DNA from: Bacilli bacterium
GTDB taxonomy: Bacteria; Bacillota_I; Bacilli_A; ML615J-28; CAG-698
Assembly (NCBI GenBank): GCA_017962745.1
Contig: JAGCUR010000018.1
Location: 191,088-226,820, forward strand
Length of the DNA: 35,733 nucleotides
Reading direction: 5' to 3'
In this document: positions 1 through 35,733 of the stretch, one piece after another
Layout: every line of letters starts with the position of its first letter
Numbering within the stretch: the first letter of the stretch is position 1
Position numbers and translations under genes: made by a program
The notes under the pieces: model-generated
Database searches by the model: none
What the model saw: only the letters and a program-made list of their open reading frames with translations
What the model was told of the DNA's origin: nothing

Positions 1-1059
1 GAAGTGTTAGATACTCTAAAAGCTGATAAGAGTACAGAATATGCTAAACTTATCCAAAGTTATACTTTAAAATATCGTGCTCAATATATTGTTTCTTTAA
101 GCAGTACATTTGTTAATGAAAACAAGAAATTCACATTATCTAGCACTGATACATCACATTTATTAACAGCTATTATTGATGCTTATAATAAATATTTTAT
201 TGAGACTTATCAAGATAAGTCTCTACCTAATAATTATATTGGGGCTATTGATAATAATACATTAGATTATTTAGATATTTTAGATGAGATTCAATCATCT
301 CTATCTTATCTAGAAAATTATTGTAATACTAAATCTAGTAGTTATTCTTCATTTAGAGGAAAAGATGGCCTTACTTTTAGTGATTTAGCTAATACTATTC
401 ATACAATTAAAGATACAGATATTGATTATATTTATTCATATATTTATTTAAATAATGTATCTAAATATCCTGAAACTCAACTTACTAATTATCGTTATCA
501 AAAAAGAGAAGCTAGCCTAGAATTAGTTGAAGTAAACACTTCAATTACTACAGTTAGTAATTCAATTGAACATTATAAAGCTGATAAAGTAGTAGTATCT
601 AATCCTGATAGTGGTGTAGCTACAGAAGTAGAAGTTAATAGCGCATACTATAATGATTTAGTATTAGAATTATCTAACTTAAATGCTAGAAAATCTTCTT
701 TAGAAGAAAGAATAGCAATTCTAGATAAAAGAATAGAAAGATTAGAAGGCCCAGCAGCAACCGAAGAACAAGTAGCTAAAGCAGCTACTTACATCGATAG
801 CGCTTTAAATAATGCTAATAGTTTATATAATCTTGTAAATAATCATGCGGATGAATTATTTAAATCTAATTCATATCAAAACCAATATATGCACTATATT
901 ACAACATTTGAACAAGATTCAATTAGCAATCATTTAAAAATGTTTTTAATTGGTGCAGCTGCCGGATTATTTATTGGAGTTGCTATTTGGGTAGTTGATG
1001 CATTTGTATTAGAATTTAAAGATGCTAACAAAAGACAAAATGCTAAGGAGGTAAAATAA
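1..1059 (+). CDS. Wzz-like polysaccharide co-polymerase family membrane protein (5' partial)
   Basis: The reading frame is open from base 1, so the true start lies upstream of the window; the GTG at position 4 is only an internal codon. What is visible is a long hydrophilic, Asn/Ser/Tyr-rich region with a heptad-like stretch rich in Leu, Glu, Lys and Arg (about residues 215-250 counted from base 4, around LEERIAILDKRIERLE). One C-terminal membrane segment follows (about residues 313-333, FLIGAAAGLFIGVAIWVV), then a short basic tail. That layout fits a polysaccharide co-polymerase (Wzz/CapA class), which controls chain length from the outer face of the membrane. No tyrosine kinase domain is present. 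The gene overlaps the next by one base, and the two proteins are recognisably related (for example LLTAIIDAYNKYFIETY against LLDNIIDAYCDAFYNTY). The family call rests on topology and context, not on a clear signature. Confidence 0.55.
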   Translation, partial: EVLDTLKADKSTEYAKLIQSYTLKYRAQYIVSLSSTFVNENKKFTLSSTDTSHLLTAIIDAYNKYFIETYQDKSLPNNYIGAIDNNTLDYLDILDEIQSSLSYLENYCNTKSSSYSSFRGKDGLTFSDLANTIHTIKDTDIDYIYSYIYLNNVSKYPETQLTNYRYQKREASLELVEVNTSITTVSNSIEHYKADKVVVSNPDSGVATEVEVNSAYYNDLVLELSNLNARKSSLEERIAILDKRIERLEGPAATEEQVAKAATYIDSALNNANSLYNLVNNHADELFKSNSYQNQYMHYITTFEQDSISNHLKMFLIGAAAGLFIGVAIWVVDAFVLEFKDANKRQNAKEVK

Positions 1060-2405
1060 TGAATAATAACAAAAAATCATTACTTATATCTTTATTGGTA
1101 ATTGTTATAGCAGGCATTATTGGAATAGTTGGATCAGTAATTGATTTTAGTATAATAAATAAAACTTTATCATATTCATATGAAGTAATCCAATTTGATT
1201 ATGATGGAGCTAGTGATGGGCTAGATCCAAATGGTGATTCATTTAATGCAGTAGATTTCTTAACTGATGAAGTAATAATGGATGGACTTGCTCGCCAAGG
1301 ATTGCAAGATAAATATAATATTGATGATATTAGACATTGCATTTTAATGGAAAATGTTGTTCCTAAACAAATTGTTGAGGAAATAAATTCATTTGAATCA
1401 TTAATTAATGATGAAGATTCAAGAGTTATTACATCTAGTGATTATCATTCAGTAAGATATCGATTTGTTTTATATCATGACATTGATAAAAAATTATCAA
1501 AGAATGATTTAAATAAATTATTAGATAATATTATTGATGCTTATTGTGATGCTTTTTATAATACATATAAAATTAATTATGATGTTACTAATTATAATGA
1601 CTTATATGATATGGAAAGTTATGATTATATTTATCAATCAGCAGTATTTAGAAATAAAATTAGAATATTAAGTAATAATGCTAGAAGATTACATGCAAAA
1701 CACGAAGATTTTAAAGTAAATGATAAATCATTTAATGATATTGCATTAAAATGCGATCAATTAATTAGTAGTGATATTTCTAGAATTAATAATATAATTA
1801 TTCTAAATGCATTATCTAAAGATATTGATAGATTAAAAGATTATTATAATTATAAGATTGAAAACTTGAATTTTGAAAAGACTAAATATACATCTGATTT
1901 AAATAATATAAATGCTCAAGTAGCAGCTTATACTAAAAATCCAACAGTTTATGTTGGTACAGGTGAAAATGTTGTTAAGGTAGATGGAAACTCAAGTGCT
2001 ACTTATGATAACTTACTTGCTAGACAAATTAGTATATCTAATATAATAGCTTCTATTACTAAAGAAATAAATGATTATCAAAGTATATTAGAAGATATTA
2101 ATAATGCTACTGGAACTGATGCGGATAGATTGTTAGTAGAAAACTATATTACTAAATTATCTAATGATTATAATACATTAGAAGAATCATTTAATGGATT
2201 ATTAGTTGAATATAATAATGAATATATATTTAATAATTCTATTTCAAGAGAAAAAATAGACTATCATTCTAATTCAATTATTTCTACATCATTCATTGTT
2301 AAATGCATTAAAGTATGTGCTCCTATAGTATTAGTAGCATTACTTGGAATTAGTATTTATTATTTAATTAGAGAAACTAAGAAAAATAAAGTAGTGATGG
2401 AGTAA
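1059..2405 (+). CDS. Second Wzz-like polysaccharide co-polymerase family membrane protein
   Basis: A 448-residue protein with an N-terminal membrane segment (about 7-30, SLLISLLVIVIAGIIGIVGS), a large extracytoplasmic domain and a C-terminal membrane segment (about 412-436, around APIVLVALLGISIYYLI), ending in a Lys/Arg-rich cytoplasmic tail. Two membrane helices bracketing a coiled-coil-prone domain is the polysaccharide co-polymerase plan. Length is in the range of larger Gram-positive members that lack a kinase domain. A strong Shine-Dalgarno (AAGGAGG, just before 1059) and one-base overlap with the upstream paralogue indicate co-translation, possibly of a hetero-oligomeric pair. A stem-loop follows the stop. 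I see no proline-rich motif near the second membrane helix, so the Wzz assignment stays tentative. Confidence 0.55.
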   Translation: MNNNKKSLLISLLVIVIAGIIGIVGSVIDFSIINKTLSYSYEVIQFDYDGASDGLDPNGDSFNAVDFLTDEVIMDGLARQGLQDKYNIDDIRHCILMENVVPKQIVEEINSFESLINDEDSRVITSSDYHSVRYRFVLYHDIDKKLSKNDLNKLLDNIIDAYCDAFYNTYKINYDVTNYNDLYDMESYDYIYQSAVFRNKIRILSNNARRLHAKHEDFKVNDKSFNDIALKCDQLISSDISRINNIIILNALSKDIDRLKDYYNYKIENLNFEKTKYTSDLNNINAQVAAYTKNPTVYVGTGENVVKVDGNSSATYDNLLARQISISNIIASITKEINDYQSILEDINNATGTDADRLLVENYITKLSNDYNTLEESFNGLLVEYNNEYIFNNSISREKIDYHSNSIISTSFIVKCIKVCAPIVLVALLGISIYYLIRETKKNKVVME

Positions 2406-2417
2406 GGATTTATTAGT

Positions 2418-2449
2418 GATGCGCCTTTATAAAGGCATAAAGGCGCATC
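2418..2449 (+). terminator. Stem-loop after the co-polymerase pair
   Basis: A perfect 12-bp inverted repeat (GATGCGCCTTTA at 2418-2429 and its complement at 2438-2449) with an 8-nt loop lies 12 nt after the stop codon. The stem is stable, but no uninterrupted T-run follows (ATAATAATAAATTTATAT). It could therefore be a terminator or an mRNA-stabilising 3' hairpin. Confidence 0.6.
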
Positions 2450-2450
2450 A

Positions 2451-2479
2451 TAATAATAAATTTATATAATTTATTATTA
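2451..2479 (+). repeat. AT-only 12-bp inverted repeat
   Basis: TAATAATAAATT (2451-2462) and its exact complement (2468-2479) are separated by TATAT. It abuts the preceding stem-loop, so the two together form a double hairpin. It may assist termination or stabilise the 3' end. AT-only palindromes are common in such AT-rich DNA, so the function is uncertain. Confidence 0.4.
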
Positions 2480-2976
2480 ATCAATTGTTTAAATAACGAT
2501 TTATTAATAATGAATTGTATAAAAGTTTTAAAGGAAATAAAAGTTGCGTAACATGATGCGCATGATTACTTATGGGGTTATTGCGATTTTTAACATTTTT
2601 AGAGTGAAAAAATTTACTATAAGAATAGTAAAAAAAATGGCAAAAAATATTTAAAAAAGTCTAAAAAATTATTGCTTTTGGCTGAATAGCCAAAATGGAT
2701 AAAGCGTGTAGAGATTCGATTTAAACTGGTGCAAGCCGTATAACGTCGTGCGTTACATTTGTATCGTACCACGTTACATTTTGGACCTGTTTCAGCATGG
2801 TAAATCTGAATGAAGATGGGGATTAAAGATTTAAACAATTCAGTTTATCTCGAATTTGCAGGGTTTTTAGTACGCTCGACCGTTTAAATATTTCAGTTTG
2901 ACGTTTATTTGATTTCAACACGATAGATCCTCATGAGAATTAATGTGTGGCGAATAACAAATAGGAAAGTGCTCAT
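2480..2976. other. Gene-free stretch, probably decayed or imported DNA
   Basis: No credible gene is seen on either strand across about 500 bases. It holds small hairpins: TTTACTAT/ATAGTAAA at 2613-2632, which on the minus strand is followed by a T-run, and TTTTGGCT/AGCCAAAA at 2676-2695. From about 2700 onward the composition becomes less AT-rich and more CG-dinucleotide-rich, matching the two following genes and not the rest of the window. I suspect a recombination junction somewhere between about 2480 and 2700. The Shine-Dalgarno of the next gene (AGGAAAG) lies at the end of this stretch. Confidence 0.5.
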
Positions 2977-3495
2977 ATGAAACTTTTGATATTAGGTGCC
3001 GGCGAATATGGGCAGTTGGTAAAAGAACTTGCAAGGAACAAATATACAACCATAGATTTCCTCGATGATAAATCCGAGGCGGCTATAGGAAAATTTGAAG
3101 ATTATAGAAAACTTAAGGATAATTACTCAGATGCAGTAGTGGCTATAGGTAATAGCGAAGTCCTTATGGAGTGGCTTGGCAGATTGAAAGAGGCGGGCTA
3201 CAACCTGCCGCTTTTATTATCTGAGAGGGCATTTGTTTCTCCGAGTGCTGTAATTGAGGAAGGCTGTATTATCGAACCAATGACGACGATTAACGCAAAT
3301 GCCAAAGTTGAGAAAGGCTCTATAGTATCGTCTGGTGCTGTGGTCAATCACAACGCGATAGTCAAACAAGGTTGCCATATTGATTGCAATTCCGTGGTTG
3401 GGGCTGATGCAGTTGTTCCAGAGAAAATGAATTTGAATTATGGCCAAGTGATTACTAAAGTCACAAAACCAGAGAATTGGGAGTTCAGTGAATAA
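2977..3495 (+). CDS. PglD/NeuD-like sugar O/N-acyltransferase with left-handed beta-helix
   Basis: A 172-residue protein that opens with a Rossmann-like N-terminal strand-loop (MKLLILGAGEYGQLVKELA). From about residue 80 hexapeptide repeats follow (AFVSPSAVIEEGCIIEP, AKVEKGSIVSSGAVVNHNAIVKQGCHIDCNSVVGADAVV). This is the PglD/NeuD layout: an acetyl-CoA-dependent transferase that N-acetylates the 4-amino group of a UDP-4-amino-6-deoxy sugar, or a related position. The histidine in VVNHNAIV matches the place of the family catalytic His. It is somewhat shorter than the usual roughly 200 residues and ends in NWEFSE instead of the common G-x-PAK ending. AGGAAAG 7 nt upstream sets the start. The stop overlaps the following ATG (TAATG). 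Codon and base composition differ from the neighbours, suggesting transfer. Confidence 0.75.
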   Translation: MKLLILGAGEYGQLVKELARNKYTTIDFLDDKSEAAIGKFEDYRKLKDNYSDAVVAIGNSEVLMEWLGRLKEAGYNLPLLLSERAFVSPSAVIEEGCIIEPMTTINANAKVEKGSIVSSGAVVNHNAIVKQGCHIDCNSVVGADAVVPEKMNLNYGQVITKVTKPENWEFSE

Positions 3496-3905
3496 TGAAG
3501 AAGAAACCGATATATTCGTTTTTTAAAAGATGCTTTGATATATTCTGCTCATTGCTTGCTATTATCATTTTAGCTTTGCCAATGCTGATAGTAGCGATAG
3601 CAATCAAAATAGACTCAAAAGGTCCGGTGTTTTTCAAACAAGACCGAATAGGCAAGAACAAAAGGATATTCAAAATACTTAAATTCCGTTCGATGTTTAC
3701 TGACACGGATCCCAATGCACCAACCCATCAATTAGGAAATGCCACAAGTCATATTACTAAGGTTGGCGGTTTTATTAGAAAAACATCGATAGACGAGCTT
3801 CCTCAGTTATTCAACATCCTTTCTGGAAAGATGTCGTTTGTTGGCCCTAGACCCGCTCTTTGGAACCACCCTAACCGTCTAGTTCTAGCGACTGAAAAAA
3901 GCTAG
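3495..3905 (+). pseudogene. Truncated bacterial sugar transferase (initiating phosphoglycosyltransferase fragment)
   Basis: The 136 encoded residues are the N-terminal two-thirds of a PglC/EpsL/WbaP-type phosphoglycosyltransferase. There is a membrane-inserted hydrophobic segment (about 13-38), then PVFFKQDRIGK, the KILKFRSM motif, the catalytic Asp-Glu pair (D100-E101 in IDELPQLFN) and SFVGPRPALWN at 115-124. Full-length relatives continue for about 60 more residues (a PGLTG-containing region). Here the frame ends within a dozen residues of GPRPALWN, next to a hairpin that looks unrelated to the gene. The loss of the C-terminal third makes activity doubtful. An intact, diverged homologue at 5826 presumably replaced it. 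The composition matches the preceding acyltransferase, so both probably arrived on one imported segment that ended here. Confidence 0.75.
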
Positions 3906-3923
3906 GCACAGCCTTGCTTTTTC
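3894..3923 (+). terminator. Rho-independent terminator-like hairpin at the truncation point
   Basis: GAAAAA(A)GC-T-AGGC (3894-3907) pairs with GCCT-T-GCTTTTTC (3911-3923) around a 3-nt loop, with one T-T mismatch. The A-tract and T-tract flanks give a bidirectional terminator appearance. It overlaps the last codons of the truncated sugar transferase, so it marks the junction between the imported segment and native DNA. It would attenuate transcription reaching the downstream genes. Confidence 0.6.
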
Positions 3924-4004
3924 GAATTGGCGAATTTTTAAAAAATGAAAAATTTTTAAAAAATAGACAATTTTAAGCAGATTTTAAACTTTTTATCGTA
4001 AAAT

Positions 4005-4135
4005 TAGGTGATACCTTTGGCGTTGAGATCAAGCGACTAAGTATACCTTTACCGTTGTAGTTTTAAAAATAATATTTTTATAGGGATTTCTTTGTTAAAT
4101 CCCTCGTTTCATAGATGCAGACGTTTTTAAAAATA
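4005..4135 (+). ncRNA. Candidate structured leader RNA (possibly EAR/epsC-like)
   Basis: This gene-free stretch has several nested helices: GGTGATAC (4007-4014) with GTATACC (4041-4047), enclosing a small CGTTGA/TCAAGCG hairpin (4021-4035), and further on AGGGATTT (4082-4089) with AAATCCCT (4097-4104). The unpaired bases are less AT-rich than the flanks, as expected for a conserved RNA. The place, inside an exopolysaccharide operon and just after a terminator-like hairpin, matches the eps-associated RNA (EAR), which promotes processive antitermination in Bacillus eps operons. I cannot confirm the Rfam consensus from memory, so the class is a guess. The presence of structure is better supported than the name. 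Confidence 0.4.
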
Positions 4136-4171
4136 GTAATTTCATGAGATATAAAACTCATTTTAAATAAA

Positions 4172-4546
4172 ATGAAAGGTTGTGTGATTCGTATGTTTTT
4201 CATTAATCGTATAGCATTAAATGTTTCTTCATTAGAGAGTGTTGATTTTTATAAATCACTTGGATTTGAAGAAAAAAAAGATGACAGAAAAGAAAATGAA
4301 GGAATAGTTTTATTAGAAGGTTATTCGCTATTACTTGAACTTCATATAATTAAAGATTTAAAAAAGAACACAAATGATTCTTATGGATTGAAGAATATTT
4401 GTATTAGAGTTGATAAATTAGAAAGCAATTATCAAGTAGATGAAGAAGGAAAGTTTAGAATCCTTCATGATCCTGATGGATTAGAAATATTTGTAAGAGA
4501 AATACCATATCCATCTCCAAGTGGCGATTGGAATTTTAGTGAATAA
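4172..4546 (+). CDS. VOC-superfamily (glyoxalase/bleomycin-resistance fold) protein
   Basis: A 124-residue protein with one vicinal-oxygen-chelate domain. The first beta-alpha unit contains FINRIALNVSSLESVDFYKSLGFEE, typical of VOC proteins. The last strand is in FRILHDPDGLEIFVREIPY, where the Glu of DPDGLEIF is in the usual metal-ligand position. The first ligand position is less clear, so metal-dependent chemistry is uncertain. Two in-frame starts are possible: ATG 4172 (adds MKGCVIR) or ATG 4193 (MFFINR), the second preceded by AAAGG 13 nt upstream. It lies between a leader-like RNA and the sugar aminotransferase, so it is probably co-transcribed with the polysaccharide genes. No specific role in the pathway can be assigned. 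Confidence 0.65.
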   Translation: MKGCVIRMFFINRIALNVSSLESVDFYKSLGFEEKKDDRKENEGIVLLEGYSLLLELHIIKDLKKNTNDSYGLKNICIRVDKLESNYQVDEEGKFRILHDPDGLEIFVREIPYPSPSGDWNFSE

Positions 4547-4564
4547 ATAAAAAAGGAAAGCTGG

Positions 4565-5836
4565 TTGATCCATATGACTAAAAAAATGAACATCCCTTTT
4601 AGTCCTCCTGATATAAGTGATTTGGAAGTCGAAGAAGTATCCAAAGCGCTAAGATCTGGTTGGATTACAACAGGACCTAGAGTTAAACAATTAGAAAAAC
4701 TATTAGCTGGATATGTTGGTGTTCCAACTGAAGCACCAAACTGTGTTTGTCTAAATTCTCAAACAGCTTGTGGGGAATTATCTCTAAGACTTTTAGGAAT
4801 AGGTCCACAAGAGGGCGGAAGTGAATTAGATGAAGTTATTACTTGTGCTTACACATATACAGCTTCAGCATCTGTTGTTTGTCATATTGGTGCAAAATTA
4901 GTTTTAATTGATTGTCAAAAAGATAGTCTTGAAATGGATTATGATGCACTTGAAGTTGCAATCAATGAACACACAAAGGCAATCATTCCAATTGACATTG
5001 GTGGTGTTCCTTGTGATTATGATAGAATCTTCGAAATAGTAGAGAGGAAGAAAAACCTCTTTAAAGCCTCAAATAAGCTTCAAGAAGCGATTGGAAGGGT
5101 TGCAGTAGTAGAAGATGCCGCTCATGCTATTGGAGCGTCTTATAAAGGAAAAATGATAGGCTCTATAGCAGACTTCACAAACTTCAGTTTTCATGCTGTT
5201 AAAAACTTTACAACAGCTGAAGGTGGAGCTATGACTTGGAACCACATAGAAGGAATTGACGATGCTGAATTATATCATCAAGTTCAACTATATAGTCTTC
5301 ATGGTCAATCAAAAGATGCTTTAAACAAAAATAAACCTGGAATGTGGGAATACGATATTGTAGGCACTTGGTACAAATGCAATATGACTGATGTTGTAGC
5401 TGCAATTGGATTAAAACAATTTGAACGATATCCAGGAATGCTTGCTAGAAGAAAAGAAATAATCAAGAAATATGATGAAGCATTTAAACCATTAGGAGTT
5501 CAAACACTTCCTCACTATACAAATGAGTATGCATCATCTGGTCATTTATATATTGCCCGTATTTTCAAGAAAGATGGTATTTTAGTATCTGATCAAGAAA
5601 GACGAGAAATAATAATAAAAATGGCTGAAGACGGAGTTTCATGTAATGTACATTACAAACCACTCCCAATGCATACAGCTTATAAAAACTTAGGATTTGA
5701 TATTAAAAACTATCCTAATGCATTTAATCATTATGTTAACGAAGTTACATTACCACTTCACACATGTTTGACTGATGAAGAAATTGATTACATAATAGAA
5801 ACTTTCACAAAGGTGTTGAAAGACTATGTTAATTAA
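4565..5836 (+). CDS. DegT/DnrJ/EryC1/StrS-family PLP sugar aminotransferase (PglE-like)
   Basis: This enzyme transfers an amino group, usually from glutamate, to a nucleotide-linked keto sugar. The signatures are complete: the N-terminal FSPPDISDLEVEEVSKALRSGW start, the aspartate that binds the pyridine nitrogen in VVEDAAHAIG (D184), and the PLP Schiff-base lysine in FHAVKNFTTAEGG (K213). With 423 residues it belongs to the long subgroup that in gut Bacillota is often paired with a sugar transferase like the next gene; the two overlap by 11 bp. Start choice: TTG 4565 has the best spacing to AAGG (8 nt), while ATG 4574 (MTKKMNIP) lies 17 nt away, so 4565 is kept but unproven. With PglD upstream, it fits a UDP-bacillosamine-type precursor. 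The matching 4,6-dehydratase (PglF) is not in the window. Confidence 0.88.
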   Translation: MIHMTKKMNIPFSPPDISDLEVEEVSKALRSGWITTGPRVKQLEKLLAGYVGVPTEAPNCVCLNSQTACGELSLRLLGIGPQEGGSELDEVITCAYTYTASASVVCHIGAKLVLIDCQKDSLEMDYDALEVAINEHTKAIIPIDIGGVPCDYDRIFEIVERKKNLFKASNKLQEAIGRVAVVEDAAHAIGASYKGKMIGSIADFTNFSFHAVKNFTTAEGGAMTWNHIEGIDDAELYHQVQLYSLHGQSKDALNKNKPGMWEYDIVGTWYKCNMTDVVAAIGLKQFERYPGMLARRKEIIKKYDEAFKPLGVQTLPHYTNEYASSGHLYIARIFKKDGILVSDQERREIIIKMAEDGVSCNVHYKPLPMHTAYKNLGFDIKNYPNAFNHYVNEVTLPLHTCLTDEEIDYIIETFTKVLKDYVN

Positions 5837-6518
5837 AAAATGGGAGAAATTACCAAAAGAATTTCAAATTGATGAAGTAAGACCATATTGGGAGTATTTA
5901 AGAAAGAAGAATTTTAGTTTATTTTGGAAACGAGTATTTGATATATTTGCCTCTGGAATAATGCTATTGATTCTTTTACCGTTTTTCTTGATTCTCTCTC
6001 TAGCAATCATCATCGATAGCAGAGGTGGAGTTTTCTACAGACAAGAACGAGTAACTCAATATGGCAAACATTTTAGAATCTTTAAATTTAGAACAATGGT
6101 AAAAAATGCTGATAAGAAAGGAACTTTAGTTACTGTTGGCAATGATTCTAGAATAACAAGAGTTGGCAAGTTCATTAGAAAATTAAGACTAGATGAAGTA
6201 AGCCAACTAATAGATGTTTTTAGAGGAACAATGACATTTGTCTCAACTAGACCTGAAGTTCCTAAATACGTTGATAAATATCAACCAGAGTATTTAGCAA
6301 CGCTATTACTTCCTGCTGGAGTTACATCTATGGCATCAATTAAATTTAAAGATGAAGATAAACTTCTAGAAGGAAAAGAAGATGTTGACAAGGTATATAT
6401 TGAAGAAGTATTACCTAAAAAGATGGAATGGAATTTATCAGAAATCAAAAAGTGTGGTTTCTGGAGAGATATAAAAATAATGTTTATGACTGTATTTACA
6501 GTTTTGTTTAAAAAATGA
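5826..6518 (+). CDS. Initiating phosphoglycosyltransferase (bacterial sugar transferase)
   Basis: This protein transfers a sugar phosphate from a UDP-sugar to undecaprenyl phosphate at the inner membrane face, starting the repeat unit. Its 230 residues show the full monotopic family: a cytoplasmic N-terminal extension, a hydrophobic re-entrant helix (about 40-63), the basic segment YRQERVTQYGKHFRIFKFRTM (split here as YRQERV and FRIFKFRTM), the catalytic pair D123-E124 in RLDEVSQLID, and TRPEVPKYV (141-149). The C-terminal part contains LLPAGVTSMASI and a helical tail. STRPEV replaces the commoner GPRP, but GTRPEV-type variants are usual in this subgroup. It is the intact counterpart of the truncated gene at 3495. 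It ends 27 nt before the first glycosyltransferase. Confidence 0.9.
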   Translation: MLIKKWEKLPKEFQIDEVRPYWEYLRKKNFSLFWKRVFDIFASGIMLLILLPFFLILSLAIIIDSRGGVFYRQERVTQYGKHFRIFKFRTMVKNADKKGTLVTVGNDSRITRVGKFIRKLRLDEVSQLIDVFRGTMTFVSTRPEVPKYVDKYQPEYLATLLLPAGVTSMASIKFKDEDKLLEGKEDVDKVYIEEVLPKKMEWNLSEIKKCGFWRDIKIMFMTVFTVLFKK

Positions 6519-6545
6519 ATGGCAACGTGAGTTATTGAGGAAAAA

Positions 6546-7667
6546 ATGAAAAAAATATTATTAGTATGTACTACCGATTCGATGATATGGAATTTTTTAA
6601 TTCCACATATTAGAAAACTTGAAACGATGGGGTTTTTTGTAGAATGTGTTTGTTCAAAAACGGGTTTTTATTTTGACGAACTAATTAATAAATATAATCT
6701 TAAAGTTAATCTCATACCATTCTATCGTTCTCCTTTTAAAATAGGAAATATAAAGGCATATTCAATGCTCAAGAGTCTTATTAGAAAAATAAACCCTGAC
6801 TTTATTTTTTGCCATGAACCAGTTGGTGGCGCACTTGCTAGATTAGCCGGAAAAAAAGAAAGAAAAAAAACAATTTACCTTGCACATGGATTCCATTTTT
6901 TCAAAAAAGCTCCATTAAAGCATTGGATTTTATATTTCACTTTTGAATATATTTTATCTTTTAAAACAGACGCTATTATCACGATTTGTTCAGAGGATTA
7001 TGAAAATGCAAAAAAACTTCATTGTAGAAATGTTTATTGTATTCCGGGAATTGGAGTGAATTTTTCTCGCTTTTGTTTTCCAATATCTTCTTATGACAGA
7101 ATAAAATCTAGAAGAAATCTTTCAATAGATGATGATACATATGTTATAGCTAGCGTAGGCGAATTATCAAAACGTAAAAATCATATGGTTATTTTAAAAG
7201 CTATTAAAGATTTGAAAGATATGAAAATTGTGTTATTGATTTGTGGTGAAGGTAGTGAAGAAGCACATTTAATAAAATTTTGTTCAAAGAATAATATAAC
7301 GAATAAAGTTTTATTGCTTGGATTTAGAAAAGATGTTTCAAGCGTTTTAAGTGCCGCTGATTTGTTTGTTTTTCCATCTCTTTGGGAGGGCCTCGGTTTG
7401 GCAGGTATTGAAGCAATGTATATGGGATTGCCAATTATTGCTTCAAACAGGCAAGGAATAAAAGATTATGTTTTAAATGATGAGACTGGTTTTCTTTTTG
7501 AACCAAAAGATTATAAGGCATTACGTGACAAAATATGTTTTGCTTATAACAATAGAGATTATATGAAACGTATTGGTTCAAATGGACATGATTTTGTAAA
7601 AAAGTATAGCTTAGATAATAGTGTATCAAACCTTGAATCAATAATTAGTAAGGAAACAAATGTGTAA
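6546..7667 (+). CDS. Family 4 (GT-B) glycosyltransferase
   Basis: A 373-residue two-domain GT-B enzyme that acts in the cytoplasm on the lipid-linked repeat unit. The N-terminal acceptor domain carries the subgroup hallmark IYLAHGFHFFKKAPLKHW (about 115-135), seen in EpsD/capsular transferases that add the second sugar. The C-terminal domain carries the GT4 E-x7-E motif in FVFPSLWEGLGLAGIEAMYMGLP, followed by the nucleotide-sugar-binding segment TGFLFEPKD. It starts 27 nt after the initiating transferase with GAGG as a weak Shine-Dalgarno, so it is likely translated from the same mRNA. The donor and linkage cannot be read from sequence. Confidence 0.88.
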   Translation: MKKILLVCTTDSMIWNFLIPHIRKLETMGFFVECVCSKTGFYFDELINKYNLKVNLIPFYRSPFKIGNIKAYSMLKSLIRKINPDFIFCHEPVGGALARLAGKKERKKTIYLAHGFHFFKKAPLKHWILYFTFEYILSFKTDAIITICSEDYENAKKLHCRNVYCIPGIGVNFSRFCFPISSYDRIKSRRNLSIDDDTYVIASVGELSKRKNHMVILKAIKDLKDMKIVLLICGEGSEEAHLIKFCSKNNITNKVLLLGFRKDVSSVLSAADLFVFPSLWEGLGLAGIEAMYMGLPIIASNRQGIKDYVLNDETGFLFEPKDYKALRDKICFAYNNRDYMKRIGSNGHDFVKKYSLDNSVSNLESIISKETNV

Positions 7668-7680
7668 GGATGGTGAAAAA

Positions 7681-8433
7681 ATGGATAGTAAATATTATTC
7701 GTTAGGTGATATTATTAAATCGTTGCCTAAAAAGAAAAATAGTAGAAGCTCACTTTGGGTAAAAATAATAGTTAGAAAAATATCATTTATATTTACGTAT
7801 GTGTTTGTAAATTTGAGGGTATCTCCGTGGCTTGCTTCGGTTTTTTCTGCTATAATTGCTTTCATAGGTTCTGCTTTTTTATGTATAGATAATCAAATTT
7901 TTAGAATAGTAGGTGTTATATTAATACAACTGTGGCTTGTTTTTGATTGTGTTGATGGAAATATTGCTAGAGTGACAAAAAAATGCTCGGAAATGGGTGA
8001 TTTTATTGACACGTTAAGTGGATATGTTATTTCTGCATTTAGTCTACTTGGAATAGGAATCGCAGCATATCACACTACTTCTTTTGATCTTTTTAAAGAA
8101 AACTTTTACTTGATAGTTTTTGGCGCTCTTGGTTGTATTGGAAATATATTAGCGAGAGTTGTTCACCAAAACTATATGGTTACAATATTAAAACTAAACA
8201 ACAACAATATTCATGCTTATAATCCTGATGAAGATGTAGAAAAAGATAAAGGCTTAGGTTATATTAGAAGTAGAATTGATAAGGAAATAGGAATATCAGG
8301 AATTTTTATGCCATTGTTGATTTTGGCTGCTATTTTTGGATATTATGATTTATTTGTTATTGCATATGGGACTTTTTTCTTTTTGTCATCTTTATTTATT
8401 CTATTTTATTATGCTATGAAAAGTAGAAAATAG
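7681..8433 (+). CDS. CDP-alcohol phosphatidyltransferase-like membrane protein with altered active site
   Basis: A 250-residue integral membrane protein of the CDP-AP family, which moves a phospho-alcohol group from a CDP-linked donor. The signature region VFDCVDGNIARV-to-GDFIDTLSGY gives D89, D92-G93, A96-R97, G106 and D110. The last aspartate of the usual GxxxDxxxD element, the proposed general base, is glycine here (G114, in TLSGY). Several hydrophobic helices follow. ATG 7681 (MDSKYY) is preferred: AAGGATGG lies about 8 nt upstream, whereas ATG 7660 is inside the previous gene. The cytidylyltransferase encoded at 14511 could supply the CDP-activated substrate. The missing aspartate may mean a divergent capsule-specific subgroup, another acceptor, or an inactive protein. 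Confidence 0.82.
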   Translation: MDSKYYSLGDIIKSLPKKKNSRSSLWVKIIVRKISFIFTYVFVNLRVSPWLASVFSAIIAFIGSAFLCIDNQIFRIVGVILIQLWLVFDCVDGNIARVTKKCSEMGDFIDTLSGYVISAFSLLGIGIAAYHTTSFDLFKENFYLIVFGALGCIGNILARVVHQNYMVTILKLNNNNIHAYNPDEDVEKDKGLGYIRSRIDKEIGISGIFMPLLILAAIFGYYDLFVIAYGTFFFLSSLFILFYYAMKSRK

Positions 8434-8457
8434 TTTTTTAATTGGAGTGTCAATAAA

Positions 8458-9663
8458 ATGAATTTGTTGTATATAAGCAGTTTTATGTTTAATCAAGATG
8501 GTGATTTCATTTATGGTTTACCATCATGTTCTGATGCTTTCTTTCAAAAGTATTTAGATGTTTTTGATAGAATTACCGTTATTGGGAATCCTTTTAAAAG
8601 TTATTTAGATAAGAATAATTTAGTTAAAATTCAAGATAAGAGAATAAATATTATTATAGTCCCTAATAATACTAGACCAAAAGATTTTAAAAATGATAGA
8701 CTGATAAAAAAAGTTTTAAATTTTGAAATAAATAAAGCGGAAGCAATATTAATTAAGCCCGCATCTAGAAAGGGAATGATGGCTATAAGCATTTCAAACC
8801 AGTTAAATAAACCATATATGATTGAAATGACTGGCGATTTAGCAAATGCATTACAAAAAAGCGATAGTTTGGTAAAAAAAATATATTCTCCAATTATTTA
8901 TCATAAAATAAGAAAATCAATAAAAAAATGTGGATACGGATTGTACGTCAGTACTAATTATTTACAAAAAAGATATCCAATTAAAGGGATTCAGTGTGGC
9001 TGTTCTGACGTTGTTTTAGTTAACGATCCATCTTTTGATTTAAGTAAGAGAATAGAAAGAAATAAAAATATTTATTCCAATTTTTTAAAAGGTGAAATTA
9101 TTAATATAGCATTGATTGGTTTTTATCAAGGAAAATTAAAAGGTGTAGATGTTGCGATTAAATCACTATCGAAACTACCCGAATTTTATCATCTATCTAT
9201 TTTAGGAAATGGCACTGAAGAAAATAGAAAAAAATGGTTTAACTTTGCTAAAAAAAATGGTGTTAATCCAGTACGCGTTCATTTTCCGACTCCTCTGGCA
9301 AACACTTCTGAAGTATTAACTTGGCTTGATTCAATCGATTTTTTGGTTCACCCCACTTTAAGTGAAGGATTTGGAAGATGCGTTGCAGAGGCAATGTCAA
9401 GAGGTGTAGTTTGTTTTGCAACAAATATTTGCACGATGCCAGAGTTATTACCAACCAATTGTTTGCACAAGATTAGAAAGTATAAAGATTTGTCTCGCCT
9501 TATATTGATGTTTTCAAAAAACATTAATTTAATGAATGAAACGTCTATTATTAATTATAAGAAATCGAAAGATTATGAATTCTCTGTTTTAACCGAGAGA
9601 AGGAATAAATTTTTGAATTCATTTAAAAATTATTGTGAATCATTTAATTCTAAAGAGGAATAA
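8458..9663 (+). CDS. GT-B glycosyltransferase, family 4-like
   Basis: A 401-residue protein starting MNLLYISSFMFNQDGD, with a GT-B C-terminal domain: NIALIGFYQGKLKGVDVAIKSLSKL (split: IGFYQGKLKGVDVAI), LSILGNGTEE, then DFLVHPTLSEGFGRCVAEAMSRGV. In that last segment the two glutamates of the E-x7-E motif (EGFGRCVAE) contact the donor sugar nucleotide. The loop after it (CFATNICTMPELL) is the usual GT4 position for a G-x-PE motif, here TMPELL. TGGAG sits about 13 nt before the ATG. It follows the CDP-AP-like gene by 24 nt and precedes the polymerase by 3 nt. Donor and acceptor are unknown. It presumably adds a later sugar of the repeat unit. Confidence 0.82.
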   Translation: MNLLYISSFMFNQDGDFIYGLPSCSDAFFQKYLDVFDRITVIGNPFKSYLDKNNLVKIQDKRINIIIVPNNTRPKDFKNDRLIKKVLNFEINKAEAILIKPASRKGMMAISISNQLNKPYMIEMTGDLANALQKSDSLVKKIYSPIIYHKIRKSIKKCGYGLYVSTNYLQKRYPIKGIQCGCSDVVLVNDPSFDLSKRIERNKNIYSNFLKGEIINIALIGFYQGKLKGVDVAIKSLSKLPEFYHLSILGNGTEENRKKWFNFAKKNGVNPVRVHFPTPLANTSEVLTWLDSIDFLVHPTLSEGFGRCVAEAMSRGVVCFATNICTMPELLPTNCLHKIRKYKDLSRLILMFSKNINLMNETSIINYKKSKDYEFSVLTERRNKFLNSFKNYCESFNSKEE

Positions 9664-9666
9664 TAT

Positions 9667-10938
9667 ATGTTTTCAATTGTTTCTTATGCCATATTGATTA
9701 TTTTTGCTATTTTCTCTTTCATTAAACCAAAGTATTCTTTTGTCTTTGTATTATTTATAGTCGCATTTGGTTCATTTTTCGATTATTATACATTTGAATA
9801 TGCAAAATTTATTTCATTATTAATAATACTTGTTGCTATGTTGATTGATGCGGCTAGGAATGATGAGATTAATATGTACATAATTATTTTTGATTTAATT
9901 GTTGTAATGAAAGAATTAGTTTGTTTTGCTATTGGAATTTCAGATCTTAATCAACTAATAATGTCGATTTATGTGTACGCAATTATATTCTCAATTTGTT
10001 ATTTTGGTTTTCGCAGTTTCAAGAGAAATAAAGTTGACATATTAAATGTCATGAAATGCTTTTTTATAATTTGTTTTTTAATACAATTATATAGAACGTT
10101 TTTTGACTATACTTTCTTTGGAGTTAAGCCATATGAGTTCGAAAGAATAGGCTCATTAGCTGACGCTTATGATTTTGGTGGTAGATACTTCAGACCATCT
10201 AGTCTTGAGTCCCCTATTGTGTATTCTGTGCAATGTGGCTTAATATTTGGGTTTATTTTGTTTAAAGAAGGAATAAATCGTAAATCTATTTTCTGGTTGC
10301 TTGCTATAATAATTAGTATAATTTTGACTAAATCTAGAACTGGTATGCTAATAGTAATTGCTTTAGTTTTAGTTTATTCAGTAATTACAAAGAAAATAAT
10401 TTTCCCATTGTTTATAGTTTTTACTGGAGCAATCCTTTTATTTGCTTTGGGATATGGTAATACATTTATGTCTATTTTTGATTTTTCTAGTGAAACGTAT
10501 GCACGTCGCATAACTAGTATTCAAAATACTATTTCCACCATAAAATCTTTTAATTTAGTTGATATATTATTTGGAAGAGGATACGGAATTGCTGGATATA
10601 TACAAGATGATTTATCTGTTTCAGTTTATGCAGAGAACTTTTATTTAGCATTAATAGTTAATAGTGGCTTTTTATCATTTTGTTTATTTATACTATACTC
10701 TCTTATTTCAATAGCAAAGGGAATGAAAAGTAAAAATAGGATAATTTGGTTATTTATTGCAATATTAATGTCTAATTATTTTGCTATAAGTCTTCTTTGT
10801 TATTCTATTCAAATTTTCTTTTGGTTTTTTTCTTTTGAATTACTAAATTCGAAAAGAGAAAAAGAGAAAAATGCTAGATTTATAGCTAAAGTGAGGAGTT
10901 TTTCAAACTATGAAAATACTATTTGTGAGCTACGATAA
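9667..10938 (+). CDS. wzy: Wzy-type O-antigen/capsule polymerase
   Basis: A 423-residue, strongly hydrophobic protein with about ten to twelve predicted membrane helices and few polar stretches. One long extracytoplasmic loop sits around residues 150-180 (contains GSLADAYDFGGRYFRPSS). A second region, KSRTGMLIVIALVLVYS (about 220-240), carries the SRTG-type motif typical of the Wzy_C/O-antigen ligase family. Wzy polymerases join lipid-linked repeat units on the outer face of the membrane after flipping. Primary sequence is poorly conserved in this family, so the call rests on topology, the SRTG motif and the position beside the flippase gene. AAAGAGGAATAAT precedes the ATG. The 3' end overlaps the next gene by 29 bp. 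Confidence 0.82.
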   Translation: MFSIVSYAILIIFAIFSFIKPKYSFVFVLFIVAFGSFFDYYTFEYAKFISLLIILVAMLIDAARNDEINMYIIIFDLIVVMKELVCFAIGISDLNQLIMSIYVYAIIFSICYFGFRSFKRNKVDILNVMKCFFIICFLIQLYRTFFDYTFFGVKPYEFERIGSLADAYDFGGRYFRPSSLESPIVYSVQCGLIFGFILFKEGINRKSIFWLLAIIISIILTKSRTGMLIVIALVLVYSVITKKIIFPLFIVFTGAILLFALGYGNTFMSIFDFSSETYARRITSIQNTISTIKSFNLVDILFGRGYGIAGYIQDDLSVSVYAENFYLALIVNSGFLSFCLFILYSLISIAKGMKSKNRIIWLFIAILMSNYFAISLLCYSIQIFFWFFSFELLNSKREKEKNARFIAKVRSFSNYENTICELR

Positions 10939-11935
10939 TAGAAATATGAATATTGGATCTTTTGAACGCTTTGATTATGTTGGAAATGACTGCGTTATGT
11001 TGCATTTACATACTGATATTAATGAAAAAGATATATTAGCTCGTTTTAAAAAAAAGCTACGTATAAGTAATAGATATTTTTATAGTAAAATGTTTAAAGA
11101 AAACGAATGTATTCTCGATAAGTTTTTTAAAGAAGAAAAACCAGATATATTGTATGTATATAGGGGAAGCCAGTTTTCGAGTGAAACAATTAAACGATAT
11201 TCGAAAGAGTGCACTACAGTTTTACATCTTACCGATTCGATTCAAAGATATCAAGAATGGCTTTGTTGCGTAAAAGAGTATGATTATGTATTTACTTTTG
11301 AAAAAACAGATGTTGATTTTCTTAGAGAAAAAGGAATTAAATCTTTGTTTATTCCTGGGAGTTCAAATTGTTGTTCTTTTTATGATCTGCATATAAATAA
11401 AACAATAGACGTTTCATTTCTTGGCTCAATGTATAAAGAGAGAAGAATATTTCTTGAAAGACTTGCTATTGATTTAAAAAACTATAATCTTGTTTTTGTC
11501 GGAAAATATGCAAGTATTAAGAATCCTATAATATTTTTAAAATATATATTCAACAAGAGAATAAGAAAAGCTTTTGTAAATAAAAACATTAGTGCTAGCG
11601 AAGCAAATGTTTTATATAATAAAAGTCATATAGTTATTAATATGATTCATGAACAATCTAAATGTGGATGGAATGGTAAAATGATTGATATTATTTTTAG
11701 CGGTGCGTTTCAAATAGTTAATTCAAATTTATTAATAAAAGAGGAGTTTGGAAACAAGATAGTGTGTTTTAAAAACTACAATGATTTATTAGAAAAAATA
11801 AAATATTATTTGAAACATGAAAAAGAAGCTGATTCAATAAAAAAATCAGCTTATGAATATGCAATTAGTAGATTTGATGATAAAATATTATTTTCTAAAA
11901 TTATTAATATTATTAAAGGAGATAATAGTCAATGA
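10910..11935 (+). CDS. CgeB-like glycosyltransferase (Glyco_trans_1_2 type)
   Basis: A 341-residue GT-B-like protein. The N-terminal half begins MKILFVSYDNRNMN and includes KPDILYVYRGSQF and VLHLTDS. The C-terminal half has DVSFLGSMYKERRIFLE, SEANVLYNKSHIVINMIHEQ, an acceptor/donor loop GWNGKMIDIIFSGAFQIV, and the terminal helix SAYEYAISRFDDKILFSKII typical of the CgeB/PF13524 group. In these enzymes the usual EGFG motif is replaced by the R-x-FE/GAF region, as seen here. GAGGAG lies 12 nt before the ATG. Its start is inside the end of wzy and its stop overlaps the flippase ATG (ATGA), so translation is tightly coupled. Substrates are unknown. Confidence 0.75.
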   Translation: MKILFVSYDNRNMNIGSFERFDYVGNDCVMLHLHTDINEKDILARFKKKLRISNRYFYSKMFKENECILDKFFKEEKPDILYVYRGSQFSSETIKRYSKECTTVLHLTDSIQRYQEWLCCVKEYDYVFTFEKTDVDFLREKGIKSLFIPGSSNCCSFYDLHINKTIDVSFLGSMYKERRIFLERLAIDLKNYNLVFVGKYASIKNPIIFLKYIFNKRIRKAFVNKNISASEANVLYNKSHIVINMIHEQSKCGWNGKMIDIIFSGAFQIVNSNLLIKEEFGNKIVCFKNYNDLLEKIKYYLKHEKEADSIKKSAYEYAISRFDDKILFSKIINIIKGDNSQ

Positions 11936-13392
11936 ATACTAATAGTATTGATAAAAAAAGAAATATAGTGTGGAGTTTCTTGAAGCAGTATAGTTCGTAT
12001 GCAATTAAGGTTCTAGTTCAAGTAATATTGGCTAGATTGTTACTACCATCAGATTTTGGTGTAATAGCAATTGTACTTGCAGTTATTTCCTTAGCCGAAA
12101 CTATTTCTGCCAGTGGTTTGGGAACAGCTTTAATTCAAAAAAATGATGCAGAAATCAAAGATTATGCAACTGTGTTAACCGCTTCACTTGTTTTCTCTAG
12201 TGTAATATACTTACTTCTTTTTTTGTTTGCACCATTAATCTCATCCTACTATGATAATCAAATACTTACGCCTATTTTGAGAGTTTATGGAATTGCTATT
12301 TTTATTCAATCTTATGCCTCTGTTCAAAGTGCTTTTGTTATAAAAAAGTTTAAATTTAAGCAAATTTTTTTGGCGACCTTATTTAGCACACTTATTTCTG
12401 GAACTATTTCAATAGTCCTTGCTATTAAAGGATTTGGATTATGGGCTCTTGTTGTTCAAGGATTATTATCTAGTATTTTCATTGTTATTTTATTACACAT
12501 CTTAGTTCCTTGGGTTCCTCATATTGGTTTTGATAAGACGCGTTTTAAATCTTTGTTTTCTTTTTCATGGAAGGTTTTACTATCTTCACTCACTGGGAAA
12601 ATTCTTGAAGAGTCTTATAATTTAACAATTGGAAAAATTTATGGTGAAGATGTTTTAGGATATTATAAGCAAGGTAATTCATATGCAGGAGCTGTTTTAG
12701 GGCAAGCAAGAAGTGCACTGGAATCTGTAATGTTTCCAATTTATACCTCATTGCAAAATGACTCTGATTCACTAAAATTAGAAATCAAGAAAATGACAAA
12801 TTTATCTACGTTTATTGTTTTTCCAATGGCATTTGGATTAGCCGCAATTTCCAAAACTTTTATTTCAGTAATATTGACTGATAAATGGCTTCCATGTTTG
12901 CTATTTCTTCGTCTCGAGTGTATCTTTTATGGAACATTACCGATTGCATCTTCGCTTGGAAATGCAATGACGGCAATAGGAAGAAGTGATGTGAGTTTAA
13001 AAATTGAAATTACGAAGTTGGTATTGACTATTGTGTGTATCCTTTGTTTGCATAATGCATCTGTTGAATTGTTATGTATTGTAAGAGTAATTATTGCTTT
13101 AGCCGTTACTATATGTAGTAGTTTCATATCTGGAAAACTATTAAATTATGGATTTTTTGAATTGATAAAAGATATTTATAAGCCTTTTTTGTTTTCATTA
13201 ATAATGGGAAGCAGTTGCTTTCTAGTGTCATTTCTAGATATCAATTATGTGCTTATTTTAATAATACAAGTACTTGCTGGTATTTTAATATATTTAGTAT
13301 TGTCATTATTATTTATGAGAGATTCTCTTTTTGAAATTAAAAATATTTTTATTAAAAAGAAATATGAAGAACAGACAGAATCAATTGAGTAA
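11932..13392 (+). CDS. wzx: Wzx-type oligosaccharide flippase
   Basis: A 486-residue polytopic membrane protein of the MOP superfamily (Polysacc_synt) that flips undecaprenyl-linked repeat units across the membrane. The N-terminal amphipathic start with NIVWSFLKQYSSYAIKVLVQVILARLL, then LPSDFGVIAIV and SGLGTALIQK, are characteristic of the WzxC/TuaB-like subgroup. About fourteen hydrophobic segments can be traced through to the C-terminus, which ends in a charged tail. AAAGGAG precedes the ATG at normal spacing, and the four-base overlap (ATGA) with the upstream glycosyltransferase shows it belongs to the same operon. It is the last gene before a 222-base gap, so it likely closes the first assembly block. 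Confidence 0.88.
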   Translation: MNTNSIDKKRNIVWSFLKQYSSYAIKVLVQVILARLLLPSDFGVIAIVLAVISLAETISASGLGTALIQKNDAEIKDYATVLTASLVFSSVIYLLLFLFAPLISSYYDNQILTPILRVYGIAIFIQSYASVQSAFVIKKFKFKQIFLATLFSTLISGTISIVLAIKGFGLWALVVQGLLSSIFIVILLHILVPWVPHIGFDKTRFKSLFSFSWKVLLSSLTGKILEESYNLTIGKIYGEDVLGYYKQGNSYAGAVLGQARSALESVMFPIYTSLQNDSDSLKLEIKKMTNLSTFIVFPMAFGLAAISKTFISVILTDKWLPCLLFLRLECIFYGTLPIASSLGNAMTAIGRSDVSLKIEITKLVLTIVCILCLHNASVELLCIVRVIIALAVTICSSFISGKLLNYGFFELIKDIYKPFLFSLIMGSSCFLVSFLDINYVLILIIQVLAGILIYLVLSLLFMRDSLFEIKNIFIKKKYEEQTESIE

Positions 13393-13485
13393 ATACATAT
13401 TTATTAATAATGCTACTAATAATCAAATAATACTTTTACATGAAATGTTTCAATAATATATTATAACTTCAAAAAAATATAAGTT

Positions 13486-13514
13486 TTGTTTGTTGTAAGC
13501 ATTATAAGTATTAT
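13486..13514 (+). promoter_or_regulatory. Possible sigma-A promoter in the rmlA leader
   Basis: TTGTTT (13486-13491) and TATTAT (13509-13514) are separated by 17 bp, a fair match to -35/-10 elements. The DNA is so AT-rich that chance matches are likely. The 222-base gap after the flippase is the only sizeable gap here, so a promoter within it is expected. Confidence 0.3.
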
Positions 13515-13571
13515 TTTTGTTAATAACAGTAAATAATAGAATAATAAAGTGAAGGGAGATGCGATATATTT

Positions 13572-13592
13572 CATAAGATTTGAAATCTTATG
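13572..13592 (+). promoter_or_regulatory. Perfect palindrome in the rmlA leader (operator or RNA hairpin)
   Basis: CATAAGATTT (13572-13581) and its exact complement (13583-13592) flank a single G, giving a 21-bp odd-length palindrome 22 nt before the rmlA ATG. A one-base loop cannot form fully, so as RNA the stem would open to a small loop. As DNA it has the look of a dimer-bound operator. A clear Shine-Dalgarno (GAAGGGAG, 13551-13558) lies upstream of it, about 56 nt from the ATG. The rest of the gap (13393-13614) holds only AT-rich sequence and the possible promoter. Confidence 0.45.
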
Positions 13593-13614
13593 TTTATATT
13601 AAATATGTTTAATT

Positions 13615-14490
13615 ATGAAAGGTATAATATTAGCTGGTGGGAAAGGAACTAGACTTTATCCTATAACAAAAGCGGTATCTAAACAATTATTGCCAATTTT
13701 TGATAAACCGATGATTTATTATCCGATTTCAATTTTAATGTTGGCTTCCATAAAAGATATTTTGATTATTTCTAGCCCTGAAGCTATTGATAGTTATAAA
13801 ACTCTTTTTGGTAATGGATCGCAATTAGGAATTAATATTGAATATGCCATTCAAAAAGAGGCGAGGGGGCTTGCTGATGCATTTATTATTGGAGAAAAGT
13901 TTATTTCTAACGACAGAGTTTGTCTAATTTTAGGAGATAATATTTTTTATGGGCCAAATATGACACAAATGCTCAAAGATGCGATGCTACATGAGGATGG
14001 TGCTGTTATTTTTGGCTATGCTGTAAAAAACCCAGTTGAATTTGGAGTGGTTGAATTTGACAAGAATGGTAATGTCTTATCGTTAGAGGAAAAACCAGAG
14101 CATCCTAAATCTGATTATGCTATTCCGGGGTTATATTTTTATGATAACAATGTAGTAACTATTGCAAAGAATGTTAAGCCTTCATCAAGGGGCGAAATTG
14201 AAATTACATCTATAAATGAGGAGTATTTAAAAAATAATAAACTTTACGTTTCTATAATGGGAAGAGGTATGACTTGGCTAGATACAGGAACGCCTTCTGG
14301 AATGATAAAAGCAAGTGAATTTGTTCAAACTATACAAGAAAGACAAGGTTTTTATATATCTTGCATAGAAGAAATTGCTTGGAGAAGAGGATTTATTGAC
14401 ACTGAGCAATTGTTAAAGCTTGGTATTGATTTAGAAAAAACAGATTACGGTCAATATCTTATTTCACTGGCAAAAGAGGGCAAAAAATAG
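13615..14490 (+). CDS. rmlA: Glucose-1-phosphate thymidylyltransferase RmlA
   Basis: This enzyme makes dTDP-glucose from dTTP and glucose-1-phosphate, the first step of dTDP-deoxysugar synthesis. All hallmarks are present in 291 residues, the usual length: the nucleotide loop GGKGTRLYPIT (8-18), KQLLPIFDKPMIYYP (23-37), the metal-binding Asp in LILGDN (D108), EEKP (158-161), and WLDTG with its second metal-binding Asp (D223). The C-terminal CIEEIAWRRGFID (250-262) and DYGQYLISL close the family pattern. The start is fixed by alignment of MKGIILAGG, although no Shine-Dalgarno lies at normal distance. It heads a five-gene run ending in the regulator at 16862. RmlC and RmlB are encoded about 16 kb downstream. 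Confidence 0.96.
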   Translation: MKGIILAGGKGTRLYPITKAVSKQLLPIFDKPMIYYPISILMLASIKDILIISSPEAIDSYKTLFGNGSQLGINIEYAIQKEARGLADAFIIGEKFISNDRVCLILGDNIFYGPNMTQMLKDAMLHEDGAVIFGYAVKNPVEFGVVEFDKNGNVLSLEEKPEHPKSDYAIPGLYFYDNNVVTIAKNVKPSSRGEIEITSINEEYLKNNKLYVSIMGRGMTWLDTGTPSGMIKASEFVQTIQERQGFYISCIEEIAWRRGFIDTEQLLKLGIDLEKTDYGQYLISLAKEGKK

Positions 14491-14510
14491 AATGATGGAG
14501 ATAATAAAGT

Positions 14511-14936
14511 ATGAATAAAGTAATAGGATATACATCTGGAGTTTATGATATGTTTCATATAGGACATTTGAATATATTAAAAAAAGCGAAAGAGCAATGT
14601 GACTATTTAATTGTTGGCGTTTCTACAGATGAAGTCGTAGAAAATAATAAGAATAAAAAACCAATCATTCCTTTTGATCAAAGATCGTTAATTGTTGAAG
14701 CTATTAAATATGTTGATTTAGTTATTCCTCAAGATAGATATGATATTGAAGGTAAAATTGAAACTGTTATAAAATACAAAGTCAATAAATTGTTTGTTGG
14801 TTCTGATTGGAAAGGAACGCAAAAATGGAAAAAAATTGAAAGTGAGTTGTCGAAGATTGGATGTGAAGTTGTATATCTTCCACATACTGATGGAATAAGT
14901 AGTACAATTTTAAGAAATAAAATTGAGTCTGATTAA
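14511..14936 (+). CDS. Glycerol-3-phosphate cytidylyltransferase-like (TagD/GCT) enzyme
   Basis: A 141-residue single-domain nucleotidyltransferase that joins CTP and a phospho-alcohol, most likely glycerol-3-phosphate, to give a CDP-alcohol. It shows the HIGH motif (H16-IGH19 in YDMFHIGHLNILKKAK), the segment IVGVSTDE, FVGSDWKGTQKW around residue 105, and the C-terminal ISSTILR (129-135), which corresponds to the RTxGISTT region of TagD. Length equals that of TagD/GCT proteins. CDP-glycerol, or another CDP-alcohol, made here could be used by the CDP-AP-like protein at 7681. A typical CDP-glycerol glycerophosphotransferase (TagB/F) is not present in the window. GGAG lies about 12 nt before the ATG. 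Close relatives accept ethanolamine phosphate or other alcohols, so the substrate is not certain. Confidence 0.82.
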   Translation: MNKVIGYTSGVYDMFHIGHLNILKKAKEQCDYLIVGVSTDEVVENNKNKKPIIPFDQRSLIVEAIKYVDLVIPQDRYDIEGKIETVIKYKVNKLFVGSDWKGTQKWKKIESELSKIGCEVVYLPHTDGISSTILRNKIESD

Positions 14937-14948
14937 AAATTTTACTGA

Positions 14949-14990
14949 AAGGAGATAGAATTGGCATAAATTAATTCTATGTAATTTAAA
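14949..14990 (+). promoter_or_regulatory. Ribosome-binding site separated from its start by a hairpin
   Basis: A strong Shine-Dalgarno (AAGGAGA, 14949-14955) lies 35 nt from the ATG at 14991, too far for direct use. A hairpin, TAGAATT (14956-14962) with AATTCTA (14973-14979), exactly fills the gap and leaves 11 nt to the ATG. Folding would bring the two into working distance. The rmlA leader shows a similar order of Shine-Dalgarno, palindrome and ATG. Confidence 0.4.
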
Positions 14991-16121
14991 ATGAAAATTC
15001 AAGTATTAAAACCAAAATTTCATGTTGAAGAATGTCTAGATCAAGTTCGAGAATGTCTAGAAAAAGGTTGGACAGGTATGGGTTTCAAGACCGTTGAGTT
15101 TGAAGAAGCTTGGAAAAAATATACAGGTCATAAATTTGCGTATTATCTGAATTCAAATACAGTTGGATTACATTTAGCTGTAAAAATTTTAAAAATGAGT
15201 AATGGTTGGAATGATGGAGATGAAATTATATCAACACCAATTACATTTGTATCCACAAACCATGCTATTATGTATGAAAACTTGAAACCAATATTTGCTG
15301 ATGTTGATGAGTATTTATGTTTAGATCCAGTAGATATGGAAAAGAAAATTAGTAAAAAAACTAAAGCTGTAATCTTTGTTGGTTATGGTGGAAGAGTCGG
15401 ACAACTTGATAAAATTATAGCTATTTGTAAAAAGCATAATCTTAAACTAATTTTAGATGCAGCACATATGTCTGGAACTAAAGTGAATGGAGTATGTCCA
15501 GGAACTTGGGAGGGAATAGATGTTTCAGTCTATTCTTATCAAGCGGTTAAAAATTTAGCTACAGGAGATTCTGGATGTATTTGTTGGGCTGATGAAGCAT
15601 CACATAATCTTACAAAGATGTTAGCATGGTGTGGTATTAATAAAGATACATATGCAAGAAGTAACAAAGGCACATATGCATGGAAATATGATGTTGATTA
15701 TGTCGGATATAAATATAATGGAAATGCTATAATGGCTGCAATTGCATTAACACAATTGAAATATCTAGATGAAGAAAACGAAAGAAGAAGAGAAATCGTA
15801 CAAATGTATAATGAGGGCTTCAAGAATAACTCACTTATTAAGATTATTCCTGCTCCATTTGCTGATGAATGTTCATATCATTTATATGAATTAGTTGTGC
15901 CTGACCGCGAGGCTCTTTTGGATTTTTTAAGTAGTAACGATATTAATTGCGGTGTTCATTATAGAGATAATACAGAATATAGTGTTTATAAATACGGAAA
16001 TGGGACTTGTCCAAAAGCGCATGAAATTAGTCAACATTTAATTACGATGCCATTACATATGTGGCTTACTAATGATGAAGTTAGACTAATAATTCAAAAA
16101 GTAAATGAGTTTGTAAAATAA
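14991..16121 (+). CDS. DegT/DnrJ/EryC1/StrS-family PLP sugar aminotransferase (second)
   Basis: A 376-residue PLP enzyme aminating a nucleotide-linked keto sugar. The PLP-binding aspartate is in LILDAAHMSG (D156), and the Schiff-base lysine in YSYQAVKNLATGDSG (K187). The C-terminal INCGVHYRDNTEYSVY is the family substrate-binding loop. It differs clearly from the aminotransferase at 4565 and so should act on another sugar. Its place after rmlA and before a hexapeptide acetyltransferase suggests a dTDP-3-amino or dTDP-4-amino-deoxysugar that is then N-acetylated, as for Fuc3NAc, Qui3NAc or Qui4NAc. The QdtA/FdtA-type ketoisomerase needed for the 3-amino sugars is not seen, which slightly favours a 4-amino product. 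It ends one base before the next gene. Confidence 0.85.
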   Translation: MKIQVLKPKFHVEECLDQVRECLEKGWTGMGFKTVEFEEAWKKYTGHKFAYYLNSNTVGLHLAVKILKMSNGWNDGDEIISTPITFVSTNHAIMYENLKPIFADVDEYLCLDPVDMEKKISKKTKAVIFVGYGGRVGQLDKIIAICKKHNLKLILDAAHMSGTKVNGVCPGTWEGIDVSVYSYQAVKNLATGDSGCICWADEASHNLTKMLAWCGINKDTYARSNKGTYAWKYDVDYVGYKYNGNAIMAAIALTQLKYLDEENERRREIVQMYNEGFKNNSLIKIIPAPFADECSYHLYELVVPDREALLDFLSSNDINCGVHYRDNTEYSVYKYGNGTCPKAHEISQHLITMPLHMWLTNDEVRLIIQKVNEFVK

Positions 16122-16122
16122 A

Positions 16123-16869
16123 ATGAAGCATTATGATTTTAAGCAATTCGATGGTTTAGAATATGACGGTAATATATTATTTATGTCATGTAAATTGACA
16201 AATGTGAGCATCGAGGAAAATGTAAAAGTATATAGTGCGATAGTTAACGATTCAACAATTAAAGAATATGCTTCAATAGGTGATGATACGCACATTGGTT
16301 TTTCAGAGATAGGTGAAAAAACTGAAATTGCACGAAGATGCATTATTACAAATTCGAAAATAGGAGATGGATGCTTAATAGGTAAAGAAACAGTAATAAA
16401 TAATTCGAATATAGGAAATTATTGTGCAATTTCATGGAATATCACTATTGGGGGAGGAAAACATCCTATGAACTCTTTGGCTATGGTGAATAGAAAATTC
16501 ATTTTTGATAATGATAATTCTATCGTTGGTACTGATCCAATATTGCATACTCCTATTATTGTTGGAAATGATGTCTGGATAGGAGCAGGAGCTAGCATTA
16601 TGACTGGTCTAACTATTGGAGATGGTGCTGTGATAGGAGCAAATGCCGTTGTTACAAAAGATGTTCCACCATATGCTGTAGTAGCAGGTGTTCCTGCCAA
16701 AATAATTAAATATCGTTTTTCCTCTAAAGTTATAGAAAAATTATTAGAAATTAAGTGGTGGACATATTCTAGAGATATATTAAAAAAATATCATGATTGT
16801 TTTATTGGCGATTTAACTGATGAAAAATTAAAAATTCTAGAGAATTTAGTAAAGGAAAAAGATGTTTAA
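16123..16869 (+). CDS. Hexapeptide-repeat (XAT-type) acetyltransferase
   Basis: A 248-residue left-handed beta-helix acyltransferase that probably acetylates an amino or hydroxyl group of a nucleotide sugar using acetyl-CoA. Hexad repeats run from about residue 25 to 190 (for example IKEYASIGDDTHIGFSEIG, CLIGKETVINNSNIGNYCAI). The xenobiotic-acetyltransferase-like loop contains ITIGGGKHPMNSL, with the histidine expected at the active site. The C-terminal coil carries VWIGAGASIMTGLTIGDGAVIGANAVV, then VPPYAVVAGVPAKIIKYRF, and a helical tail. It lies one base after the aminotransferase with no separate ribosome-binding site, so translation is coupled and the aminotransferase product is the likely substrate (QdtC/FdtC/VioB-like role). 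Its end overlaps the regulator gene by 8 bp. Confidence 0.85.
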   Translation: MKHYDFKQFDGLEYDGNILFMSCKLTNVSIEENVKVYSAIVNDSTIKEYASIGDDTHIGFSEIGEKTEIARRCIITNSKIGDGCLIGKETVINNSNIGNYCAISWNITIGGGKHPMNSLAMVNRKFIFDNDNSIVGTDPILHTPIIVGNDVWIGAGASIMTGLTIGDGAVIGANAVVTKDVPPYAVVAGVPAKIIKYRFSSKVIEKLLEIKWWTYSRDILKKYHDCFIGDLTDEKLKILENLVKEKDV

Positions 16870-17866
16870 CGAAAAAGTAGGTAGAGCTATATCTTTTTTA
16901 AGAAAACGTGCTGGTCTAACTCAAATGGATCTTGCAATTAGACTCGGTGTTACAGATAAAGCTGTATCCAAATGGGAAAGAGGATTAGGTGTTCCTGATA
17001 TATCAATTATTAGTAGACTATCTGTTATTTTAGATACTGATACTGATAGTTTGCTTGCCGGAGATGTAATAAACCATTCTAATAAGTGGGTTGGCTTACT
17101 TATTTTGAATGGAAATGTTCCAGTTAGTGAAAAAATAATTGATAAACCTTTGATATATTTTATGATGAGTTATTTTCTTCTTGTCGGAATACGTATAATA
17201 AATGTTTGCTGTAATGATAAAGACAAAGAATATATTGAAAGCAATAGTGCATTATGGGATACTTTAGGAATTTGTATATCATTCAATAAATTGGTTGAAT
17301 TCGAAAATAATAACAATCATAATGCAATGATTGTTATTGGGAATATATTCGTATATGGAGTTGATTTAACCAAATTTTTGAAGAAAGGAATGGCATATGA
17401 TGATAGGCCTATTGTATTATCTCTTCCTAAAAGAATAGACAGCGGAAAAGTAGTTCATTTTAATGATAACATGAGAATAATTGATGTCGAAAACGACGAA
17501 GTTCTAAATACACAGTATGATTATTATGAACTTCCAATTTTCTTTGTTCCTCAAAGATATTTAAAAAGCGTTCTACAAAGTGTAGGTTTTATTTCGGGAA
17601 ATTCAAATGTAACTTTTTTTACTAGTTGTCTCGATAGAGGTTTTGTTGAATTATACGCAAATAATTATGAAGAATTGGAAGAATTAAAATCCTTTGTTAA
17701 CATTGTTCAGAAAGCATGTGGAATGCAAATATACTGTATTGAAGAAATTGCTTGGAGAAGAGGATTTATAGACATGAATACATTGAAAAAACTAGGAGTG
17801 AATCAGAACGATTCTATTTATGGTAGATATATTTTACGTCTTGTATCAGATAACAAAGAAAAGTAA
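16862..17866 (+). CDS. XRE-type regulator fused to a degenerate RmlA-like domain
   Basis: A 334-residue protein. Residues 5-65 form a clear XRE/Cro helix-turn-helix (RKRAGLTQMDLAIRLGVTDKAVSKWERG spans the two helices). Residues 75-334 align along their length with RmlA: WVGLLILNG with MKGIILAGG, IIDKPLIYF with IFDKPMIYY, YGVDLTKFLKKGM with YGPNMTQMLKDAM, CLDRG (256-260) with WLDTG, and an identical CIEEIAWRRGFID (292-304). The catalytic parts are lost: the GGKGTRL loop is absent and the metal-binding Asp of LGDN is Asn (N161 in VIGN). It therefore probably binds a dTDP-sugar, dTTP or RmlA itself and regulates transcription, most simply of its own rmlA operon. The ATG follows AAAGGA and overlaps the acetyltransferase gene. 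The regulatory role is inference. Confidence 0.85.
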   Translation: MFNEKVGRAISFLRKRAGLTQMDLAIRLGVTDKAVSKWERGLGVPDISIISRLSVILDTDTDSLLAGDVINHSNKWVGLLILNGNVPVSEKIIDKPLIYFMMSYFLLVGIRIINVCCNDKDKEYIESNSALWDTLGICISFNKLVEFENNNNHNAMIVIGNIFVYGVDLTKFLKKGMAYDDRPIVLSLPKRIDSGKVVHFNDNMRIIDVENDEVLNTQYDYYELPIFFVPQRYLKSVLQSVGFISGNSNVTFFTSCLDRGFVELYANNYEELEELKSFVNIVQKACGMQIYCIEEIAWRRGFIDMNTLKKLGVNQNDSIYGRYILRLVSDNKEK

Positions 17867-17908
17867 ACGATTAGTCGACTTTTATGTGTAGTTTTTAACT
17901 TTTAAAAA

Positions 17909-17924
17909 TGATATAATGATATTG
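17909..17924 (+). promoter_or_regulatory. Extended -10 promoter for the ATP-grasp/liv unit
   Basis: TGATATAAT (17909-17917) is a perfect extended -10 element. A good -35 is not evident, as is usual for extended -10 promoters. Transcription would start near 17924, only about 10 bases before the group II intron. If the intron is removed, the leader to the ATP-grasp start is only about 23 nt, a normal bacterial leader. Confidence 0.6.
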
Positions 17925-18432
17925 CATTTGAGGGTGCGCCAGTTCGGTTCATTCAACATAGTCGGTGGGATTCCGACCTAGAAAGAGTTAGCGCCTCATC
18001 TAGTACCGAGACCTTGAAGCCAAAATCGTGAGATTAGGTTTAAACGTAGGTTAGGGATACTATAAGCCTAAATGCGAAAGTGTGAAGCAATTCAGCCCCG
18101 TTATATATAAATAGTGGAAGCAGAGGTGGTCCTCAACACTGAATGCAATACCGGCTAAATCGTTAATGCAAGATATAGCGAGAGTTCCATCGGGGTCAAT
18201 AAGAGCTAGGCGTGTAGATTAATGATGTTAAATGGATACCTGGGAGAACTTATATTCTCTAGAAATAGTAAGTCATATTCAAGAGCTTGAACCTCAAGAT
18301 ATGGTTATGGAATATAAGTAGTCGGAGCCAACATAGTACCTATGAAAGTAGTAATGATACCGGAGGGAAGGAAGGCCACCAACAATCGTTTCTTTATATG
18401 TAAACATTTGGTACACTGGAGGTACTTAACAA

Positions 18433-19704
18433 ATGGAAAATGAACGTAAAGATATAAGAATATTAGCCAAGACCTATAAAAAGCTACAAACCTTAATGAA
18501 TTACATAAACAAAGAAACGCTAATTCAACAATTTAGAAAGGAGAGTAGTAATAAAGCCAGTGGTATAGATAGTGTAACTAAGGAAGAATATGGGCTAAAC
18601 CTTGAGGACAATATAGATGATTTACTTAAGAGAATGAAATCATTCTCATATAAGCCTCAACCAGTAAGAAGAACATATATTCCAAAAGCCAATGGCAAAT
18701 TGAGACCGCTTGGCATACCAGCATTTGAAGATAAGCTAGTTCAAGGATGTATGGCCTATGTGTTAAATGAAATATATGAAACAAAGTTTCTAAATTGTTC
18801 TTATGGCTTTAGAGAAAACAGAAACTGTCATATGGCCATCGAAGAAATAAACAGTCACATAATGAAGAATAAAGTTAACTATATTCTAGATTGTGACATC
18901 AAAGGTTTCTTTGATAATGTTGACCACAAATGGATGATGGAATTTCTAAAGCATGATATTGAAGATAAGAACTTCTTAAGATATGTAGCTAGATTTCTTA
19001 AGAGCGGAATTATCGAAGATTTGAAATATTACGAAAGTGATAAAGGAACACCGCAAGGTGGACTAATATCACCGGTTTTAGCGAATGTCTATTTGCATTA
19101 TGTATTAGATTTATGGTTTGAGTATATCAAAAAGAAATACAAAGGTGAAATGTATTTAATTAGATATGCCGACGATTTTGTGGTTCTATTTCAATACGAG
19201 AATGAGGCAAAAGATTTCTACAATAAACTAATAGAGAGATTAGCAAAATTCAATCTTGAAATAGCGACAGACAAAACAAGAATACTACCCTTTGGGAGAT
19301 TTAAAGGAAATAAAGAAAAGTTTGATTTTCTAGGTTTCGAGTTTCACAACGGTAAAACAATTAGAGGTACGTATCGTACTCACATAATAACGAGTAGGAA
19401 GAAATTAAAACTTAAAAGGGCGATTACTAAATCTTGGATAAAAGAGCATATACACGACCCACTAGCTGAGTTATATAAAAGTATCAATCTAAGGTTAATA
19501 GGTCATTATAATTATTATGGTATAAGCGGTAATTTTGAAAGTTTAATTAAGTTTTACAAATATGTTAAATACACACTATACAAGTGGCTGAGTCGAAGAG
19601 ACCAAAAAGGAAAGATGAATTATAATGATTTCCTGAGGATTTGGCAATACTATATAAGTGAGCCGAGTATTAAAGTTGATATATGGCATTGGCAAAAAGC
19701 GTAA
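18433..19704 (+). CDS. ltrA: Group II intron reverse transcriptase/maturase (LtrA family)
   Basis: This intron-encoded protein copies RNA into DNA and helps the intron fold and splice. Its 423 residues include RT motifs in order: SGIDSVTKEEY, YIPKANGKLRPLGIP (about 82-96), ILDCDIKGFFDNVDH (151-165, first catalytic Asp), KGTPQGGLISPVLANVYL (about 204-221), and the active-site YADD (245-248). The maturase X domain follows (INLRLIGHYNYYGI, LYKWLSRRDQKGK). After this only about 30 residues remain, so no HNH endonuclease domain is present, as in several En-minus intron lineages. GGAGG precedes the ATG at suitable spacing. No frameshift or missing catalytic residue is seen. Confidence 0.95.
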   Translation: MENERKDIRILAKTYKKLQTLMNYINKETLIQQFRKESSNKASGIDSVTKEEYGLNLEDNIDDLLKRMKSFSYKPQPVRRTYIPKANGKLRPLGIPAFEDKLVQGCMAYVLNEIYETKFLNCSYGFRENRNCHMAIEEINSHIMKNKVNYILDCDIKGFFDNVDHKWMMEFLKHDIEDKNFLRYVARFLKSGIIEDLKYYESDKGTPQGGLISPVLANVYLHYVLDLWFEYIKKKYKGEMYLIRYADDFVVLFQYENEAKDFYNKLIERLAKFNLEIATDKTRILPFGRFKGNKEKFDFLGFEFHNGKTIRGTYRTHIITSRKKLKLKRAITKSWIKEHIHDPLAELYKSINLRLIGHYNYYGISGNFESLIKFYKYVKYTLYKWLSRRDQKGKMNYNDFLRIWQYYISEPSIKVDIWHWQKA

Positions 19705-19718
19705 AGATTGTTGGTGAA

Positions 19719-19831
19719 GAGCCGTATGCGGAAAATCTGCACGTACGGTTCTGTGAGGGGCAAGTAGACAGTTACTCACTCACATTTATATAAGAAGAAA
19801 GAGAGGTAATGTCGGGCCTTGTCTACTCGAC
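19719..19831 (+). ncRNA. Domains V and VI of the group II intron
   Basis: Domain V is the hairpin GAGCCGTATGCG...CGTACGGTTC at 19719-19751, with the AGC catalytic triad at 19720-19722. Domain VI pairs GAG-GGCAAG (19755-19764) with CTTGTC-CTC (19818-19828), leaving A19825 unpaired as the likely branch point, 7 nt from the 3' end. Its long distal loop holds an ATG (19809) after AGAGAGG that is in frame with the downstream ATP-grasp gene. Confidence 0.82.
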
Positions 19832-19844
19832 TGAAAGTTGTTTT

Positions 19845-21104
19845 ATGGAGCAAAAAAAAATATTAATACCCGGCGGTAAGGCTTCTGATTGGGCTCTAGT
19901 TAATGCAGCCCATAGACTAGGTTTTTATGTTATTACTTCAGGAACCGATACAAAGGCTCCTGCTCATAGATATGCTGATGAGTACGTGTGCTTAGATTAC
20001 TCTAATAAAGAAGCTATGTTATCTTTGGCTAAAGAAAAAAGAATTGACTATATGTGTTCTTGTGCTAATGATTTTGGTATGATTTCGACCGCATATGTAT
20101 GTGAAAAACTAGGACTTCCTGGTCATGATTCTTATGAAACTACTTTAACAATACATAATAAAGATAGATTTAAACCTTTAGCAAAGAGATTAGGATTACA
20201 TACTCCTATATCAGAAATCTTTGATAATCGTGAAGAAGCTATTGAGTTTGCTAAAAAGCAAACCAAAGCTATTATTATTAAACCTGTTGATAATGTTGCA
20301 AGTATTGGTGTATCAAAACCAAAAACTAAAGAAGAAATTCCTGCTTGTATTGATTTAGCATTTTCTAAATCAAAGATTAAGAAAATCTTAATCGAACCAT
20401 TCTGTGAAGGATTCTTTACAACAGTTACGTCATTCTTGATTGATCAAAAGGTTGTTGCATTCTTTGCTGATTCTGCTTTCTTCTATAAAGAAGGAGAAGT
20501 TATTGGTAATGAGTTCCCATCTAATCTAAGGACTACAGGTGGTTGTCAACCTGCGCCTTATATGGATGACTGGAGTCCTTATATTATTGAAGACTTTAAT
20601 AAGATAGCAAGAGAATTACATTTATCTAATGGTAAATTCCATGCTGAATTGTTAGTTAATCCAAAAGATCATAGTGCTGTAATATTCGATGTTCATAGAA
20701 GATATTCAGGTTTTGCTGATCCATGGCCTGAATGGGATGATACAGTATCACTATTATGGGAAGACTGGGTTTTAAGAGCAGAGTGTGGATTTGATGTTTC
20801 TGATTTCCCTGTTGGAATAAAACAATCTAAGTATTTCCACAATCGTAATGTATATGCTCCAAAAAATGGACATCTTAAGAAAGTTGAATTTGATACATAT
20901 TTAACTGCACACTTAGTTAGTCCAAGCAATGTTACATTGCCTGGTAATAAACTAGTGCTTGAAGATATCGATGTTAATGATCATCTCCATCAACCACTAA
21001 TTAGTGTCAAACTTCGTTTTAATACAGTGAAGGAGATGGAATATATGTCAAATCCAGAAGTAGATGAGTTTTATAAACATATCACTTTTGTATATGATAA
21101 ATAA
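19845..21104 (+). CDS. ATP-grasp ligase (carbamoyl-phosphate synthase-like fold), copy 1
   Basis: A 419-residue protein of the ATP-grasp superfamily, which activates a carboxylate with ATP and joins it to an amine, thiol or similar nucleophile. The N-terminal preATP-grasp domain (about 1-110: KKILIPGGKASDWALVNAAHRLGF, YVITSGTDTKAPAHRYADEYV) is followed by the ATP-binding lid (KAIIIKPVDNVASIGVSKP; ILIEPFCEGFFTTV). The metal-binding region is around HAELLVNPKDHSAVIFDVHRRYSG. It is paralogous to the protein at 26910. The start at 19845 (MEQKKILIP) is chosen because the in-frame ATG at 19809 lies inside the intron and would add 12 unrelated residues (MSGLVYSTESCF). It precedes the Liv transporter genes by 26 nt, suggesting a link to the imported substrate. 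The substrate is unknown. Confidence 0.85.
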   Translation: MEQKKILIPGGKASDWALVNAAHRLGFYVITSGTDTKAPAHRYADEYVCLDYSNKEAMLSLAKEKRIDYMCSCANDFGMISTAYVCEKLGLPGHDSYETTLTIHNKDRFKPLAKRLGLHTPISEIFDNREEAIEFAKKQTKAIIIKPVDNVASIGVSKPKTKEEIPACIDLAFSKSKIKKILIEPFCEGFFTTVTSFLIDQKVVAFFADSAFFYKEGEVIGNEFPSNLRTTGGCQPAPYMDDWSPYIIEDFNKIARELHLSNGKFHAELLVNPKDHSAVIFDVHRRYSGFADPWPEWDDTVSLLWEDWVLRAECGFDVSDFPVGIKQSKYFHNRNVYAPKNGHLKKVEFDTYLTAHLVSPSNVTLPGNKLVLEDIDVNDHLHQPLISVKLRFNTVKEMEYMSNPEVDEFYKHITFVYDK

Positions 21105-21130
21105 ACAAGTAATGGTAATAGGAGGTTATG

Positions 21131-22333
21131 ATGAGAATTATTAAAAAGTTATTTGTTTTATTATTATTAGCTTTTGTTAGCGTTCTAGTTGCGTGTGGAA
21201 GCAAAGGCGAAGAATCTTTAAAGATCGGTTATTTTGGTAACTTACCAGAAGCTGGTGACTGTTTGGTTCAAAGAAATACTATTAAGTTGTTTGTTGAAAA
21301 ATGGAACAAAGAAAAGACTTTTGGTGATGTAACTGTTGAGTATTATGAATATGATAATACAAACAATGGTGCTCAAGATACTGAAATGTCAATCAAGGCT
21401 GCTCAAAAACTTATCAATCAAGATCAAGTTGATATTATTATCTCTGCACAATTATCAAATATTATCCAAGCTACTGGACAATTAATTAATGATGCAGAAG
21501 TTATAGATATCGGTTTAGGTTTATCTGCAACATGGATGCAACAAGGTTGGGATTACGTTTATCGTACTGCTTTAAATAATGATTACCAAGTTCCTGGTAT
21601 GACTGCTAAAATGAAAGAATTAAATCAAAATGATGTTGCTTTATTATATCAAAACACTGATAACTGTTTAACATTCAGAGATACTTTCAAAGCTGAAGCT
21701 GCTAAGTCAGGTTTAAACATCGTTGCTGATGAAATGCTACCAGCTGAAGGTGGTACTGGTATCACTGGCCAAGTAACTAAAGCTATCAATTCTAACCCTG
21801 ATTGTATTTTTATCACTGCCATGGGTGGAAGCTTTGGTACAGTTGTTAAACAACTTCGTCAATCTGGTTACAAAGGTATGATTTACCTTGGACAACCATT
21901 AACTACTACAGAAGTTGATTCAATCGGTAGCGAAGAAGTTAACGGCGTTGCAATGTTCTCTCCATATATCGCCTATAACAGGGTAGAAGATTGTAAGAAT
22001 GAATTTTGCAAAAACGTATTACAAGCATACTTTGACAAGTATGGTACATGTCCTCAAACTGATATGATTTACAAGATTTGGGATGCAATGTTATTAATCG
22101 AAAATGCTGTTAAAACTGCTAAATCTACAGATGCAAAAGAAATTCAAGCTGTTATTAAAACTTTGAAGTTCCAAGGATGTGCTGGAACTATGGACTTCAC
22201 TCGTGGAAGCAATGAATGTTACTTTGGTGCTCAAGCATGGGTTTACACTGGCCAAGGCGTTGCCGGTGGTCCAACTCTATTAGAAGATTGGTTAAAAACT
22301 GACTTATCAAGCAAAGTAAAGATGACTAAATAA
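21131..22333 (+). CDS. livK: Branched-chain amino acid-type ABC transporter substrate-binding lipoprotein
   Basis: This lipoprotein captures a small substrate outside the cell for the importer encoded next. It has a lipoprotein signal peptide (MRIIKKLFVLLLLAFVSVLVAC), with the lipobox LVAC and Cys22 as the lipid anchor. The mature part is a Peripla_BP_6 fold: SLKIGYFGNLPEAGDC, SIKAAQKLINQDQVDIIISAQLS, DVALLYQNTDNCLTFRDTFKAE, and YKGMIYLGQPLTTTEV. ATG 21131 is preferred over ATG 21128 because AGGAGG at 21120-21125 is then 5 nt away, not 2. The mature protein contains at least eight cysteines, unusual for this family. The gene is followed by a terminator-like hairpin. The family binds Leu/Ile/Val, other amino acids, amides or urea; the ligand cannot be read from sequence. 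Confidence 0.9.
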   Translation: MRIIKKLFVLLLLAFVSVLVACGSKGEESLKIGYFGNLPEAGDCLVQRNTIKLFVEKWNKEKTFGDVTVEYYEYDNTNNGAQDTEMSIKAAQKLINQDQVDIIISAQLSNIIQATGQLINDAEVIDIGLGLSATWMQQGWDYVYRTALNNDYQVPGMTAKMKELNQNDVALLYQNTDNCLTFRDTFKAEAAKSGLNIVADEMLPAEGGTGITGQVTKAINSNPDCIFITAMGGSFGTVVKQLRQSGYKGMIYLGQPLTTTEVDSIGSEEVNGVAMFSPYIAYNRVEDCKNEFCKNVLQAYFDKYGTCPQTDMIYKIWDAMLLIENAVKTAKSTDAKEIQAVIKTLKFQGCAGTMDFTRGSNECYFGAQAWVYTGQGVAGGPTLLEDWLKTDLSSKVKMTK

Positions 22334-22370
22334 TTTTAGTTCATTTAATTGTTGGTGGCATAAAATTATT

Positions 22371-22406
22371 AGGGATAAATAGCTTTCTGTTTATCCCTTA
22401 ATTTTT
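22371..22406 (+). terminator. Intrinsic terminator/attenuator between livK and livH
   Basis: AGGGATAAA (22371-22379) and TTTATCCCT (22390-22398) form a 9-bp stem with a 10-nt loop, followed by TAATTTTT. It lies just before the livH ribosome-binding site. Partial termination here would give more binding protein than membrane components, a common arrangement for ABC importers. Confidence 0.75.
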
Positions 22407-22418
22407 GTGGGAGGTCGT

Positions 22419-23312
22419 ATGGATTTTTTAAAATTAGTTTTACAACTTTTAATTCCCGGACTATGTTTAGGTTGTGTATATGGACTAAATGGTATTGGTT
22501 CAGCACTTTTATATAAAGGATCACATACTATTAATAACGCACAAGGCGCAATTGTTGGTCTCGGAGCTTTAATTGGATATTCTATCCAACAAGGCCTAAA
22601 GATTGGATTAATAGCATCAACTGCAATAGTTGTAGTTATCACTTTCTTTATTGGTGTCTTTCTTCAAGTTTTTATTATTAGTAGAGTCGAAAGAAGATCA
22701 TCAATGTATGTTGTTATTGCAACCCTTGCTCTGAGTTTAATAATTAGTAGTATAAGTATGTTAACATTTGGTTCTTGGACTTTTGAATCTGCAACAATTA
22801 TTATTCATGGTAGTAAATACTTACATATTAATTTCGTTAATGTTGATATTTTATGGTCTAACATTATCGCCATCATCATTTCATTTATTGCCATGATATC
22901 AATTCACTTGTTCTTAAACAGGACAAGTTTTGGTATGGCAATGAGATCTGCAGCGATGGATTCATTTGCGGCTGAGTCTTGTGGTGTAAGTGTAGTAAAG
23001 ACAAGAGCTGTTACATGGGGAATCATGGCTGCCCTTGGTGCCTTAGGTGGTTGTTTGATGGGACCTTTATTTGGTATTAGTGCTGGAATTGGAATCGCAA
23101 TGGGTAATAAAGGTAATACTGGTGCTGTATTAGGTGGTTATGGTAACATGTATGGAGCTATCATCGGCGGTCTAATCATCGGCATGGTTGAGACCATATT
23201 TGGTTATATCTATAGTCCTTACCAAAGTGCATTTACATATGCATTATTCCTTGTATTCTTATTATTGCTTCCTAAGGGAATTATGAATGAGAAAGCAATT
23301 GAGGAGGGATAA
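22419..23312 (+). CDS. livH: Liv-type ABC transporter permease LivH
   Basis: This is one of the two membrane subunits of the importer. Its 297 residues carry about eight hydrophobic segments. Family motifs include CLGCVYGLNGIGSALLYKG near the start, NNAQGAIVGLGALIGY, and the coupling region around SFGMAMRSAAMDSFAAESCGVSVVKT, where the EAA-like loop contacts the ATPases. The C-terminal part has NMYGAIIGGLIIGMVETIF. ATG 22419 is chosen because GGGAGG ends 4 nt upstream; an in-frame GTG at 22407 would overlap that site. The terminator-like hairpin upstream probably lowers its expression relative to livK. It ends 3 nt before livM. Confidence 0.92.
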   Translation: MDFLKLVLQLLIPGLCLGCVYGLNGIGSALLYKGSHTINNAQGAIVGLGALIGYSIQQGLKIGLIASTAIVVVITFFIGVFLQVFIISRVERRSSMYVVIATLALSLIISSISMLTFGSWTFESATIIIHGSKYLHINFVNVDILWSNIIAIIISFIAMISIHLFLNRTSFGMAMRSAAMDSFAAESCGVSVVKTRAVTWGIMAALGALGGCLMGPLFGISAGIGIAMGNKGNTGAVLGGYGNMYGAIIGGLIIGMVETIFGYIYSPYQSAFTYALFLVFLLLLPKGIMNEKAIEEG

Positions 23313-23315
23313 TAA

Positions 23316-24338
23316 ATGAAGAAGATTTTTAAAAACAAGAAAATTCGTAACATTATTATCATGGTTGTAACAATTGCTTTATTAATGGTTACACCAGTTA
23401 TCTTCACTTCTTTTAGAAGTGGTAATTATTACCTTAATGTAATTAACTATGTATTTGTATATGCTATAGCTGCAACAGGACTAAATATTATGACTGGATA
23501 TTCTGGTCAAATCAATCTAGGTGGTGCTGCATACTTCTCAGTTGGTGCTTATGGTACTGTTATATTATGCAATCTTGGTATTCCAACTATTTTTGCAGTA
23601 CTACTAGCAATGCTAATAGTTGCGTTCTTTGGTTTCTTAACAGCAGTTCCTGCTGCTAAACTAAAATATCACTTCCTAGCTTTAGCCACAATGGCTGTTG
23701 GTGAGATTGTAAATAATATCTTAATAGTATCTCCAGGTGGAATTACAAACGATACACATGGTATGTTTGTAAAAGCATTAGATCTATTTGGACTTAAACT
23801 ATCAAAAGACTCACAACTATATTATTTCTTATTAATATCGATGGTTTTGTGTTTGCTATTTACATTTGCATTCATCAAATCACATACTGGAAGAGCATGT
23901 ATTGCAGCAAGAGATAGTGTTGACGCTGCTGGTGCTTTCGGTGTTGATGTTAAGAAATATAAGATTATTGCGACTGTAGTATCTTGTATCATGATTGGAT
24001 TTGCTGGTTTTTTATTCGCATATCTTAATAGATATATCTCACCAGACACATTCGCTGCTGGTAAATCTACAATGTTTATGTCAATGACAATGCTTGGTGG
24101 ATCAGGTACTTTATTTGGTCCATTACTTGGTACTATCTTAATTACTATCATTATGGAAGTATTAAGAGGTCTACCTGGTGCTGGTTTATATTTACAATTA
24201 TCTTATGGACTTGTACTACTTGCAGTTATGATGTTTATGCCATTTGGTGTATCTGGATTAATCTCAAATATTAAGACAAAGAGAATAATTAAGAAAAAAC
24301 GAATGGAAGAAATGGAGAAAAACAATGTTGGAAGTTAG
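23316..24338 (+). CDS. livM: Liv-type ABC transporter permease LivM
   Basis: The second membrane subunit, 340 residues, with about nine to ten hydrophobic segments. Characteristic LivM stretches are GLNIMTGYSGQINLGGAAYFSVGAY (split: MTGYSGQINLGGAAYFSVGA), PAAKLKYHFLALATMAVGEI, and FIKSHTGRACIAARDSVDAAGAFGV (split: TGRACIAARDSVDAAGAFGV), the coupling loop that engages LivG/LivF. The C-terminus ends in a basic, charged tail (KRIIKKKRMEEMEKN) in the cytoplasm. GGAGGG lies at suitable distance before the ATG, and the 3' end overlaps livG by 14 bp, so translation is coupled. Confidence 0.92.
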   Translation: MKKIFKNKKIRNIIIMVVTIALLMVTPVIFTSFRSGNYYLNVINYVFVYAIAATGLNIMTGYSGQINLGGAAYFSVGAYGTVILCNLGIPTIFAVLLAMLIVAFFGFLTAVPAAKLKYHFLALATMAVGEIVNNILIVSPGGITNDTHGMFVKALDLFGLKLSKDSQLYYFLLISMVLCLLFTFAFIKSHTGRACIAARDSVDAAGAFGVDVKKYKIIATVVSCIMIGFAGFLFAYLNRYISPDTFAAGKSTMFMSMTMLGGSGTLFGPLLGTILITIIMEVLRGLPGAGLYLQLSYGLVLLAVMMFMPFGVSGLISNIKTKRIIKKKRMEEMEKNNVGS

Positions 24339-25080
24339 TCATGCATTTTTAAACTTTAATGGATTGCAAGCTATAAATGATGTGTCTATTAAGGTAAATG
24401 ATGGAACGATTACTGCTATGATTGGTCCTAATGGTGCTGGTAAAACAACACTTTTTAATATAATAGCGGGAGTTTATAAACCAGATAGTGGTGTGGTAAC
24501 GTTAGATGGCGTTGATATAACTGGAAAAAAACCATTTGAAATATGCAATTATGGTATTACTAGAACCTATCAAGTAATCAAACTATTTACTGGAATGTCT
24601 GCTTTAGACAACGTATTGGTGGGCATGCACATAAATTATAAATTGAATTTTTTCCAAGATGTTTTTCATACAAAAAAGATGCGTCAATTGGAAAAAGAGA
24701 CAAAAGAAAGAGCAATGGAACTATTAAGATTAGTTGGTTTAGAGGATTATGCAGGCGTTACAGCTAGTAGTTTATCATACGGCCAACAAAGATTATTGGA
24801 AATTGCTAGAGCTCTTGGCTCTAATCCTAAACTATTATTACTTGATGAACCAGCAGCAGGAATGAACCTTAAAGAGAAAAACGATTTATGTGATCGTTTA
24901 CGTATTATAAAGAATATGGGAATTACAATACTAATTGTAGAACATGATATGAGTTTAGTTATGAATGTTGCAGAAGAAATCTTTGTAATAAATTCAGGAA
25001 AAAATCTTGCTTATGGAACTCCAGATGAGATAGCCAATAATAAAGATGTCATCGAAGCATATTTAGGAAGTGGTGATTAA
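24325..25080 (+). CDS. livG: Liv-type ABC transporter ATPase LivG
   Basis: One of the two cytoplasmic ATPases that drive the importer, 251 residues. It has Walker A GPNGAGKTT (34-42), the Q-loop region around TRTYQVIKLF, the ABC signature in the variant LSYGQQRLLEIARAL (usual for LivG), Walker B LLLLDEPAAGMN, and the H-loop histidine in LIVEHDMSLVM. The stretch between the Q-loop and the signature (FFQDVFHTKKMRQLEKETKERAM) is the helical insertion typical of LivG. It overlaps livM by 14 bp and is followed by livF after 2 nt. Confidence 0.95.
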   Translation: MLEVSHAFLNFNGLQAINDVSIKVNDGTITAMIGPNGAGKTTLFNIIAGVYKPDSGVVTLDGVDITGKKPFEICNYGITRTYQVIKLFTGMSALDNVLVGMHINYKLNFFQDVFHTKKMRQLEKETKERAMELLRLVGLEDYAGVTASSLSYGQQRLLEIARALGSNPKLLLLDEPAAGMNLKEKNDLCDRLRIIKNMGITILIVEHDMSLVMNVAEEIFVINSGKNLAYGTPDEIANNKDVIEAYLGSGD

Positions 25081-25082
25081 TA

Positions 25083-25820
25083 ATGGAACACTATTTAGAA
25101 GTTAAGAATTTACATTATTATTATGGTCAAATACATGCTGTTAAAGGAATTGATTTATATCTTGACGAAGGTGAAATAGTAACTTTAATTGGATCAAATG
25201 GTGCTGGAAAATCAACAACTTTAAATACAATTGCTGGACTGACAAGATCGGTTGGAGTAAAAGGGGAAATTCTGTTTAATAATAAAAATATTGCAAAAAA
25301 AAGTGGAAATAAAATTTGCAAATTAGGAATTATGGCAGTAGTTGAAGGACGACATATATTCTCGCAATTATCTGTTGAGGAAAATTTATATATGGGTGCA
25401 TATTCTAGGAAAGATAAAAGAAATGTAAAAAAGGATATAGATGAAGTATACGAATTGTTTCCTAGACTACTAGAAAGACGTAATCAAATGGGTGGAACAT
25501 TATCTGGAGGCGAGCAACAAATGCTTGCAATCGCAAGAGCACTTGTTAATAAACCAAAAATTATACTACTTGATGAGCCTTCATTAGGACTTGCTCCGAT
25601 AATTGTAGAACATATTTTTGAGATTATTAAAGAAATTAACACAAAGATGGGAACAACGATATTATTGGTTGAGCAAAACTCAAAAATAGCATTAAAAGTA
25701 TCCTCTAGAGGTTATGTAATTCAAAATGGTGAAATCGTAATATCTGGTACAAGTGAAGAATTATTAAACAATGACAAAGGTCGTCATGCTTATTTAGGAA
25801 TAGCAAATAAGGAAGAGTAA
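25083..25820 (+). CDS. livF: Liv-type ABC transporter ATPase LivF
   Basis: The partner ATPase of LivG, 245 residues. It shows YYYGQIHAVKGIDL typical of LivF, Walker A GSNGAGKST (37-45), VVEGRHIFSQLSVEENL (the LivF Q-loop-to-helical region), the signature LSGGEQQMLAIARAL, Walker B IILLDEPSLGLAP, and ILLVEQNSKIAL with the conserved EQN following the switch region where an H-loop His is usually replaced by Gln in LivF. Its stop codon lies inside a terminator hairpin, which marks the end of the transporter block. Confidence 0.95.
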   Translation: MEHYLEVKNLHYYYGQIHAVKGIDLYLDEGEIVTLIGSNGAGKSTTLNTIAGLTRSVGVKGEILFNNKNIAKKSGNKICKLGIMAVVEGRHIFSQLSVEENLYMGAYSRKDKRNVKKDIDEVYELFPRLLERRNQMGGTLSGGEQQMLAIARALVNKPKIILLDEPSLGLAPIIVEHIFEIIKEINTKMGTTILLVEQNSKIALKVSSRGYVIQNGEIVISGTSEELLNNDKGRHAYLGIANKEE

Positions 25821-25836
25821 ACCTTATTTGCTTTTT
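25803..25836 (+). terminator. Intrinsic terminator overlapping the end of livF
   Basis: GCAAATAAGG (25803-25812) and its exact complement CCTTATTTGC (25822-25831) form a 10-bp stem, followed by TTTTT. The livF stop is in the loop. Downstream genes follow closely, with a good Shine-Dalgarno for the next ATG at 25856, so read-through or a weak internal promoter is needed to express them. Confidence 0.8.
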
Positions 25837-25855
25837 ATAAAAAAGGAGAAACGAT

Positions 25856-26908
25856 ATGAAAATTATAAAAGAGAAAGAATTATATTCTTTTTGCTATGAA
25901 TGCTTATTAAAGTACAATATGTCAGAAGAAGATTCTAAAACAGTTTCAATGTGTTTAGTTAAAACTGATAAATGGGGAATTAATACTCATGGCACTAAAA
26001 ACTTATATGGCTATATAAATAAGAATATAGCAGGTGGCGTTTCATTTAAAGATCGCCCTGTAATTGAAAAAGAATATACATCAATGGCTCTAATTGATGC
26101 AAATAATACCTTAGGATATATACCAGCTACGATGGCTATGAACATTGCTTGCGATAAAGCTGAAAAAAGTGGAATAGCAATAGCTGTCGTTAAAAATAGT
26201 TGCCATTATGGAGCTGGAGCATTATATGCAAATATTGCATCTGATAGAGGAATGATTGGTATAGCAATAAGTAACGTTGATAAAAAAATGACAATACCTG
26301 GAGCAAGAGGAATGGTGATTGGTCATAATCCGTTTTCATTATCTGCTCCTGCAAATATATTGCCTTCTATTTTTTTAGATGCATCTTCTAGTAATGTTTC
26401 ATCTTTGAAAGTATTAACTGCGAAAGCAAAAGGGACTGAAATCCCTAATAATTGGATTTGTGATAAAGATGGTATGCCAACAAATGATCCATCTAAATAT
26501 CCTGATGAGGGAGCGTTGTTACCAATGGGAAACCATAAAGGTTATGGTATAGCATTATTTATAGATATTTTAACTGGTGTCATAGCATCTAGTTTAAATA
26601 GTATTTCTAATGATATTCCATCTTGGTGTTTTGATATTGAAGTACCCAATAAAGTGTCACACACTTTCATTGCAATAAATCCTAACTTATTATGTGAAAA
26701 CTTTAAAGAAAGAATAGACGAATTGATTGAGAGCATTCATAGTTTTCCAAAAGCAAGCAACGTAGAAAAGATTTATGTGCCTGGAGAAATGGAATGGAAC
26801 AAATATATGGCAACTGAAAATGGCAAAACTATTAATTTGCCAGATGATGTATTTGATGAGTTGGAGAAATTGAGTCGACTTGCTGGCGTTGACTTAAAGG
26901 TGTTATAA
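25856..26908 (+). CDS. Ldh2/MDH2-family NAD(P)-dependent 2-hydroxyacid oxidoreductase
   Basis: A 350-residue enzyme of the malate/L-sulfolactate/L-lactate dehydrogenase type (Ldh2 fold, unrelated to classical LDH), which interconverts 2-oxo and L-2-hydroxy acids. Family motifs are GINTHGTKNLYGY (about 42-54, with the catalytic-site His), KNSCHYGAGALYANIAS (about 112-128, a further conserved active-site His), and GNHKGYGIALFIDILTGV (about 225-242). Length is normal for the family. GGAG precedes the ATG at good spacing. It is one base short of abutting the second ATP-grasp gene and two genes before a pyruvate-type aldolase, so it could reduce a 2-oxo acid made by that aldolase. Its exact substrate is unknown, and some family members act on ureidoglycolate or diketogulonate. 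Confidence 0.88.
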   Translation: MKIIKEKELYSFCYECLLKYNMSEEDSKTVSMCLVKTDKWGINTHGTKNLYGYINKNIAGGVSFKDRPVIEKEYTSMALIDANNTLGYIPATMAMNIACDKAEKSGIAIAVVKNSCHYGAGALYANIASDRGMIGIAISNVDKKMTIPGARGMVIGHNPFSLSAPANILPSIFLDASSSNVSSLKVLTAKAKGTEIPNNWICDKDGMPTNDPSKYPDEGALLPMGNHKGYGIALFIDILTGVIASSLNSISNDIPSWCFDIEVPNKVSHTFIAINPNLLCENFKERIDELIESIHSFPKASNVEKIYVPGEMEWNKYMATENGKTINLPDDVFDELEKLSRLAGVDLKVL

Positions 26909-26909
26909 A

Positions 26910-28100
26910 ATGAAAAAAGTATTATTTGTTAATGGTTCTTATAATGAGATTCCATTAATTGAAGCTGCGCACAAACTAGGATATTATGTCATCACCTCAG
27001 GAAATGATGAAAAAGGTGAGGGCCATAAGTATAGTGATGAATATGTGCCATGTGATTACTCTGATAAAGAATCAATATATAAATTAGCAAAAAAACTGCA
27101 CGTAGACGGAATATGTTCATGTGGAAATGACTTTGGTGCATTATCAGCCGCATATGCTTCAGAGAAACTCAATTTAAATGGTCACGATTCTTATCATAAT
27201 TGTAGATATTTTCATGAGAAGGATAAGTTTAAAGAGTTATGTGATACACTATGCATATCTACTCCAAGGAGCTATGTATTTACCGACTTTAGTTTCGGTG
27301 TTGTATTCTTAGAAAAAGCAATTTTTCCTCTTATAATTAAGCCGAATGATTTAGGCGGTGGAAAAGGAATATCTATTGTTAGTGATATTGAAAGCGGACT
27401 AATCGCTCTTGAAAAAGCATTTCAAGTTTCAAAAAGCAAAGTCGTTCTAATTGAAGAATATATAGATGGTCCTCAATTTGGATATACTTGTTTTATAAAA
27501 GATAAATCAATTGCTTTTGATTACTTATCTCAAGATTACTCATATCTAAATCCATTTATGGTATGGAGTGCAGTTGCAAATTTTCCAGATGAGTATTGCG
27601 AATTAAGAAGTATAATAAGACATGATGTGAAACTGCTGTCTCAATACTTGAATGTTTATGATGGATTCCTTACTATTCAATTAAAGGTGAAAGACAATAA
27701 GCCATATTACATTGAAACAATGAGAAGATGCTTGGGAAATATGCATTATATTTGTATTTCAAATGACTTCCATTTTGATGCATATGAATTATTTTTAGCA
27801 AATGAGTTGGGTTTAAACACAGATGATTATTTAGCAAAAGTAAAAGAGCAACAACAAGCAAGTGCTTTTATGGGTCTATATGCAAATTGCAATGGTAAGT
27901 ACTTGGGATATGAGGTCGATGATAGGTATAAAAAACTATTGTTTTATAAATATGAAGTTGAAAAAAGAGGGTTTATAATAACTAATTACTTGTCTGAAAA
28001 AATAGGTATGATTTATTTATCATTTAACTCAAAAGAAGAACGTGATTCATTCATTTGTGATATGAAAAGTATAGTCTCTGTTGAAGTGGAGGAACAATGA
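26910..28100 (+). CDS. ATP-grasp ligase (carbamoyl-phosphate synthase-like fold), copy 2
   Basis: A 396-residue paralogue of the protein at 19845. Both start with KK(V/I)L(F/I) and share YVITSG-D, YSDEYV-CDYS or near equivalents, CSC-NDFG, and GHDSY. The ATP-binding glycine-rich loop is more canonical here (FPLIIKPNDLGGGKGISIV), followed by VVLIEEYIDGPQFGY and a metal-binding region around FLTIQLKVKDNKPYYIETMRR, with conserved Glu. The C-terminal 100 residues differ from copy 1, so the two probably ligate different partners. The gene follows the oxidoreductase by one base and overlaps the aldolase ATG by four bases (ATGA), suggesting use of the hydroxy-acid product. Function beyond ATP-dependent ligation is not predictable. 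Confidence 0.85.
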   Translation: MKKVLFVNGSYNEIPLIEAAHKLGYYVITSGNDEKGEGHKYSDEYVPCDYSDKESIYKLAKKLHVDGICSCGNDFGALSAAYASEKLNLNGHDSYHNCRYFHEKDKFKELCDTLCISTPRSYVFTDFSFGVVFLEKAIFPLIIKPNDLGGGKGISIVSDIESGLIALEKAFQVSKSKVVLIEEYIDGPQFGYTCFIKDKSIAFDYLSQDYSYLNPFMVWSAVANFPDEYCELRSIIRHDVKLLSQYLNVYDGFLTIQLKVKDNKPYYIETMRRCLGNMHYICISNDFHFDAYELFLANELGLNTDDYLAKVKEQQQASAFMGLYANCNGKYLGYEVDDRYKKLLFYKYEVEKRGFIITNYLSEKIGMIYLSFNSKEERDSFICDMKSIVSVEVEEQ

Positions 28101-29707
28101 AAAGTATTAAATTATTAGATTGCACTGTTAGAGATGGTGGATATTTAAATGATTGGAAATTTGGAGCAAGTGTCTTAACTGAAATAGTCCAAAGATTAAT
28201 AAATGCCAATATTGATTATATTGAATTGGGGTTTATTGATGAGAGAAGATACTATGATGAAAATAGAAGTATTTTTCCAAACACTTCATCAATTAGTAGA
28301 ACATATCAATTTATTAAAAAATCACCTCATACAAAACTTGTTGCAATGATTGACTATGGAACATGCGATATAAAAAATATAGACAAAAAAGAAAATACAA
28401 TTCTAGATGGAATTAGAATAATTTTTAAAAAGGAAAAAATGGTTGAAGCAATCAATTATTGTAAAAAAGTAAAAGAGTTAGGATATGAAGTTTTTACGCA
28501 GTTAGTTTCTTCAACAACTTATAACAAAGACGATTTGAATCAATTAATCAGACTTGAAAACGAACTGAACCCATATTGTGTGAGTATTGTAGATACATAT
28601 GGGCTAATGGATTTTAACGAAATATCAAATCTTTTAAATGAATTAAATAAAGGTCTTAATCATAATATTGCAATTGGGTTCCATGCACATAATAATCTAT
28701 TGTTGGCGTTTTCTAATTCATGTGAGTTTTTAAGTCAAAATATTGAAAGAAATCTAATTGCCGATGGAACCATATTAGGAATGGGAAAGGGAGCTGGTAA
28801 TTCTCCTATTGAATTACTTGCAAATTATTGCAATAATTACTTTGGGACTGACTATAATATTGATGAACTTCTTGAAGGCGGAGAAGCAAATATTATGAAA
28901 TTGTTTGGAAGAAACAATTGGGGATACTCTTTAAAATTTTTGCTAGCAAGTATAAATCGTGTTCATCCAAATTATGTTAGCGACTATATATCTAAGAATG
29001 TATTATCTATAACTAATTTGAATCATTTGCTTAAAGAAATCGATGAAAGATATAAATTACTATATAGTAAAGATGAAAGCGAGAGAAAATATAGAAAGTA
29101 TTGTGAAAAGTTTTTTAGTGATAGTGACGAAAAGGTTTTGTTATCGAAAGAAATAACTGGAAGAAAAGTTTTGCTAATTGGTCCAGGTGGATCAATAAAT
29201 GGAGCAAAAGAGCGTATAGATTTATTTGTTCAAACCGAAAACCCAATTGTTATATCTATAAATTTCTTTCCAACAAGTTTTGAGACGAACTATTTATTCA
29301 TAACTAATTCTAGAAGATTGGGCTACCTATCTAATGAATTTGAAAGAATATATGATAATGATGTAAAAGTAATTGGTACTACTAATTTAACTCCAATTTT
29401 TAGAAAATTTGATTATGTTTTTGATTATTCTAACTTGATTGATTCATCATCATTTGCTCGCGATAGTGCAATAATTATGATTTTAAAACTTTTGCAACAA
29501 TGTAATTGTAAAAATGTTTATTTGGCTGGTTTCGATGGGTATGCATCTTCGTTTGAAGATGATTTCGTGAATTTAAGCAATGCATACGGCTGGAAAGAGC
29601 CATATACTGGCTTTCTTAATTCATATATTAGAAATCAAATTAAAGTGTTTAGAACTGAAATGAATGTCTCTTTTATAACAGCATCGTTGTTCGAGGAAGA
29701 AGATTAA
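28097..29707 (+). CDS. Pyruvate-type aldolase (DmpG/HMGL-like) fused to a glycosyltransferase-like C-terminal domain
   Basis: A 536-residue two-domain protein. Residues 1-290 form a DRE-TIM barrel: the metal and catalytic motif DCTVRDGGY (8-16), FTQLVSSTTYN, the metal-binding HAH pair in GFHAHNN (H196, H198), and GMGKGAGNSPIELL (228-241). Such aldolases condense or cleave 4-hydroxy-2-oxo acids or acyl-CoA with 2-oxo acids. After a helical linker (about 305-350), residues 355-536 begin with GRKVLLIGPGGSING and contain VISINFF, VIGTTNLT and VYLAGFDGY. This pattern recalls the DUF115/GT42-like Rossmann families that bind nucleotide sugars. The fusion links small-molecule carbon-carbon chemistry with a sugar-handling domain in one chain. 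The N-terminal call is solid, the C-terminal one tentative. It overlaps the ATP-grasp gene upstream and lies 2 nt before a phosphatase gene. Confidence 0.8.
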   Translation: MKSIKLLDCTVRDGGYLNDWKFGASVLTEIVQRLINANIDYIELGFIDERRYYDENRSIFPNTSSISRTYQFIKKSPHTKLVAMIDYGTCDIKNIDKKENTILDGIRIIFKKEKMVEAINYCKKVKELGYEVFTQLVSSTTYNKDDLNQLIRLENELNPYCVSIVDTYGLMDFNEISNLLNELNKGLNHNIAIGFHAHNNLLLAFSNSCEFLSQNIERNLIADGTILGMGKGAGNSPIELLANYCNNYFGTDYNIDELLEGGEANIMKLFGRNNWGYSLKFLLASINRVHPNYVSDYISKNVLSITNLNHLLKEIDERYKLLYSKDESERKYRKYCEKFFSDSDEKVLLSKEITGRKVLLIGPGGSINGAKERIDLFVQTENPIVISINFFPTSFETNYLFITNSRRLGYLSNEFERIYDNDVKVIGTTNLTPIFRKFDYVFDYSNLIDSSSFARDSAIIMILKLLQQCNCKNVYLAGFDGYASSFEDDFVNLSNAYGWKEPYTGFLNSYIRNQIKVFRTEMNVSFITASLFEEED

Positions 29708-29709
29708 TT

Positions 29710-30462
29710 ATGAAGTTAAGTGATTATGATTTGATATTATTTGATTTAGATGGCACCATATATAATGGACCAGAATTAATTGATGGTGCGAAAGAGACTA
29801 TTGATTTTTTTAGAGCAAATAATAAATATATTGTGTTTGGTACAAATAATTCTTCAAAAACTAGGGTCCAAATAGCTGAAAAGTTAAATTCCCTGGGAAT
29901 TAAATGTGAATACGATGAAGTGGTTACATCTGCTTTTTTAGCTTACAATTTGGCAAAAAAACTAAAATTAAGCGATGTTTATGTAGTTGGCTCAGATTCA
30001 TTAATTAATAAGTTTTCTAATGGTGGTATTATGGTTAATCAAACCGAGTCTGCGTTGAATTTGGTTATTGGTTATGATATAATGATTACGTATGAAAAAC
30101 TAACAACCGCATTTAGAATTGCAATGAATGCTCATACAATTATTTCATGCAATGAAGAAAGAAATTATCCATCAAATAATAATGAACTTTTTCCAAGTTG
30201 TGGTGGCATAGTAAAGGCAATAGAGTGGTGCGCTAATAGAAAAAGCGATTATGTTGTTGGAAAGCCTAACTCATTTATGATTGATTATTTGATTGATAAA
30301 TATGGCATTAATAAAAAACGTATTCTAATTGTTGGCGATAGTACTGAGTTTGATGTTCAAATGGCTAAGGATTCTGGCACAGATTATATCTGTATCCATC
30401 AGGACAATTCAATGATCAACTATGTAAGAAAAATAAGTGATATTCCAAATCTATTTAAATAA
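29710..30462 (+). CDS. HAD class IIA (NagD-like) phosphatase
   Basis: A 250-residue haloacid-dehalogenase-family hydrolase. Motif I is LILFDLDGTIY, with nucleophile D12 and acid/base D14. Motif II is FGTNNSSKT, a typical NagD Asn/Ser motif. The class IIA cap lies between (about 75-190, with VIGYDIMITYEKLTTAF). Motif III/IV are VVGKPNSFM (Lys) and RILIVGDSTEFDVQMAKDSG. NagD-like enzymes dephosphorylate small phosphates such as glycerol phosphate, phosphoglycolate or sugar phosphates. GAGGAAGA lies before the ATG, and the gene begins 2 nt after the aldolase. In this context it may remove phosphate from an aldolase product or an alcohol-phosphate precursor, which is inference. Confidence 0.88.
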   Translation: MKLSDYDLILFDLDGTIYNGPELIDGAKETIDFFRANNKYIVFGTNNSSKTRVQIAEKLNSLGIKCEYDEVVTSAFLAYNLAKKLKLSDVYVVGSDSLINKFSNGGIMVNQTESALNLVIGYDIMITYEKLTTAFRIAMNAHTIISCNEERNYPSNNNELFPSCGGIVKAIEWCANRKSDYVVGKPNSFMIDYLIDKYGINKKRILIVGDSTEFDVQMAKDSGTDYICIHQDNSMINYVRKISDIPNLFK

Positions 30463-30485
30463 TCTAAACTAGTAATGGAGGAAAA

Positions 30486-31085
30486 TTGCGACTTAATAAT
30501 TCGCAAGATGATAATGCAATGAAAACTATTGGAAATTTTACAATAATTGAGACATCAATAAATGATGTTTATATTATTGAACCAAAAAAATATGGCGACA
30601 ATCGTGGCTATTTTATGGAAATTTATAAAGAATCAGATTTTAATAAAGCAGGGCTTGATTATAAATTTATTCAAGACAATCAATCAAAATCTAAAAAAGG
30701 AGTATTAAGAGGATTACACTTTCAAAAAAACTTTCCTCAAGCAAAACTTGTAAGATGTATTGAAGGAGAAGTGTTTGATGTATGTGTTGATTTAAGAAAG
30801 AATAGTCCTACTTATGGTAAATGGGAAGGAGTAGTACTTTCTGCTGAAAAAGGGAATCAGTTTATGATTCCTAGAGGATTTGCACATGGTTTTTTGGTTT
30901 TATCTGAAACCGCTACATTTTGTTATAAATGTGATGAACTATATCATCCAGAAGATGAAGGCGGAGTTATGTGGAATGATCCTGAAGTTGGAATCAAGTG
31001 GCCATATGAAGGTGAGGTCCTATTATCCGAAAAAGATAAATTGTATAAATCATTAAAAGAAGCAAAGGTGGAATTTGACTTATGA
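30486..31085 (+). CDS. rmlC: dTDP-4-dehydrorhamnose 3,5-epimerase RmlC
   Basis: This cupin enzyme epimerises C3 and C5 of dTDP-4-keto-6-deoxy-glucose, giving the L-rhamnose precursor. It shows PKKYGDNRGYFMEIY, the catalytic His region GVLRGLHFQKNFPQAKLV, EVFDVCVDLRKNSPTYGKW, and FMIPRGFAHGFLVLSE. TTG 30486 is kept as start: GGAGG ends 4 nt upstream, while ATG 30522 (MKTIGNF, closer to the usual family start) has no ribosome-binding site. The resulting 199 residues exceed the usual 180-190 by about 12 extra N-terminal residues. It overlaps rmlB by four bases. RmlA is encoded far upstream and RmlD is not in the window, so the 4-keto product may go to another enzyme or RmlD may be elsewhere. Confidence 0.93.
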   Translation: MRLNNSQDDNAMKTIGNFTIIETSINDVYIIEPKKYGDNRGYFMEIYKESDFNKAGLDYKFIQDNQSKSKKGVLRGLHFQKNFPQAKLVRCIEGEVFDVCVDLRKNSPTYGKWEGVVLSAEKGNQFMIPRGFAHGFLVLSETATFCYKCDELYHPEDEGGVMWNDPEVGIKWPYEGEVLLSEKDKLYKSLKEAKVEFDL

Positions 31086-32104
31086 AAACAATTCTAGTAA
31101 CAGGTGGAGCAGGTTTTATTGGTAACTGCTTTTGTAAATTATTATTAAAAGAAAGACCTGAATGGAAAGTGGTTAATGTTGATTCATTAACATATGCTGC
31201 TAATCCATCTACTATAAAAGAAGAATTAAAGAATCCAAATTATGTTTTCTATAAGACTGATATTAGAGATAGAGAAGGTATATTTAATATATTTGAAAAA
31301 GAACATCCTAATATTGTAGTAAACTTTGCTGCTGAAAGTCATGTGGATAGATCTATTGAGAATCCAGGAATTTTCTTAGAAACTAATATTTTAGGAACAC
31401 AAATATTAATGGATGCATGTAGAAAATATGGAATTGAAAGATTCCATCAAGTAGGTACTGATGAAGTATATGGTGATTTACCATTAGATAGGCCTGATCT
31501 ATTCTTCCATGAAGATACACCTATTCATACATCTAGCCCATATAGCACATCTAAAGCTAGTGCTGATTTATTAGTATTAGCATATCATAGAACATATGAA
31601 TTACCTGTAACTATTTCTAGATGTAGTAATAATTATGGTCCATATCAATTTCCTGAGAAACTTATACCTTTAATGATTAATAATGCTAATCATGATAAAC
31701 CATTACCAGTATATGGTGAGGGATTAAATGTTAGAGATTGGTTGTATGTAGAAGACCACTGTCGCGGAATTCTCTCGGTACTTGAAAAAGGCAGAGTTGG
31801 TGAAATATATAATCTTGGTGGACATAATGAAAAAGCTAACATAGAAATAGTTAAGATTATATTGAAAGAATTAGGAAAGCCAGAGTCTTTAATTACATAT
31901 GTTACTGATAGGAAAGGTCATGATCAAAGATATGCAATAGACCCAGCTAAAGCAATGGCTGAACTAGGATGGCAACCAACTATTATGTTTAAAGATGGTA
32001 TTAAATTAACAATCAAATGGTATCAAGAACACAAAGATTGGCTAGATGAATGTACATCTGGTGAATATTTAAAGTATTATAAGAAAATGTACGGAGATCG
32101 ATAG
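31082..32104 (+). CDS. rmlB: dTDP-glucose 4,6-dehydratase RmlB
   Basis: An NAD-dependent short-chain dehydrogenase-type dehydratase (340 residues, typical length) that converts dTDP-glucose to dTDP-4-keto-6-deoxyglucose, the branch point for rhamnose and amino deoxysugars. It has the Rossmann loop TGGAGFIGN (7-15), NFAAESHVDRSIENP, the catalytic segment VGTDEVYGDL (Thr-Asp-Glu triad), the YSTSKAS Tyr-x3-Lys pair, and SRCSNNYGPYQFPEKLIP. The C-terminal substrate-binding part contains YGEGLNVRDWLYVEDHC. ATGA overlap with rmlC indicates coupling. Its stop is followed by an 84-base AT-rich gap without an obvious terminator, then a small gene. Confidence 0.96.
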   Translation: MKTILVTGGAGFIGNCFCKLLLKERPEWKVVNVDSLTYAANPSTIKEELKNPNYVFYKTDIRDREGIFNIFEKEHPNIVVNFAAESHVDRSIENPGIFLETNILGTQILMDACRKYGIERFHQVGTDEVYGDLPLDRPDLFFHEDTPIHTSSPYSTSKASADLLVLAYHRTYELPVTISRCSNNYGPYQFPEKLIPLMINNANHDKPLPVYGEGLNVRDWLYVEDHCRGILSVLEKGRVGEIYNLGGHNEKANIEIVKIILKELGKPESLITYVTDRKGHDQRYAIDPAKAMAELGWQPTIMFKDGIKLTIKWYQEHKDWLDECTSGEYLKYYKKMYGDR

Positions 32105-32188
32105 TAGGTTTTTACGTTGTTTAAAACTTTCATGTTTCATAATATGTTATTGTATTGATTATTATTGTAGATTTTTAGGAGATTTGTT

Positions 32189-32425
32189 ATGACTTTAAAG
32201 TATTTCTTATATGGAAATGGAAGAAATTGTCTGAAATATATGCCAATGGCTAATAGACCGAGATATCTAAAATATGATTTATCTATTGGTAATAGCTATA
32301 ATTTCAGTCCACAAAATCTCGCAACATACCACCAACTGATGTCTCATTATGGTAGTATGAAATTATATTACTATAATCATTATATTATGAACGATGAGCT
32401 TGTTATTCAAGTAGTTGTTATATAG
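32189..32425 (+). CDS. Small protein of unknown function
   Basis: A 78-residue protein I do not recognise. It is rich in Tyr, Asn and Met (LKYFLYGNGRNCLKYMPMANRPRYLKYD near the start, and YYYNHYIMNDELVIQVVV at the end), without a signal peptide or clear membrane helix. That it is a gene is supported by a good Shine-Dalgarno (AGGAG at 32177-32181, 7 nt from the ATG) and a strong terminator directly after the stop. It could be the last gene of the polysaccharide operon or a separate small gene. The 84 bases before it show no clear promoter. Confidence 0.5.
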   Translation: MTLKYFLYGNGRNCLKYMPMANRPRYLKYDLSIGNSYNFSPQNLATYHQLMSHYGSMKLYYYNHYIMNDELVIQVVVI

Positions 32426-32429
32426 TTTT

Positions 32430-32457
32430 GCCAACCAGTTGTGTTGGCTTTCTTTTT
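32430..32457 (+). terminator. Intrinsic terminator at the end of the polysaccharide locus
   Basis: GCCAAC (32430-32435) and GTTGGC (32443-32448) form a GC-containing stem with a 7-nt loop, followed directly by TTTCTTTTT. This is a textbook terminator and probably ends transcription of the polysaccharide cluster. Confidence 0.85.
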
Positions 32458-32460
32458 AAA

Positions 32461-32568
32461 TAAAATCAACTTTTTGAGCGGACACCCCAAATCGTGCACC
32501 CTGCATAGCGTAAAATATAGCTGTAGGATAAGAAAAACGATTGTTTCTGGTACATAAAGTTGATTTTA
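32461..32568. repeat. 108-bp element bounded by perfect 13-bp inverted repeats
   Basis: TAAAATCAACTTT (32461-32473) and its exact complement (32556-32568) enclose 82 bp. The interior (for example GAGCGGACACCCC at 32476-32488) is much richer in G+C than the surroundings. It contains no gene. It could be a MITE or the remnant of an insertion sequence; as RNA it could fold into a large hairpin. No clear target duplication is visible in the A/T-rich flanks. Confidence 0.5.
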
Positions 32569-32677
32569 AAATATTATATTTAGAGGTATGATTGATAATA
32601 ATCCTTTTCTAATTCGATCCTACAAGAGGAGTGATACTATTAAATCTAAAATCTTGAAGGAAGGAGGAAAAGGGTTA

Positions 32678-33142
32678 ATGAATCAAACAACATGTTTTTA
32701 TTCTATTAATGTGAGTGAAAATCCATACACACATTTAAAAGAAATATCTACAGAAGTTCAAATTCCAGACTATAACTACAAACAAGGTCCGTTTGGAAAT
32801 GATTTAAACTTAACTGTTAAAGTTTCAAAAAGAAAACATGAAATCAAGCAAGATGAATTACAATTAATCTTACTTGAAAGAAACGAAATAGAAAAGTTTG
32901 AAAAATTGAAAGATGGTCCAATTGTTTTACGAAACATACCTTGCGAATTAGTTATAGGTATTAACAAAACAACTGATGAAGATTACTATGCAGTTATTGT
33001 TAAATTTTCTGAAGAACATCAAAAGATGTATTTCTTATCAAATGCTAATGTTAAGTCTCTAAAACACAGAAACTTAAAATGTGAATTTGAAAGAAGAAAA
33101 GACATTATCATTGATGATGAAGAAGAAAAGGAAGATGAATAA
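32678..33142 (+). CDS. Unknown cytoplasmic protein with acidic tail
   Basis: A 154-residue protein I do not recognise, starting MNQTTCFYSINVSENPY. The middle alternates short beta-type strands (IVLRNIPCELVIGI, YAVIVKFSE) with a charged helix (DELQLILLERNEIEKFEKL). The C-terminus is strongly acidic (IDDEEEKEDE). No signal peptide or membrane segment is seen. ATG 32678 is chosen because AAGGAGG (32661-32667) lies 10 nt upstream; an upstream in-frame ATG at 32588 would add 30 residues without a ribosome-binding site. Its stop overlaps the next ATG (TAATG), so it is translated with the small membrane protein and likely works with the surface proteins after it. Confidence 0.65.
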   Translation: MNQTTCFYSINVSENPYTHLKEISTEVQIPDYNYKQGPFGNDLNLTVKVSKRKHEIKQDELQLILLERNEIEKFEKLKDGPIVLRNIPCELVIGINKTTDEDYYAVIVKFSEEHQKMYFLSNANVKSLKHRNLKCEFERRKDIIIDDEEEKEDE

Positions 33143-33315
33143 TGAAGGATATTATCGCGTTATTATCTAAAACTGCATCGTTACTAGCAACTGCAGTTTT
33201 ATTTTTTTGCAAATTTTTAGGCACAATCCTAAAAAAGTTATGGAAATTCATTATTTTATTATTAACAACTATCTTTAGTTTCTTAATAATAAAGAAAACA
33301 AAAGAGGAGGATTAA
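33142..33315 (+). CDS. Small two-helix membrane protein
   Basis: A 57-residue protein beginning MKDIIALLSKTASLLATAV, with two hydrophobic segments (about 11-31 and 36-50) joined by a short Lys-containing turn (KKLWK), and ending in KKTKEED. The frame is free of stops, starts on the stop codon of the upstream gene (TAATG overlap) and encodes such a regular membrane protein that it is very likely real. Its last codons contain GAGGAGG, which serves as the ribosome-binding site for the next gene. Function is unknown; a membrane-anchoring or holin-like helper are both possible. Confidence 0.65.
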   Translation: MKDIIALLSKTASLLATAVLFFCKFLGTILKKLWKFIILLLTTIFSFLIIKKTKEED

Positions 33316-33322
33316 AAAACAA

Positions 33323-34927
33323 ATTACTAAAAAAATAAAAATCCTTCTAATATTAGTAATTTCATTATTTTTAAGTTTATTTATATTTACTGCTAATACT
33401 AGAGTTCATGCTGCAAGTACTAATGATTCATCAACGGTTTTATTAACTAAGAATGATAATGAAACAATGGATGAATACATTAGAAGAGAAATAGATCATC
33501 TAATTGATACTAACGGTTTACCATCCTGGCATAGAAACTATTATCATGATGAAGGATATCAAGCATTTTATTACAAAATGGTTCATATCGCATATAATGA
33601 TTTAAGTGGTTACTATAGATGGAAATCATATTCAATGAATAATCTTTTAACTTATTCATCTTGGTATAAAAACAATGAAGATGATACTTGGGATTATATT
33701 ATTAAAAATCTAGATATAGATCCTGAATACCTAGAACCAAATGAATATTTAGGATTATATTGGGATTCATATGCTTATGATAGTAAAGACAATGCTAATC
33801 TATATTTAATTTGGACAAGTAAATATTTACCAAGTGAATTTGTAAATATAATCCAAATAAAAGAATCAAATAAAGTATATAACCTATATGATTCTAAAAA
33901 AGATATGGATGATCTTAATTCTAATTGGTGGGAATCATCTTATTATCAATTCAAAGATTATGATCTAACTTTATGGATAACACCAATTGCAGGAATTGAT
34001 AAAGGAAAATCATTTGGCTTGCCAATTAAGCAAACATATAATTTCCAAGGATTTACATTTGGTATTGATGATGCACAGTGGTTAGATGAAGTAGATCCAA
34101 ATCATTATTTTGATGGTGAAGTAAAAAAAGAAATACAATTCGACTTAGGAACGACACCCAAAAACGATGGATCTAACATCATGAAACTTTGTACCCATGC
34201 ATATGAATATATAACCGATATCGAAGCTCAAAGCTTTTATGATTTGGGTTTTGGTGGTTATATGCATATGGCTCATTTCAATTTATCAATTAATCCAGAC
34301 AAGATTTATCGAGTAGACGTTAAATATACCATCACAAACGATAATAAGGATTGGTATCAGTTCTGGTTACCTGAAGATGAACATACAATACTCAAATCGT
34401 TATCACCTGATAAAGCGAGGGGAGGATTCTTAGGATTATTCAATTATCAAGGTTTTAAACAAGGAGATTTTTCTTCCGTTAATAATCCTGATAAAAAGTT
34501 TAAATATGAACTCTTGCTTGATTATGATGATATGGGGTGGTTATGGACAATATTTACTGGTCAAGAATATAAAGAATCAGATTACAAAAGAATAGCTGAA
34601 TTTAAAATCTTAAGGATTAATTATCTTCTTGATGAAAAAGTATATGATGTAGCAATAAAAATGGATACTATCCAAGGTGAAACGTATAACATTTTATCGC
34701 CTAATTTAATTGAAGATGAATCAAGTACTCAGCATCAAATTAAGACATGGACTAATAATGTTGTAGAAACTGTAAAAGAAAAATATAACCAAAATAAAAC
34801 AGTTATATTTATTGCTATTGGTGTTGTTGCTACAATAATACTTTTAATAATATTCTTAAAAATAAAATTATTTTTTAAAACTATGTTTGATTATTCAAAC
34901 AATAACAGGAGAAGACCTCCTAAATAA
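33323..34927 (+). CDS. Secreted/surface protein with C-terminal membrane anchor; no standard start codon
   Basis: An open frame of 534 codons with a clear signal peptide: ITKKIKILLILVIS, then more hydrophobic residues, and a cleavage-like site VHA-AS at about residue 30. The large extracytoplasmic part is rich in Trp, Tyr and Asp (for example WWESSYYQFKDYDLTLWITP). One membrane helix follows near the C-terminus (VIFIAIGVVATIILLIIFLK) and then a basic tail (NNRRRPPK). No ATG, GTG or TTG begins the signal peptide. The first in-frame ATG (33467) would remove it. The best start is ATT 33323, 12 nt after AGGAGG; ATT 33311 touches the Shine-Dalgarno directly. The next gene begins with the same four codons (ATT ACT AAA AAA). 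I recognise no family. If ATT is not used, the gene is broken or the base is a sequence error. Confidence 0.6.
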   Translation: MTKKIKILLILVISLFLSLFIFTANTRVHAASTNDSSTVLLTKNDNETMDEYIRREIDHLIDTNGLPSWHRNYYHDEGYQAFYYKMVHIAYNDLSGYYRWKSYSMNNLLTYSSWYKNNEDDTWDYIIKNLDIDPEYLEPNEYLGLYWDSYAYDSKDNANLYLIWTSKYLPSEFVNIIQIKESNKVYNLYDSKKDMDDLNSNWWESSYYQFKDYDLTLWITPIAGIDKGKSFGLPIKQTYNFQGFTFGIDDAQWLDEVDPNHYFDGEVKKEIQFDLGTTPKNDGSNIMKLCTHAYEYITDIEAQSFYDLGFGGYMHMAHFNLSINPDKIYRVDVKYTITNDNKDWYQFWLPEDEHTILKSLSPDKARGGFLGLFNYQGFKQGDFSSVNNPDKKFKYELLLDYDDMGWLWTIFTGQEYKESDYKRIAEFKILRINYLLDEKVYDVAIKMDTIQGETYNILSPNLIEDESSTQHQIKTWTNNVVETVKEKYNQNKTVIFIAIGVVATIILLIIFLKIKLFFKTMFDYSNNNRRRPPK

Positions 34928-34930
34928 AAT

Positions 34931-35733
34931 ATTACTAAAAAAGGAAAGGAATTTAAAAAGACTATAAAAAAACTATTTATTGGAACGTTTGCATTAATAT
35001 TAGCCTTATTTAGCGCATTATTCTTATTATCTAGCCCAAAAGTAAATGCGGCAGAAGCAAATACTCAAGAATCATTTAGTGTTGTATCAATTGAAGGATT
35101 CAATGAAAATGCTAATAGAGTCTATAACTTTATGGGCGCAAAACTAGATTACACAACATCAATGGGAAGATTCTTCCTAAAACCTGCTGATGATCCAGCT
35201 AGTGTCACTACTCTAGTTTTACCAGCCTATGTTAATGGAAAGACAGTAGCTTATGCAAACTTTAATCTTTCAGGTTATACAAACCTAGATACATTAATCA
35301 TGTTTGATAGTGGTTATTTCTGTAAAGATGTATTAAGCACTATGCATGTAACTAATTTGTATTTAGCAAATCATCTTGAAATTAATTCAGCACTATCAGG
35401 TTTAACAGCTGACAATGTTTACTATGTAGGTACATTTGATAATCCAAATTATTTATCTGGTCAAACAGTGGCTAATAGTTTGCTTGGATTAAACGCTAAT
35501 CATTATTATTACTATGACTGGTCAAGCATTTATTTTGATGCCTATGCAGCAGATTTTCAAACTAACTATAACTTAACATTTGAAAAGAAACAAGCATCTG
35601 AATGTAGATACACTGAAGAATCATTCTATATAACACCAAACTACAGTGCTACTTATACTGAAGCAGGTGTTACTTATCTTAGATATACTGGTACTTCAGG
35701 ATATCCATCATATACTCAAACAAGTGATTTTAA
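34931..35733 (+). CDS. Secreted protein with leucine-rich-repeat-like region (3' partial)
   Basis: The frame is open to the end of the window. It encodes a signal peptide (KKTIKKLFIGTFALILALFS, cleavage-like site VNA-AE), then an extracellular part with LRR_5/BspA-like features (NLDTLIMFDSGYF, VTNLYLANHLEINSAL, ADNVYYVGTFDNPNYLSG) and many Tyr and Asn residues. As in the preceding gene, no standard start codon precedes the signal peptide. In-frame candidates are ATT 34931 (the same ATT ACT AAA AAA as the neighbour), TTT 34952 directly after GGAAAGGAA, or ATA 34964. The first in-frame ATG is at about 35132, far inside. LRR_5-type proteins are usually surface adhesins, but the repeat assignment is weak. 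Confidence 0.55.
   Translation, partial: MTKKGKEFKKTIKKLFIGTFALILALFSALFLLSSPKVNAAEANTQESFSVVSIEGFNENANRVYNFMGAKLDYTTSMGRFFLKPADDPASVTTLVLPAYVNGKTVAYANFNLSGYTNLDTLIMFDSGYFCKDVLSTMHVTNLYLANHLEINSALSGLTADNVYYVGTFDNPNYLSGQTVANSLLGLNANHYYYYDWSSIYFDAYAADFQTNYNLTFEKKQASECRYTEESFYITPNYSATYTEAGVTYLRYTGTSGYPSYTQTSDF

Follow-up and report, generated by a model that had tools for sequence, protein, structure and literature searches.

The window, i.e. the whole stretch of 35,733 nucleotides analyzed here from the genome of a Bacilli bacterium, contains an unusual gene unit (19845-30462) situated between polysaccharide genes. The unit includes two ATP-grasp proteins (40% identical over their first 210 residues), a branched-chain-type ABC transporter, an Ldh_2 dehydrogenase, an HMGL-like aldolase and a HAD-like protein. 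The gene upstream of it (16862-17866) has a helix-turn-helix N-terminus fused to an RmlA-like region, the match to TIGR01207 (74.9 bits) being far under the cut-off of 360.65, and no obvious terminator was seen by eye after its end at 17866. Between this gene and the first ATP-grasp gene lies a group II intron, and the following features were assigned to the region:

17909-17917, plus strand: extended -10 box TGATATAAT, with a predicted transcription start at about 17923-17925 (from sequence; equivalent boxes precede related insertions)
17928-17933, plus strand: IBS1, TTGAGG, the 5' half of the host Shine-Dalgarno sequence and end of the 5' exon (pairs and covaries with EBS1)
17934-19831, plus strand: group II intron, 1898 nt (from Rfam and comparison with relatives)
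18131-18136, plus strand: EBS1, CCTCAA, anti-Shine-Dalgarno-like (complement of IBS1; the homologous loop covaries in L124, L168, L118 and L173)
18433-19704, plus strand: intron-encoded protein (IEP), 423 aa, reverse transcriptase (YADD) and maturase domain (from TIGR04416, PF00078 and sequence)
19717-19750, plus strand: domain V (from Rfam RF00029 and fold)
19754-19831, plus strand: enlarged domain VI (DVI); the branch A is bulged out at 19825, and CTCGAC forms the 3' end of the intron (from folds of six relatives and alignment A1)
19796-19811, plus strand: within DVI, Shine-Dalgarno-like AGAAAG and ATG 19809, which opens a 431-aa reading in the frame of the ATP-grasp gene (from the ORF list and fold)
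19832-19844, plus strand: 3' exon leader TGAAAGTTGTTTT, the 3' half of the Shine-Dalgarno sequence plus spacer (from sequence)
19845-21104, plus strand: host gene, an ATP-grasp protein, first in the ATP-grasp/liv-type ABC transporter unit (from profile matches)

By means of Rfam, domains of the intron were recognized at 17968-18207 (RF02005, group-II-D1D4-6, 108.7 bits) and at 19717-19785 (RF00029, Intron_gpII, covering DV/DVI, 55 bits), while no other Rfam family and no aptamer was seen near the intron in the scan of the window. The intron starts with GTGCG at 17934. Its 3' end was placed at 19831 since the terminal CTACTCGAC is kept in the relatives and the sequences part right after it, and since DVI folds with a bulged branch A (19825, in UCU-A-CUC), seven bases before this end, above a stem in which changes between copies compensate each other (GGGGCAAG/CUUGUCU, GGGGCGAAC/GUUCGUCU and GGGGCCGG/CCGGUCU) and the A is constant. 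In the enlarged DVI of the lineage (alignment A1; 19754-19831 in the window), a strand of pyrimidines pairs with a purine-rich, Shine-Dalgarno-like one, GAAAGNGAGGTRA. The IEP matches TIGR04416 at 370.6 bits (cut-off 300), identifying it as a group II reverse transcriptase/maturase that appears intact, and a Pfam search of the 423-aa protein found no endonuclease domain. A GUGYG start, domains I-VI, the bulged A, a YADD-bearing reverse transcriptase/maturase in domain IV and a 6-bp EBS1/IBS1 pairing are together what is expected of a mobile bacterial group II intron. It is present as a single copy in its genome and is absent from the congener G001.

The canonical 5' junction is fixed by covariation between IBS1 and EBS1 in the relatives, with the pairs TGGGTG/CACCTA (L124), ACGGTG/CACCGT (L168), GAAAG/CTTTC (L118) and ACAATG/CATTGT (L173), as well as GGAGGG/TCCTTC in L115, where the pairing includes wobbles. 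A shifted junction of the kind known from the Clostridium tetani intron C.te.I1 could be ruled out, as it is at the canonical position that IBS1 and EBS1 pair and change together. The boundaries 17934 and 19831 of the original prediction are thus borne out by GTGCG, the conserved 3' end, the bulged A and the IBS1/EBS1 covariation. So is the exon junction that it gave: joined, the exons read TATAATGATATTGCATTTGAGG+TGAAAGTTGTTTTATG (TTTGAGG+TGAAAG), which creates GAGGTGA 10 nt before the ATG at 19845, the GAGG being located 13 nt before it. The leader length of about 23 nt holds if transcription starts near 17924. That ATG 19845 is the native start is supported by the paralogue at 26910, which aligns with the N-terminus of the ATP-grasp protein from this codon.

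The intron, in other words, interrupts a Shine-Dalgarno sequence that splicing would rebuild, as originally proposed. The computed duplex between the window leader and the anti-Shine-Dalgarno reaches -11.5 kcal/mol when spliced vs. -4.4 when unspliced. Over the five sites for which both flanks are available, pairing with the 16S tail (taken as the usual Firmicute 3' end from general knowledge, which may differ from the host's own) amounts to -8.3 to -11.5 kcal/mol for spliced and -1.6 to -6.1 for unspliced leaders, with medians of -7.5 for host leaders and -1.8 for random host 20-mers as references. From these energies, splicing plausibly restores translation of the host gene. The further suggestion that expression may depend on splicing agrees with the weak 16S pairing of the unspliced RNA. 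This RNA is not devoid of initiation signals, however, having a weak GAAAG at 19833, retained in the 3' exon, and the in-frame ATG at 19809, so that the dependence need not be strict.

Within the window alone, the spacing between GAGG and promoter is not unusual (three matches with one mismatch vs. 4.7 expected), and the case therefore rests on the comparison between genomes. Relatives were sought with the intron 5'-end pattern GTGCGCYAGTTCGGTN10TAGT, which matched in 6 out of 55 genomes of one family and, in the class as a whole, in 10 out of 395 genomes (the match L137 being a chance one in coding sequence), the hosts being gut-type bacteria. Most related copies are situated at contig ends of metagenome-assembled genomes, and both flanks are found on one contig only for a few, namely the window, L115, L116 and L124. 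A Shine-Dalgarno-like tetramer (GAGG/GGTG/GGAG-type) forms the end of 25 out of the 28 non-redundant 5' flanks, and 22 of the 28 have a TATAAT-like -10 box (score 5.5 or more) 8-20 nt upstream, a perfect TATAAT in 16 of these. An extended TG (TGn-TA...T) precedes 20 of 24 -10-like boxes at related insertions. In 18 of the 22 flanks, box and intron are separated by 10-13 nt, which predicts a 5' exon of roughly 4-7 nt if a transcription start about 7 nt past the -10 box is assumed. The window fits this pattern less well, in that its distance is 16 nt, above that of most relatives, and its predicted 5' exon about 10 nt.

Such boxes are less frequent at ordinary host sites, where 106 out of 289 GAGG Shine-Dalgarno sites with an ORF have one (Fisher p = 2e-5 against 22/28 insertions, p = 5e-7 against 22/25 when only Shine-Dalgarno-type insertions are counted). 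The 10-13 nt spacing is enriched as well (p = 3e-5), being found at 18 of 22 insertions vs. 49 of 144 control sites in the hosts. No relatives were found directly after intrinsic terminators or at attC; the insertions follow a -10 box and a Shine-Dalgarno sequence.

On the other side of the intron, a start codon is found 2-13 nt downstream in all 10 recovered non-coding 3' flanks, opening ORFs of 128-419 aa. From their sequences, we take these genes to encode a CCA-adding enzyme (cca), IspE, a uracil-DNA glycosylase, an acetyltransferase and a YaiI/YqxD-like protein, among others. A clean empty site could not be had for the window gene itself, its ATP-grasp protein having no close orthologue in the one congener or in the family, and the L115 gene was used instead. 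The ATG downstream of the intron is common to its orthologues. The orthologue in G384 is intron-less and reads TATAATTTTATTGGGTGATACGTATG, with the same compact layout of promoter, Shine-Dalgarno sequence and start as the joined L115 exons, and a 90% orthologue in G414 has an uninterrupted leader with different upstream sequence.

Certain members, against the general pattern, are located outside Shine-Dalgarno sequences, namely L136 (just past an ATG), L167, the viral-contig copies L173 and L174, and in part L118. In G349 (L117 1-1302 and L118, on contigs C19 and C30), a relative interrupts the start of a gene for a membrane or secreted protein at the Shine-Dalgarno-like AAGAAAG/GA (the slash marking the insertion point), and DVI of this L117 intron carries a well-spaced Shine-Dalgarno sequence with an ATG in the reading frame of that gene, which would thereby acquire an alternative N-terminus. 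The unspliced RNA would yield a protein starting with MEKERKPSTRRIIIAG, the spliced one MNNQSSKKKGIIIAG. ORF-less members of about 690-730 nt also occur (L115 1044-1761, L170/L216 and L124), and were apparently mobilized in trans. Genome G318 has both an ORF-less and an IEP-bearing copy, which differ in Shine-Dalgarno register.

The lineage appears to have moved recently. A near-identical intron (99.6-100% over aligned segments; L051/L082) was found in the yak-rumen genome RGIG10250, which belongs to a different family, and where the contigs read TATAATAATTTTGAGG followed by the intron, and the intron followed by TGAAATATG, before a maltose O-acetyltransferase-like gene. This suggests recent horizontal transfer. 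The IEP tree places the window intron together with L116, L117, L119 and two introns from viral contigs (support 100/98), and the Bacillus introns, at about 49% identity, elsewhere. The two IMG/VR viral-contig introns (L173 and L174) have a different EBS1 and non-Shine-Dalgarno targets, even though their IEPs cluster with the Shine-Dalgarno members. None of the Bacillus relatives examined uses Shine-Dalgarno sites and, as these lie outside the clade of the window IEP, the habit appears to be a trait of this clade, from which L136, L167, L173, L174 and partly L118 are excepted.

Taking these data together, we consider it probable that an endonuclease-less, selfish intron lineage targets the Shine-Dalgarno sequences of short-leader promoters, and that its splicing keeps the host gene on. 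The intron would insert in the sense strand, in genes whose leaders are so short that the Shine-Dalgarno sequence which it enters lies only a few bases past the transcription start. The choice of target would rest on the EBS1 loop: in the members inserted in Shine-Dalgarno sequences, this loop has complementarity to parts of AGAAAGGAGGTGATC, and thus imitates, in several registers, the anti-Shine-Dalgarno at the end of 16S rRNA. The intron would then be transcribed from the host gene promoter and its maturase made from the unspliced RNA, while splicing out would rebuild the Shine-Dalgarno sequence, whereby even an essential host gene would stay expressed and the intron would be nearly silent. 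We infer here that the unspliced RNA is poorly translated, that splicing takes place in vivo and that the target is actively chosen by its context. As to the route of entry, we would guess that the intron reverse splices into the coding strand while an open promoter keeps it single-stranded; a free coding strand would fit the sense-strand insertions, and single-stranded DNA perhaps replaces an endonuclease or a replication fork.

The most serious alternative replaces targeting by selection: the intron would insert widely at short EBS1 matches, and only copies in transcribed, non-coding, splice-tolerant leader sites would persist. Endonuclease-less introns can indeed use short IBS1 matches, insertions within genes would usually be lost while even the essential cca and ispE tolerate one in the leader, and purging of harmful insertions could by itself enrich for Shine-Dalgarno sites. 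Against this, copies in one genome often agree over all of the available sequence: in G384, five different promoter/Shine-Dalgarno-like sites are occupied by five copies without a difference over 117 nt or more, and three in G308 are identical over 112-113 nt, again all at such sites. Identical copies at different sites indicate recent insertions, which argues against long selection as the sole source of the association. Moreover, an ORF starts no more than 15 nt past only 6-18% of the TTGAGG/TGAGG sites in host DNA, and just 1-6% have a -10 box too, and survival alone leaves the narrow distance of 10-13 nt unexplained. We therefore regard selection as a possible but rather doubtful explanation, and the identical young copies in particular favor active targeting over mere survival.

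It is improbable that the intron instead supplies a new start signal, so that the unspliced RNA is translated from the Shine-Dalgarno-like sequence and ATG in DVI (19796-19811) and splicing is dispensable. In the window, ATG 19809 has AGAAAG 7 nt upstream and would add 12 aa to the host protein in the 431-aa reading; the G349 intron described above has a better spaced equivalent, and C.te.I1 likewise carries start codons in D5/6 (PMC3919590). Among the seven copies with such an ATG, however, it is in frame with the downstream gene in only two, which rules out a conserved function of the in-frame codon, and in the window it is base-paired within the DVI fold; on these two grounds we take it to be probably accidental. 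The GAGG in DVI is, furthermore, only 2 nt from the ATG in the window, and the alignment of the paralogue at 26910 points to ATG 19845.

Still less probable is a dead remnant, with the operon expressed by read-through and weak initiation. The single copy in the genome and the apparent lack of a terminator after the upstream gene would agree with it, but the intact 423-aa reverse transcriptase with YADD, the conserved DV/DVI and the near-identical copy in a different family speak for recent activity. Least probable of all is the capsule on/off or heterogeneity switch of the original prediction, a domesticated intron whose splicing efficiency would regulate the ATP-grasp/liv unit and hence the surface polysaccharide: while the split Shine-Dalgarno sequence, the weak 16S pairing of the unspliced leader and the example of Clostridioides difficile, where an allosteric group I intron moves a ribosome-binding site by splicing (PMC3984707), lend it some plausibility, it finds no support, since the same lineage splits the Shine-Dalgarno sequences of unrelated genes in other families, including housekeeping genes, which suggests a general target habit rather than a dedicated regulator, and since the intron appears mobile, with an intact-looking reverse transcriptase, is absent from G001 and has no aptamer or other Rfam family nearby.

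If targeting of Shine-Dalgarno sequences holds true, the ribosome-binding site, among the commonest near-constant sequences of a genome, would offer hundreds of almost harmless landing sites, which would explain the insertions before essential genes. Splicing would also be directly coupled to translation of the host gene, and a natural in vivo reporter for group II splicing would be at hand. It raises the testable idea of transcription-initiation bubbles as targets for reverse splicing, and introns directed to Shine-Dalgarno sequences of choice could serve as a tool.

A review of bacterial group II introns names three target types, namely homing sites, terminators and attC (PMC4424553), to which insertion in Shine-Dalgarno sequences would add a fourth. 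A literature search that covered few of the subscription journals, so that an earlier mention is possible, found no precedent for group II introns targeting Shine-Dalgarno or anti-Shine-Dalgarno sequences, translation initiation or transcription bubbles. The stricter formulation of such a fourth class, where EBS1 copies the anti-Shine-Dalgarno and the intron enters ribosome-binding sites just past the transcription start by reverse splicing into their coding strand, perhaps via single-stranded DNA of the open promoter and with a 5' exon of a few nt, seems to us evenly balanced between true and false.

Among known systems, the Bacillus and Cytobacillus group II introns (L052-L081) belong to the same wider IEP clade (about 49-50% identity) and share the CTACTCGAC 3' end, but differ in having a short DVI and 5' exons (e.g. 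ending in ACTAACGGGGCAG) that do not represent Shine-Dalgarno sequences. The class B-like C.te.I1 of Clostridium tetani (PMC3919590) resembles the window intron in being of Firmicute type, in its GUGCG start, in its D5/D6 start codons and in that EBS1 is decisive at the 5' junction; it joins protein-coding exons and lacks an IEP, whereas the window intron joins two halves of a leader and rebuilds a Shine-Dalgarno sequence. In the Clostridioides difficile system of a c-di-GMP riboswitch and a group I intron (PMC3984707), splicing of the leader likewise decides on the ribosome-binding site before the start codon, although that intron is group I, ligand-controlled and domesticated, and the one described here is group II and mobile, with no aptamer seen. 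Lastly, class C (group IIC) introns have in common with the window lineage that they are endonuclease-less and mobile, with a recurrent genomic feature as target and a short exon pairing, but they sit after intrinsic terminators or at attC, while the window lineage sits in Shine-Dalgarno sequences just past a promoter.
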